A stretch of DNA of 51,801 nucleotides, taken from the NCBI GenBank assembly GCA_021777225.1, contig JAJYDQ010000022.1:1-51801 (forward strand), in the 5' to 3' direction. The notes under the pieces are model-generated. The model saw nothing but the letters and a program-made list of their open reading frames with translations, was not told the origin of the DNA and made no database searches. The position numbers were made by a program, and so were the translations under genes. This DNA comes from Deltaproteobacteria bacterium (lineage in GTDB: Bacteria > Desulfobacterota > Desulfomonilia > Desulfomonilales > Desulfomonilaceae). Positions 1 through 51,801 of this stretch are shown one piece after another; the stretch's first letter is position 1; every line of letters starts with the position of its first letter.

Positions 1-1363
1 ATTCATGCAGATGGTGGGCTACTTCAGGCTCAACCCGAGACTTTCCGTAAAACGTCATGAACACGGACCTGAACATATAAAAAGACGTCATAACCGCTGC
101 AACGGCGCCCATGATCCAGAAAACAATATTCTTCTGCAAAGCATAGTAGAGGATCTCATCCTTGCTGAAAAAACCGGCAAACGGGAATATTCCGGCAATA
201 GCCAAAGTCCCGAACAGGTATGTCCAGTGAGTGTAGGGAAGTTTTTTTCGTAAATTTCCCATTTTGCGCATGTCAAGCTCACCTGACATCGCGTGCATTA
301 CACTACCAGCGGCCATGAATAGGAGAGCCTTAAAAAAAGCATGTGTCATCAGATGAAAGATCCCTGTTGAGAAGGCGCCCACCCCGCAAGCCATAAACAT
401 GTAACCTAACTGACTTATCGTAGAATACGCCAGGACCCGCTTAATGTCGAATTGGGTAATGCCTATTGTCGCAGCAAATAGAGCGGTCAATCCTCCTATT
501 GTAGCAACCACGGTCAGGGATACAGGGGCCATCGCGAACATGACACTACAGCGCGAAACCATGTAAACACCCGCCGTGACCATTGTAGCGGCATGGATCA
601 ACGCGCTAACAGGCGTTGGACCTTCCATGGCGTCAGGCAGCCAGGTATATAGAGGGATCTGGGCTGATTTACCGGTAGCTCCAACAAAGAGAAGAAGTGT
701 TATCAAAGTTACAAGGCTACCACCCTGGGTTAACTTTTCAGGAGCAACCGCAAAAACATCTACGTAGTTAAACGTGCCGAAGACCGTGAATATCAAAAAC
801 ATGCCGAGCAAAAAACCAAAGTCCCCTACCCTGTTTACGACAAACGCCTTCTTGCCGGCGTCAGACGCTGACTTTTTCTCGTAATAATACCCGATAAGCA
901 GATAAGAGCATAGGCCCACTCCTTCCCATCCAACAAACATCAACAGGAAGTTGTTGGCCGAAACCAGGATCAGCATATTGAAAACAAAAAGGTTCAAGTA
1001 CGAGAAATATCTACGGAACCCTATCTCTCCATGCATATATCCGATGGAATAAACATGAATGATGCACCCGACACCACTCACTACCATGATCATTACTATG
1101 CTCAGCGGATCGACAAGGAACCCGATCGGAACATTCAGATCACCTGACCATATCCAGGAATAAACTATTTTTTGAATCGATCGCGACCCAGGATCCATGC
1201 TTAGGAGTTCAAGGAAGATCGATACGGCCACTAAAAAGGAGGCTCCAACCGACCCCGCTCCGATCCAACCAATTGTTTTCTCCGAGAAACGCCTTCCCAA
1301 AAGACCGTTAATCAGAAATCCTATCAGAGGAAAGATGGGTATCAACCAGACTAGTTCAATCAT
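1..1363 (-). CDS. nuoL: NADH-quinone oxidoreductase subunit L (partial, C-terminus beyond window)
   Basis: Antiporter-like membrane subunit of complex I that takes part in ion pumping. The open frame starts at the ATG at 1361-1363 and runs off the left edge, giving about 454 codons of a family usually over 600 long. The N-terminus (MIELVWLIPIFPLIGF) is a typical first membrane helix, and near the edge the frame reads FMTFYGKSRVEPEVAHHLHE, a hallmark NuoL stretch. It follows nuoK on the same strand, the standard nuoJ-K-L order, so nuoM and nuoN are expected just outside the window. The truncation is due to the window edge, not a mutation. Confidence 0.95.
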   Translation of the reverse strand, partial: MIELVWLIPIFPLIGFLINGLLGRRFSEKTIGWIGAGSVGASFLVAVSIFLELLSMDPGSRSIQKIVYSWIWSGDLNVPIGFLVDPLSIVMIMVVSGVGCIIHVYSIGYMHGEIGFRRYFSYLNLFVFNMLILVSANNFLLMFVGWEGVGLCSYLLIGYYYEKKSASDAGKKAFVVNRVGDFGFLLGMFLIFTVFGTFNYVDVFAVAPEKLTQGGSLVTLITLLLFVGATGKSAQIPLYTWLPDAMEGPTPVSALIHAATMVTAGVYMVSRCSVMFAMAPVSLTVVATIGGLTALFAATIGITQFDIKRVLAYSTISQLGYMFMACGVGAFSTGIFHLMTHAFFKALLFMAAGSVMHAMSGELDMRKMGNLRKKLPYTHWTYLFGTLAIAGIFPFAGFFSKDEILYYALQKNIVFWIMGAVAAVMTSFYMFRSVFMTFYGKSRVEPEVAHHLHE

Positions 1364-1439
1364 GCCAGGCTCCCGGATCTGTGTTCGAAAATAATCAGCC
1401 AAAAACCGAACTGCTCAAGATTTTAGTTCAGATTTAATC

Positions 1440-1742
1440 TTACCACTTCAATAAGCTGATATCATTGATGTTTATTGTTCCACGTTGTCTGAATACCGCT
1501 ACGGCTATGGCCAGACCGACCGCCACCTCCGCAGCAGCTACGACCATTACAAACAGGACGAAAATCTGTCCCTCTATAGATCCCAGATAACGTGAAAAAG
1601 CTACAAACGATAGATTAACCGCATTCAACATGAGTTCCAGGCTCATGAGTATCACGATCAGATTGCGCCGAAACATTACTCCTACAATGCCGAGACTAAA
1701 CAGGAGCGCAGACAGCACCAAATAATGTTCCAAGGTCACCAT
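1440..1742 (-). CDS. nuoK: NADH-quinone oxidoreductase subunit K
   Basis: Small membrane subunit of complex I, MrpC-like, 100 residues, the usual length. Three hydrophobic helices are visible, with the conserved membrane glutamates in the stretches [11 protein letters not shown] and [10 protein letters not shown]. These buried acidic residues form part of the proton path in the family. The gene sits between nuoJ and nuoL in the normal order. Confidence 0.96.
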
Positions 1743-1792
1743 TCTTTTTACCTGCCACGAGGAGTTTAATCGCCTACACCGTTCTGAATAGT

Positions 1793-2299
1793 TCAGTTCT
1801 TCAACTTACGCCCGATAACAACTGTGCCGATTATTGCGGCAAGAAGCAATATGGAAGCAATCTCGAACGGCAACAAATATGTCGTAAACAGTTCCGTTCC
1901 GATTAGTTCGATATTTGAGACATTGCCAGTCGCTGGTGCGGCTTTGCCCATGACTGACGGCGTAAAATGACTGAAAATAGGAAATAGGACCACTACTAGC
2001 GCCAGTGCCAGTATTACGCCAAATCCCCACCGTAGTGGACGAGGTTCTTTGGGCAAACTAATCTCTTCTAAGTTCAACAACATGATTACGAACAGAAACA
2101 GTACCATTACAGCGCCCGCATAGACAATGATCTGGACCATGGCCAGGAATTCCGCGTGCAAGAGTATGAACAGGGTCGCTAGTCCTATCATGGTCAGGAT
2201 CATAAACAAAACGTTGTGAAGTGGCCTCCGCAAAAAAACCACACATGCCGCCGAAATCAACGTCACAACAGCCAAAACATAGAAGAGGATGGTTTCCAT
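1793..2299 (-). CDS. nuoJ: NADH-quinone oxidoreductase subunit J
   Basis: Membrane subunit of complex I with five predicted helices; 168 residues from the chosen start. The frame is open 12 codons further upstream (2335), but homologues begin close to [10 protein letters not shown], so the ATG at 2297-2299 is preferred; a GGAGG lies about 12 bases before it. The conserved helix [20 protein letters not shown], which contains the pi-bulge region of the family, is intact. About 195 bases separate it from nuoI, more than elsewhere in the operon, and nothing is recognised there. Confidence 0.94.
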
Positions 2300-2493
2300 A
2301 AGCGCCAAAAACCTCCAAAAATACATCCAATACAATTATGACTATGGGTTACGCACTTCCTACCGCAAAAATCGGTGGCCACCCAAATTCCATTTACTTA
2401 ACAGAAGCCGAACGGCATATAAACAATAAACCTTCTATCGCCATCGCCCGGCCAGTTGACTTTCCAATTCCTTCATCCCTAGCCCGTCAACAG

Positions 2494-2928
2494 CTATCCT
2501 GCCTTTTTCTTCAACTCATACCTAGGTGTAGGGGGTTCCATGAGGCGCTCTTTGTCATAGAGCAAATTTCCTCGAGAATATTCCGAGATCTCGTAAGCTG
2601 TTGACATCTCAATAGCTTCTTTGGGGCACGCCTCTACACAATAACCACAAAATATACAACGAGTGAGATCTATCTCATAACGTCCGGGATACCGCCTGCC
2701 ATCAGGCTCGGCGGCCGCTTCTATGTATATGCAATCAGCCGGGCATACCGTAGCGCAAAGCATACATGCCACACATTTTATCTTGCCTGAAGCATGGCGA
2801 GTCAAAACATGGCGTCCTCTCCACCTGGGAGCAACATCCCACTTCTCATCCGGATACTGGAGCGTCACCTTTTTCTTCAACAGATACGAAAAGGTGAGTT
2901 TAAGTCCCTGCAGCAGGGGGATTAGCAT
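2494..2928 (-). CDS. nuoI: NADH-quinone oxidoreductase subunit I (2x[4Fe-4S] ferredoxin)
   Basis: Peripheral-arm subunit that passes electrons from NuoG towards NuoB through clusters N6a and N6b. The 144-residue protein has two ferredoxin motifs, one beginning CVACMLCATVC and the other CIFCGYCVEAC. The N-terminal hydrophobic/basic stretch (LKLTFSYLLKKKVTLQYP) is the usual membrane-docking segment. It follows nuoH in the operon with a gap of about 90 bases. Confidence 0.96.
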   Translation of the reverse strand: MLIPLLQGLKLTFSYLLKKKVTLQYPDEKWDVAPRWRGRHVLTRHASGKIKCVACMLCATVCPADCIYIEAAAEPDGRRYPGRYEIDLTRCIFCGYCVEACPKEAIEMSTAYEISEYSRGNLLYDKERLMEPPTPRYELKKKAG

Positions 2929-3019
2929 TGTACTGACCTCTCGAACTAACTGATGTTTAAGCGCAAAGTGTCCCTTGGGGGACCTCCCGCCGCCAAAAGA
3001 GTTAATGAGTTCAAAACTG

Positions 3020-4054
3020 TCACCCTACGTATTTAAGCCATAAGGTGTACACAAAAGCAGTTGCCATAACATTCAACAATCCAACTGGTAGCAGGGTCTT
3101 CCAGCCGAACTGCATAACCCGGTCATAACGCAATCTGGGATATGTGCCCCGGATCCAGACGAACACGAATACAAAAAAGAACGTTTTACCAAGGAACCAA
3201 AATATCGGTGGCAATATCGGGCCTTGCCAGCCACCGAAGAACAATGTTGTCATTAATGAACTCAAAAAAAGTAGATGGGCGTACTCTCCAAGGTAAAACA
3301 ATCCAAATTTCATGGAACTGTACTCTGTCTGATAACCAGCCACCAATTCGTTTTCACATTCCATGAGGTCAAACGGAGTCCTGGCTATTTCTGCGCTGCC
3401 AGCTATGAGAAAAAGAATGAAGCCCAACGGTTGCCTGAAAACGAACCATTTCCAGACCGAATCTTGGGCTTCTACAATATTGACAAGGCTCAAAGACCCA
3501 GCCAGCATCAACACGCCAATTACCGATAAACTTAGCCCAAGCTCGTAGGATATCATCTGAGCGGCTGCCCTGATCGATCCTAAAAGTGAATACTTGCTGT
3601 TGGACGCCCAGCCACCCAGGATTACACCGTAAACCCCAAGGGAAGAGATACCGAAAATATACAGAATACCAAGATTTATGTCCGCAACGACCCCAGTGTT
3701 CAAATCGAACCTGTTAGCCACAGGGCCCAGAACATTCTCAAGTCCCAATCCCTTAGCGAACGGGATGACACCAAAAGGAATTAGGGCGCAAACAACTACT
3801 ATCAGTGGAGCAACTATGTACACTGCTGTGTTCGCAGCTGATACCGTAATTTCTTCTTTAAGAAGTAGCTTCGCTCCGTCGGCTAGTGGTTGTAACAACC
3901 CCCACGGACCTACTCGGTTCGGACCGATTCGAACCTGAATCCAGCCCAGCACTTTTCGTTCCAAAAGAGTCAGATAAGCCACAAAGGTGAGCACTGCCAC
4001 TATAACCAAAAGCGTCTTTATCAATACTAAAAGCACAGGGAAGGCGGATTCCAT
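3020..4054 (-). CDS. nuoH: NADH-quinone oxidoreductase subunit H
   Basis: Membrane subunit (344 residues) at the junction of the peripheral and membrane arms, forming much of the quinone chamber. The first helix is followed by the signature LLERKVLGWIQVRIGPNRVGPWGLLQPLADGAKLL-type region (near residues 29-66), and later ARTPFDLMECENELVAGYQTEYS, the conserved acidic E-rich loop facing the quinone site. Eight hydrophobic segments are evident. It lies between nuoG and nuoI with short gaps. Confidence 0.97.
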   Translation of the reverse strand: MESAFPVLLVLIKTLLVIVAVLTFVAYLTLLERKVLGWIQVRIGPNRVGPWGLLQPLADGAKLLLKEEITVSAANTAVYIVAPLIVVVCALIPFGVIPFAKGLGLENVLGPVANRFDLNTGVVADINLGILYIFGISSLGVYGVILGGWASNSKYSLLGSIRAAAQMISYELGLSLSVIGVLMLAGSLSLVNIVEAQDSVWKWFVFRQPLGFILFLIAGSAEIARTPFDLMECENELVAGYQTEYSSMKFGLFYLGEYAHLLFLSSLMTTLFFGGWQGPILPPIFWFLGKTFFFVFVFVWIRGTYPRLRYDRVMQFGWKTLLPVGLLNVMATAFVYTLWLKYVG

Positions 4055-4074
4055 AAATCAACCCCTCTCGATTT

Positions 4075-6711
4075 TTATGCCTTTTCCACCTTAATCGGGA
4101 TTTCGGTGGATCCCCAGTCAGTGAAAGAATTCAAATTGTTGCTCGAAAAATGATAAGGAACCAGAATCGTCCCCTTGACTGGTCGACGAGATTGCTTCAC
4201 TTTAAGAATTATCGTCCCGCCACTTCCAGTAACCTTGATATCGGACCCATCAACCACTCCCAGGCCAGCCATATCATGGCCGTTCATCTCCGCAAAACCA
4301 CTCGGACAAACTTCCATAAGTGACGGGCTCCACTCGGAAAAAGACCCGGAGTGGAATTTCTGAACACATGGAATCAACCTGAATGAATCCGCTTTAGGCA
4401 AAACCCCAGCAAAAGGTTCAGCCGTTGCCAGCTTAGCCTTACCGATTGGAAAACCACCTTCATATAAAGTGGGACGACCCGAGTCTTCGGCGTCAACACA
4501 AGGCCACACCAAACCTTGTAACCCTAAACGCCCGTAGGACACCCCTGAGTACATCGGAACGGAACTGGCTATTTCGTCCATCACTTCGGCATAACCGCTA
4601 TAATTAAGATCGGCCTTACCCATCTTGGACGCCAACGTCATAAATAATTCCAGGTCAGGCTTCCCACAACCAATTTTGCTGCTTGGATTAAGCTTTTGAA
4701 TTCTTCGTTCCGCACTCGTGAATGTTCCTGACTTTTCATACGGAGCTACGGCAGGTAGGACAACGTGAGCAAGTTTTGCAGTGGAAGACATGAACATGTC
4801 TTGAACCACCAAAAATTCCAGCTTGCCAAGAGCGTTCAAAATCTGCTGACGATTTGGGTACGTGTCAACCGGGTTTTCCGCCACCACATAAAGTCCCCTG
4901 ACCGTCCCGTTCGCCGCAGCGTTCATTATGTCACGAGCGCCCATCCCCTGTTTTGGCTCAATTTGAGAATTCCAAATCGTCTCAAATTTTGAGCGAGCGT
5001 TTTCATCTGAAATTGACTGGAAACCGGGCAGCGTGTCCGGCATGAGGCCCATATCCACGGCGCCCTGAGCATTCGCTTTCTCACCTAATACAAATACTCC
5101 GCTTGATTCTTTTCCGATATGCCCTGAAATAAGGGCAAGATTCACAGCGGCCTTGCTAAGAGCGACACTGTCACCTAATCGATTTAGCCCTTCAGCTAGT
5201 ATTACAACCGCTGATTCCGCCTGGGTGAACATCCTGGCCGCATTTCTGATCAATTCAGGATCTATTCCAAAATTCACTCCAACTGTTTCCACACTGTAGT
5301 CTTTCAACGATTCTTCAAGGGCCTCCAGTCCTTCCGCCCTCAGATCCAGAGCGGCGCGGTCAAGTAGCCCCTCGTCCATTATAAACTTGATCATCGCATT
5401 AACGATGAATACTTCGGCGCCTTGAGGAACATTAACAAACAGGCCGTCACGGTCGGACAATTTTGTCCTTATCGAATCGACCACAATCACTTTGGCCTTT
5501 CTCCTCACACTTGCCAGAATGATTTCATTTTTCGCTACTGGATGAGTTTCAGTAAGGTCTGCTCCCAATAACAATACGGCCTCAGCCTCTCGAATTTCGC
5601 GAATTGAATTTGTAGACGCCGCGTAACCCAACATTGGGGCAAGCCCATCTTTGAGCGCCCTATAGCCAAGACCGGCGGCATGATCAATATTGTTAGTTCC
5701 CAATACTGTGCGTACGAACCTGTTAAAGACATACGCTTCTTCATTGGTTAATCTTTGCGATCCAATAGCCGCTAAACTTTCAGGGCCAGAATTAGCCTTT
5801 ATTGAACCGAAGTTGTCTGCGACTGTTTGAATGGCCTCGTCCCACGTGGTTTCCACCAAGGCGCCATTTTTGCGTATCAACGGTTTTGTTAGACGTTCAT
5901 CTGAATACGCGAACGGCCAGCCATATCTACCTTTCACGCAAAGATTACCTTCGTTAGCGCTGTCAGGGGACGACGAAACATAGGCGGTTTTCCTGTCAAT
6001 TTCACCCAGAGTCAACGAACAGCCAAGACTGCAGAAGGCGCATACTGTAGGAGTGTTATTTAATTCAAAACGTCTCCCTGTTCCTACCAGCCATTTAGAC
6101 GATATTGCCCCTACCGGACAAATCGACGCGCATTGTCCGCAGAATTCGCAATCCAGAGTACGATCGAAATCAGTTGAGACTTCCGATTCTATGCCTCTTT
6201 TCACAAAACTGAGTTCGCTCTGTCCCTGAACTTCCTCGCACACTCGCACGCACATTCCGCAACGGATGCAAAGATTCATGTTGAAACGAATAAAATGTGA
6301 ATCGTTATCTACATGAAAATATCTTGACTGCCTGCCAAAGGAAAGCTCCGGAACTTCATACTCAAACACCAGGTTCTGTAGCTGACAATCCCCTCCAGCG
6401 TCACAACTCGGGCAAAGCAAAGGATGCGATCTTAACAGAAGCATGAGCTGCAATCTTCGACTATCCCTAAGCCTTGGCGTGTCCGTAGCGACCTCCATCC
6501 CGTCTCGGGCAGGGTTGAAACACGCAGGCATAGTTCTAGTTCGTCCTCTGCTGGTTACCTCAACAATGCACAAACGACATGCTCCAAACGGTATGAGTCG
6601 TTTGTCATGACAAAGGGTTGGGATCCGAATGCCAACATGTTGAGCAGCCTCCAGGATGGAACTACCCTTCTTCACAGTAACCTTAACGCCATCGATGGTC
6701 AGAGTAACCAT
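4075..6711 (-). CDS. nuoG: NADH-quinone oxidoreductase subunit G (molybdopterin oxidoreductase-like)
   Basis: Large iron-sulfur subunit of complex I, 878 residues. Visible ligands are the [2Fe-2S] cysteines C34, C45, C48 and C64; the [4Fe-4S] set H96, C100, C103 and C109; two further ferredoxin motifs (CIRCGMCVRVC and CEFCGQCASIC); and then CAFCSLGCSL with a later C in GNLCVKG, the N7-type cluster at the start of the molybdopterin oxidoreductase-like domain. That domain is a catalytically inactive relic in ordinary complex I. The full set of clusters resembles long NuoG or formate dehydrogenase-like forms. It follows nuoF with an 85-base gap. Confidence 0.96.
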   Translation of the reverse strand: MVTLTIDGVKVTVKKGSSILEAAQHVGIRIPTLCHDKRLIPFGACRLCIVEVTSRGRTRTMPACFNPARDGMEVATDTPRLRDSRRLQLMLLLRSHPLLCPSCDAGGDCQLQNLVFEYEVPELSFGRQSRYFHVDNDSHFIRFNMNLCIRCGMCVRVCEEVQGQSELSFVKRGIESEVSTDFDRTLDCEFCGQCASICPVGAISSKWLVGTGRRFELNNTPTVCAFCSLGCSLTLGEIDRKTAYVSSSPDSANEGNLCVKGRYGWPFAYSDERLTKPLIRKNGALVETTWDEAIQTVADNFGSIKANSGPESLAAIGSQRLTNEEAYVFNRFVRTVLGTNNIDHAAGLGYRALKDGLAPMLGYAASTNSIREIREAEAVLLLGADLTETHPVAKNEIILASVRRKAKVIVVDSIRTKLSDRDGLFVNVPQGAEVFIVNAMIKFIMDEGLLDRAALDLRAEGLEALEESLKDYSVETVGVNFGIDPELIRNAARMFTQAESAVVILAEGLNRLGDSVALSKAAVNLALISGHIGKESSGVFVLGEKANAQGAVDMGLMPDTLPGFQSISDENARSKFETIWNSQIEPKQGMGARDIMNAAANGTVRGLYVVAENPVDTYPNRQQILNALGKLEFLVVQDMFMSSTAKLAHVVLPAVAPYEKSGTFTSAERRIQKLNPSSKIGCGKPDLELFMTLASKMGKADLNYSGYAEVMDEIASSVPMYSGVSYGRLGLQGLVWPCVDAEDSGRPTLYEGGFPIGKAKLATAEPFAGVLPKADSFRLIPCVQKFHSGSFSEWSPSLMEVCPSGFAEMNGHDMAGLGVVDGSDIKVTGSGGTIILKVKQSRRPVKGTILVPYHFSSNNLNSFTDWGSTEIPIKVEKA

Positions 6712-6796
6712 AGAATCTTACTCGCAATTAGATGTTGAGAATCGGGATCTGCCCCAGATAGGACCAGGACGATTCCGATAGTTTGGCTCGTGACGG

Positions 6797-8593
6797 TTAA
6801 CGAATTGCCCCAAATTTACAGTTCATGATGCAGGTCCTGCACTTTGTGCATTTTGAATGATCTATCCACGCTACCTTCTTCTTTTCCCATACAATCGCGT
6901 CAGATGGACAATTCTTGAAGCACATGCCACACATTTTGCATTTGTCCTCAAGGACCACAAAATCGATGAGATCGGGACAAACCAGCGCAGGACAATGTTT
7001 ATCCCGTATGTGAGCGTCATATTCATTTCTAAAGTATCTAATGGTTGACAGCACTGGATTTGCGGCGCTTTTCCCAAGACCGCAGTGGGATGTATTGTTG
7101 ATGTGATGGCCCAGCTCTATCAGAAATTCTACATCCCCTTCCTGACCTCTACCTTCAACGATATCTGTCAGTTTGTCGAACATTACTTTTAAGCCTTCAC
7201 GGCAAGGGGTGCATTTGCCGCAGGACTCATCAACAGAGAAGTTGGTAAAGAATCTTGCGGTGTCCACCATACAGGTCGCTTCATCCATGACAACCACACC
7301 GCCTGAACCCATCATGGCGCCTACACCCTGCAAAGACTCGTAATCAATCTGTACATCTTCCATACCAAGAGGGATACAGCCACCGGAAGGACCACCTATC
7401 TGGGCCGCCTTGAATTTTCGCTTTTTGGGAATCCCTCCACCAATATCAAAAATCAAGGTCTTTAGACTTGTTCCCATCGGAACTTCCACCAACCCCACGT
7501 TTACAACCGCCCCTGTCAAAGCGAACACTTTGGTGCCCTTGCTGTTTTCCGTCCCTATCGACGCGAACCAGTCAGCCCCGTTTAATATTATAGGATTGAG
7601 GTTTGCAAATGTTTCGACATTGTTCAGATTAGTGGGCTGATTCCACAATCCGGCTTCAGCGCTTCGAGGGGGTTTTATCCTCGGCATGCCCCGCTTACCC
7701 TCGATTGAATACATGAGGGCGGTAGACTCGCCGCAGACAAATGCTCCGGCCCCAGGCGCTATGGCTATGTCAAAATTAAAACCTTTATCAAGTATGTTCT
7801 TGCCCAACAAACCATAAGACCTGGCATCCTCAATCGCTTTTTGCAACCGCTGAATAGCGAGCGGATACTCCGCGCGAACGTAAATGTAGCCTTGTTCAGC
7901 GCCGATGGCGTAGCCTGAGATCGCCATTCCTTCAAGGACCGAATGTGGATCACCTTCCATCACCGAACGATCCATGAACGCCCCTGGATCGCCTTCATCT
8001 CCATTACAGATCGTATACTTCGGAAAATTGTCGTACCTACGACATTCTTCCCATTTCAGACCGGTTGGGAAGCCACCTCCTCCTCGACCTCGAAGACCGG
8101 ATTTCTTGACTTCTTCAATAACCTGTTCCGGTGTCATTTCAGTGACAGCTTTAGCCAACGCTCCATAACCGTCGCGCGCTATATACTCATCAATATTTTC
8201 GGCGTCGATCAAACCGCGATTTCTCAATACAATGAGTCTTTGGAGGCCAAAGAAGCCGATGTCTTTCATAAGCGGAACTCGACCTTTAACGGTCTCATCC
8301 TTGAACAACAGCTTTTCAACCACTCGCCCTTTCAAAATGTGCTCTTCAACAATCACTGGAGCATGCTCGGGCTTCACCTGGTTATAAAAGATTCCGTCAG
8401 GATAAATGACAACCAGCGGCCCCATGGCGCAAAAACCGTTACATCCGGTCATAACTATCTGAACTTCATTCTGGAGATTGCGCTTGACCAATTCACGTTC
8501 CAGGGCGCTCTTCACATCCAGTGAACCACTGGCTATACACCCTGTGCCGGCGCACATCATTATCTGCATTCTATAGTAAGGGCTCGCACACAT
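6797..8593 (-). CDS. nuoF: NADH-quinone oxidoreductase subunit F, HndC/HydB-like long form
   Basis: NADH-binding flavoprotein subunit, 598 residues against about 440 for E. coli NuoF. The extra length has two parts. The N-terminal thioredoxin-like [2Fe-2S] domain has C14, C19, C51 and C55. The C-terminal two-cluster ferredoxin has CKMCGMCFKNC and CTKCRTCIMNC. In the middle are the FMN/NADH motifs (GLRGRGGGGFPTGLKW; CNGDEGDPGAFMDR) and the N3 cluster SCGKCTPCREG. This architecture is typical of NAD(P)-linked hydrogenase and formate dehydrogenase diaphorases (HndC, HydB), so the input module may exchange electrons with partners beyond NADH. That last point is inference. Confidence 0.95.
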   Translation of the reverse strand: MCASPYYRMQIMMCAGTGCIASGSLDVKSALERELVKRNLQNEVQIVMTGCNGFCAMGPLVVIYPDGIFYNQVKPEHAPVIVEEHILKGRVVEKLLFKDETVKGRVPLMKDIGFFGLQRLIVLRNRGLIDAENIDEYIARDGYGALAKAVTEMTPEQVIEEVKKSGLRGRGGGGFPTGLKWEECRRYDNFPKYTICNGDEGDPGAFMDRSVMEGDPHSVLEGMAISGYAIGAEQGYIYVRAEYPLAIQRLQKAIEDARSYGLLGKNILDKGFNFDIAIAPGAGAFVCGESTALMYSIEGKRGMPRIKPPRSAEAGLWNQPTNLNNVETFANLNPIILNGADWFASIGTENSKGTKVFALTGAVVNVGLVEVPMGTSLKTLIFDIGGGIPKKRKFKAAQIGGPSGGCIPLGMEDVQIDYESLQGVGAMMGSGGVVVMDEATCMVDTARFFTNFSVDESCGKCTPCREGLKVMFDKLTDIVEGRGQEGDVEFLIELGHHINNTSHCGLGKSAANPVLSTIRYFRNEYDAHIRDKHCPALVCPDLIDFVVLEDKCKMCGMCFKNCPSDAIVWEKKKVAWIDHSKCTKCRTCIMNCKFGAIR

Positions 8594-8666
8594 TACCTAT
8601 TCTCCCAAAAGGGCGACTCTGAGACAGTTTAGTGGATAAATCAGAAATCACGTTCCAGTTTTAACA

Positions 8667-9053
8667 TCAGACCGCCATTGTCTCACTTCCGATGGCCAGA
8701 GCATAATCTTCTACCACGTGTCCACCTATGACATGCTCCTCAAAAATTTTCTTCGCCTTTTCTCTATCAACTAGAACATATTTTACTGGGGCCGTATCAA
8801 CAACTTCGACCGTGATCATCGGTTCCTTTGCGCATAGCCCGGCGCATCCAGAGTTAGTAAGGATAACATCCTGCATATCCTTTTCGGCTATGAGTTCTCG
8901 AAAAAGACTCATTACATCACGCGCTCCGGCGGCTATACCACAGGTACCCATGTGAACGGTCACTTTTGCTCGATATTGGCCACCACGAAGAACCATTTTC
9001 CCGATTTGTTCTTCCTTGATCCTTTTAAGATCTTCTATCGAAATTTTGGGCAC
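8667..9053 (-). CDS. HndB-like thioredoxin-fold [2Fe-2S] ferredoxin
   Basis: 128-residue protein with a thioredoxin-like ferredoxin fold, similar to HndB of NADP-reducing hydrogenases. The motifs are GTCGIAAGA (C38) and SGCAGLCAKEP (C70, C74). Only three cysteines are present, whereas the homologous N-terminal domain of the neighbouring NuoF has four; the residue equivalent to the other ligand appears not to be Cys. It lies between nuoE and nuoF, exactly where hndB sits in hnd operons. E. coli nuo operons lack this gene. It probably helps electron transfer or assembly of the NADH module (inference). Confidence 0.88.
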   Translation of the reverse strand: MPKISIEDLKRIKEEQIGKMVLRGGQYRAKVTVHMGTCGIAAGARDVMSLFRELIAEKDMQDVILTNSGCAGLCAKEPMITVEVVDTAPVKYVLVDREKAKKIFEEHVIGGHVVEDYALAIGSETMAV

Positions 9054-9158
9054 CTTGTTACCTCCTGTCTCTCTAAAGATTCACAGCGCACCGTTCATGC
9101 ACTACTAGAATCTTTTCCAGAAATGTGGAACCTGTTCGTCTCCCAAAGCCATTGTCCG

Positions 9159-9674
9159 CTATTGGTAACCCTCTAGAATATTCAGCGTCGCGGATGGAGT
9201 GATGTTTCCGTGGGTATCTTCGCCGATCATCATAACCGGCGCTAATCCGCATGCCCCAAGGCATCGAACAGCCTCGAGAGTGAACCGGCCATCTTTAGAT
9301 GTTTCTCCAACATTAATTCCAACTTCTTTATTAATGATCTCAAGAATTTGCTTTGAACCTTTCACGTAACAGGCGGTTCCGAGGCAAAGCCTGATGGTGT
9401 GACGTCCTCGCTTAGTAATAGTAAAATATGAATAGAATGTCACCACCCCATAGATATGAGGAGCAGGAATGTTCAGCCCCATGGAGAGCTTACGCTGCAC
9501 CTCCATAGGGAGATACCCAAACATTTCTTGCGCTTCCTTCAACGCGGGGATCAGGTAGCTTGAAGAACCTTGATATTTTTCTATTATAGGCTCTAAAAGC
9601 AAAAGTTTTTCAGGGGGGATAGCTTCAGCGCTATCCTGAACTTTTCTTTTGAGTATAGCGTCTCTTTCTTGCAC
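9159..9674 (-). CDS. nuoE: NADH-quinone oxidoreductase subunit E
   Basis: 24-kDa type subunit, 171 residues, with a helical N-terminal bundle and a thioredoxin-like [2Fe-2S] domain. The cluster ligands are visible as CLGTAC (CX4C) and CLGAC (CX3C). The stretch YLIPALKEAQEMFGYLP is the conserved N-terminal helix of NuoE/HndA. It is the first gene of the NADH-input module (nuoE, HndB-like, nuoF) and directly follows the small ATPase gene. Confidence 0.95.
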   Translation of the reverse strand: MQERDAILKRKVQDSAEAIPPEKLLLLEPIIEKYQGSSSYLIPALKEAQEMFGYLPMEVQRKLSMGLNIPAPHIYGVVTFYSYFTITKRGRHTIRLCLGTACYVKGSKQILEIINKEVGINVGETSKDGRFTLEAVRCLGACGLAPVMMIGEDTHGNITPSATLNILEGYQ

Positions 9675-9710
9675 TTTTAAAATACCCCGTAAAATTATGC
9701 GGAATCGGAC

Positions 9711-10250
9711 TCACTGAATTTCCTTGAGCCCTTCCGTAAGGTTTTCCTTAATCAATGACACTACTTGTGGGTGATTCAGAGGGACAGTCCCTAGTTCCGA
9801 CCGAATCTCCCTTGTGTCCAGAACATACGCATTGGCGCCTTTCTTATGATTATACACAAAGTCTACTGAAGGGTTACCTTCGATGAGGGTCAGAATAGTG
9901 GCCGCCATGTCTCCAATCGGCTTTCTGTCAATGTGTCCGTGTCTCATAGTTACGACGATCTTCGTTCCAGTCCCTACCGTTGACTCGATATTTAGAGCGC
10001 CATCCGCCTCCATAGCGGCCTGTTCAAAAAGTGAAAGACCAAGACCTACCCTGCGGGTAGAGCGTGTAGTAACAAACGGGTCTAAAACTTTATGCAGGAA
10101 TTCAGGGCTCATTCCCTTTCCATTGTCCTCAATCACTATCGTCAGCAAATCCGCTTCAAGATCCTCATCAATCATAATTCCTATAATTGAAGCGCCTGCA
10201 GATACTCCATTTTCGGCCACATCAAGGACATGAAGTGACAAATCCTCCAT
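9711..10250 (-). CDS. GHKL-type ATPase domain protein in nuo operon
   Basis: 179-residue stand-alone histidine-kinase-type (GHKL) ATPase. Motifs seen are a rudimentary N-box region (LDVAENGVSAGA), the G1 box VIEDNGKGM, an F-box-like stretch DPFVTTRS, and the G2 box RRVGLGLSLFEQA. There is no HisKA dimerisation/phosphoacceptor domain, so it resembles anti-sigma or switch kinases more than sensor kinases. Proteins like this recur next to [FeFe]-hydrogenase and Hnd operons along with PHP and DRTGG proteins; their exact role is not settled. Its place directly upstream of nuoE suggests a role in regulating or assembling the diaphorase module (inference). Confidence 0.8.
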   Translation of the reverse strand: MEDLSLHVLDVAENGVSAGASIIGIMIDEDLEADLLTIVIEDNGKGMSPEFLHKVLDPFVTTRSTRRVGLGLSLFEQAAMEADGALNIESTVGTGTKIVVTMRHGHIDRKPIGDMAATILTLIEGNPSVDFVYNHKKGANAYVLDTREIRSELGTVPLNHPQVVSLIKENLTEGLKEIQ

Positions 10251-10268
10251 AATCTGACGCCATAACCC

Positions 10269-11030
10269 TTATACAGGCATGACACGCCTGACTATCTTCC
10301 GTTGTCCGATTCCATGAAACGCTGATTTCAATTCGTCGAATGAAGTTTCCGCCATCCTGGCTTCTGTAAAAACCACTCCTATGTCTGAAACATAATGAGC
10401 GTCAGAGGACGTCACTATTGGGCAATTACAAGATGGCCCCAATTTCTTGCCCGCCGTATCCATGTCCATATGTTTGGAAACTTCTAATGCGTCAAACTTT
10501 AAGTCGTCGGGAATAAAACCCAACTGACTCAATATTCCGAATCCAGGTCTGTCAATATGTGAAGCGATAGCCAGTCCTCCCAAACCGTGAATCAAATCCA
10601 CTACTTTGTAGATGTTCAGTGTAGTGGATCCAATTAGAAGCGCCTGTTCCATATCCTCGACCATATCAAATTCATCCACAACCACCTGGTAACCTATAGC
10701 CCGTTCATCATTAACCCCCGAAAGACGGGCATAGACCTCGTCCTGGGCCAGTTGCGCTTCATTTGCAGAGGGAAACAACCCAAGTACGTGCACTTCCTCG
10801 CTGGAGGTAATTTCAAGGCCTGGTATCACTTTCACCGAAGAACCACGAGCCGCCCGAATCGTAGCAGCCGCGTTCCTCGATGAATTGTGATCGCAAATGG
10901 CTATCATATCAAGACCCTTTTCAATAGCGGCTTTAACAATCACCCTTGGAGTCATCTCTCCGAGTTCAGTGCAAGGAGAAAGGGTCGTATGGATGTGCAA
11001 ATCAAGTCTGAATATCTTTAGTGAACACAT
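10269..11030 (-). CDS. PHP-domain metallophosphoesterase-like protein in nuo operon
   Basis: About 253 residues. PHP-domain metal ligands are intact: HIH near the N-terminus (LDLHIHT), DHN (AICDHNSS), the PGLEITSSEEVHVL region, ASHIDRPGF, and a terminal SSDAH. Such domains are generally phosphoesterases acting on small phosphorylated molecules or DNA ends; no substrate can be read from the sequence. The ATG at 11028-11030 is chosen; a TTG four codons upstream (11042) is possible, and neither has a good ribosome site. It sits between the DRTGG and ATPase genes, as in hydrogenase-linked clusters of other anaerobes. Confidence 0.8.
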   Translation of the reverse strand: MCSLKIFRLDLHIHTTLSPCTELGEMTPRVIVKAAIEKGLDMIAICDHNSSRNAAATIRAARGSSVKVIPGLEITSSEEVHVLGLFPSANEAQLAQDEVYARLSGVNDERAIGYQVVVDEFDMVEDMEQALLIGSTTLNIYKVVDLIHGLGGLAIASHIDRPGFGILSQLGFIPDDLKFDALEVSKHMDMDTAGKKLGPSCNCPIVTSSDAHYVSDIGVVFTEARMAETSFDELKSAFHGIGQRKIVRRVMPV

Positions 11031-11097
11031 CCAGTCGGCCAATCAGACGCAACCAGGAGGTCCCAAAATAGTGAGTTGGAACTAGCGGTGAAACGTC

Positions 11098-11451
11098 CTA
11101 TGTTTCTCTTCGTACACCTAACTGATACAAGCGACCCGCAACCTCGTACGCCGGCATCGAACTGCAAAGTAAAACTACGCCCTGTTCTTGAGCCTTATTT
11201 ATTGTGGCTTCTTCCGGTTGCCTTCCGTTGACTATTATTATGCACGCCAGATTGTTCAAAAAAGCCACGGCGATGATGTTTTGATGCAGTTGCAGAGTGA
11301 TCCAGACATCTCCTTCTTTAGCATTAGCAATAACATCACTTAGAAGATCGCTGACGTAGCCCCCTAAGATTTCTCGTCCAAGATCCTGCTCACCTGCGCT
11401 GACAGTAAGGTCAAGCTCATGCACAAGGTCAGCCAATGTCATTTGAGCCAT
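11098..11451 (-). CDS. DRTGG-domain-like protein (first copy)
   Basis: 117-residue protein. Its central DLLSDVIANAKEGDVW and C-terminal YEVAGRLYQLGV match the second copy upstream in the operon (DLMSDVLAFGSEG; YEACGRLYKAG), so the two are paralogues. The fold fits the DRTGG domain, found alone or with CBS domains in regulators and in some phosphotransacetylases. No catalytic residues are apparent. It follows nuoD by 11 bases and precedes the PHP gene. A ligand-sensing role for the operon's regulatory set is plausible but unproven. Confidence 0.75.
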   Translation of the reverse strand: MAQMTLADLVHELDLTVSAGEQDLGREILGGYVSDLLSDVIANAKEGDVWITLQLHQNIIAVAFLNNLACIIIVNGRQPEEATINKAQEQGVVLLCSSMPAYEVAGRLYQLGVRRET

Positions 11452-11462
11452 GATCAGCCTTC

Positions 11463-12662
11463 TTACCTGTCCACTTCAGCCAAGACTATATCAATGCTGG
11501 ACAATATCGCTATTAGATCCGCAAAGAAACATCCCTTACTCATTTCTGACAACGCCTGGAGATTGACAAACGCCGGCGCTCTCCACTTTAGCCTGTATGG
11601 GTTCGTTCCGCCATCGCTAACTATATAACATCCCAACTCGCCACGCGGAGATTCAATTGATTGATAGCAGTCACCAACAGGCAGCCTGACTCCTTCCACA
11701 ACCAACATGAAATGGTGTATGAGGGCTTCCATCTTTGTGTAAATATCTTGTTGGGGAGGGAACACCTTACCAGGGGCCGTAGCTAAAAACGGACCTTCCG
11801 GCAACTGTTGTATCGCCTGCTTCAAAATTCTGTTGCTCTGACGCATTTCCTCAACCCTAACCAGGTATCTGGAATAAACGTCACATCCATATTCCACCGG
11901 AATATCAAAATCGTATCTTTCATACCCACAGTAAGGTTCAGACTTTCTTATGTCCCAAGCCTTGCCTGCAGCCCTAATCATAGGGCCACTGACACCGAGT
12001 GAGATCGCTTTATCAAGCGGGAGCAACCCTATACCTTTTGTCCTGTCCATGTAGATTATGTTTTTGGTCAAAAGGGTTTCATATTCATCGACACGTGTGT
12101 CGAAATGGTTAGTAAACGCGCGCACCCTGTCAACGAATCCCTCTTCCAGGTCCTTGGCTACGCCGCCGATTCTAATATAATTCGGCATGAGGCGTCCCCC
12201 CGCCGTGAGTTCGAATAGATTCATGATCTCTTCTCGTTCACGGAGCATATAAAAAAGAGGGGTCATTGCGCCGACATCATGACCATGAGTCCCAAGCCAG
12301 AAGAGGTGACTAAAGATGCGGGAAAGTTCAGCCATTATCACGCGAATGACTTGAGCCCTCTCCGGTATTTCTACCTCCAGCATCTTTTCCACGGTGAGGC
12401 AGTAAGCAAGAGAATTGCTGGACGCCCCCATGTAGTCACATCGTTCCGTTAATGGAATCACCTGATGATACTTTTTGTTTTCACAGGTTTTTTCATATCC
12501 GCGATGGAGATAACCAAGATACGGAGTGCAATTGAGCACTATTTCTCCATCAAGCTCTACTATTGCACGAAAAACACCGTGTGTACTGGGGTGATGTGGC
12601 CCCAGATTTATCTCCATAATTTCGCTTCTGATATCGGCCCGTTGGCTCAATTCTCGCGCCAT
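11463..12662 (-). CDS. nuoD: NADH-quinone oxidoreductase subunit D
   Basis: 49-kDa type subunit (399 residues) that with NuoB lines the quinone site. The N-terminus carries NLGPHHPSTHGVFRAIVELDGE, and the conserved GYLHRGYEK and MDYMGASSN-type motifs follow (here CDYMGASSNSLAY). The C-terminus ends EVDR, normal for the family. Unlike E. coli, nuoC and nuoD are separate genes here, as in most anaerobes. It is followed closely by the first DRTGG gene, which starts the embedded regulatory set. Confidence 0.97.
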   Translation of the reverse strand: MARELSQRADIRSEIMEINLGPHHPSTHGVFRAIVELDGEIVLNCTPYLGYLHRGYEKTCENKKYHQVIPLTERCDYMGASSNSLAYCLTVEKMLEVEIPERAQVIRVIMAELSRIFSHLFWLGTHGHDVGAMTPLFYMLREREEIMNLFELTAGGRLMPNYIRIGGVAKDLEEGFVDRVRAFTNHFDTRVDEYETLLTKNIIYMDRTKGIGLLPLDKAISLGVSGPMIRAAGKAWDIRKSEPYCGYERYDFDIPVEYGCDVYSRYLVRVEEMRQSNRILKQAIQQLPEGPFLATAPGKVFPPQQDIYTKMEALIHHFMLVVEGVRLPVGDCYQSIESPRGELGCYIVSDGGTNPYRLKWRAPAFVNLQALSEMSKGCFFADLIAILSSIDIVLAEVDR

Positions 12663-12688
12663 GACCTCGTTACCTCAAAAAATTTGAT

Positions 12689-13183
12689 CTAAGAGGGCAA
12701 ATCCGGGGTGTCCTCTTCAGTTCCCATCAATGGAAAATCTTTTCTAAGAGGGTGCACCCGCCATTCATCAGGTAGAAGCAGCTTTCTTGGATCAGGGTGG
12801 CCTTCAAACACGACCCCGAACATTTCTGCAGTCTCCCTTTCATGCCAATCGGCGGTCATCCAGACTTTTGACACTGATTCGATAGAGGCGGGGCCTGAAT
12901 CCGTGTCGTCAATCCTGGCTTTCAACCTAAGCCTTTGAGTATTGGACACGGAATAAATCTGGTATACCAATTCGAAACGGGGCCTAGCTGGATAGTAATC
13001 CACTCCCCCAACAAAAGTAAGGAAATCAAATTTCAGCTCGGGGTCGTCCCTCAAATACCGACCCACATCGAGGATTTTCTCAGATGGGACCAGAATGCTC
13101 ATCTGACCTAGATATGTTTCGAATTGTAACGTATCCGCACCGAATTTTTCGCTGAGCTTCTCCTTGATACGATCGTCGTTCAT
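12689..13183 (-). CDS. nuoC: NADH-quinone oxidoreductase subunit C
   Basis: 30-kDa type scaffold subunit, 164 residues. The family signature appears as [30 protein letters not shown], followed by HPLRKDFPL. It carries no redox centre and supports NuoB and NuoD. Its start overlaps the end of nuoB by 4 bases (13180-13183), indicating translational coupling. Confidence 0.96.
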
Positions 13184-13689
13184 TGTCCAGCCACCCTAAT
13201 CTTGCCCACTCTGGGATTTCTAATTGACTGTTCCTTCATCACTTTGGCGTGAAGCTGAAGAATTCCATCAAGCAGAGCTTCCGGCCTAGGAGGACAACCT
13301 GGGATATAAACATCTACCGGCAAATACCGATCGATTCCCTGAACAACCGCATAGTTCTTATATATCCCCCCAGAACAGGCGCATGCTCCCATGGCTATGA
13401 CCCATTTCGGCTCCGCCATCTGTTCGTAAATACGCAACACCGCCGGCAACATTTTCTTTGAAGCGGTCCCGGAAACTATCATGAGGTCCGCGTGGCGGGG
13501 TGAAGGACGTGCGACCTCCATACCAAACCGCGCCAGATCGTAACGGCTCACAAACGTAGCAATCATTTCCAGAGCGCAGCAGGCCAGACCAAAACCAAGA
13601 GGCCACATGGACGACTTTCTAGCCCAGTTCACAAACCATTCGAGATTGGTTACATGAACAGTATCATTGAGATGATTTGTTATTCCCAT
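13180..13689 (-). CDS. nuoB: NADH-quinone oxidoreductase subunit B
   Basis: PSST-type subunit holding the N2 [4Fe-4S] cluster that reduces quinone; 169 residues. The ligands are visible: the adjacent pair in GLACCALEM, the cysteine in GACACSGG and the one in PGCPPRPE. It overlaps nuoA by 10 bases and nuoC by 4, so nuoA-B-C are tightly coupled. Confidence 0.97.
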
Positions 13690-14036
13690 TCAAGAGCACC
13701 CTTTTTCCAGACGTAAACTAAACCGACCAATAGAATTAAGACAAAAAAAAGCATCTCCACAAAACCAAAAAACATAAGTTTATCGAAGATCTTTGCCCAC
13801 GGGAATAAGAATATTAGCTCGATGTCAAAAACAATGAAAAGCATACCCATTATGAAGAAACGTACGGAAAAACGTCGTCTCGCCCCGCCAATTGGGTCCA
13901 TACCGCACTCGTAGGGCATAAGTTTAATTGGAGTAGGTGTGCGTTTGGCTAGCAGGGTCGAAAGAACTATGATAGCTGAACCGATGAACACGGAAACTAA
14001 AAGGATTACAAGAATTGGAACGTAACTCTCAATCAT
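13680..14036 (-). CDS. nuoA: NADH-quinone oxidoreductase subunit A
   Basis: Three-helix membrane subunit, 118 residues from the chosen ATG at 14034-14036, which has GGAGAAG seven to eight bases upstream. An upstream in-frame start (14081) would add 15 residues of non-family sequence and is not favoured. The family motif [11 protein letters not shown] and the following [22 protein letters not shown] helix are present. It is the first of the structural nuo genes, preceded by the CBS-ATPase gene. Confidence 0.95.
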
Positions 14037-14159
14037 CCGACTTCTCCGTTCAAAGCCGATTCCCCCATGCGGAGTACACAAGATTTTCTGAGCTTATCAG
14101 CCTGTTTTGACGCTTTTTTGATTCTTAATGAATCAGAAGTTTAACGCCTGAACTGTAAA

Positions 14160-15152
14160 TTATTGGGACCCTCTAGTCAAGCTTTTTTCTAATTCGGCTT
14201 TTGGGAGTAAATGGTCCGGACCAAAATTGAAAACTATCTCGAGTCTAGTCCAATGACCAGGATCAGAAGTAAGTTTCATAACATCCGACACTCTTTTTAT
14301 GTTGGCCAACCCCATTCCTGCGCCAAATCCCATGTCTCTGATCCATTCAGGCGCGGTAGAAAACCCTGGCTGAAGCACCTGTTTTAGATCCGCTATGCCA
14401 GGCCCATGGTCCACTGTCGAGATGTTAACTCTGTCCTTCCTAACTTCAACGACTATTTCACCGCCAATATCAGTGTGAATTACGAGATTCATCTCCGCTT
14501 CGTAAACAGCTACACCAACACGGCGAACTATCTGCGGTTGAACTACCAGGCGTTGCAATGATCGTTTGATAAGACTCGATGCTTTCCCCGCGTTGTCGAA
14601 ATCCCGTTCGTTTACAAAATAACGAAGCGTCAAGCCTGTGTCATCCGAAGAAATGTCCTGAAATATATGACTCGCCCTATATGTGTAAAGCTTCTCGGCC
14701 TCGTTTTTCTGAAAGCTCTTGTCCATCTGTAAAAGCAAGGATCGAATTAGAGTGCCGGTAGTAACAATCCCGAGTAGCTTGTCATCATGGTCCACCACTG
14801 GCAGACGACTAAAACCTCTCCTTCCGAGACTGTTGACAACCTCAGCAACCATGGCGTCCATGAGAACTGTTCGAACATCAGTTGTCATGACTTCGGTTAC
14901 CGGAGAATCGAGTTTACCCTCTTCCATTGATCGGATCACATCGTTCATTGTCACAATACCGATTACTTTACCCTCAGATACAACTGGCGCGCCCGAAATT
15001 CGATTTTCACGCATGTAATTTTTCACTTGAGACATCGTCATTGAAGGATCAATGACGATAACATCCGAAGCCATTACTGACTCTACACGCGTGCTGTAAA
15101 TCAGTTCCTGGACTTTTGTAATTTCTTGATTGGACATGTTACCAGGAATCAT
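14160..15152 (-). CDS. CBS-pair / GHKL ATPase regulatory protein
   Basis: 330 residues. Residues about 20-140 form two CBS motifs (SGAPVVSEGKVIGIVTMNDV; SRLPVVDHDDKLLGIVTTG), a typical adenine-nucleotide or SAM sensor. Residues about 190-315 form a GHKL ATPase fold with DHGPGIAD as G1 and GFGAGMGLANIKRVSD as G2, like anti-sigma kinases (RsbW/SpoIIAB). Only a short linker joins them. The start at 15152 overlaps the preceding gene by 14 bases; an ATG at 15137, just after that gene's stop, is an alternative. The fusion suggests that cellular energy charge gates a kinase or switch acting on the complex I operon or enzyme (inference). Confidence 0.8.
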   Translation of the reverse strand: MIPGNMSNQEITKVQELIYSTRVESVMASDVIVIDPSMTMSQVKNYMRENRISGAPVVSEGKVIGIVTMNDVIRSMEEGKLDSPVTEVMTTDVRTVLMDAMVAEVVNSLGRRGFSRLPVVDHDDKLLGIVTTGTLIRSLLLQMDKSFQKNEAEKLYTYRASHIFQDISSDDTGLTLRYFVNERDFDNAGKASSLIKRSLQRLVVQPQIVRRVGVAVYEAEMNLVIHTDIGGEIVVEVRKDRVNISTVDHGPGIADLKQVLQPGFSTAPEWIRDMGFGAGMGLANIKRVSDVMKLTSDPGHWTRLEIVFNFGPDHLLPKAELEKSLTRGSQ

Positions 15153-15510
15153 TTACCATTTTAACCGGTCCAAGACCGGGAAGTCCTGCTTTGTAAAGTC
15201 TTCCGCAAGCTTCATACATCGTATATCCAGTTCTAATAAGGGTCATCCCCGAATCGCGCGCCAATTCAAGCGTTTCCGGTGGCGGTGTTTTGTCACGCAC
15301 GATTACTATTACATTGATCCCAGCCATTTCTGCCGTCCTGACAACCTGGGGATTGGTCAAACCAGTAAGCAAAGCCATTCCTTCTGAACCAAAGGCAAGG
15401 ACGTCGCTCATCAGATCGGCGGCGCCCCCTAAAGGCAATTCTTCATTCGGGTCGTGATTTTGAACAAGGACTTTACCTTGTAACACGTCAATCATTTCCC
15501 GAATATTCAT
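15139..15510 (-). CDS. DRTGG-domain-like protein (second copy), first gene of nuo operon
   Basis: 123 residues from the ATG at 15508-15510, which has GGAG five bases upstream; an in-frame start seven codons earlier (15531) lacks support. It is a paralogue of the protein at 11098-11451, sharing the DL(M/L)SDV and YE..GRLY motifs, and differs by a loop containing VRDKTPPPETLELARDSGM. It is the promoter-proximal gene, so it is probably made whenever the complex is made. A small-molecule-binding regulatory role is likely, and the ligand is unknown. Confidence 0.75.
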   Translation of the reverse strand: MNIREMIDVLQGKVLVQNHDPNEELPLGGAADLMSDVLAFGSEGMALLTGLTNPQVVRTAEMAGINVIVIVRDKTPPPETLELARDSGMTLIRTGYTMYEACGRLYKAGLPGLGPVKMVNDSW

Positions 15511-15547
15511 GAACTCTCCATCTGGGGACACGCTTAAGGAGCGGATT

Positions 15548-15576
15548 ATTTAAACATTACAGCGTGATATTGTCAA
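15548..15576 (-). promoter_or_regulatory. Candidate sigma70 promoter of the nuo operon
   Basis: Read on the minus strand, a perfect TTGACA (-35) at 15576-15571 is followed by exactly 17 bases and TTAAAT (-10, four of six matches) at 15553-15548. It lies about 40 bases upstream of the first operon gene. No other comparably good element was seen in the gap shared with the divergent SDR gene. Confidence 0.6.
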
Positions 15577-15782
15577 GAAACAAAAAAAATGATATATTGC
15601 AAAATAGACTTGCTGAAGCCAAAACCCACTCTAGTTGTTCCGCATAAACCGGCGGCAAAAAGTCACTGCAACGTCCGCGCTAACTCAGGTTCAACCATAG
15701 GCTTTTGCCAGACCTTTTTAAATTGAGCTTTTGAATATATCATAGTCTCCAAGCCATAGTTCAATTCCAAGGATGAAATGAT

Positions 15783-16559
15783 ATGCAAAACCAGGATACA
15801 ACTCCTATTTATAAAAATAGATTCTCAGATAAAGTAGCATTGGTAACTGGCGCAGGTCAGGGGATAGGCCGCGCAGTCGCTATCAGGTTGGCGGCAGAGG
15901 GGGCCATTGTTGGTGTTCTGGACTGGAACGCAGTCTCCACAGCAGGCGTCGTCGAGATTATCAAAGGGCACGGAGGCTACGCTGTTGGGCTTCAAGCCGA
16001 CGTTTCCAAGCAGGATCAAGTTACGAATTGTGTGGAAAAACTTCAATCCACTTACGGACGGGTTGATCTTTTAATTAATAACGCCGGATTTGATCGTCCT
16101 GGAGGTTTTCTGAAGCTTACCGGCATGAGTTTCGTTGAAGTGTTCAACGTGCATGTTCTCGGCGCCGTAAATTGTATCCTGGCTTGCGCCCCTATAATGA
16201 TAGATCAGAGAGACGGACGTATTGTCAATGTCTCTTCGATTTATGGCAAAGTTGGAGCAAAAGGCGAGTCAGCTTACTGCTCGGCGAAATCCGGCCTTGT
16301 GGGGTTTACCAAATCACTAGCCCGGGAATTCGCGTCCAAAGGAGTGAGAATCAACGTAGTAATGCCCGGCTTAACAGCAACTCCCACGATCAGAGAGATG
16401 ATGAACCCCAAGTATCAGGAAGCGTTCGTTAGAGAAACTCCGTTAGGTCGTTTGGCGGACCCGGATGAAATAGCGGCCCCCATTTCTTTCTTGCTGTCTG
16501 ACGAGGCAAGTTTTATTACCGGCGCAGTTCTTGAGGTTACAGGGGGTTGGGGAATGTGA
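15783..16559 (+). CDS. SDR-family NAD(P)-dependent oxidoreductase
   Basis: 258-residue classical short-chain dehydrogenase. It has the cofactor motif TGAGQGIG (22-29), D47 at the end of the second strand (favouring NAD over NADP), NNAG (99-102), S151/S152, and the active pair Y165 and K169 in YCSAK. It ends TGGWGM, a normal SDR C-terminus. It resembles 3-oxoacyl-ACP reductases and alicyclic or hydroxyacyl-CoA dehydrogenases, but the substrate cannot be told. It stands alone between the nuo operon (divergent) and the nrd genes (convergent). Confidence 0.85.
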   Translation: MQNQDTTPIYKNRFSDKVALVTGAGQGIGRAVAIRLAAEGAIVGVLDWNAVSTAGVVEIIKGHGGYAVGLQADVSKQDQVTNCVEKLQSTYGRVDLLINNAGFDRPGGFLKLTGMSFVEVFNVHVLGAVNCILACAPIMIDQRDGRIVNVSSIYGKVGAKGESAYCSAKSGLVGFTKSLAREFASKGVRINVVMPGLTATPTIREMMNPKYQEAFVRETPLGRLADPDEIAAPISFLLSDEASFITGAVLEVTGGWGM

Positions 16560-16658
16560 ATCAGCGGCTCCAATTTATGCGTCATCTCATCCCCGGGCAA
16601 GAAGACCGTGTTAAGTCATATAAAGAATAAAGCTCAGGTTTGATGGACGAAAAGCTTT

Positions 16659-17372
16659 TCAATTCATACAGAATGTCCGACGCTCCAAACCCGGTTGCTC
16701 AAATTTCAGTTGCAAGGTGTCAAAACTTTCAAGATCAAGGTCTGGGATTTGTCTAAATTCCGGGTCCAGTGTATCGATATTCCTGAATCTCTGGATAGAA
16801 TATCTAGGAACACTTCCCAACTCATCCTTTATCCTATCGAGTTCATTTTCGCCAATAAACCCAGGAATTACGGTAGTTCTAAAAAAGACTGACAGTCCGG
16901 AAGATTTTAAAAGATGAATGCTCCGTTTTATATTCAAAAGATTGACCGAAACTCCTGCGAGTTTCGAGTACAATCCCGTTTCGAGCGGGGCCTTAATGTC
17001 CATGGACACAGCGTCTACGAGACATTTTTGAATCAGGTATCCAAGCATTGTCGGGTTAGCCCCGTTAGTGTCCAGCTTGACACTTAACCCCAAATCCCTA
17101 AATTTCGATATTAGTTCAGGGGTTCCTTCGTGGCAGGTCGGTTCTCCACCCGTGATAGTAACGCCGTCAATCCACTTGGTTCTTTCCCGCAAAAAACCAA
17201 TTACCTGCTTCAGAGGCTGGTCCTTAAACCTCTCAGGCGCCAAAACCAGCCCATGATTGTGACAGGCCGGGCATCGAAACGAACAGCCCCCGAGAAAAAT
17301 TACCGACGTGACCTTCCCTGGCCAATCCAGCATGGACAAAGGTAAGAAGCCTTTGATCTTTGGGACACACAT
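16659..17372 (-). CDS. nrdG: Anaerobic ribonucleotide reductase activating radical-SAM protein
   Basis: 237 residues. The radical-SAM [4Fe-4S] motif CX3CX2C is at C30, C34 and C37 (GGCSFRCPACHN), followed by GGEPTCH, which binds SAM. It matches the NrdG-type activases that install the glycyl radical on NrdD. It is the last gene of the nrdD-redoxin-nrdG set on this strand, so function and context agree. The length is that of the longer, bacterial/archaeal NrdG-like class (about 230) rather than the 155-residue E. coli protein. Confidence 0.9.
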   Translation of the reverse strand: MCVPKIKGFLPLSMLDWPGKVTSVIFLGGCSFRCPACHNHGLVLAPERFKDQPLKQVIGFLRERTKWIDGVTITGGEPTCHEGTPELISKFRDLGLSVKLDTNGANPTMLGYLIQKCLVDAVSMDIKAPLETGLYSKLAGVSVNLLNIKRSIHLLKSSGLSVFFRTTVIPGFIGENELDRIKDELGSVPRYSIQRFRNIDTLDPEFRQIPDLDLESFDTLQLKFEQPGLERRTFCMN

Positions 17373-17485
17373 TCTCGATCGCTACCTCACAAATATTCCG
17401 GGAAATTAACTGCCAGCGCAACGGAGCAAGATTCCAATTCGGCTTAAATCTTACTCTGGCTGTTTCTCATTTAAATATGATCATC

Positions 17486-17737
17486 TCACGCGCTTAGATT
17501 GGTCAAATGATTCTTAATGTCTCCTACACTAGTGATGATCTCCATTTGATCAGAAACCAGAATTGGAAGCTTCTTTTCGGAAAGGGCCACACACTCGTAA
17601 TAGGCCAGCAGCGCCAAAGCCTCGGAATTTTCAGAATCCAACTGCATGACCTTGACTTCCGGAATCCGGTCAAGATCAATCTGGCTTTTAACCCAGTCAC
17701 ATTTTCCACATCCGGTCTTTGTAAAAAGGTATGTCAA
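17486..17737 (-). CDS. Glutaredoxin/NrdH-like redoxin (TTG start)
   Basis: About 83 residues with a thioredoxin-fold active site CGKC at 10-13 (YLFTKTGCGKC) and the later cis-Pro stretch KKLPILVS. The start is decided by the ribosome site: AGGAGG lies six bases before a TTG at 17735-17737, while the upstream ATG (17824) would add 29 residues unlike any redoxin and has no ribosome site. Lying between nrdD and nrdG, it likely supplies reducing equivalents to the reductase, as NrdH-type proteins do. The partner is inferred from context. Confidence 0.8.
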   Translation of the reverse strand: MTYLFTKTGCGKCDWVKSQIDLDRIPEVKVMQLDSENSEALALLAYYECVALSEKKLPILVSDQMEIITSVGDIKNHLTNLSA

Positions 17738-17848
17738 AATAAACCTCCTGATTCTAAGAAAAGTGTCCACACATGAGTTTAGACTGAGCGACAGGGACTT
17801 GACAGTGATCCAAATTAGCCCCATTTGTCATCCAGCATATTCGGCCTA

Positions 17849-19951
17849 TTAGGAAAGCTTGTTACGGTATCGGTCTTTAAGCTCACCTCGCTTGCCTTTG
17901 TTCCAGCTCGAGACCTTTGTGAAATATCCTGTAATGCGTGTAATCTGTTCCACCTTGTCGGATTGACAGTACTGGCAGGTCTCATGCAAACCCCTAGTTG
18001 TCCTTCCACATGAAACACACGTCGTCAGTTCAGGCGAGAAAGCGACCTGATCATTTTGAGTATTCCTAAAGATTTTTATTACGAAATTCGCCAGCGAATC
18101 GGGGTTAGGCCTGCTCTCTCCTAACCAGATGTGTGTCAGGGACCCAGCTTCAATCAGTGGATGAAAGAGACCTTCCCTCTTCACTCTGGCTATCGCGTCC
18201 AGAGGCGCCGATACATTAAATAGGGTCGAATTCGTGTAGTAGATCTCCTCAGTCTTCAAATTCCCTTTGACCACGGATTCGGCTTCTCGGAATTGTTTCA
18301 TGTCAAGCTTAGCGAACCTGTATGCCGTGCTTTCAGCCGGAGTTTGCTCAAGCACAAACCGCATATTGTGTTTGCGCCCTAATCTCGCCGAGGTCAAATT
18401 CATATGAGCTATGACCTTTAGACCGAATTTGAGGGCCTCGTCGCTTTCATGCAGTTCTTCGCCGGTATGAAACTGAACCATTTCGTTTAAACCTACCATA
18501 CCGATCAGATAAGTTACCCTACGCATACGCAAATAAGGCTCAGCGTCGCGATCCATGGTAAGCAGAGCAAGCGGCCCTGTTTCTCCCAAAGCGAGCAGGC
18601 GTTCAATGAAACGCTTTTTCTCAATGTGCGCTTCAGTAGCAAGGGAAATCCTTTCAGCCAGAATTGAAAATAATTTGGAGTCGTCGCCTTTCGCCTCGTA
18701 AGCTATTCGGGGAAGATTCACTGTTACATTTTGCATCGCGGAGTACCGCATTTTCCAGGGTTGATTCGCGTCTTCCAAGTCACTCTTTTCCAGTTTAAAA
18801 GACAAACGGCAACATTCGGATATCTTAGCTGTCTCACCACGATCGAACACAAAATATGTGTTCCCCTTTTCGGAGGCTATGTCGCAGATATGCCGCAGAA
18901 ACGCCTCGTGTCCGGGAGTTGTGAAAAACTTTTCAGTAATATGGACCAGGGGTTTCGGGAAGAAGAATGGCCGTCCCGCTCCATCGCCCTCTCGGTAAAC
19001 ATCAAATAGTGTCCATACGAATTTCTGGGCTTCAGGCAGATAATCAGAATATGTAAGACCGGTAAACTGCCCACCAGGTCCAATAGCGGGGACACTCTCA
19101 AAATGTCTGGGTACTTCCCAGTACAGGTTGATGTCCGTGAAAATTGCCTGACCACCCCTCGCTACAGCCTGCTGCGAGAATTCAAAGATCAACATCTGAG
19201 CTAATTGACGAATTTCATTGTCTGTAAGTCCTCTCAGATACGGGGCGAAAAACAGGTTTACAGCATCCCAACCTATAGCGCCGGCGAAATGACTTTGGAG
19301 CGCGGCGGCGAACTTCACCATGTGAGCAAGCAGAACTTCGGGATGTTTGGCAGGTTTTGCCATAGCCAGAGAATTGGGTAGGTTAAGACCGAATTTCTTT
19401 ATGTACTCCAAAGACTGCCCAGAACAATATGGCCTATCAATAAATCCCAAGTCATGGAGATGGATATCACCACGCATATGTGCGTCACCAACCGTTTGAT
19501 CGAAAATCGTCAGTAGCGCATATTCCTTCTTAATGTTCTCAGCCAAGGTAAGGTTTGTGGCCTCCGGACCATGCGGCACATTCGCATTTTCCTTGTTTGG
19601 CCGTGTAATAAGTTGATCGACGTCATATAAGGGAGACCCCAATCTGGTATGCAGTCTTCGCACAGACTCCAGGCCACGTTCCAGCAGCTTAGCGTTAACC
19701 ATCTCACGGACCAGAGGCGCGGTTATCACAGCAATTCCACTTCTCTTGATGTCGTTCTCCACTTCCAGACTGATATTTTCAGCAGTGCCTTCATCGATGA
19801 AGGTTTCACGCAAAAGAGCGTCAACAATCCGGCTCGGGTCCCATCCATCCATCGCTTCACTGGACGTTCTAACGAACAACGCCATGTCCGTCGTTTCGTG
19901 CCTCCGATGCGAATCCTTTCTGAACTCGTTCAATTCTGCTACGCTAGCCAT
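17849..19951 (-). CDS. nrdD: Anaerobic (class III) ribonucleoside-triphosphate reductase
   Basis: 700 residues. It makes deoxyribonucleotides without oxygen using a glycyl radical. An N-terminal ATP-cone is visible (MALFVRTSSEAMDGWDPSRI onwards, about 22-115). Near the end are the zinc cysteines C645, C648, C659 and C662, and then RITGYFTKVSSWNKGK with the radical glycine at G675. A GGGGAA ribosome site precedes the ATG. It heads the set with the redoxin and nrdG; a likely promoter and an NrdR-like operator are about 260-290 bases upstream. Confidence 0.95.
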   Translation of the reverse strand: MASVAELNEFRKDSHRRHETTDMALFVRTSSEAMDGWDPSRIVDALLRETFIDEGTAENISLEVENDIKRSGIAVITAPLVREMVNAKLLERGLESVRRLHTRLGSPLYDVDQLITRPNKENANVPHGPEATNLTLAENIKKEYALLTIFDQTVGDAHMRGDIHLHDLGFIDRPYCSGQSLEYIKKFGLNLPNSLAMAKPAKHPEVLLAHMVKFAAALQSHFAGAIGWDAVNLFFAPYLRGLTDNEIRQLAQMLIFEFSQQAVARGGQAIFTDINLYWEVPRHFESVPAIGPGGQFTGLTYSDYLPEAQKFVWTLFDVYREGDGAGRPFFFPKPLVHITEKFFTTPGHEAFLRHICDIASEKGNTYFVFDRGETAKISECCRLSFKLEKSDLEDANQPWKMRYSAMQNVTVNLPRIAYEAKGDDSKLFSILAERISLATEAHIEKKRFIERLLALGETGPLALLTMDRDAEPYLRMRRVTYLIGMVGLNEMVQFHTGEELHESDEALKFGLKVIAHMNLTSARLGRKHNMRFVLEQTPAESTAYRFAKLDMKQFREAESVVKGNLKTEEIYYTNSTLFNVSAPLDAIARVKREGLFHPLIEAGSLTHIWLGESRPNPDSLANFVIKIFRNTQNDQVAFSPELTTCVSCGRTTRGLHETCQYCQSDKVEQITRITGYFTKVSSWNKGKRGELKDRYRNKLS

Positions 19952-20182
19952 GAACTTCCCCTTTCAAAAGCTAAATGTAATAAATTAGATTAAACAACAA
20001 TTAGTTACCCTAGACCCATAATATCTGATATACATTATCGATATAATAGTCTGGAATAAACAATTAACCTAAAATGCCCACCTACTCCTATATTTCCGAA
20101 TAGAATACTCTCAAACATGACATCAGCCTAAGACAATTGGCCGAACATCCTGAAAGTAATCCAGTAGCTCGTGCCAAATCCG

Positions 20183-20208
20183 TCCACAAAAACGGATCAT
20201 TTTGTGGA
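20183..20208. repeat. Perfect 9-bp inverted repeat upstream of nrdD
   Basis: TCCACAAAA (20183-20191) and TTTTGTGGA (20200-20208) are separated by 8 bases. There is no T-run, so a terminator is unlikely. It lies just downstream of the presumed nrdD promoter and could be an operator or a leader hairpin. The arms weakly resemble part of a DnaA box (TTATNCACA), but the full consensus is not met. Confidence 0.6.
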
Positions 20209-20213
20209 GCTAA

Positions 20214-20243
20214 CTCTTATTACCACAACATATAGTGTGTCAA
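20214..20243 (-). promoter_or_regulatory. Candidate nrdD promoter overlapped by an NrdR-box-like operator
   Basis: On the minus strand, TTGACA (20243-20238) is followed after 17-18 bases by a weak -10 (ATAAGA or TAAGAG, ending at 20214). The palindrome at 20239-20224 reads CACACTATATGTTGTG, close to the ACACWATATATWGTGT pattern of NrdR boxes, and covers the -35 end and spacer. NrdR represses ribonucleotide reductase genes in many bacteria, so the position fits. A second box at the usual helical spacing was not found. Confidence 0.55.
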
Positions 20244-20787
20244 GAACAAAATCGAAAAGATAGGGGAGGCAGGAGCTAGGTTATCGAAATTCCAGACAAT
20301 ATTTTTTTCAGCAATCAAGTTAATTTAATACGTATATTATACTGTAATCATTGCTCTTTTATAGCTAACTAATTCTGCTAGTGAAACAGGAAATATCGAA
20401 ACCAATAGACTGTGCAGCCAATGATCTGGACTAAGAGAGCCTTCGTCTTACAAACGGTATTACAAGTAATAATAACATAATTACAACGTGTTATACGTAT
20501 AATATAAATTAAAGGTGAGGCAGCTACTGGACAATTTGACTCATAAATGACAACAGGCCAACTCTAATGCATACACTAGAGATTATTACTCATGATTACA
20601 GCAACTAAAATATGATTATATAATCTTTTACTTTAATTATTTTAGATAAACTTACGTTGACAAAGCATATTTTTGGTGTTATGTCGAATTCATGGATCGG
20701 GAAGGAGGGAGCATTCAACCCACCCGTCAAAATCCTATTTTTCAAAAGGTCTTTCCACGGGGAAGTCTGGCGAAAGGAGACATTCTA

Positions 20788-21747
20788 ATGTTGAGAAAAT
20801 TGTCATTTATCGCAGCCATCCTGGTATTGACGGCGTCGTGGGTTTCCGCCGGGAATCTCGGGGCGCTTGCCACTGCGGCGGCGAGTCAGGCGCCGACACC
20901 ACTTTACGTAAAACATGGCGCGCTTGTTAAAGCAGAGTACAAATCGGGACTTATGACTACAGCCGATGAAGATGTTTCGGCGACCGGAATTCAGCCGGAA
21001 CGTGTAGCAGCTTCAGCGGACCAAAAAATTATGGCCCGTCCAGCTATAGCGTTCAAACCACGGCCCAGCGGAATGATGGCCCCACCCCCACGCGTGGAAT
21101 CGGTTGGTAATGGCCAGGCTGGACTTGTAGCTGAAGCCAAGCAAGACTCTCTTGATCTCGAAGGTGACCTGGAGAAAGATCTCGTACTTTCACCGCCGCC
21201 CCAAAAAGCCGAGGAGACCAAGGAGGTCCCTGCCAAACCTGTTGCCACCGAATCAAGGCCAGCCCCGGAAAAGACAGCAGTGGTAGCTTCACCAAAGAAG
21301 GCCGTAAAAAAACCGATAGCTAAGAAGATAACGAAGGTCCATCCTGTACCCCGGTATGCGGGTTCGCCGAAACCGATACACAAGGTGCGACCTGTCTCCC
21401 AGAATTCATGGCAATTCCCGGCGGGCGCTTACGAAAACCGACCTTTCCCACAAACCCAGACTGTCTATGCGCCATCAAACTTTGGTGCTCCTAATGTAAC
21501 TCCAAATCGGATGAGCCCACCGAGTTACGCTACTTCAGATCCGCGTCCTACCTTCGGGGCGCAGAGATCTAGTGACAGAATTGTCCGTGATGGCGTCACA
21601 ATAAAGCTGGCTCCGGCGACTGCCCCAGTTACTGCCCCGCTGCCATATGAAAGCGACCAGAGAGATGACTCGTCCGGTTCCGATCTTCTTTCAACCGCAG
21701 CGGAAATAATCGGCATGCCGTTTGCTTTTATAAGTTCGTTATTCTAG
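20788..21747 (+). CDS. Secreted Pro/Ala/Lys-rich protein of unknown function
   Basis: 319 residues from the ATG at 20788, which has AAAGGAGA seven bases upstream; the frame is open further upstream (20692), but that extension is not signal-like. The N-terminus MLRKLSFIAAILVLTASWVSA is a clear Sec signal peptide. The rest is low in complexity: Pro- and Ala-rich (about 110-190), a Lys-rich patch (KKAVKKPIAKKITK), then a Pro/Gln/Asn-rich region, ending in a hydrophobic tail (IIGMPFAFISSLF). No known domain is recognised. It may be a disordered envelope or periplasmic linker protein. A strong terminator follows. Confidence 0.7.
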   Translation: MLRKLSFIAAILVLTASWVSAGNLGALATAAASQAPTPLYVKHGALVKAEYKSGLMTTADEDVSATGIQPERVAASADQKIMARPAIAFKPRPSGMMAPPPRVESVGNGQAGLVAEAKQDSLDLEGDLEKDLVLSPPPQKAEETKEVPAKPVATESRPAPEKTAVVASPKKAVKKPIAKKITKVHPVPRYAGSPKPIHKVRPVSQNSWQFPAGAYENRPFPQTQTVYAPSNFGAPNVTPNRMSPPSYATSDPRPTFGAQRSSDRIVRDGVTIKLAPATAPVTAPLPYESDQRDDSSGSDLLSTAAEIIGMPFAFISSLF

Positions 21748-21775
21748 GTTTCGATATTTTCGGCATAAAAAAACT

Positions 21776-21810
21776 AGGACGCTGCATAAATCTCAGGGCA
21801 GCGTCCTTTT
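21776..21810. terminator. Bidirectional rho-independent terminator
   Basis: A perfect 10-bp stem, AGGACGCTGC (21776-21785) with GCAGCGTCCT (21798-21807), and a 12-base loop. TTT follows on the plus strand, and an A-run precedes it (T-run on the minus strand). It lies between the convergent secreted-protein gene and panE and can stop both. Confidence 0.9.
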
Positions 21811-21837
21811 ATCTTAAAGCCTCAGCGTTTTACAATT

Positions 21838-22770
21838 TCAGTTTGACACTCTATCCGCCGACGAGGCTTCCAAAGACTTAATCAAAAGGGCTAGAGTTTC
21901 ATTGACAGGGGCCTCCAGACCGAGGGACTTGGCTTGCGTCGCTATCGCTCCATTTATGAAGTCGATCTCAGTTTTTCTGCCTGCGACTATATCTTGAAAC
22001 ATAGAATTGAGGTTGCCTGAAGTTCCCTCACATACCTTAACTACATGGGCCTCAGGATCATCGAACATTAACTTGATGCGACTGGTTTTCACAATTGCAA
22101 GGCATTCCGCGACAACATTTCTGATCAACTTACGCCCGGACTCATATTTGGGCAAATCTCCATTACGAAGCCGCAGGAGCGTCGCAGGCGCGTTTATCCC
22201 GGCGTTAACTATCAATTTTGACCATACTGCGCCTATTGCGTTGTCGACAACGTCGACCGGACCTCCATTCATGGATCGAAGCACATCTCTTGTCGCAAGT
22301 GCTCTCTCCGACATTTCACCGCCCATTTCCCCCAAAAGCGTCGGGCCAAAGCCCGTATGCCTTACTCGACCCATTCCAAGAGTCATCGCTCCCATGGTTG
22401 TTACACCAATTAAGACCCTACCCGGGAATGCCTGATTAAGGATCTCAAAGTTCCCGATCCCGTTTTGCACTGTCAGGATAGTACCTTGATCGGATATTAT
22501 TTCCTGGATTGTATCACACGCTGCTTTGGTGTCATAAGACTTTACGAGTATGATAACCAAATTCACGTTCTCACAACATGATACATCCTTATATATTCGA
22601 GGTCTTACGTACCGATCACCTGAGATCCCTTCGATCCACAGTCCATTGGCCCTAACATAATCGACCTCTTCAGCGTTGCGTTCCACAAGTATGGGATCTG
22701 CCCCCGCCTCCCAGAGCAACGAGCCCATTATTGACCCAAGAGCGCCAGCGCCAATTATTGCGATTTTCAT
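21838..22770 (-). CDS. panE: 2-dehydropantoate 2-reductase (ketopantoate reductase)
   Basis: 310 residues from the ATG at 22768-22770; an upstream TTG (22803) would place 11 residues before the Rossmann strand and is not preferred. It has the NADP-binding start MKIAIIGAGALGS and the conserved substrate-binding stretch VWSKLIVNAGINA with the catalytic lysine. It reduces ketopantoate to pantoate in CoA synthesis. panB, which makes ketopantoate, lies just upstream on the same strand, strengthening the call over other members of this broad family. Confidence 0.88.
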   Translation of the reverse strand: MKIAIIGAGALGSIMGSLLWEAGADPILVERNAEEVDYVRANGLWIEGISGDRYVRPRIYKDVSCCENVNLVIILVKSYDTKAACDTIQEIISDQGTILTVQNGIGNFEILNQAFPGRVLIGVTTMGAMTLGMGRVRHTGFGPTLLGEMGGEMSERALATRDVLRSMNGGPVDVVDNAIGAVWSKLIVNAGINAPATLLRLRNGDLPKYESGRKLIRNVVAECLAIVKTSRIKLMFDDPEAHVVKVCEGTSGNLNSMFQDIVAGRKTEIDFINGAIATQAKSLGLEAPVNETLALLIKSLEASSADRVSN

Positions 22771-22876
22771 TAAAACTGTCCCGTCCAGGAAATCCGGTTC
22801 CAAGAATCCCTGTCACACATAGTAGCATTGTGGTTATTTAGCATGCTACATGGATATGAAACACGCCAATGTGGAC

Positions 22877-23719
22877 TCATTTGTAAATGCGCTTCAGCTC
22901 TTCAGCAACTTCGGCCGGCATTGAATAACAATGCTCTTTGGCTGGGAAACTTCCTTCTTTCACTTCCTTTTTGAACTCTTCAAGGGCCTTTACGATTTGA
23001 TTCCCGATCTCGCTATATTTTTTCACAAATTTCGGCGTGTATCTATCAAACATCCCAATCATATCGTGAATAACAAGAACCTGGCCATCACAATGAGGCC
23101 CAGCTCCAATACCGAACGTAGGCACGGATGATCGTTTAGTTATTATTTCAGCCAGTTCAGCCGGAACCCCCTCCATCAGTATACTTGAAACTCCCGCCTG
23201 CTCCAGGATTTCCGCGTCTTCAATTAGTCTTTGAGCCGTCTTGATGTCTCTACCTTGGGCCTTGAATCCGCCTAGTTGGGCGGCGGCCTGAGGTGTCAGT
23301 CCTATGTGGGCCATTACCGGAACTGTAGCGTCATTGAGGGCTCTTACCGTCTCAGCCATCTCTCTGCCGCCTTCGAGCTTTACAGCGTCACAAGCCCCTT
23401 CGGCCATGAACCGGCCAGCGTTCCTTATAGCCTCGGCTTTTGAAATCTGGTAGCTCATGTATGGCATATCACCGACAAGATACGCGTCAGGAGCGCCCAA
23501 TCGGACCGCTTTGACGTGAGGTATCATAAGATCCATTGTCACGGGAAGAGTGGAGTTATATCCGAGCACAACCATGCCCATTGAGTCTCCAACCAGGACA
23601 ACATCTATCCCGGCCTTCTGTTCCAGTATCGCAAAAGGATAGTCATAGGCTGTGAGAAAGGTGATCTTTTCTCCTTTGGCCTTTTTCTCTCTCAGAGTGT
23701 GAATCGTAATTTTCGCCAT
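22877..23719 (-). CDS. panB: 3-methyl-2-oxobutanoate hydroxymethyltransferase
   Basis: 280 residues. It adds a hydroxymethyl group from methylene-tetrahydrofolate to ketoisovalerate, giving ketopantoate. The conserved LTAYDYPFAI, VLVGDSMGMVVLGY, DAVKLEGG and VMAHIGLTPQ motifs with their metal- and substrate-binding Asp, Lys and Glu residues are present. CCGGAGGTG precedes the ATG. It probably forms a two-gene unit with panE. Confidence 0.96.
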   Translation of the reverse strand: MAKITIHTLREKKAKGEKITFLTAYDYPFAILEQKAGIDVVLVGDSMGMVVLGYNSTLPVTMDLMIPHVKAVRLGAPDAYLVGDMPYMSYQISKAEAIRNAGRFMAEGACDAVKLEGGREMAETVRALNDATVPVMAHIGLTPQAAAQLGGFKAQGRDIKTAQRLIEDAEILEQAGVSSILMEGVPAELAEIITKRSSVPTFGIGAGPHCDGQVLVIHDMIGMFDRYTPKFVKKYSEIGNQIVKALEEFKKEVKEGSFPAKEHCYSMPAEVAEELKRIYK

Positions 23720-23822
23720 TACACCTCCGGTTCCACATCAATTTGATGCTGATGAACCTGAAATTCAATTGGATATCAAACTTTCCTAACTAGATTTTTG
23801 CTTCATTTGCAATTGACTGAAT

Positions 23823-24002
23823 TTATGACTGACAATCGTCACGCCAAGCGCAGTTTAGCTCACCGCAGGCCTCTATTCCTTTAAAACACGGAGAATTTCC
23901 TTCAACCTGTTGAATTTGACGTATCAAACCATCTTTCTTAAATTTTTTGTAATTTTTTATTCCCAGGTCTCTCGCCCGTTCTCTAATTTCACGCAAAGTC
24001 AT
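23823..24002 (-). CDS. Small SAP/Rho-N-like protein with a Cys-rich tail
   Basis: 59 residues from the ATG at 24000-24002; AGGAG lies eight to ten bases upstream and would be inside the coding region of the alternative TTG start (24020). The N-terminal half (MTLREIRERARDLGIKNYKKFKKDGLIRQI) looks like the helix-extended-helix of SAP or Rho-N domains, which bind nucleic acid. The C-terminal half has four cysteines (C..KGIEAC, LNC, DDC), possibly a metal site. It lies in the gap between panB and the cobalamin-binding gene. The function is unknown. Confidence 0.65.
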   Translation of the reverse strand: MTLREIRERARDLGIKNYKKFKKDGLIRQIQQVEGNSPCFKGIEACGELNCAWRDDCQS

Positions 24003-24098
24003 CTGCCTGTCTCCTAACAAAGATAATTTTTCAACCTGCCCGAGGGATGAAAAACATTCTCGCGTCCAATGTTCAATTAATCAAGTGTTCAGCAAACT

Positions 24099-24494
24099 CT
24101 ATCGTTTTAGATGCGTCCTTATATAGTCAACAATATCGTCAGTCCTCGTCCCAGGTCCAAAGATTTCCCCTACACCCGCATCTTTGAGCGCAGAGATGTC
24201 TTCCTCCGGAACTATGCCGCCGCCGATAATTAAAACATCCTCTACCTGTCGCTCTTTGAATAGATTGGCCACACGTGGAAACAGATAATCATGTGCCCCG
24301 GACAGGGAACTCAAGCATAAAGCATCCGCGTCCTCTTGAACGCAGGTCTGAAAAATCGCCTCCGGTGTTTGCCGCAGGCCGGTATAAATGACTTCCATAC
24401 CTGCGTCTCTAAGCGCCCTTGCGACAACTTTCGCTCCTCGGTCATGTCCATCCAGGCCCGGCTTTGCTACGACAACTCTTATCTTTCTATCCAT
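24099..24494 (-). CDS. Cobalamin-binding subunit of methylmalonyl-CoA mutase
   Basis: 131 residues forming a lone B12-binding domain. The DXHXXG motif is at D15-H17-G20 (GLDGHDRG), with H17 the expected cobalt ligand; SSLSGAH and [11 protein letters not shown] are the other base-tail binding loops. This matches the C-terminal domain or small subunit of methylmalonyl-CoA-type mutases, whose large catalytic subunit is not in the window. It is last in the sucC-sucD-carboxyltransferase unit, consistent with succinyl-CoA to methylmalonyl-CoA chemistry. Confidence 0.88.
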
Positions 24495-24520
24495 ATGTCC
24501 ACCTCTAGATACTCAAGCAA

Positions 24521-26074
24521 TTACAAGGGAATATTCCCGTGTTTTCGCTTCGGTTTCTCGTCCACCTTGTTTTCTAACTGCGCAAACGCGTTGATTAAGA
24601 CAGCCCTCGTGTCTCTCGGGAAAATCACCTGATCCACAAAACCAAGTTCAGCGGCACGGTACGGGCTGGCGAATTTGTCGATGTATTCCTGAATCAGTTG
24701 GCTCCGCCTAGCTACAGGATCAGGGGCTCCTTCAATTTCCTTGCGGAAAAGGATCTGGATAGCGCCTTCCGGTCCCATAACCGCTATTTCAGCGGTCGGA
24801 TACGCCAAATTAATGTCCGCGCGCAAATGTTTGCTGGACATAACGACATAAGCCCCTCCATAAGCTTTCCTGGTTATGAGTGTCACTTTTGGCACGGTAG
24901 CTTCGGCGTAAGCGTACAATATTTTTGCGCCGTGCTTGATTATGCCTCCGTGCTCTTGTTGAGTTCCTGGCAGATAACCAGGAACATCCAGCAATGTCCA
25001 CAGCGGGATATTGAAAGAATCACAGAAACGGACAAACCTGGCGCATTTTACTGACGCTTCAATATCGAGGCACCCAGCCAACCAATTCGGCTGATTTGCC
25101 ACAATTCCAATAGTTTTTCCATTTAGTCTACCAAACCCGGTAATGAGGTTTCGAGCGTAATGAGCGTGGACTTCGAAAAAATTCTTGTCATCGAGAGTTG
25201 GAATAATGATTTTTTTCATATCATATGGACGTCTGGAACTATCTGGTATGACTGAGTCAATTTCAGGCGTCTTACGATCAGCAGGATCGTCGGATTTGAC
25301 CGTCGGCGGGCAAGCTCTGTTGCTATCGGGAATAAAAGAGTGCAGTTCCCGCACTTTGGCAAGTGTTTCAGCCTCTGTCGGATAATGAAAGTGGCATACG
25401 CCTGACACCCTTCCGTGAACCTTTGCGCCTCCGAGACTTTCCGAATCAATTTCTTCACTGGTGACCTGTTTGATTACCTGCGGCCCAGTAATAAACATGT
25501 AACTGGTCTTTTCCGTCATAAAAATGAAGTCTGTGACTGCGGGAGAATAAACCGCTCCCCCTGCGCAAGGCCCCATAATTACGGATATCTGTGGAATCAC
25601 ACCTGAAGCTCTAACGTTTCTGTAAAATACTTCTCCGTAACCTCCAAGACTTTCCACGCCCTCCTGGATCCTGGCTCCCCCGGAATCGTTAATTCCTATC
25701 AGCGGGCAGCCGTTGCGATATGCCAAATCCATAACCTTGCAAATTTTCTGAGCGTGGGTGAGCGATAAACTTCCGCCAAATACCGTAAAATCCTGGGCAA
25801 ATACATAAACACCCCGTCCGTTTATTCTTCCAAATCCTGTAACAACACCTTCTCCTGGAATGTGTGAGTTTTCCATTCCAAAATCCACACATCTGTGGAC
25901 AACAAACTTGTCAATTTCTTCAAAAGAACCTTCGTCCACAAGCTGAAGGACCCTCTCTCTAGCGGTCAGTTTACCGGCTTCGTGATGTTTGGCTATCTTC
26001 TTGGGGCCTCCGGCCTGGTCGGCTTGTTCGAGCCTTTTTTCAAGCTCCTGGAATTTTTGATCTAAAATCGACAT
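24521..26074 (-). CDS. Acyl-CoA carboxyltransferase (methylmalonyl-CoA decarboxylase alpha / propionyl-CoA carboxylase beta type)
   Basis: 517 residues, with two crotonase-like halves. Acyl-CoA-site motifs include [19 protein letters not shown] and [16 protein letters not shown]; the second half has [14 protein letters not shown]. It moves carboxyl between biotin and propionyl/methylmalonyl-CoA. The biotin carrier and any membrane decarboxylase subunits are not here, so whether it is mmdA, pccB or a transcarboxylase subunit cannot be decided. It is 27 bases from the B12-binding gene and 34 from sucD, so it is probably co-transcribed with both. Confidence 0.88.
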
Positions 26075-26107
26075 TTATGACTCCTATGACTTTCCAACTT
26101 TATAAAT

Positions 26108-26980
26108 TCACGAAAGGATGTCTCTTACCGCCTGACCAACCTTTGTAAGATTTTCAACTACCGTTACCCCGGCTTTGGTAAGCGCTTCAATTTTTCCCTG
26201 GGCCGTACCTGACCCTCCGGATATTATGGCCCCAGCGTGCCCCATCCTCTTTCCCGGGGGCGCCAATTTACCTGCCACGTACGCGACGACGGGTTTGCAA
26301 AATTCCTTTTTTATATATTCGGCGGCTTGTTCTTCCGCAGAGCCTCCTATTTCACCTATAAGGACCACCGCTCCTGTTTTAGGATCATCTTTAAACATTT
26401 TGAGACAATCCACGAAACTCAGCCCAACGACAGGATCGCCACCCAACCCCAAGCACGTGCTCTGGCCCATTCCGGCCTTGGTAAGTTGGTCTACTACTTC
26501 ATAAGTGAGGGTCCCAGAGCGCGAAATAACGCCTACAGGTCCAGGAGTATGAATGTACCCGGGCATTATGCCCACTTTACACTTTTCGGTTGGCGAAATA
26601 ATTCCCGGAGTATTTGGACCGATAAGCACACTGCCCTTCTGTTTTACGGTGTAAAGGGCTGATGCGGTGTCTAGAGGTGGTATCCCTTCAGTAATACAGA
26701 CTATAACTCCTATTCCGGCGTCAACTGCTTCAAGTATGGGGTCTTTGGCATGGGCCGCTGGGATGAAGATCAAAGACACATTGGCCCCGGTTTCCAGGAC
26801 CGCTTCTTCGACAGTGTTAAAAACGGGGATACCATCGACAAAAGTCCCCTTTTTCCCGGGTGTGACACCCCCAACCATGTTTGTTCCATAGTCTCTGCAT
26901 GCTATGGAATGAAATGTTCCATTACGCCCGGTAATTCCCTGACAGATAACTCGTGACTCTCTGTTTACAAGAATAGCCAT
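26108..26980 (-). CDS. sucD: Succinyl-CoA synthetase alpha subunit
   Basis: 290 residues. It has a CoA-binding Rossmann domain ([12 protein letters not shown] near 14-24) and the phosphorylated active-site histidine H248 in [17 protein letters not shown]. With SucC it converts succinyl-CoA and ADP to succinate and ATP. It is separated from sucC by 16 bases. Confidence 0.95.
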
Positions 26981-26996
26981 AGTATTGCTCCATAAA

Positions 26997-28169
26997 TTAG
27001 CTTGCGCTGAGTTCTTTAGCTTTAGCTACTACCAATTTGGCCGCCTCGTCCAGCGACGGGATCATTTGTATCTGAAGCCCGGAATCGGCAAACAACTTAC
27101 GCCCTAAATCAATGTTTGTGCCTTCTATTCTAGCGATTACCGGTAATTGGAGACCACGCTCCTTTATTGCCCTAATTACACCTCTGGCAAGAACATCGCA
27201 TCTTAGTATTCCACCGAATATGTTTATAAAGACAACCTTGACTCTCATATCGTCAAGGAGAATGTTCATAGCGTCCGCGACTACCTGTTCACTGGCGCCG
27301 CCGCCGACATCCAGAAAATTCGCCGGGGCCCCGCCGTGAATTGAGATAAGATCGAGCGTAGCCATGGCAAGACCGGCGCCATTGACCATGCAACCGATAT
27401 CACCATCCAATTTTATGTAACTGAGGCCTGCCTGGCGAGCGGAAAGCTCCACAGGGTCCTCTTGGGACCTGTCCCTTAGTTCGGCCATTTCCGGCCTCCT
27501 GAACAAGGCGTGGTCATCAAGATTGATCTTGGCGTCCAGGGCCAACACTTTTTCCCCAGAGACGACCAGAGGGTTAATTTCCGCCAAAGTACAATCATAA
27601 GAAACAAAAATCTCATAAAGAGCGGTGACGGCTTTTGCGATCTGATTCGCTATCAAATTCTTGCTCGCAAGTTTGTACGCGAGGCCTCTAGACTGGAATG
27701 GACACAAGCCTCGAAGAGGGTCAACCTTGACGAGGTAAATCTTTTCAGGAGATTGTTTAGCTATTGTTTCGATGTCCATTCCTCCTGCAGGGCTGGCCAT
27801 CACCGTTACGTGACCATCATTTCTATCAAGGACAACCCCGAGGTAAAGCTCCTCATCGATTTGAGGCGCCTCCTCCACGAGGAGAGCGCTGACGGTTTTA
27901 CCTTGAGGACCTGTCTGATTGGTCACCAAATTCATCCGTAATATGCGACCGGCTTCAGACCTGACATCGTCATCAATTGACATGACAGCGATGCCTCCCG
28001 CCTTCCCCCGACCTCCAGAGTGGACTTGAGCTTTCAGCACAATTTTATCGGCCTTAAGGCTTCTGGCCGCCACCAAGGCCTCTAGGGCGTCGCATACCAT
28101 CAAGCCTCTCGGTACACTCACACCCTTTTCCATTAAGATTCTTTTTGACTGGAATTCATGCAGATTCAT
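26997..28169 (-). CDS. sucC: Succinyl-CoA synthetase beta subunit
   Basis: 390 residues. It has an ATP-grasp domain beginning [20 protein letters not shown], with [14 protein letters not shown], the [18 protein letters not shown] region and [10 protein letters not shown] in the ligase domain. It is the first gene of the sucC-sucD-carboxyltransferase-B12 unit. The 340-base gap upstream, shared with the divergent chemotaxis operon, contains a perfect palindrome that may regulate one or both directions. Confidence 0.95.
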
Positions 28170-28280
28170 TGTAGACCTGCCCCCGGCGTTTTTTTACTTT
28201 ACGGTCGGCGTCAATTGAGAATACTCCCGACGCAATCTTCAACCAAAAAGCTAGATAAAGAGCATAAAGGAATAACAGGC

Positions 28281-28299
28281 GGTTAAATTAAATTTAACC
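28281..28299. promoter_or_regulatory. Perfect palindrome in the sucC / cheW divergent gap (candidate operator)
   Basis: GGTTAAATT (28281-28289), one central A, AATTTAACC (28291-28299). The half-site GGTTAAAT recurs at 28341-28348. No T-run follows. Its symmetry and place between two divergent operons suggest a dimeric regulator site; the regulator is unknown. Confidence 0.5.
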
Positions 28300-28406
28300 C
28301 TAGATCCCGGGCTTTGCAAGATAAAACTTCCGCCATGGAGGGTTAAATAGGCACAACACAAACCATCGTGAAAATGAAGTATTATGCACATTTCTTTCTA
28401 TAATAT

Positions 28407-28435
28407 TTGATATTTAGTCCATTTTGTGTTACAAT
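28407..28435 (+). promoter_or_regulatory. Candidate sigma70 promoter of the chemosensory operon
   Basis: TTGATA (28407-28412), a 17-base spacer, then TACAAT (28430-28435). It is 72 bases before the first cheW start. Both hexamers match five of six consensus bases. Confidence 0.6.
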
Positions 28436-28507
28436 TATTTCGCATACTAATGTGATTCCATATCCTGGATCATTACATTTTGCGAAAGCGAAGTTTAGGA
28501 AACACCA

Positions 28508-28930
28508 ATGAGTCATTTTCTTCTTTTTCAGATTGGTGATCAATCCTTCGCTCTAAATTTGCCGAATGTCGAACGAGTCGTTAGAGCGGTCGAGATTACC
28601 CCGATCCCTTCCTTTGATAAATATATCCTTGGAATAGTTGACGTACAGGGAACCATCATTAAAGCCATCAATACACGAAAGTTAGTTGGGATACCTCAAA
28701 GAGAAATTGAACTTTCGGATCAGTTTATAATCATTAACACCGATGGAAGGAGATTTATCCTGATTGCGGACTCCGTTTCAAGTGTAGTGGATCTTACAAT
28801 TCACGAAATTTCCATCGAAAAGCAATATGAAAAATCCGCCGCTTTCATTGATTCTGTAGCCAGGTTTGGAGATTCACTGGTACTTGTGATCGATCTGAAA
28901 AAGGTTGTTTCATTGATCGAAAAATCCTAA
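28508..28930 (+). CDS. cheW: CheW-like coupling protein (first copy)
   Basis: 140 residues, a single CheW domain (LLFQIGDQSFALNLPNVERVVRAVEITPIP; YILGIVDVQGTIIKAINTRKLVGIP). It links chemoreceptors to CheA. It is the first gene of the chemosensory operon, in the position of WspB in Wsp-type systems, where a second coupling protein also follows the methyltransferase. Confidence 0.9.
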   Translation: MSHFLLFQIGDQSFALNLPNVERVVRAVEITPIPSFDKYILGIVDVQGTIIKAINTRKLVGIPQREIELSDQFIIINTDGRRFILIADSVSSVVDLTIHEISIEKQYEKSAAFIDSVARFGDSLVLVIDLKKVVSLIEKS

Positions 28931-28975
28931 GGGTCTTGAATCTGAGTCAGCGGACGAAAAGAATGAAGCACGATA

Positions 28976-30517
28976 GTGACTGATGCGGAACTACTTAAAT
29001 TTTGTGATTTTGTTCGGAACCAGATTGGACTGGATTTTCCGCAGAAGATCTGGGGTTCTTTAAGACGAAACCTTGCCAGGGGGGCGGCGGTCCATGGTTT
29101 CGGGTCAGTGGCGGAATTTGCCCGATGGGTCACAGAATCTCCTGGTGATGAGAAAAGAATCGACATTCTTGTGGGCCTTCTGACTGTGGGCGAAACATTC
29201 TTCTTTCGTGATCAAAGGGCGCTCGAAGGCATAGAACGCGTCGTCGTCCCAAACATCGTAGGAACCAGACCGGAACATGACAAGACCCTGCGTATTTGGA
29301 GCGCCGGTTGCGCCACCGGCGAAGAACCCTATTCCATCGCAATCCTTCTCAAAAGAAGTCCTTGGAGTTCTTCAGATCGGCAAATAAGGATTCTCGGTAC
29401 CGACATTAATAAAGAATCCCTAGAGAAAGCAAAGAAAGCGTTCTACAAAGAGTGGTCCTTTCGAGGGGTACCATCATGGCTAAGAAAGGACCATTTCTGT
29501 AAAGTTCCCGGTGGCTACGCGCTTGACCCAAAGATCAGGTCAATGGTCGAGTTCCGCAGGCTAAATCTCGTTTCCTTTGACTATTCTTCGGTTCTAGATG
29601 ACTTTGGTCCGGTTGACTTGGTCCTTTGCCGAAACACGCTAATGTATTTTACATCGGAGGTCCGTAAAAGAATAATTGAGCACGTTCTGTTTCGGTTAAA
29701 TACCCAGGGATGGCTGTTGGTTAGCCCTAGCGAGGTCCCTCATGTAGTTCATAGTAATCTGAGGCTTGTAACATTACCAGGAGCAATATTTTTTCAAATA
29801 AAGTCAGGACTGGGTGAAAAGAATCAACTAGTCCCGCCTTTGGCAACGATGTCCAATAATAGGAGCGGTCCTGTCTCTCAAAAAAAGGATTGGTGGAATA
29901 TTGATGAATTGAGGGAGTCACAGGCGCCGGCTTCGAAAGTTTCTCTTTTACCACCCTCGGTATTCGTGAGCCATAAGCAAAATGAAACCACCGGGACTGC
30001 GGTAGATCTGGAGCGGGCCCACAAGGCTTTCGATCATTCTGACTACCATACGACCATAAATATCCTAAAGAACGTTTCATCAAAAACTGAACCGGACCCA
30101 ACTTTGTTGGGGGCAGTCTGTTACCTTCTAGCCAAATCATATGCGAATCTGGGTTGGATCGAAGAGGCTGAAGCCGCTATAGAAAAGGCGATCAATGAAG
30201 ACAAGCTAAACGTAGCGTACCATTACATATACGCCTCAATTCTCCAAGCGAAAGAATTGCCCGAAAAGGCAGCGGAAAGGCTGGAAAAAGTCCTCTTCCT
30301 AGACCCCGACCATATCATGGCCAACATTTCGCTCGCAACCCTTGAGACAAAACTAAACAACAAGACCGAAGCTCTCCGGCACATAAGAAACGCGATGACG
30401 TTGCTTGAGGGATTGTCTCCGGAATACGTGGCGCCTGATTCGGACGGAGCTACAGCGGCCCATTTAAGGGAAATATTGATGTCGACTCTGGCCACCGCGG
30501 AAGAAGGCATAGGATGA
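28976..30517 (+). CDS. CheR-type receptor methyltransferase with C-terminal TPR repeats
   Basis: 513 residues, starting with GTG at 28976. It has an N-terminal CheR all-helix domain, then a SAM-binding methyltransferase domain with TVGETFFFRD, SAGCATGEEPYS, and CRNTLMYF. A linker rich in Ser/Pro follows (about 280-335), then TPR-like helix pairs (about 340-500, e.g. LAKSYANLGWIEEAEAAIEKAI). CheR-TPR forms are characteristic of alternative chemosensory systems such as Wsp (WspC) and Frz (FrzF), not of ordinary flagellar chemotaxis. It methylates glutamates on the receptor, with the TPR part probably controlling access. Confidence 0.92.
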   Translation: MTDAELLKFCDFVRNQIGLDFPQKIWGSLRRNLARGAAVHGFGSVAEFARWVTESPGDEKRIDILVGLLTVGETFFFRDQRALEGIERVVVPNIVGTRPEHDKTLRIWSAGCATGEEPYSIAILLKRSPWSSSDRQIRILGTDINKESLEKAKKAFYKEWSFRGVPSWLRKDHFCKVPGGYALDPKIRSMVEFRRLNLVSFDYSSVLDDFGPVDLVLCRNTLMYFTSEVRKRIIEHVLFRLNTQGWLLVSPSEVPHVVHSNLRLVTLPGAIFFQIKSGLGEKNQLVPPLATMSNNRSGPVSQKKDWWNIDELRESQAPASKVSLLPPSVFVSHKQNETTGTAVDLERAHKAFDHSDYHTTINILKNVSSKTEPDPTLLGAVCYLLAKSYANLGWIEEAEAAIEKAINEDKLNVAYHYIYASILQAKELPEKAAERLEKVLFLDPDHIMANISLATLETKLNNKTEALRHIRNAMTLLEGLSPEYVAPDSDGATAAHLREILMSTLATAEEGIG

Positions 30518-30568
30518 TAGATACCAATTCGCTTTGAATTCACATAGTCGAACTGGAGTGTGAGAATA

Positions 30569-31135
30569 ATGAATGTTTTCGACCTAAAAAGAGAATCAAG
30601 TGAAAACATCGATCGGACCGATAAGGCCGTTATTCTACGGGAGAGGGCGCTTAATCTCGCACATAAACCATGTGTGGCAGTACAGGATTCTCAGGCCATT
30701 GAAGTCCTTACTTTTGCGCTAGGGGACGAAATTTATGCTGTCGGGTCTGAGACGGTGAGGGAATTGTGCTCCTTCAAGCAGATAACCCGCCTCCCCTGCG
30801 TGCCGACTTTCGTACTGGGTATCATAAATCTCCGCGGGAAGATATTTTCGGTTATAGACCTCAAACGCCTTTTTGAACTTCCGGGAACACCATTTTCCGA
30901 AAAAAGCAAGGTTATGATTTTGGGGTTCGGAGATATGGAGGTTGGCATACTGGCCGACGACGTGTTCGGCGTGCAGGAAATTCCAGTATCGGAAATACAG
31001 CAGGACCTACCAACACTAAAAGGAATCAACGAAAAATACCTTTATGGAATAACTCTGGAAAGACTAACCATCATTAATGTTGAAAGTTTACTGACCGACG
31101 GTTCAATTCTGGTCCATGAAACGATCGAACCCTGA
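30569..31135 (+). CDS. CheW-like coupling protein (second copy)
   Basis: 188 residues from the ATG at 30569 (GGAG ten bases upstream); a GTG at 30560 is too close to that site. The N-terminal 45 residues are charged and variable, followed by a CheW domain (LTFALGDEIYAVGSETVREL; FVLGIINLRGKIFSVIDLKRLF; MILGFGDMEVGILADDVFGVQEIP). It occupies the WspD position, after CheR-TPR and before the receptor, implying two coupling proteins with different roles. Confidence 0.88.
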   Translation: MNVFDLKRESSENIDRTDKAVILRERALNLAHKPCVAVQDSQAIEVLTFALGDEIYAVGSETVRELCSFKQITRLPCVPTFVLGIINLRGKIFSVIDLKRLFELPGTPFSEKSKVMILGFGDMEVGILADDVFGVQEIPVSEIQQDLPTLKGINEKYLYGITLERLTIINVESLLTDGSILVHETIEP

Positions 31136-31182
31136 CTCGGAGTTTTGAGATGTGTATGATGGTTTGATAAGGAGAAAATCAG

Positions 31183-33249
31183 ATGATCAAATTCTTCGCC
31201 CGTAGTCTTTTGGCAAAAATGATAGGGCTATTCTTGGCGGTGTCTCTGATTCCAATCGTTTTGGTCGGGACTCTCTCCTATTGGAGCGCAATGAGCGCAT
31301 TCCAGAAAATTCAGTTTACCAACCTCGAAGAGGCTGCGGATGTTCGCAAATCACAGATCATAAGCTACCTGAATCAAACGATGATGGACGTTAAATTTCT
31401 CTCTTCATTAGATGTTGTGCTGAATTCTTCGAATCAACTGAGATCCGCTGTTGTCGAGAACTCCGGAAATTCGCGTGACGGGAATCCGGATATACGGAAT
31501 GACGATTATTCGAACGCTTGCAAAGATCTCAACCCCATTTTCAAAAGGTTTATGGAAGTGCTGGGAAACGAATCCAGCGGATACGACGACATCTACATAA
31601 TCGACGGTGTTTCCGGGATGGTTCTCTACAGTTTTAAAAGAAGGCAGGAAGTTGGTACCAGTTTAAAGAATGGACCCCTAAGGGAATCCGGTCTTGCCAA
31701 GGTATGGGACAGGGTTTCTCGAACACGGAAGCCGGCTACCGTAGATTTTTCTTCCTTTGCTCTTTCAGGGGCCCCTGAAATGTTCTTGGCGACTCCCTAT
31801 GGACTTGACACTACTGGAAACCCTAATTTCATCATGACCATAGGGATTAAACCCAACAAGATCATCAAAATTATGAAAACAGCCATAGGCGTTGGAGAGA
31901 CAGGCGAAACAAGATTGGTAGGACAGGACCGCATCATGAGATCGGACACCCGTTCAGGCTCCGAATCAGCTTTCTTCAGGAAAAGGGATGAAATGAAGCC
32001 GGCTGGTCTTGCTCTCAAGGGAGAGACTGGAGGAGTTGTAGGTGAAGACATCACGGGGGAGCCTTCTCTGGTTTTTTATATGCCCGCAGGGATCAGCAAA
32101 GATGAAAATCTAGGCGCAGACTTTGAATGGGCGATCATTTCAGATATTGATTTAAAAGAAGCGTTGGCCAGCACTGTCGACCTCGTCTGGCGAATAGTTT
32201 TCATAGGCCTGACTATAGCCTTAATCGTCGCGATCCTGGCTTTCCTGGCGGCCCGTGGACTTTCCAAACCGATCAGAATGATGTCGGAGCAAGCCTCCAG
32301 AATTAGTGAAGGTGACTTAACCGTAGAAATGACAGCGGGAAAGCGGAAAGACGAAATCGGCCAACTCTCGGAGTCCTTCAGTACTATGGTTGAGAACTTA
32401 CGGCAACAAACTCGGGAAATCCTTGATGGAGTGAATATTCTGATGTCTTCGTCAACCGAAATTTCCGCGACATCGTCTGAACTTGCGGCCAGCGCGTCCG
32501 AGACTTCTTCTGCTGTAAGCGAAACCACTACTACGGTTGAAGAATTGAAACAAACTGTTAGCCTCTCTAGCGAGAAGGCCAAATCGGTTGCGGACAGGTC
32601 TCACCTCACGTTTCAAATCGCCCAGGGCGGAAAGAAGTCCACAGAAGAAACCATTAGCCGTATGAACCTTATCAAGAGCCAGATGGAATCAATTGGCGAA
32701 ACCGTAGTACGTTTAAGCGAGCAGAGTCTGTCCATTGAAGAGATAATAACCGCCGTCAAAGATTTGGCGGAACAGTCGAAACTCCTGGCGGTTAACGCTT
32801 CTATTGAAGCAGCTAGAGCTGGTGAACAGGGTAAAGGGTTCGCTGTAGTAGCGCAAGAAATTAAGAGCCTCGCGGATCAGTCTCGCCAAGCTACCGACCA
32901 GGTCAGGACAATTCTCGATGAGATTAGGGCATCAATAAGCGCAGTCGTTATGGCGACAGAACAGGGCAATAGGGCCGTCGACGCGGGGTCCAAACAATCT
33001 CGTGAGGCGGGGGCGGCTATCGATGAAGTTACTAAAAGTGTACACGAAGCAGCTCAAGCTCTTACAGTTGTGGTCGCTTCAAGTGAGCAACAATCGGTAG
33101 GAGTTGAACAGGTCTCTGAAGCTATGGACAGCATCGATCAGGCCATGCGTCAGAATGTCGAGGGAACCAGACAACTTGAAACAGCAGCTAGAAATCTGGA
33201 ACTGCTTGGTCAGCGATTAAAGGACTTCGTAAACAAATTCAAGGTCTAA
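31183..33249 (+). CDS. Methyl-accepting chemotaxis protein (transmembrane receptor)
   Basis: 688 residues. A first membrane helix (about 12-32), a large extracytoplasmic sensor region (about 33-335, probably a double Cache-like fold), a second helix (about 337-357), a HAMP domain ([23 protein letters not shown]) and a long coiled-coil signalling domain. The hairpin tip [38 protein letters not shown] binds CheA and CheW. There is no C-terminal tethering pentapeptide. It is the only receptor in this operon and so probably the dedicated sensor. The ligand is unknown. Confidence 0.93.
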
Positions 33250-33260
33250 GGAAATCCGTC

Positions 33261-35798
33261 ATGGACAAGAGAGAAGAGGAATTCCTCAAGAGACTCAAAG
33301 CCACGTTCAAGGTCGAGGCTGATGAACATATTCAGACCATCTCTTCGGGACTGCTGGAAATCGAAAACACCGCTGATACCGAGGAAAAGATCCGAATACT
33401 GGAAACAATTTATCGTGAGGCTCATAGCTTGAAAGGCGCTGCCCGAGCGGTAAGCCTTCGGGATGTTGAGAAAATTTGTCAGGCCATGGAAAGTGTTCTG
33501 TCGCTCATTAAAAAAGGCGAATTGCCAACTTCTTCACTGGTTCTTGATACTCTTCTCGACTCTATAGAGGGAACAGCGAAACTAATATCAACAGATGAAG
33601 TCTTTCCAATCGGAGAATTACTTCAGCGTTTGTCCAATGTAGCCTCCGGTCATATCTCGCCTTCGGATAAACCATTGCAAGTCTCTGAGCAATATATTAC
33701 GCCGATTTCCAGGAAGACCATTGAAACACCTGCTGATTCATCAGCTTCCAGGACTTCAGACATAGCATTTGGGACAGGGGAAATAGGCCCTGTAGTAGGT
33801 GGCAACAGAGATGCTGAAACGGTCCTTACGGGATATCGATCAGATGAGTCACCGGGCTCCCATTCTTCTGAAACTGTTCAAACAGGACCAACATCACTTG
33901 ATGAAGAGAAACAATCCGCCGAAGTTTCGGATCCAGGCCACTCATTTTCTCCAGATATAGTGGCTCGAGTGTCATCCCAAAACATTCCACTCAAGTCCAA
34001 ACGGCCATCTCTGACAGAAACGGTTAGAATACAATCCTCAAAACTGGATTCCCTCCTCTATCAGGTTGAGGAAATGGTGGCGCTAAAAATGTCCGCCAAC
34101 CAACGTGTTTCAGATTTGAAAAATGTCAAGTTAAAACTGGACTTGCATCGAAAGCAGTGGGCCAAGGTGAATCCGGAGCTTAGAATATTGAAAGCCTTCG
34201 CGGAAAATTATGAAGACTACAGTTCAAAAGGTAACTTCAAGCCACATTTGCTCAAGATGGTAGATTTTCTGGAGTCAAATGAGGCTATATTAAAAACGAT
34301 TGAAGGGCAACTAAAGGCCCTCACGTCTATGGCTGAAAATGATTCACGACAGGCGTCCTCTATGGTAGATGACCTCCTCGACGACATGAAAAGTGTTTTG
34401 ACGTTACCATCTTCCACTCTCCTGGAGATGTTTCCACGCCTTGTTCGCGACCTGGCCGGAGTTCAGAAGAAAAAGATCAGGCTCTCGATTGATGGTGGTA
34501 ATATCGAAATTGACAGAAGAATCCTTGAGGAAATGAAGGACCCTTTGGTTCACCTGGTAAGGAATTCGATTGATCATGGATTGGAACAGCCTGACATCAG
34601 AATTCGCAAAGGGAAGACTGAAGAAGGAACTCTATCGATATCAATTTCTCAACTGGGCGCAAAAAAGGCCGAGATAGTTGTCAGCGATGATGGAGCAGGA
34701 ATCGACCCCGAAAAAGTCAAGCAGGCGGCTATACAGAGAAACATTGTTACCGAACAGGAATTACGTAATATGGGTGAAGGAGAAGTCTTATCTCTAATAT
34801 TCAAATCTGAGGTTTCCACTAGCCCCATAATCACAGATTTGTCGGGCAGAGGATTGGGCCTGGCAATTGTAAGAGAAAAGGTTGAACGACTGGGGGGTGT
34901 GGTAATCGTCGAATCCAGGCTTGGATTGGGAACGGAGTTCCGTATCCAACTTCCAGTCACACTGGCTACCTTTAGAGGCGCCTTGGTGCAGGTAGAAAAG
35001 GAACTCTTTGTAGTGCCGACGGCGAGTGTGATCAGAGTTGTTAGGGTAAAACACGACTCCATTGGCACCGTTGAAAGCAGAGACACCATTCTAGTTGATG
35101 GTCGGGTTTTATCTTTGGTCCGATTGGCAGACGTTTTAGAAATTGGCTCGACGCCTGATGAGCAGCATGATTCACAGTTTGTGACTGTATTGATCCTCGG
35201 GGCTTCAGATCAGAAGATCGCGTTCAGTGTTGACGCCATACTTAATGAGCAGGAAGTTCTTGTAAAAAGTTTAGGGCGACAGTTATCCAGGGTTCGTAAC
35301 GTTTCTGCAGCGACTGTTCTAGGGTCAGGACAAGTTGCCCTAATACTGAATGTTTCCGATCTGATCAGGTCTGCGATGAAAATTTCAAATGCAGGATCGC
35401 TCACGCGCCCCAAGCGATCAGAAAATGCTTCGAAACGAAAATCGATTTTAGTAGTGGAAGACTCAATCACTTCTAGAATGTTGCTGAAGAATATTCTAGA
35501 ATCAGCCGGGTATAATGTCCAAACCGCCGTGGATGGGGCCGACGGATGGGCGACACTTAAAACAGGAAATTTTGATGTCGTGGTTTCAGATATAGAAATG
35601 CCCCGAATGGACGGTTTTGAACTGACTGCGAAAATCCGTGGAGACGAAACCCTTCGGAACACTCCGGTGGTGGTTGTAACATCTCTCGAATCGAGACAGG
35701 ACAGAGAAAGAGGAATCGACGTAGGCGCCAACGCGTACATAGTTAAAAGCGGTTTCGAGCAAAACAATCTTTTATCGGTCATTAAACGCCTTGTTTAG
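33261..35798 (+). CDS. CheA-type histidine kinase with C-terminal receiver (CheA-REC)
   Basis: 845 residues. The N-terminal HPt domain has phosphoacceptor H55 (REAHSLKGAARA). A Ser/Thr-rich linker follows (about 140-260), then a dimerisation region, a GHKL ATPase (about 423-565; LVHLVRNSIDHGLE, VSDDGAGID, GRGLGLAIV), a CheW-like domain (about 570-690) and a receiver domain (about 726-845; LVVEDSITSRM, VVSDIEMPRMDG, VTSLE). CheA-REC fusions are seen in Wsp (WspE), Frz (FrzE) and Pil (ChpA) pathways, where the receiver acts as a phosphate sink or gate. It is 11 bases from the receptor gene. Confidence 0.93.
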   Translation: MDKREEEFLKRLKATFKVEADEHIQTISSGLLEIENTADTEEKIRILETIYREAHSLKGAARAVSLRDVEKICQAMESVLSLIKKGELPTSSLVLDTLLDSIEGTAKLISTDEVFPIGELLQRLSNVASGHISPSDKPLQVSEQYITPISRKTIETPADSSASRTSDIAFGTGEIGPVVGGNRDAETVLTGYRSDESPGSHSSETVQTGPTSLDEEKQSAEVSDPGHSFSPDIVARVSSQNIPLKSKRPSLTETVRIQSSKLDSLLYQVEEMVALKMSANQRVSDLKNVKLKLDLHRKQWAKVNPELRILKAFAENYEDYSSKGNFKPHLLKMVDFLESNEAILKTIEGQLKALTSMAENDSRQASSMVDDLLDDMKSVLTLPSSTLLEMFPRLVRDLAGVQKKKIRLSIDGGNIEIDRRILEEMKDPLVHLVRNSIDHGLEQPDIRIRKGKTEEGTLSISISQLGAKKAEIVVSDDGAGIDPEKVKQAAIQRNIVTEQELRNMGEGEVLSLIFKSEVSTSPIITDLSGRGLGLAIVREKVERLGGVVIVESRLGLGTEFRIQLPVTLATFRGALVQVEKELFVVPTASVIRVVRVKHDSIGTVESRDTILVDGRVLSLVRLADVLEIGSTPDEQHDSQFVTVLILGASDQKIAFSVDAILNEQEVLVKSLGRQLSRVRNVSAATVLGSGQVALILNVSDLIRSAMKISNAGSLTRPKRSENASKRKSILVVEDSITSRMLLKNILESAGYNVQTAVDGADGWATLKTGNFDVVVSDIEMPRMDGFELTAKIRGDETLRNTPVVVVTSLESRQDRERGIDVGANAYIVKSGFEQNNLLSVIKRLV

Positions 35799-35813
35799 AA
35801 CCGAGCGAACGCC

Positions 35814-36872
35814 ATGATTAAAGTTCTTATAGTAGATGATTCCACGGTGGTGCGGGACTTATTGAAACACATCTTCTGCTCCGACAAGGAAATTGTGGTT
35901 ATTGGAGAGGCAAAAGATGGGCTGGAGGCGGTTGATCTGGTCAGCAGAAATAGGCCGGATGTTGTTACCATGGACATCAACATGCCTCGACTCAACGGGT
36001 TTGAAGCTACCCGACAAATCATGGAAAAAACCCCTGTTCCAATAGTAATAATCACTGCCAGTTGGGACCCTAACGATGTTGGAAAGACATGGTTGGCGAT
36101 GGAGGCTGGCGCAGTCGCTGCTATTGAAAAACCCAGATATTCCAATGAGGAAGATTATAGAAAAAGTTCTGAAAATATAATCGACACTGTCAAACTTATG
36201 TCACAGGTTAAGGTCGTAAGAAGGTGGTCACCTAATCGGCTTCGCAATTTACAATCTGAAACCCCAACCAAGATTCACAATGGACTAACAGTACGGCCGT
36301 ACGGAATAATAGCCATTGGAGCTTCAACGGGTGGACCACCGGTAATCAAGCAATTACTGGAGGCGCTTTCTTCGGATTTTCCCACTCCCATTGTAATCGT
36401 TCAACATATTGCCAGAAATTTCACTGCAGGGTTTGCAGAATGGTTGAATCAATCGACACAGCTGAGAGTTGAGGTGGCCAAACACGGTGATCGTCTGGAA
36501 CCCGGGACAGTATACGTAGCTCCAGATGGATTGCACTTGAAGATTGACATGTCCAATCGCGTCGTCCTGACCAACGATCCACCGGAGAACGGTCTAAGAC
36601 CTTCGGTTTCCTATTTCTTCAGGTCGGTGGCCGCTGTTTTCGGAAATAAGGCGATTGGCATACTTCTCACAGGCATGGGTAGAGATGGGGCCAATGAGAT
36701 GAAAATTCTTAGAGATACAGGCGCTATTACTGTAGCTCAGGACAAAGATTCCTCCGTGGTTCACGGCATGCCGGGGGAAGCCATTAAATTAGGAGGAGCT
36801 TCTTATATAGCTTCACCCGATAAAATTGCAGGTCTGCTCATACGACTGGCAAACGGTAGTGAGAAGAGATGA
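35814..36872 (+). CDS. cheB: CheB-type receptor methylesterase/deamidase
   Basis: 352 residues. An N-terminal receiver (D54 in VTMDINMPRLNG) and a methylesterase domain with the catalytic triad S171 (GASTGG), H198 (VQHIA) and D291 (MGRDGANEM). It opposes CheR by removing methyl groups once phosphorylated by CheA. It overlaps the next kinase gene by 4 bases, so the two are translationally coupled. This is the WspF position. Confidence 0.95.
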   Translation: MIKVLIVDDSTVVRDLLKHIFCSDKEIVVIGEAKDGLEAVDLVSRNRPDVVTMDINMPRLNGFEATRQIMEKTPVPIVIITASWDPNDVGKTWLAMEAGAVAAIEKPRYSNEEDYRKSSENIIDTVKLMSQVKVVRRWSPNRLRNLQSETPTKIHNGLTVRPYGIIAIGASTGGPPVIKQLLEALSSDFPTPIVIVQHIARNFTAGFAEWLNQSTQLRVEVAKHGDRLEPGTVYVAPDGLHLKIDMSNRVVLTNDPPENGLRPSVSYFFRSVAAVFGNKAIGILLTGMGRDGANEMKILRDTGAITVAQDKDSSVVHGMPGEAIKLGGASYIASPDKIAGLLIRLANGSEKR

Positions 36873-39415
36873 AAACCGAATCGCTCAATGAGGTTTCTGA
36901 CGCGGGTGAAAACTCAAATATGAAGATCCTGGTTGTTGAAGATAGTCAGACTCAAGCTATTCGTCTCCAACATATTCTGGAGACGAGAGGATTCGAGGTC
37001 ACGGTTGCTTTAAACGGCAAAGCCGCTCTCGAACATCTTGAGCACGATCACCCGACAATAGTGATCAGTGACGTGATAATGCCGGAAATGGATGGTTACG
37101 AACTCTGCAGACGTATCAAATCGGATGAAAGCCTTAAAGATATTCCTGTGATTCTTTTGACATCTCTTTCAGACCCGGAGGACATAATACGAGGGCTCGA
37201 GGTCGGCGCGGACAACTTTATCACCAAGCCATACCAGGAAAAACTTCTGGTTTCACGAATTCAATACATAATAGTGAACCGGGAAATCAGGGCCAAATCC
37301 ACTACCGGTCTAGGTATTGAGATCTTCTTCGCCGGCAGGAAACACTTCCTGGAGGCGGATCGGATCCAGATTGTTGATTTGCTTCTTTCGTCTTATGAAA
37401 CCGCGGTTCAAAACTATCATGACCTCGAAAAAACCAACGAGGAACTGATCCGGGCCAGTGAACTGATTTCCGCTGAGGCAAACAAGCTTCGGACATTGAT
37501 AGAATGCCTCGATGCAGGAATCGTCTTTGCCGACGAAAACGATATAATCACCGAAATCAACAACCGACTTGCCGAATTGTTTGGATCCAAAAGAGCGGAG
37601 GTGCTGGGACGAACGATCTGGGAGGTTCATAGAGATAATCCTTCCCTTCAACATGTGCGGGAAATAATATCCAGCTTTAAAACGGGGCAATCACGTGAGC
37701 GCGTTTCGTTGGACCGCAAACTTTTAGGGCGCGATCTATCCATGCGTGTCCAGCCGATATTTGAAATTGGCGTTTATAGAGGGGTCATCCTAAGCGTCAT
37801 AGACGTAAGTGATTTCGTTCAGGCGCAAGAACAAACCAAACAGGCAAACAGGGCCAAGAGCCAGTTTCTTGCCAATATGAGCCATGAGATAAGAACACCT
37901 CTTAATGGGATAGTTGGTATGGCCCAATTGGCGCTCAATACCGACCTGAGTGACCGTCAACGGGAATACATAGAAGCCATAAGGACGTCTTCCCAGGACC
38001 TAATTAACATAATCAACGACATATTGGATTTTTCCAAGATTGAGGCTGGAAAATTGTCCCTGTTTCCCGCGATATTTAGTTTGAGGGAATCGGTATCAAA
38101 TGTTGTGTCGAACCTGGCCATTCAAGCCTACACCAAAGGCGTAGAATTGATTTATCATGTTGAAGACGACGCTCCGGACCAGGTAATTGGCGACGCAGGC
38201 AGATTGAGACAAATTCTAATCAATCTTGTAGGTAACGCCATAAAGTTTACTGAACATGGAGAAATTTATGTCAACATCAAGTCCGAGCCTTTGGCTCAAA
38301 ATAGTCTGAAACTTTATTTCGCAGTTCGAGATACAGGAGTCGGAATTCCCAGCGATAAGCTGGGCACTATTTTTCAAGCGTTCGAACAGGTTGATTCCTC
38401 GTCTACACGTCAATTCGGCGGAACGGGGCTTGGCTTGGCAGTTTCTTCACAGCTTTGTCAGATGATGGGCGGAGACATCTGGGTTGAAAGTGAGTTGGGT
38501 AAAGGAAGTGTTTTTTATTTTACGGTAAAGATGGAACCAGGTCATGAAGAGACGGCAAAATCAGATTTGACCGGGGCGCTAGGAGCACTTTCGGGACTTT
38601 CTGTCTTGCTGGTTGAAGACAATGCGACAAACCGGAGATTATTTTACCATACGCTTTCTAAATCCGGCTTAACTCCTAAGGTGGCCTCAAACGCCGAGGA
38701 GGCGATTTCAATCCTTCGGACGGCTAAACAAGTTAATACTAGGTTCGATTTCATTCTGGCCGATATGACATTACCGGACAGGACTGGATTGGATCTGGTC
38801 GATGAAGTCAAAAGCAGGGACTTGGCCCCTGAGTCAAAATTCATTCTTTTGGTACCTAGAGGACTCACCCTCGACGCGGTTAAACGTGACCACCTTGATC
38901 TGACCGCCTGCATATCAAAACCTACCGGGCCGTCTGAACTCATAGCCGGTTTACTGAAGACACTGAATGTTTCGGGCCCATTGTCTCAGACAAAGGCTGC
39001 CCCGGTCGGGTCGCAGAAACCTGAGGATAAAAAGGAGTCGCTACGTATACTTGTTGCTGAAGACAACCTGATAAATCAGAAGTTGGCAAAATACATGCTT
39101 TCAAACTTAGGGCATGAGGTTACCCTTGCAGCCAATGGCAAAGAAGCAGTGGAAAGCTCCCAGAACAGCCAGTTTGATTTCATACTCATGGATGTCCAGA
39201 TGCCGGTCATGGATGGCCTTGAGGCAACGCGTGCGATTCGAGAGCGTGAGAAACAATCCTACCTGCATATACCTATAATAGCGCTCACTGCCCACGCCAT
39301 GAAAGGGGACCGCGAACGTTGCCTGGAAGCGGGGATGGATGACTATATTTCAAAACCCATAAACTATTCCGAACTTATGGAAGCTATCAAGAGGATTCAC
39401 GCTGAATACCCTTAA
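36869..39415 (+). CDS. Hybrid sensor kinase: REC-PAS-HisKA-HATPase-REC-REC
   Basis: 848 residues, no membrane segments. An N-terminal receiver (D68 in ISDVIMPEMDG), a coiled region, a PAS-like domain (about 205-318; ECLDAGIVFADENDIITEINNR), HisKA with H339 (ANMSHEIRTPLNG), HATPase (LVGNAIKFTEHGEI, GVGIPSDKLG, GGTGLGLAVS), then two receivers (about 570-690 and 718-840; the latter with LMDVQMPVMDG and SKPINYSEL). The first receiver could take phosphate from CheA, and the last two would need an HPt partner not seen here. In Wsp systems this place is held by a GGDEF response regulator; here the output is a second kinase. Confidence 0.93.
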   Translation: MKTESLNEVSDAGENSNMKILVVEDSQTQAIRLQHILETRGFEVTVALNGKAALEHLEHDHPTIVISDVIMPEMDGYELCRRIKSDESLKDIPVILLTSLSDPEDIIRGLEVGADNFITKPYQEKLLVSRIQYIIVNREIRAKSTTGLGIEIFFAGRKHFLEADRIQIVDLLLSSYETAVQNYHDLEKTNEELIRASELISAEANKLRTLIECLDAGIVFADENDIITEINNRLAELFGSKRAEVLGRTIWEVHRDNPSLQHVREIISSFKTGQSRERVSLDRKLLGRDLSMRVQPIFEIGVYRGVILSVIDVSDFVQAQEQTKQANRAKSQFLANMSHEIRTPLNGIVGMAQLALNTDLSDRQREYIEAIRTSSQDLINIINDILDFSKIEAGKLSLFPAIFSLRESVSNVVSNLAIQAYTKGVELIYHVEDDAPDQVIGDAGRLRQILINLVGNAIKFTEHGEIYVNIKSEPLAQNSLKLYFAVRDTGVGIPSDKLGTIFQAFEQVDSSSTRQFGGTGLGLAVSSQLCQMMGGDIWVESELGKGSVFYFTVKMEPGHEETAKSDLTGALGALSGLSVLLVEDNATNRRLFYHTLSKSGLTPKVASNAEEAISILRTAKQVNTRFDFILADMTLPDRTGLDLVDEVKSRDLAPESKFILLVPRGLTLDAVKRDHLDLTACISKPTGPSELIAGLLKTLNVSGPLSQTKAAPVGSQKPEDKKESLRILVAEDNLINQKLAKYMLSNLGHEVTLAANGKEAVESSQNSQFDFILMDVQMPVMDGLEATRAIREREKQSYLHIPIIALTAHAMKGDRERCLEAGMDDYISKPINYSELMEAIKRIHAEYP

Positions 39416-39525
39416 AGTACAGGGTCCTTAGTTGAAAACAGGTCTAATCCAGTTTCTTAAGATCCGAAATCACAATATTTTTATTTAAGTTTTCCTTAGA
39501 ATATGATATGTAACATTTATATTTT

Positions 39526-39545
39526 TGCTGGTGGGATAACCAGCA
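39526..39545 (+). promoter_or_regulatory. Hairpin in the leader of the small secreted-protein gene
   Basis: TGCTGGT (39526-39532) and ACCAGCA (39539-39545) form a perfect 7-bp stem with a 6-base loop, 17 bases before the ribosome site of the next gene. No T-run follows, so it is more likely an mRNA leader structure or operator than a terminator. Confidence 0.35.
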
Positions 39546-39574
39546 TTGGGGTTGGGCGTTTAAGGAGTTACGTC

Positions 39575-39868
39575 ATGAAGTTCTTTATTATGTTTATTGG
39601 TTTACTTGCTATTATAATTTATTCTACAGAGCCTACTTTCGCAACTGACCAAACTTCATCTATTATTGCCAACCAGCAGGTTGGCCATATTCTTGAGGAT
39701 TCGCCCTCATGCTCAGGAATCGCTCCGCAAAAGAGCCAAAACGCTGATCTACCTTTAGGGTCGACTCTCTCCATGAAAGATAGCCAGAACTTCTTAAAAT
39801 CCTCGAAGACCAATATGGACATGCAACGCACTTATAAAGAGCTTAGCGGAAGAGTCAAAGGGTACTGA
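39575..39868 (+). CDS. Small secreted protein of unknown function
   Basis: 97 residues from the ATG at 39575, with TAAGGAG eight bases upstream. MKFFIMFIGLLAIIIYSTEPTFA is a signal peptide, leaving a mature chain of about 74 residues that is polar and Ser/Gln/Lys-rich with a single cysteine (DSPSCSG). No domain is recognised. It lies between the hybrid kinase and the receiver-LpxC gene on the same strand, so it may be a secreted or periplasmic partner of that signalling set. That link is inference from position only. Confidence 0.6.
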   Translation: MKFFIMFIGLLAIIIYSTEPTFATDQTSSIIANQQVGHILEDSPSCSGIAPQKSQNADLPLGSTLSMKDSQNFLKSSKTNMDMQRTYKELSGRVKGY

Positions 39869-40090
39869 TATCATTCACCTTTAATCATTGGGGCTAGGCC
39901 CAGGCCTTAAGTTTCATCGTTGGTTTCCCGTCAGCTTATCCAGATCATAATCATCAGCCCTAACGAATTCTTTGTGTGAAACAGGGCGTTTCATCCCGTA
40001 ATTACGATATTGCTGGTTGATTATATTATTACAAGCGGTTATAGTCCCTAGCGGCTAATTTATGACCATTCAAACATAGTTCGATCATTC

Positions 40091-42223
40091 ATGGTGAGTT
40101 CCAAGCATATGGAAAAGGGACGCGTATTGATTGTCGACGACCAGGAGGAGATACTTACTTCTCTTGGCGCCATATTGGCTGACGAAGGCCACGATGTTTT
40201 AAAAGCCCGTGACGGTCAGGAAGCCTTGCACACCGTGCAAAGCGACTCTCCGGATATTGTTTTTCTCGATATATGGATACCGGGGATTGATGGTATGCAA
40301 ACTTTGAAAGCAATAAAGCGTATTTCCCCGAAATGCCACGTCATAATGATGAGCGGCCACGGCACGATTGAGACGGCGGTAAAAGCCATTAAGCTTGGCG
40401 CTGAAGACTACCTCGAGAAACCGCTGAATCTGGAAGACACTCTTCATTTGGTTGAAAAAGCAATAGCATCGAAAGGCGGCAGAGCTGAAGTCACGGATTT
40501 TTCTCATGGAAACTCCGGCATGTTGATTGGCTCATCCCAACTTACGGCAAACACGCGCAGGTCCGTCGAGAACGCGGCGCATGAAAATGGTTCGGTCTGG
40601 ATATATGGTGAAAAGGGCTCTGGCAAAGAATTCATTGCCCGCATGATTCATTTCATGTCAGGCAGAGACAGACATAAACTCATAAAGATTGTTTGCGATG
40701 AGCTGGCCGTAGACAATGTCCGCGACATTCTACTAGGCAGGATCGGCGATCGCGACATAACAAAACAGGGAAAGATTACTCTCGCCTCGGGAGGTACCCT
40801 CCTTTTTGTGGGAGTTGACAGACTCAAGCCGGGATTGGAATCATTAATAAAGAAAATTCTTGCTGAGGCCGGGGTTTACAGCAGAGGAAACTTAGGTGGC
40901 TCAAACCACGTAAGATTGCTTTTTACATCAAAGAAATCTTCAGAAGAAATGCTGGTTGCAGGATATGACAGTGACGCTATAAAATCCTTCACCCAGCGTG
41001 TGATTCGTGTCCCTGCCCTGCGGGAACGACCTGAAGACATCGCCTTACTGGCAAGACATTTTCTTGCCGAGGCCTGTAGCGAATTCGACAAAGAAATTTC
41101 AGACATAGAAGAAGAGGCGCTCGCTAGATTACTTGAACACCCCTGGCCTGGAAACATTAAGGAACTAAAGATCCTGGTAGAACACACCGTGATGAATACT
41201 TCGGCGCGGACGCTGACAATCAACGAATTGCTGTTACCGGCGAATCCCGGCGCTCAAATCAGTAAATCGATTCAGGGGCCTGCGCCGGGGAGCGCTGGAG
41301 GACTCATTGAGACCTTGTGTTCCGGGACAGATCGTCATATATCAGGAGACACCTTTATAACTCTCGACTCTGAACAAAAGGCCCACCCCAGGAGACAAAA
41401 AACCCTGCGCGGTAAGGTTGTCATATACGGCCAGGGATTACACTCAGGGGAAAAGACAGGATTGACAATATCTCCTCTGCCCCCATCGTCGGGAATCAAT
41501 TTCGGCCATATAACATCCGGAGGGACTGTTCCAGCATTGCTGACATTTGTAGAATCAACGGACTTCAGCACCAGTTTGCGGGGAGATGAGTCGCTCGCCA
41601 AAACAATTGAACATCTAATGGCTGTATTTCACGTCTACGGATTGACAAACCTGCTGGTAAAGATTTCCAGTGAAGTTCCCATAATGGATGGGTCTGCCCT
41701 GGAATTTTGCAATCTTGTTGAAAGCGCTGAAATAATTACACAGGATGAAATAGTAGAAGAAATAAGGATCTCGGAACCGATAGAACTCTCAATGCCGCCG
41801 GAAAGTTCCAAAAGCATGAGGATCGAACCGTCGGACATCCTGGAAATTGAATATCATATGGACTATCCTCGCCCCATAGGGAAAATGACCATGACATTCA
41901 GGCTCTCCTCGGTCCAGGATTTCAAATCCGAGATTGCGCCGGCCAGGACTTTTGGCTTTGTTAAAGACATGAGAATCATGGACGAAATGGGATTAGCGGG
42001 AGGGGGCAAACTGTCTAACCTGATCCTACTCGATGAAGATAAGGTAGTAAATCCTCCACTACGTTTTCAAAATGAATTTGTAAGGCATAAGATACTTGAC
42101 GTTCTCGGGGATTTTTATCTACTTGGTCGACCCATAGTGGGTAAGATCATTGCCAAACAAACAGGGCACAGAGACAATGTAGCTATGTTGCGTCTGATCA
42201 ATGACCGACTCGGCGTGCTTTAA
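40091..42223 (+). CDS. lpxC: Response regulator fusion: receiver - degenerate AAA+ - LpxC deacetylase
   Basis: 710 residues in one uninterrupted frame. Residues 10-125 are a complete receiver (D16, D17, phosphoacceptor D60, S88, K110). Residues about 145-385 resemble an NtrC-type AAA+ domain: Walker A GEKGSGKE (173-180) is kept, but the GAFTGA loop is absent and the Walker B acidic pair is replaced (GGTLLFVGVD, 234-243). Instead of a Fis-type DNA-binding domain, residues about 437-706 are LpxC, which removes acetyl from UDP-acyl-GlcNAc, the committed step of lipid A synthesis. Zinc ligands H508, H666 and D670 and catalytic E507 and H693 are present, so the enzyme looks active. A start at M7 (40109) is possible. 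Confidence 0.93.
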   Translation: MVSSKHMEKGRVLIVDDQEEILTSLGAILADEGHDVLKARDGQEALHTVQSDSPDIVFLDIWIPGIDGMQTLKAIKRISPKCHVIMMSGHGTIETAVKAIKLGAEDYLEKPLNLEDTLHLVEKAIASKGGRAEVTDFSHGNSGMLIGSSQLTANTRRSVENAAHENGSVWIYGEKGSGKEFIARMIHFMSGRDRHKLIKIVCDELAVDNVRDILLGRIGDRDITKQGKITLASGGTLLFVGVDRLKPGLESLIKKILAEAGVYSRGNLGGSNHVRLLFTSKKSSEEMLVAGYDSDAIKSFTQRVIRVPALRERPEDIALLARHFLAEACSEFDKEISDIEEEALARLLEHPWPGNIKELKILVEHTVMNTSARTLTINELLLPANPGAQISKSIQGPAPGSAGGLIETLCSGTDRHISGDTFITLDSEQKAHPRRQKTLRGKVVIYGQGLHSGEKTGLTISPLPPSSGINFGHITSGGTVPALLTFVESTDFSTSLRGDESLAKTIEHLMAVFHVYGLTNLLVKISSEVPIMDGSALEFCNLVESAEIITQDEIVEEIRISEPIELSMPPESSKSMRIEPSDILEIEYHMDYPRPIGKMTMTFRLSSVQDFKSEIAPARTFGFVKDMRIMDEMGLAGGGKLSNLILLDEDKVVNPPLRFQNEFVRHKILDVLGDFYLLGRPIVGKIIAKQTGHRDNVAMLRLINDRLGVL

Positions 42224-42750
42224 TCTTCCTGTTTATGCGACCCTGTTGGGGAAAGAAAAAGACTAAAGTATCTGCCAAAAATATAAAAGCCGACCAAAGC
42301 GCCAAGCAAATGCGCATATTCCAATTGGAAGAACTGGCCTAATTCACCAGGAACGTCTCCAAGCTCGAACATGAAATAAAATAAGTCGAAAGACTCGCCA
42401 GCCAACCATAGCGCAGCAACAAGTCCCAATAAAGCAAAATAGAGGCTTGACCACCGTTTTGCGAATGCGCTGGTTTTTGACCACTGGTAGGCGCGAAATG
42501 CCTGAACAACCAGGTAAGGCGCCAAAACCCTCGACAAAAGCAGCAACGCGGACCCCAGACTGGACGTCCCCGAATTGACAATCTCCTGATAAATTAATTT
42601 CAAACCATATTCACTGATGTCGCCGCGCAGAACAAGGAACAGAAACGCTAGAGGAAATATAGATATCGAAAGGACAAGAATCGTAATTTCACGAATAATA
42701 ATTCCAATCATGCCACCTATTATAGCACTATCCTGACTCTTTTTGATCAT
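42220..42750 (-). CDS. Predicted multi-spanning membrane protein
   Basis: 176 residues from the ATG at 42748-42750 (an upstream TTG at 42795 would add 15 basic residues and has no support). Four to five hydrophobic helices are seen, e.g. IIIREITILVLSISIFPLAF, LGSALLLLSRVLAPYLVVQAF and LYFALLGLVAALWLAGESF. The short cytoplasmic tail is polar (SPTGSHKQED). No family recognised. It is convergent with the LpxC fusion, their stop codons overlapping by 4 bases. Confidence 0.75.
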   Translation of the reverse strand: MIKKSQDSAIIGGMIGIIIREITILVLSISIFPLAFLFLVLRGDISEYGLKLIYQEIVNSGTSSLGSALLLLSRVLAPYLVVQAFRAYQWSKTSAFAKRWSSLYFALLGLVAALWLAGESFDLFYFMFELGDVPGELGQFFQLEYAHLLGALVGFYIFGRYFSLFLSPTGSHKQED

Positions 42751-42883
42751 TTCGTTGCATCTGGGAGCCTTTTTTCTTTGTGGGCTCCGTCTCAATCAGT
42801 TATACTTATTTTCTATTGCGCTTCCGCAACCTAATTTTGATAAATCATTACTATTTCACAATTCTACATTCCAGGAGGAATTT

Positions 42884-44563
42884 ATGGATAAGATTTGGCT
42901 AAAGTCATATGCTCCGGAGGTCCCTGCTAGTATAGATATTGAAAAAATTAACCCTCCTGAGGCCTTGACAAGGACTGCAAAGCGTTTTCCTGACAACACT
43001 GCGTTAATATTTCAAGGGACAAAGATCAGTTTCAGGAAACTAGATGACATGGTGTCCCGATTTGCAGCCGCTCTAGTTGATCTCGGAGTGAAACCCGGAG
43101 ACACTGTGGCAACGCTTCTGCCTAACATCGTTCAGATGGTTGTAGCCATATACGGTTCTTTGAGGGCCGGGGCTCTTGTCGCTCTTAACAACCCTCTCTA
43201 TACCGATCGGGAGCTTGAACACCAGTACAATGATTCTGGATCCACGCTACTTGTCTGTTTGGATGTGCTTGTCCCAAGGATGGCCGCCCTCCGGCACAAG
43301 ACTCAAATTACTAAGATTATCTCCTGCCATATAAGGGATTACCTTCCATTTCCACTTAAACAACTCTTCCCGTACGTGAAAAAGGGGATGCATCTTAAAA
43401 CTCCAAATGAGAGGGAAATCTTTGAGTTCACCGATCTGATAAAGAAATATTCGCCAATCAAGGCGCCACACAGGTCAAAATGGGAAGACACAGCCTTACT
43501 GCTATACACTGGCGGGACTACCGGCGTTTCAAAAGGGGTCCAGTTGACACATTCGAATCTTTCCAGCAACGTCCAACAGTGCAGAGCTTGGTTCCATGCT
43601 TTTAACGACGGCGATGAAACGGTTGTGGGTTGTCTGCCTTTCTTCCATTCGTTCGGGCTTACCACAGCCATGAATATAGCAGTATATTATGGTTACACAA
43701 ACATCCTGATACCAAAACCTGAACCCAAATCCATCCTGGAAGCGATTCAGAAGTTCAAAGCCACTTATATCCCAGCAGTCCCCACCCTTTATAATGGTAT
43801 GATCAATTTCCCAGATCTGAAGAAATTTGACATCTCAACGATTAGAGGATGTTTTTCCGGCGGGGCCCCTCTACCACTGGAAACAATTCGTAAATTTGAG
43901 GAACTTACGGGCGCTCAAATTTGTGAAGGTTTCGGTTTGACTGAAACCACACCTGTGGCGACAATCAATCCACTGGGAGGCAAGAGGAAACCTGGTTCTA
44001 TTGGACTTCCAATACCGAACACTGAAGCCAAGTTGGTTGATGTAGATGACTATCACAAGGAAATTTCAGAAATTAATCAACCAGGAGAGCTTTGCATTAA
44101 GGGTCCCCAGGTCATGAAGGGGTACATCAACAGGCCGGAAGAAACTGAGATTGCTCTTCGGGACGGCTGGCTCCTTACAGGAGATATCGCCGTAATGGAT
44201 GAAGAAGGTTATTTCAGTATTGTTGACAGGAAAAAGGACATGATCATTTCCGGCGGGTTCAATATCTACCCGCGGGATGTCGATGAAGTGCTATTCGCAC
44301 ACCCCAAGATTGTTGAAGCATGCGCAATTGGAGTACCCGACACATATTCCGGCGAGAGAATTAAGGCCTATGTCGTGCTTAAACCCGGCGAGACGGCCAC
44401 ACCTATTGAAATTATTGACTATTGCAAGGTAAACTTGGTGAAATATAAAGTCCCCAAATATGTGGAGTTCGTAAGTGAATTGCCCAAAAGCGCTGTAGGT
44501 AAAATTCTTAGGAAAGAATTGAAACGAATGGACCAGGAACAATCGGTAAAAAAACCGGGTTAG
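42884..44563 (+). CDS. Long-chain fatty-acid--CoA ligase (AMP-forming)
   Basis: 559 residues from the ATG at 42884, which has AGGAGG just upstream; the frame is open 47 codons earlier (42743), but that part reads as non-protein leader. ANL-superfamily motifs are complete: LLYTGGTTGVSKGVQLTH (P-loop), GFGLTETTPV, DGWLLTGDIA and the terminal PKSAVGKILRKELK with the catalytic lysine. It activates fatty acids to acyl-CoA for beta-oxidation or lipid use, close to FadD. It is a single gene convergent with uvrA. Confidence 0.92.
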   Translation: MDKIWLKSYAPEVPASIDIEKINPPEALTRTAKRFPDNTALIFQGTKISFRKLDDMVSRFAAALVDLGVKPGDTVATLLPNIVQMVVAIYGSLRAGALVALNNPLYTDRELEHQYNDSGSTLLVCLDVLVPRMAALRHKTQITKIISCHIRDYLPFPLKQLFPYVKKGMHLKTPNEREIFEFTDLIKKYSPIKAPHRSKWEDTALLLYTGGTTGVSKGVQLTHSNLSSNVQQCRAWFHAFNDGDETVVGCLPFFHSFGLTTAMNIAVYYGYTNILIPKPEPKSILEAIQKFKATYIPAVPTLYNGMINFPDLKKFDISTIRGCFSGGAPLPLETIRKFEELTGAQICEGFGLTETTPVATINPLGGKRKPGSIGLPIPNTEAKLVDVDDYHKEISEINQPGELCIKGPQVMKGYINRPEETEIALRDGWLLTGDIAVMDEEGYFSIVDRKKDMIISGGFNIYPRDVDEVLFAHPKIVEACAIGVPDTYSGERIKAYVVLKPGETATPIEIIDYCKVNLVKYKVPKYVEFVSELPKSAVGKILRKELKRMDQEQSVKKPG

Positions 44564-44610
44564 AGTAGCTTTGCCCGTTCACCGGTTGAGCAGTTCAGTT
44601 AACCCGACAA

Positions 44611-44648
44611 GGATGACATTTCCTTTCGAACCAAAGGAAATGCCATCC
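44611..44648. terminator. Long hairpin between convergent fadD-like gene and uvrA
   Basis: GGATGACATTTCCTTT (44611-44626) pairs with AAAGGAAATGCCATCC (44633-44648), 15 of 16 positions, with a 6-base loop. There is no clear T-run on either side. Its place between convergent genes fits a shared transcription stop or mRNA 3' stabiliser. Confidence 0.6.
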
Positions 44649-44670
44649 GCCGATAACCATTTAAAACAAC

Positions 44671-47526
44671 TCACGCCGCTCCTGCCATGAGCGACTTGTA
44701 ACCTTTCTGATTTCCCAAAACTTCTCTCAAGAAAACCCCGGTGTAGGAACCAGGAGTCTCAGCGATCTTCTCAGGCGCCCCCTGCGCCACAACCTCGCCA
44801 CCTTCGTCCCCTCCCTCGGGCCCAAGGTCAATTATGTAGTCAGCCACTTTTATTACATCCATGTTGTGTTCAATCACAAGTACGGTATTGCCCACATCAA
44901 CTAGGCTTGCGAGCACGTCGAGCAATTTCCTGACATCCGCGAAGTGAAGCCCGGTCGTAGGTTCATCCAAAATATAAAGGGTCTTGCCTGTCCCACGGCG
45001 TGACAACTCTTTAGAGAGTTTGATCCGTTGGGCTTCACCGCCAGAAAGGGTCGTGGCGGGTTGCCCTAGTTTAATATAACCCAATCCTACATCTTGCAAT
45101 GTCCGGAGTTTGTTGTATATGGGCGGGACGTTTTCCATAAATTCAGCGCCCTGATCGACGGTCATATCAAGGACATCGGTAATGTTCTTGCCCTTAAATT
45201 TAATTTCCAGGGTTTCTCTGTTGTATCGCTTACCTTGACACACGTCGCATTTTATATAGACATCGGGCAGGAAGTGCATCTCGATTTTGATAACGCCATC
45301 CCCGTGACATGCTTCGCATCGGCCACCCTTAACATTGAAACTGTAGCGACCGGGCTTGTAGCCTCTCATCTTGGACTCAGGAAGATTGGCGAACAACTCA
45401 CGAATGTGTCCAAAGACACCTGTATAGGTCGCAGGATTGGATCGGGGAGTCCTCCCAATTGGAGCCTGATCGATCTCGATAACCTTATCGATCTGCCATA
45501 AACCTTCAATCTTGTCCACGAAACTCAGTTTCTCGAGATTTTTCCGGGTACCGGCCTGAAAGGCTTTTCGCAGGACTTCTATAACAAGAGTGCTTTTCCC
45601 GGAACCGGAAACGCCCGTCACGCACGTGAAGACCCTTAAAGGAATGGTGACGTCAATATTCTTGAGATTATTGGCCCTTGCCCCCCTGATAACAATCTTC
45701 TCACGGTTCAGTTTCCGCCGTTTAGCCGGAACGGGAATGATTTCTTTCCCGGAGAGAAATTTACCTGTGATTGAAGTCTTGGATTCCATCAACTCTTCCG
45801 GTGATCCTGCGAAGACGACTTCTCCCCCAAGTCGCCCCGCGCCAGGTCCCATGTCCACTACAAAATCCGAACTCAGTATTGTCTCGGCGTCATGTTCGAC
45901 TACCAGAACAGTATTGCCTTGATCTCTCAAATCAATGAGCGTGGATAGCAACCTCTGATTGTCTCGCTGATGAAGTCCTATGCTGGGTTCGTCGAGGATA
46001 TAGAGAACTCCGACGAGCGAAGACCCAACCTGTGTCGCAAGTCTTATCCGCTGAGACTCTCCTCCTGAAAGAGATGCTGAACTGCGGTCCAGAGTCAGGT
46101 AACTCAGCCCTACCCTATTGAGAAAACCCAGCCTGTTTCGAATCTCCTTTACAACTCGTTCAGCAATCTCCATACTTCTAGCGGTCAATTCCAGCTCTTC
46201 CATGAATCTGGTAACCTGACGGATCGACATGGCTGTCAATTCATTAATTTGAATATTGCCTACAAGTACACTCCTCGCCTCACGTTTCAGCCTGGACCCA
46301 TGACATGACGGACAAGGGATTTCACTCATAAAGGAGCTGAACTCGTCCAGAATTTCTTCACTTTCGGTTTCCAATTGTCGGCGTTCCATGTTTGGGATAA
46401 CACCTTCAAAAGGTTTGCGAAAGTAATGTCGCCTTCCATCCCGTTCATAGTTAAAATCTACTTCTTCTGATCCTGATCCGTATAAAACCATGTCCTGGAT
46501 TTTCGCCGGCAACTTGCTGAATGGAAGATCAGGATTAAATTTGAAATGCGCTGAAAGAGAATGGATTGTCTGGTTAAGAAATATAGAATTTTTCTTTTTC
46601 CAGGGAGCAATGGCTCCGTTCATTAAAGACAGGTCCGGATCCGAAATAATCAAGTCCGGATCAAAGCGCGTTTTTACACCCAGCCCCCCACAGGTTTCAC
46701 AGGCGCCGTATGGATTGTTAAATGAAAATAGTCTCGGAGATATCTCCCCTATGGAAACACCATGTTCGGGACAGGCGAGTTTTTCACTGAAAAGGTGGGC
46801 CTTGCCATCCTGATTTTCTACGATCACAACACCTTGTCCGAGCTGCGCTGCGATTTCCAGGGAGTCAGCGAGACGCCTCTCCACGCCGGGTTTGATTACT
46901 AGCCTGTCAACGACCACCTCAATGTCATGTTTCTTGTTCTTTTCCAGGTGAATGTCCGTCGAAAGATCGATCAGATGTCCGTCGATTTTTGCCCGAATGA
47001 ATCCATCTCGAACGAGCTTTCCGATTTCAGACCTATATTCGCCTTTACGACCTTTCACAACAGGCCCCATGACAAGCACTTTGGCATTCGGGGGGAAATC
47101 CATGACCTGATCAGCCATTTGCTGTATCGTCATGGAACTTATTGGCTTACCACATTCCCAACAATGGGGGATCCCAACGCGGGCATAAAGTAACCTGAGG
47201 TAGTCATAAATTTCCGTGATCGTTCCTACCGTGGACCTGGGGTTTTTGGATGTGGTTTTTTGCTCGATACTGATGGCCGGGGATAAGCCTTCAATCAAGT
47301 CAACATCAGGTTTATCCATCATCTCTAGGAACTGTCTTGCATACGCGGACAAAGATTCGACATAGCGTCTCTGTCCCTCGGCGTAAATGGTGTCAAACGC
47401 TAGTGTTGATTTACCCGAACCAGACAGGCCGGTAATAACCACCAGTTTGTCACGTGGAATTTCGATATCAATATTTTTCAGATTATGTTCGCGTGCGCCG
47501 CGAATCACTATCGCCTTGGATGCCAT
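44671..47526 (-). CDS. uvrA: Excinuclease ABC subunit A
   Basis: 951 residues from the ATG at 47524-47526 (AGGA eight bases upstream); a longer frame to 47643 would add a hydrophobic 39-residue leader foreign to UvrA. Damage-recognition ATPase of nucleotide excision repair. Two ABC cassettes are visible (GLSGSGKST and GVSGSGKST, with two LSGGE signatures) plus zinc fingers (CWECGK with its upstream partner region; CEACHGDG...CDVCQGK). It stands alone; uvrB and uvrC are not in the window. Confidence 0.97.
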
Positions 47527-47694
47527 ATGAAATCCTGTAACTCCGGACGCTGCTGTTCCGATTAAATTTTGTGCGCGTGAGATCGATATTATAACGAAGC
47601 CGAAAAAAAAACCGCATAATCTAATTAACGCGCTTTTAGCCAAGTGTATGTAATTCTATTAGTATTTTTTGACTACGTCATATGTTTATCCTTT

Positions 47695-47760
47695 TTAGTC
47701 AATATTATAATAAAATAACATAAACTATTTGTTGACTAAGACACGGGGCCGTGTTATCTC
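47695..47760 (+). promoter_or_regulatory. Candidate promoter with nested palindromes before the 47830 gene
   Basis: TTGACT (47732-47737), a 17-base spacer, then TATCTC (47755-47760, weak). Inside the spacer is a perfect palindrome, ACACGG-GG-CCGTGT (47741-47754). The -35 is also one arm of a long-range inverted repeat, TTAGTCAA (47695-47702) with TTGACTAA (47732-47739); a third TTGACTA is at 47669-47675. The overlap suggests repressor sites between uvrA and the plus-strand gene. Confidence 0.4.
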
Positions 47761-47829
47761 CGCTGTATTTTCTGGGAGGCGGAAATCGGACGCCTTTCGG
47801 AGTTTATTTTTCCAGTAGGAGGTATGGAT

Positions 47830-48264
47830 ATGTTGTTTCCTTATTCCGATGAGGCGATTGGAGTTCCCGAACCTCCCGGCGACTTCGAAAGCAACTACCG
47901 GCACCTAAAAAGAACCATTAACATCGCAATCAAGAATGGAGTTGCACTTGACCAATTAAACCTAATCCCCAAGAACTTTTCTGAAAAGCCTCCTAAAAAT
48001 CTTTCACGAGAAGATCTTCTTCGCCTTTTAAAATTAATCAGACGCATAAAAACCCGTTGCGAATCATTGCTTGAACCGCCTGTGCCGGCGCAACTGGAAC
48101 GCGACATTCTTGCAAAAAGGCCGGAAGATCGCCTTCCGTGGGAAGCTGAAGCGCTTGACAAGATTGAGACATGGAAGGAAGCTCTAAAAAACGTTAGAGC
48201 TGAAGTTAGAATCGAACTCAATCAGCATCTAAAATCCAAATTCTTTCATGAAAAGCGCAAGTAG
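47830..48264 (+). CDS. Conserved-looking small protein of unknown function
   Basis: 144 residues. The ribosome site decides the start: AGGAGG is seven bases before the ATG at 47830 but only one base before the ATG at 47824. The protein is charged and helical, with no signal peptide or membrane helix: a Pro-rich start (AIGVPEPPGD), a Leu/Arg-rich central helix (REDLLRLLKLIRRIKTRCE), then Lys/Glu-rich helices and a basic end (KSKFFHEKRK). No domain recognised. It is divergent from uvrA with palindromes in between. Confidence 0.7.
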   Translation: MLFPYSDEAIGVPEPPGDFESNYRHLKRTINIAIKNGVALDQLNLIPKNFSEKPPKNLSREDLLRLLKLIRRIKTRCESLLEPPVPAQLERDILAKRPEDRLPWEAEALDKIETWKEALKNVRAEVRIELNQHLKSKFFHEKRK

Positions 48265-48325
48265 ATTCGACTATCACTGACTTTTATAGCTGTTTCTACA
48301 ATAACGCGTCACCTTCCGTGTGGAC

Positions 48326-48352
48326 GGCGTTGGGTGTTAAAGAGCCAACGCC
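48326..48352. terminator. Weak hairpin between convergent genes
   Basis: GGCGTTGG (48326-48333) and CCAACGCC (48345-48352) form a perfect 8-bp stem with an 11-base loop, followed by TGTTCT rather than a clean T-run. It lies between the convergent 47830 gene and the DUF362 gene and may end either transcript. Confidence 0.45.
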
Positions 48353-48435
48353 TGTTCTCGCGAGGTCATCCTGTTTCCAAAATGTGATTCTCCGTCAACG
48401 GCTTCGTGTTCTTGTCAAGAATTCAAGCAGCGTTA

Positions 48436-49527
48436 CTATTCCGGGTATGAATCAAATAACTTTCCCCATTTTGAATTCTTCTTAAACGCCTCGATTTGCG
48501 GACGGGCCTTTAACGGCCAGTAGATGTAGTCGTGATAAAAGAATGATCCAAAGACGAACAGATAGACCAGAGGCGTCCTAAAGAACAATTTTTGCAAGGG
48601 CTTAAGAGGTCCAAACCAAATGAAGTTACCTATGGCAGACGCAGCGTTGTTCCCAACTGAAAAACCCCAATTTTCCTGCGAGATATCCTCTCCAACAACT
48701 TCAATTTGATCCACATCGCCGATCCCAAGATCGGATTCATGAGCGATACGTATAAAGTCCAGTTTCATGGGGTCAAAACCCATGAGCTTTGCCGCAATGG
48801 CGTCTATGGCCGCACAATCACCTGACGCCAGCATCAGATCCTTTTCTACCGGAGTCATGGTCCTTGGTCCTGGGCCGCATCCCGCTACAGTCCCATCCAT
48901 GACGGAAAATATTCCAGAATGAATTTCCTTTTGAATATCCAGAAGATCATTAAGCGTAGCGTGAATGACAGAATGGGTATAATGCCTCTTGGTATTTAGC
49001 AAACCACCGAATGCGTTTTTCATGGAACCCGTAGTTCCAGTGTATATGTGACACTTAACTGTGGGCAAATGGATGATATTTTTGCCGATGAAATATTCAG
49101 GGATCCTTATTCCTTCAGTAAAGATACTGTCCAGAACGCGCATTTTCGCTTTGGGCTGATATTTAACCCATTTGATGTCCGATTCGCGGAAGTTATAAAG
49201 GACAGGAATGTTATGTCGCCGGAATATTGGTACATATTTGTTTAGTTTCTCTCCTTTAAACGCGTCCGTTACCACCGTCTCGTTCTGAACACAGACTATG
49301 TCCTTATATCCAGCCTCCTTCAGGGTAAGAATTACGCCTTCAAGTTGCCACGGGGTTGTATTTGCGCTAAGAAACGGGAAATGCCAGGAAATATTATCCT
49401 TAAGAATTACGGTCTTTGAGGGATCGAGGAACTCCGTGAAACGCGCTCGTTCCATAGTGAGTCGGATGTCTTCGATCACCGTTTCAGGTTTTGTCTTTGT
49501 TACCGCTACCAGAGCTTTTTTGGCCAT
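48436..49527 (-). CDS. DUF362-family protein
   Basis: 363 residues. It has the DUF362 pattern: VILKDNISWHFP near 42, the region LPTVKCHIYTGTTGSMKNAFGGLLNTKRHYTH (about 154-185), VMDGTVAGCGPGPR, and ASGDCAAIDAIAAKLMGFDP. Unlike many members it has no ferredoxin (CX2CX2C) domain. The C-terminal part has a hydrophobic stretch (LVYLFVFGSFFYHDYIYWP), perhaps a membrane anchor. The biochemical role of the family is not established. It is a single gene upstream of and opposite to the tRNA gene. Confidence 0.8.
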   Translation of the reverse strand: MAKKALVAVTKTKPETVIEDIRLTMERARFTEFLDPSKTVILKDNISWHFPFLSANTTPWQLEGVILTLKEAGYKDIVCVQNETVVTDAFKGEKLNKYVPIFRRHNIPVLYNFRESDIKWVKYQPKAKMRVLDSIFTEGIRIPEYFIGKNIIHLPTVKCHIYTGTTGSMKNAFGGLLNTKRHYTHSVIHATLNDLLDIQKEIHSGIFSVMDGTVAGCGPGPRTMTPVEKDLMLASGDCAAIDAIAAKLMGFDPMKLDFIRIAHESDLGIGDVDQIEVVGEDISQENWGFSVGNNAASAIGNFIWFGPLKPLQKLFFRTPLVYLFVFGSFFYHDYIYWPLKARPQIEAFKKNSKWGKLFDSYPE

Positions 49528-49653
49528 TTCTACCTTCTCATTGTGAGTTGACTGTTATATTCTGTAACTACTAATTGCGTCAAAAACAACACTATAAAGT
49601 ATTATTGACGTTTTGTTGAGATTCAGCGACAGGTTTTTATTTCCGGATATTTC

Positions 49654-49682
49654 TTGACAAGCCTCGGTCCAATAGGTAATTT
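49654..49682 (+). promoter_or_regulatory. Promoter of the tRNA-Lys gene
   Basis: A perfect TTGACA (49654-49659), 17 bases, then TAATTT (49677-49682). Transcription would start about six bases before the mature tRNA 5' end at 49695. Confidence 0.7.
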
Positions 49683-49694
49683 TAGAGATTCCTA

Positions 49695-49770
49695 GGGCCG
49701 TTAGCTCAATTGGTAGAGCAACTGACTCTTAATCAGTAGGTTTGGGGTTCGAGCCCCCGACGGCCCACCA
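49695..49770 (+). tRNA. tRNA-Lys (anticodon CTT)
   Basis: 76 bases including an encoded CCA. The acceptor stem GGGCCGT pairs with ACGGCCC, followed by A and CCA. The D-arm contains TAGCTCAATTGGTAGAGCA. The anticodon stem ACTGA/TCAGT closes loop CTCTTAA, giving CTT. The T-arm is GGGGTTCGAGCCCCC-like. All stems are intact. A promoter and terminator flank it, so it is a single-gene unit; the DNA beyond it looks accessory. Confidence 0.97.
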
Positions 49771-49797
49771 GAAAAGAACATAATAAATCAACTAGTT

Positions 49798-49823
49798 AGC
49801 CAGGAACATTCCTGGCTTTTTTT
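49798..49823 (+). terminator. Rho-independent terminator after tRNA-Lys
   Basis: AGCCAGGA (49798-49805), a 4-base loop, TCCTGGCT (49810-49817), then six T. A classic strong terminator, 28 bases after the tRNA. Confidence 0.9.
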
Positions 49824-50105
49824 GTTTTTACCCCTGTTCGTTACCGTTTTTTGCCCTCCAATTATTTCAAAAAGTTATAAAATATATACAAAAGCTCTTC
49901 AAGTCGATGCCCACGTAAATTAACTTCGATAAATGCACTACAATTTGTCGTAATCAGTGTATTAATTTTTAATATCAAATTAATCACAAATATATTATAA
50001 GTTAGAATTTTAGCTATCGCTGTTTTAATATTAAATTGACACATCGTGTTATTATGAATAATTATTTGCGCGACAAAGCTGCGTAGGTTTTCAGGGGGGA
50101 TTCAA

Positions 50106-50345
50106 ATTAACGATCAAGGGAATAATAAGGGGAAGCCCACGCGTATTTTAAAGGTTGTCGATAATGTTGAACGGCTACCGGAAAAAATACGCGCACAACT
50201 TGTCGATTGGTTTCAGGCCGAACGCCCCTACTCTTCCATTTATGAATTTCTCACCGACGCCGGCTATCAGGTTTCCAGGGAACGAATCAAAGACTGGAAC
50301 AAGCAACTTTTTATGCGATTGAAACTTAAAGCGAAGCGCTGGTAA
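50106..50345 (+). CDS. Short phage-like ORF without a standard start codon (possibly decayed)
   Basis: The frame is open from just after a TGA near 50055 to the TAA at 50343-50345 but contains no ATG, GTG or TTG before the conserved-looking part. A G-rich ribosome-like site (GGGGGG, 50094-50099) lies six bases before an ATT at 50106. The translation contains VERLPEKIRAQLVDWF then SSIYEFLTDAGYQVSRERIKDW, reminiscent of small Mu-like phage proteins (gp27/DUF3486 type); this is recognition by pattern, not a search. It could use a rare ATT start, have lost its start, or be a remnant. The remaining DNA from 50346 to 50590 shows nothing clear. Confidence 0.45.
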   Translation: MNDQGNNKGKPTRILKVVDNVERLPEKIRAQLVDWFQAERPYSSIYEFLTDAGYQVSRERIKDWNKQLFMRLKLKAKRW

Positions 50346-50545
50346 GTCAATATTCCTTGATCGGTTCCATTGAAACCAACAACAAAATAGGGAATTGTGA
50401 AATTGGTGCGCATTGTTTTATTACCACTCAACTACGCAAAGCGAGTCCCTATCAAATTTCCAGAGTGAAAACCTTTATCGCCGAATTCTTCTTTGGCTCG
50501 CCTTGCGGCGTTGCGTTTTTATAAGAGGGCGTAATTTGGAAGAAG

Positions 50546-50580
50546 TTTTAAAGACCAGGGAGAAGGCCACCCTCCCCTGA
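50546..50580 (-). terminator. Weak terminator-like hairpin after the toxin gene
   Basis: Read on the minus strand, CAGGGGAGG is followed by CCTTCTCCCTG after a short loop, pairing imperfectly with bulges, and then TCTTTAAAA. It begins about 12 bases after the toxin stop codon. The pairing is poor, so this is tentative. Confidence 0.3.
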
Positions 50581-50590
50581 CTCTTTTGCC

Positions 50591-51007
50591 TCAAGGTTTC
50601 CTGATAAGGCCCATCTGTTCAAAATGTCGATCAAATGAAAACACCTCATCAATATCAAGCTCTTTCATAGCTGCATAGGAAGTACAATCTGTAAAAGACC
50701 AACACTTGTCCTGATTGTATTTTTCAAAAATATTCCACGCCTTTTCAACGATATTCTCTGATAGTTGAATAACCTGAAGCACGCCGGCTTTTATCAACAT
50801 TTCTAACTGCCTGTGAAAGGCTACAGTCCTTTCATATCCTATGTTTATCAATAGAAGGGTATAAGTTTCATCCAGGATATAATTAGATGTGATCAATTCG
50901 TATCGATTTGCGATTTCATCTTTAAAAATCATGGCTGCTTCATGGTTGGCGTCTCCAGAATCTTCAATGGCGTCCCATGCGCTGGTATCAATAAAGATTT
51001 TTTTCAT
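50591..51007 (-). CDS. PIN-domain ribonuclease toxin (VapC-like)
   Basis: 138 residues. PIN-domain acidic residues are in place: D7 (FIDTSAW), E47 (LDETYT), D107 (SFTDCTS) and D126 (SFDRHF). Such toxins cut tRNA or rRNA when freed from the antitoxin. The start overlaps the stop of the antitoxin gene by 4 bases (51004-51007), the usual arrangement for coupled expression. It sits in the accessory-looking stretch beyond the tRNA. Confidence 0.9.
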   Translation of the reverse strand: MKKIFIDTSAWDAIEDSGDANHEAAMIFKDEIANRYELITSNYILDETYTLLLINIGYERTVAFHRQLEMLIKAGVLQVIQLSENIVEKAWNIFEKYNQDKCWSFTDCTSYAAMKELDIDEVFSFDRHFEQMGLIRKP

Positions 51008-51255
51008 GGCTGTTTTTCATATAGGTAAAGATCATGGTTTTTGGCAGCGTCCTGAAGACAACCTGCTTGACCCTCTTTCCCCATTGCCTTGAAAACAGAC
51101 CATCCCTGTTCCGTAGACAATGACTCTGTTTCTTTAACAGAGAGAATGACATGAACGGAAGAATCCGGTTCAAGCTTCAATTGTCGCCGCACGGTTTCAG
51201 GCAAATAGATATGCCCATCCTCCATGATCTTACCGATATATTCGATCTGTTCCAT
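51004..51255 (-). CDS. AbrB/MazE-type antitoxin (VapB-like)
   Basis: 83 residues. The N-terminus has the swapped-hairpin DNA-binding pattern (YIGKIMEDGHIYLPETVRRQLKLEPDSSVHVIL). The C-terminal third (GWSVFKAMGKEGQAGCLQ onwards) is the likely toxin-binding tail. AAGGAGAT lies just before the ATG. It neutralises the PIN toxin and probably represses its own operon; no palindrome was obvious in the promoter region. Confidence 0.87.
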   Translation of the reverse strand: MEQIEYIGKIMEDGHIYLPETVRRQLKLEPDSSVHVILSVKETESLSTEQGWSVFKAMGKEGQAGCLQDAAKNHDLYLYEKQP

Positions 51256-51666
51256 GAGCTATCTCCTTTAGATTTCGTATATATTTCAATACGGACCTCT
51301 TCACCTATATTACACTATGGCGTCAAAAATTAAACACAAATAGAAAACGCAAGAGACCATCGCTAAGATTGAGAGCTATGATTCCAACGACTTCTTCGTG
51401 AATGGAGACCGGATGGAACGCTTACATAATCGCTATAATATTCATTAGGCGCAATATATACTTAATTGTATATTGTCCTAGAGTTGCACGGTTTTCCGAC
51501 CTTTCGAGAGTTAAGGCTTGCCAGGACAAATGTCCAGTTCATGTCATTTAAGGTAAAAGGGGCGTCAATAAAGACGCCCGGAGTTCTATGCCTTGGCTGC
51601 AAATGGTTCAATGAAACGGACTTCAGGAATTGCAATAAGATCTTTGACAGGACTTTCCCCAAAAAA
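51256..51666. other. Intergenic region between the antitoxin gene and the edge gene
   Basis: 411 bases. It should carry the promoter of the toxin-antitoxin operon (minus strand) near its left end, but no strong -35/-10 pair stands out. Short open frames on both strands around 51462-51675 show no recognisable protein. A hairpin at 51560-51579 is listed separately. Confidence 0.5.
51560..51579 (-). terminator. Hairpin downstream of the edge gene
   Basis: GGGCGTC (51560-51566) and GACGCCC (51573-51579) form a perfect 7-bp stem with a 6-base loop. On the minus strand it is followed by CTTTTACC, a weak T-run. It lies about 90 bases after the stop of the gene entering from the right edge and may terminate it. 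Confidence 0.45.
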
Positions 51667-51801
51667 TTAGGTTAGCCCCAGTGAAAGCTGAAGATCAGGC
51701 ATTCCCTTATTCTTTTCGTGAAAGATTGCGCCCTGACCAGCTTTGCTAAGGATCTCTTTAATGCCATCGGCAATTGCATAGTAATGAAAATCAGGGATTC
51801 C
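51667..51801 (-). CDS. 3' end of an unrecognised gene (partial, N-terminus beyond window)
   Basis: The frame is open from the right edge to the TAA at 51667-51669, about 44 codons. It contains DFHYYAIADGIKEILSKAG then GAIFHEKNKGMPDLQLSL before the stop. The composition looks coding, but no family is recognised. A hairpin downstream supports a real transcript end. Confidence 0.5.
   Translation of the reverse strand, partial: GIPDFHYYAIADGIKEILSKAGQGAIFHEKNKGMPDLQLSLGLT

Follow-up and report, generated by a model that had tools for sequence, protein, structure and literature searches.

A response-regulator receiver fused to LpxC in Desulfobacterota: a candidate two-component system acting directly on lipid A synthesis

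The main finding of this analysis is that the only LpxC of a bacterium of the Desulfomonilaceae is encoded, within the window (the whole stretch of 51,801 nucleotides that was analysed), as the C-terminal part of a response regulator, and that such fused proteins are widespread in the Desulfobacterota. LpxC catalyses the committed step of lipid A synthesis, which is essential and a drug target. The best explanation of the comparative sequence data is direct phospho-control of LpxC: the fusion would be an NtrY-NtrX-type response regulator in which the kinase NtrY phosphorylates D60 and alters the attached LpxC, so that lipid A would follow an envelope signal without a transcriptional step. We put the probability of this reading at roughly 0.7. 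Slightly less firmly, we hold that about 25 Desulfobacterota families share a two-component system with the committed enzyme of lipid A synthesis as its direct output, formed when NtrX was fused to LpxC and its DNA-binding and sigma-54 functions decayed.

The fusion gene is one uninterrupted frame of 710 codons with zero internal stops (Table 1), as a first-pass annotation of this DNA had described it. The receiver and LpxC residues listed in that annotation were all found in place and are conserved across 93 relatives. Met7 is the probable conserved start, since several relatives have a stop codon just 5' of it. In E. coli numbering, the zinc ligands H79, H238 and D242 correspond to H508, H666 and D670, and the catalytic E78 and H265 to E507 and H693. 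The domain clears the curated cut-offs for LpxC (UDP-3-O-acyl-GlcNAc deacetylase) of both PF03331 (262.8 bits vs 27) and TIGR00325 (209.6 vs 187), and deacetylase activity is predicted. It differs from ordinary LpxC in carrying an N-terminal receiver (REC) and AAA+ region and in falling in a separate REC-fused clade. The genome (4.04 Mb, 97.6% complete) also encodes LpxB and has no LpxC match apart from the fusion; a stand-alone lpxC was sought elsewhere in this genome and none was found. A 191-aa ORF without Pfam match (42220-42795, minus strand) runs towards the fusion and overlaps its stop codon, and ORFs of similar size occupy the same place in several genomes of the family.

Table 1. Coordinates of the fusion gene and its parts in the window
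Feature	Position	Strand	Remarks
REC-AAA+-LpxC fusion gene, 710 aa	40091..42223	+	probable true start Met7 at 40109
Receiver (REC), aa 12-120; D16, D17, D60 (nt 40268-40270), S88 and K110 intact	40124..40450	+	Pfam Response_reg 1e-30
Degenerate NtrC/NtrX-type AAA+ core, aa 145-287	40523..40951	+	Pfam Sigma54_activat 6e-13, weak for its length
Walker A / P-loop GEKGSGKE, aa 173-180, intact; conserved among aligned AAA-bearing relatives	40607..40630	+	
AAA+ lid (AAA_lid_14), aa 311-380, well conserved	41021..41230	+	WPGN[IV]KELK; sensor II Arg to Lys
Variable linker, aa 386-433; site of Fis-type HTH in other families	41246..41389	+	alignment
LpxC deacetylase domain, aa 436-703	41396..42199	+	Pfam LpxC 5e-78; E507, H508, T620, H666, D670 and H693 intact

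In alignment, the AAA+ core of the window protein is without GAFTGA and without the Walker B Asp-Glu (V240 and G241 stand there instead), both losses having been recognized at first reading, and it also lacks the arginine finger. The earlier statement that there is no helix-turn-helix (HTH) agrees with the lack of any Pfam HTH match in the 710-aa protein. The domain had been called dead, which is apt for the motor but not for the P-loop, which is kept: judged from its motifs it is dead as an ATPase and sigma-54 motor, but it may still bind nucleotide because Walker A is intact. The top NCBIfam match of the protein is NtrX (NF051870), at 242 bits far below the 600-bit cut-off, and the protein is not classed as NtrX. 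An AlphaFold model of the fusion built from six close sequences gave no usable fold (pLDDT 43, pTM 0.35). Production of a separate LpxC from an internal start was considered and judged unlikely: between aa 380 and 510 of the window frame there is no in-frame ATG before 510, only TTG (e.g. at 409 and 458), the linker contains no in-frame ATG and a single in-frame TTG (aa 409), and 55 of 93 fusions lack an ATG in the interval of -40 to +7 codons relative to the start of LpxC.

The window is a contig from a 153-contig assembly, and an artefact that joined an ntrC-like gene to lpxC by misassembly or frameshift had to be considered. It was rejected, and we regard it as having a negligible probability, given that the same full-length, stop-free frame is found in 16 of the 17 other genomes of the family (57-91% identity), in one of them on a contig of 6,500,104 bases, and that the fusions form a clade with full support. 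The first-pass annotation had named an assembly join, or homologues that are always separate genes, as grounds for abandoning the fusion; the full-length homologues in other genomes exclude both. A narrow scan of close relatives also recovered the same protein from metagenome-assembled genomes (loci L002-L006). Extra N-terminal domains in three long frames (L143, 1423 aa; L168, 1007 aa; L178, 1093 aa) were rejected, there being no Pfam match in that part; the long N-termini of L143 and L168 are open-frame artefacts, since a different frame of that stretch encodes an NtrY immediately upstream.

The fusion is not restricted to the family of the window. We searched 395 Desulfobacterota genomes with a profile of the fused-type LpxC (beyond the phylum the scope was the narrow scan of close relatives) and observed a gap between fused-type matches (about 1e-97 or better) and stand-alone matches (about 1e-75 or worse). 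Within this gap, near 1e-83, fall REC-LpxC proteins of G242 and G284, both diverged. Counted from the survey tables, a REC-fused LpxC is present in 90 of the 395 genomes, about a quarter, distributed over about 25 families, and 85 of these 90 genomes have a single LpxC match. A receiver was present in every fused-type protein retrieved (n=93 besides that of the window). In a tree of the LpxC domain the 93 fused proteins are separated from 37 stand-alone ones with support 100/100, which makes one origin of the fused lineage the simplest reading. Several genomes deviate from the common pattern. G242 (L186) and G284 (L187; see also L198) both contain a stand-alone lpxC alongside a REC-LpxC copy that is highly diverged (branch length 1.48) and possibly a specialised paralogue; in G242 the stand-alone lpxC is followed by ntrY and then by an lpxK-like gene. 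G418 has two REC-LpxC genes (L135 and L142). In genus g84 of family group f41 (G115, G147, G175, G201, G225, G268 and G288), complete or near-complete genomes gave zero LpxC match, and these organisms are possibly lipid A-less.

The receiver and the enzyme are conserved throughout, and the region between them varies. About three quarters of the fused proteins, 70 of 93 in the LpxC-tree set, are short REC-LpxC proteins of about 420-490 aa, and the remainder (about 700-770 aa) retain the AAA+ region. Relatives with the full REC-AAA-LpxC arrangement were found both in the family and elsewhere in the phylum, and in all AAA-bearing fusions aligned (n=24) Walker A is kept, whereas GAFTGA, the arginine finger and the glutamate of Walker B are lost and the sensor II region has an Arg to Lys change. 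Stand-alone NtrX proteins next to NtrY mostly have GAFTGA and the arginine finger. A Fis-type HTH, read from the alignment as there was no HTH model match, lies between lid and LpxC in most AAA-bearing fusions outside the family of the window, in members of f3, f5, f35, f50, f75 and f107; in the family of the window (f1) the AAA+ region is present and this HTH is lost. An equivalent of D60 is found in every fused protein with a readable N-terminus (the sole substitution, in L131, reflects a misread N-terminal frame, and L126 is truncated), and K110 has an equivalent in 93 of 93. Similarly, the equivalents of LpxC E78, H79, H238 and D242 are present in 93 of 93 and that of H265 in 92, the remaining row being truncated. 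The fused proteins end a few residues after the LpxC fold (aa 703 of 710 in the window) and have no long C-terminal tail.

The NtrX-like AAA+ and HTH remnants, together with the operon linkage of separate ntrX and lpxC genes, point to a history in which an NtrX gene joined lpxC and its DNA-acting parts then decayed. In a receiver tree the majority of fused receivers cluster with the NtrX-type regulators of the phylum, including two that are linked to lpxC, and not with the other NtrC-like regulators of the genome; this tree is too short to give an order of events. Loss of AAA+ from REC-LpxC and its gain by REC-LpxC are both compatible with tests of topology, which rejected neither the AAA-bearing nor the REC-only forms as a single clade (AU p 0.41 and 0.31).

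Another important finding was the association with an NtrY-like kinase (NtrY_N-HAMP-PAS-HisKA-HATPase), which is the commonest neighbour of the fusion and lies directly upstream on the same strand. A profile search placed the fusion directly behind ntrY in 29 loci, all from families other than that of the window, and in four of these the genes overlap by 4 nt. In genomes with stand-alone LpxC, lpxC often adjoins ntrY-ntrX, in clusters of the type lpxC-(DUF4390)-ntrY-ntrX. When the fusion is located away from NtrY, 36 of 40 genomes encode exactly one NtrY at the threshold used. In fused genomes the unlinked NtrY is without an adjacent NtrX in 30 of 31 loci, while in stand-alone genomes NtrY has one in 20 of 20 (Fisher p about 3e-13, on the assumption that the genomes, which are related, are independent); locus L233 ends 182 bases past the kinase and is uninformative on this point. 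The sole exception, G316, belongs to the same family as G277, in which the only LpxC is of the stand-alone type; on this basis we would guess that the G316 fusion was acquired. Since the fusion lies directly behind ntrY, or NtrY is unlinked and lacks an adjacent NtrX, the natural reading of these gene arrangements is that NtrX was fused to LpxC and that the fused protein took its place.

The genome of the window encodes one NtrY (G000:C21, L197:2202-4406), on another contig and without a neighbouring regulator, which over its full length shares 37-41% identity with the closest NtrYs encoded next to fusions. It has orthologues in most of the family; because the genes are unlinked there, the pairing of NtrY and fusion in this family is made by elimination. 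Two kinds of small genes were seen near ntrY. In the window genome the start of the unlinked ntrY is overlapped by a gene for a Zincin_1-type metallopeptidase (L197:4403-4777, minus strand), and a similar small gene is found at the NtrY start in two other genomes of the genus (L225 and L226). A DUF4390 protein of about 200 aa recurs between lpxC and ntrY or just before ntrY (e.g. L147:2640-3239 and L200:10336-10941) and is a candidate signal partner of NtrY.

Comparison of the window with its 91%-identical relatives gave dN/dS values of about 0.02 in REC, 0.045 in both LpxC and the AAA+ lid, 0.11 in the AAA+ core and 0.3-0.5 in the linker, which makes the receiver more tightly constrained than the enzyme.

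In the mechanism that we propose, the membrane sensor kinase NtrY would phosphorylate D60 of the receiver, and the phosphorylated receiver, by dimerisation or contact, would alter the covalently attached LpxC in activity, oligomeric state or turnover, with an effect in either direction. Lipid A synthesis would then track an envelope signal directly, bypassing the lpxC gene. NtrY as the phosphodonor in the species of the window, the phosphorylation of D60, the direction of the effect and a switch of catalysis or of stability are what we infer for this system. The first-pass annotation had likewise proposed LpxC as a two-component output, and this part of its interpretation gains strong comparative support from the single-origin fusion, the invariant phosphorylation residues, the stronger constraint on REC than on the enzyme and the putative NtrY partner. 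Its other part, a former AAA+ body acting as a lever or oligomerisation scaffold, does not hold as a general principle, since about three quarters of the fused clade have no AAA+ domain at all; for the same reason AAA+ is dispensable for the principle of control. In the family of the window the AAA+ core probably survives from NtrX as a remnant that binds nucleotide but does not hydrolyse it, and the region may add a nucleotide-dependent contact.

A variant of this mechanism is that phosphorylation sets the abundance of LpxC, the receiver gating proteolysis as a phospho-regulated degron, FtsH-like in effect. As a sub-case of the two-component reading it shares part of the confidence given to the best explanation, and in this specific form we consider it possible though doubtful. 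Receiver domains more often act via dimerisation, and no protease adaptor or degron was identified. The amount of LpxC is nevertheless the controlled quantity in E. coli (PMC12444477; PMC3333781), and with no long tail behind the LpxC fold, control could have shifted to the N-terminus. A different kinase is suggested by the surroundings of the gene in the window, where a complete chemosensory cluster (28976-39415, plus strand) lies directly upstream: CheR-TPR, CheW, MCP, CheA-REC, CheB and a REC-PAS-HisKA-HATPase-REC-REC hybrid kinase with three REC domains. If CheA or the hybrid kinase (33261-39415) were the cognate kinase in this genus, LpxC would be wired to a chemosensory-type array. This we judge unlikely: among the tabulated loci of the family a similar run, judged by gene sizes, occurs at only one other (L098 in G004, of the same genus), and the family conserves an NtrY orthologue that has no NtrX beside it. 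CheA-type arrays, moreover, usually use CheY or CheB receivers.

Fusion of neighbouring genes can be neutral, and the fusion might merely co-express two modules, with REC inert or a phosphate sink and LpxC constitutive. The receiver is the most constrained part of the protein, however, and its phosphorylation residues are invariant over about 25 families while linkers diverge freely, which leaves this alternative a little less likely than a chemosensory kinase. Lower still we rank a trigger enzyme, in which LpxC would sense its substrate and feed back on a regulator half that still acts on DNA or other partners. The Fis-type HTH kept between lid and LpxC in AAA-bearing families other than f1 would fit such a role, but f1 has no HTH, the majority of the clade lacks AAA+ and HTH alike, and the motor motifs are lost in every AAA-bearing form aligned.

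The preferred reading, direct phospho-control by NtrY, has parallels in known systems. In Rhodobacter sphaeroides NtrYX restrains lpxC, apparently indirectly, a mutant having an 8.8-fold higher lpxC transcript level and more LPS (PMC7240162). The fusion resembles alphaproteobacterial NtrY-NtrX in the NtrY-type kinase architecture, in a REC and AAA+ region that is nearest to NtrX/NtrC and in LpxC as control point; it differs in that the regulator is fused to LpxC, with sigma-54 motifs lost and in f1 the HTH lost as well, so that control would be direct and not transcriptional. The only DNA target of DVU2934, a GAFTGA response regulator of Desulfovibrio vulgaris, is lpxC, and the operon orthologous to that of DVU2934 in Syntrophobacter fumaroxidans has lpxC immediately upstream (PMC3333781, PMC4641369). 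Both this regulator and the fusion are NtrC-type response regulators of Desulfobacterota tied to lpxC, a likeness drawn by description and not by sequence, but DVU2934 is a separate protein acting on the gene, whereas here the regulator is part of the enzyme. An LpxC-FabZ fusion is also known (NF009667, PRK13188), in which LpxC is joined to a dehydratase rather than to a signalling module. A review of 2025 covers the Rhodobacter NtrYX-lpxC relation and Caulobacter and does not mention the fusion; it describes control of E. coli LpxC by FtsH proteolysis and control in other groups as poorly known (PMC12444477). Literature searches of openly licensed papers found no published LpxC-response regulator fusion, which is weak evidence of absence. 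The order of domains, REC and then an enzyme, is that of the CheB, GGDEF, EAL and HD-GYP response regulators. Their outputs are signalling enzymes, whereas the fusion would act through an essential enzyme of outer-membrane biosynthesis.

The series from a separate ntrX beside lpxC, via NtrX-LpxC with and without HTH, to REC-LpxC suggests how a transcription factor could become part of its target enzyme. The fusion gives a reason for the linkage of NtrYX and lpxC in distant proteobacteria, and it opens the setting of LpxC in bacteria that lack the E. coli machinery to direct tests. For a large anaerobic phylum, the REC-LpxC fusion represents a defined and testable route of LpxC control, and it suggests that the enzyme itself, and not its gene, is under direct control of a membrane sensor kinase.
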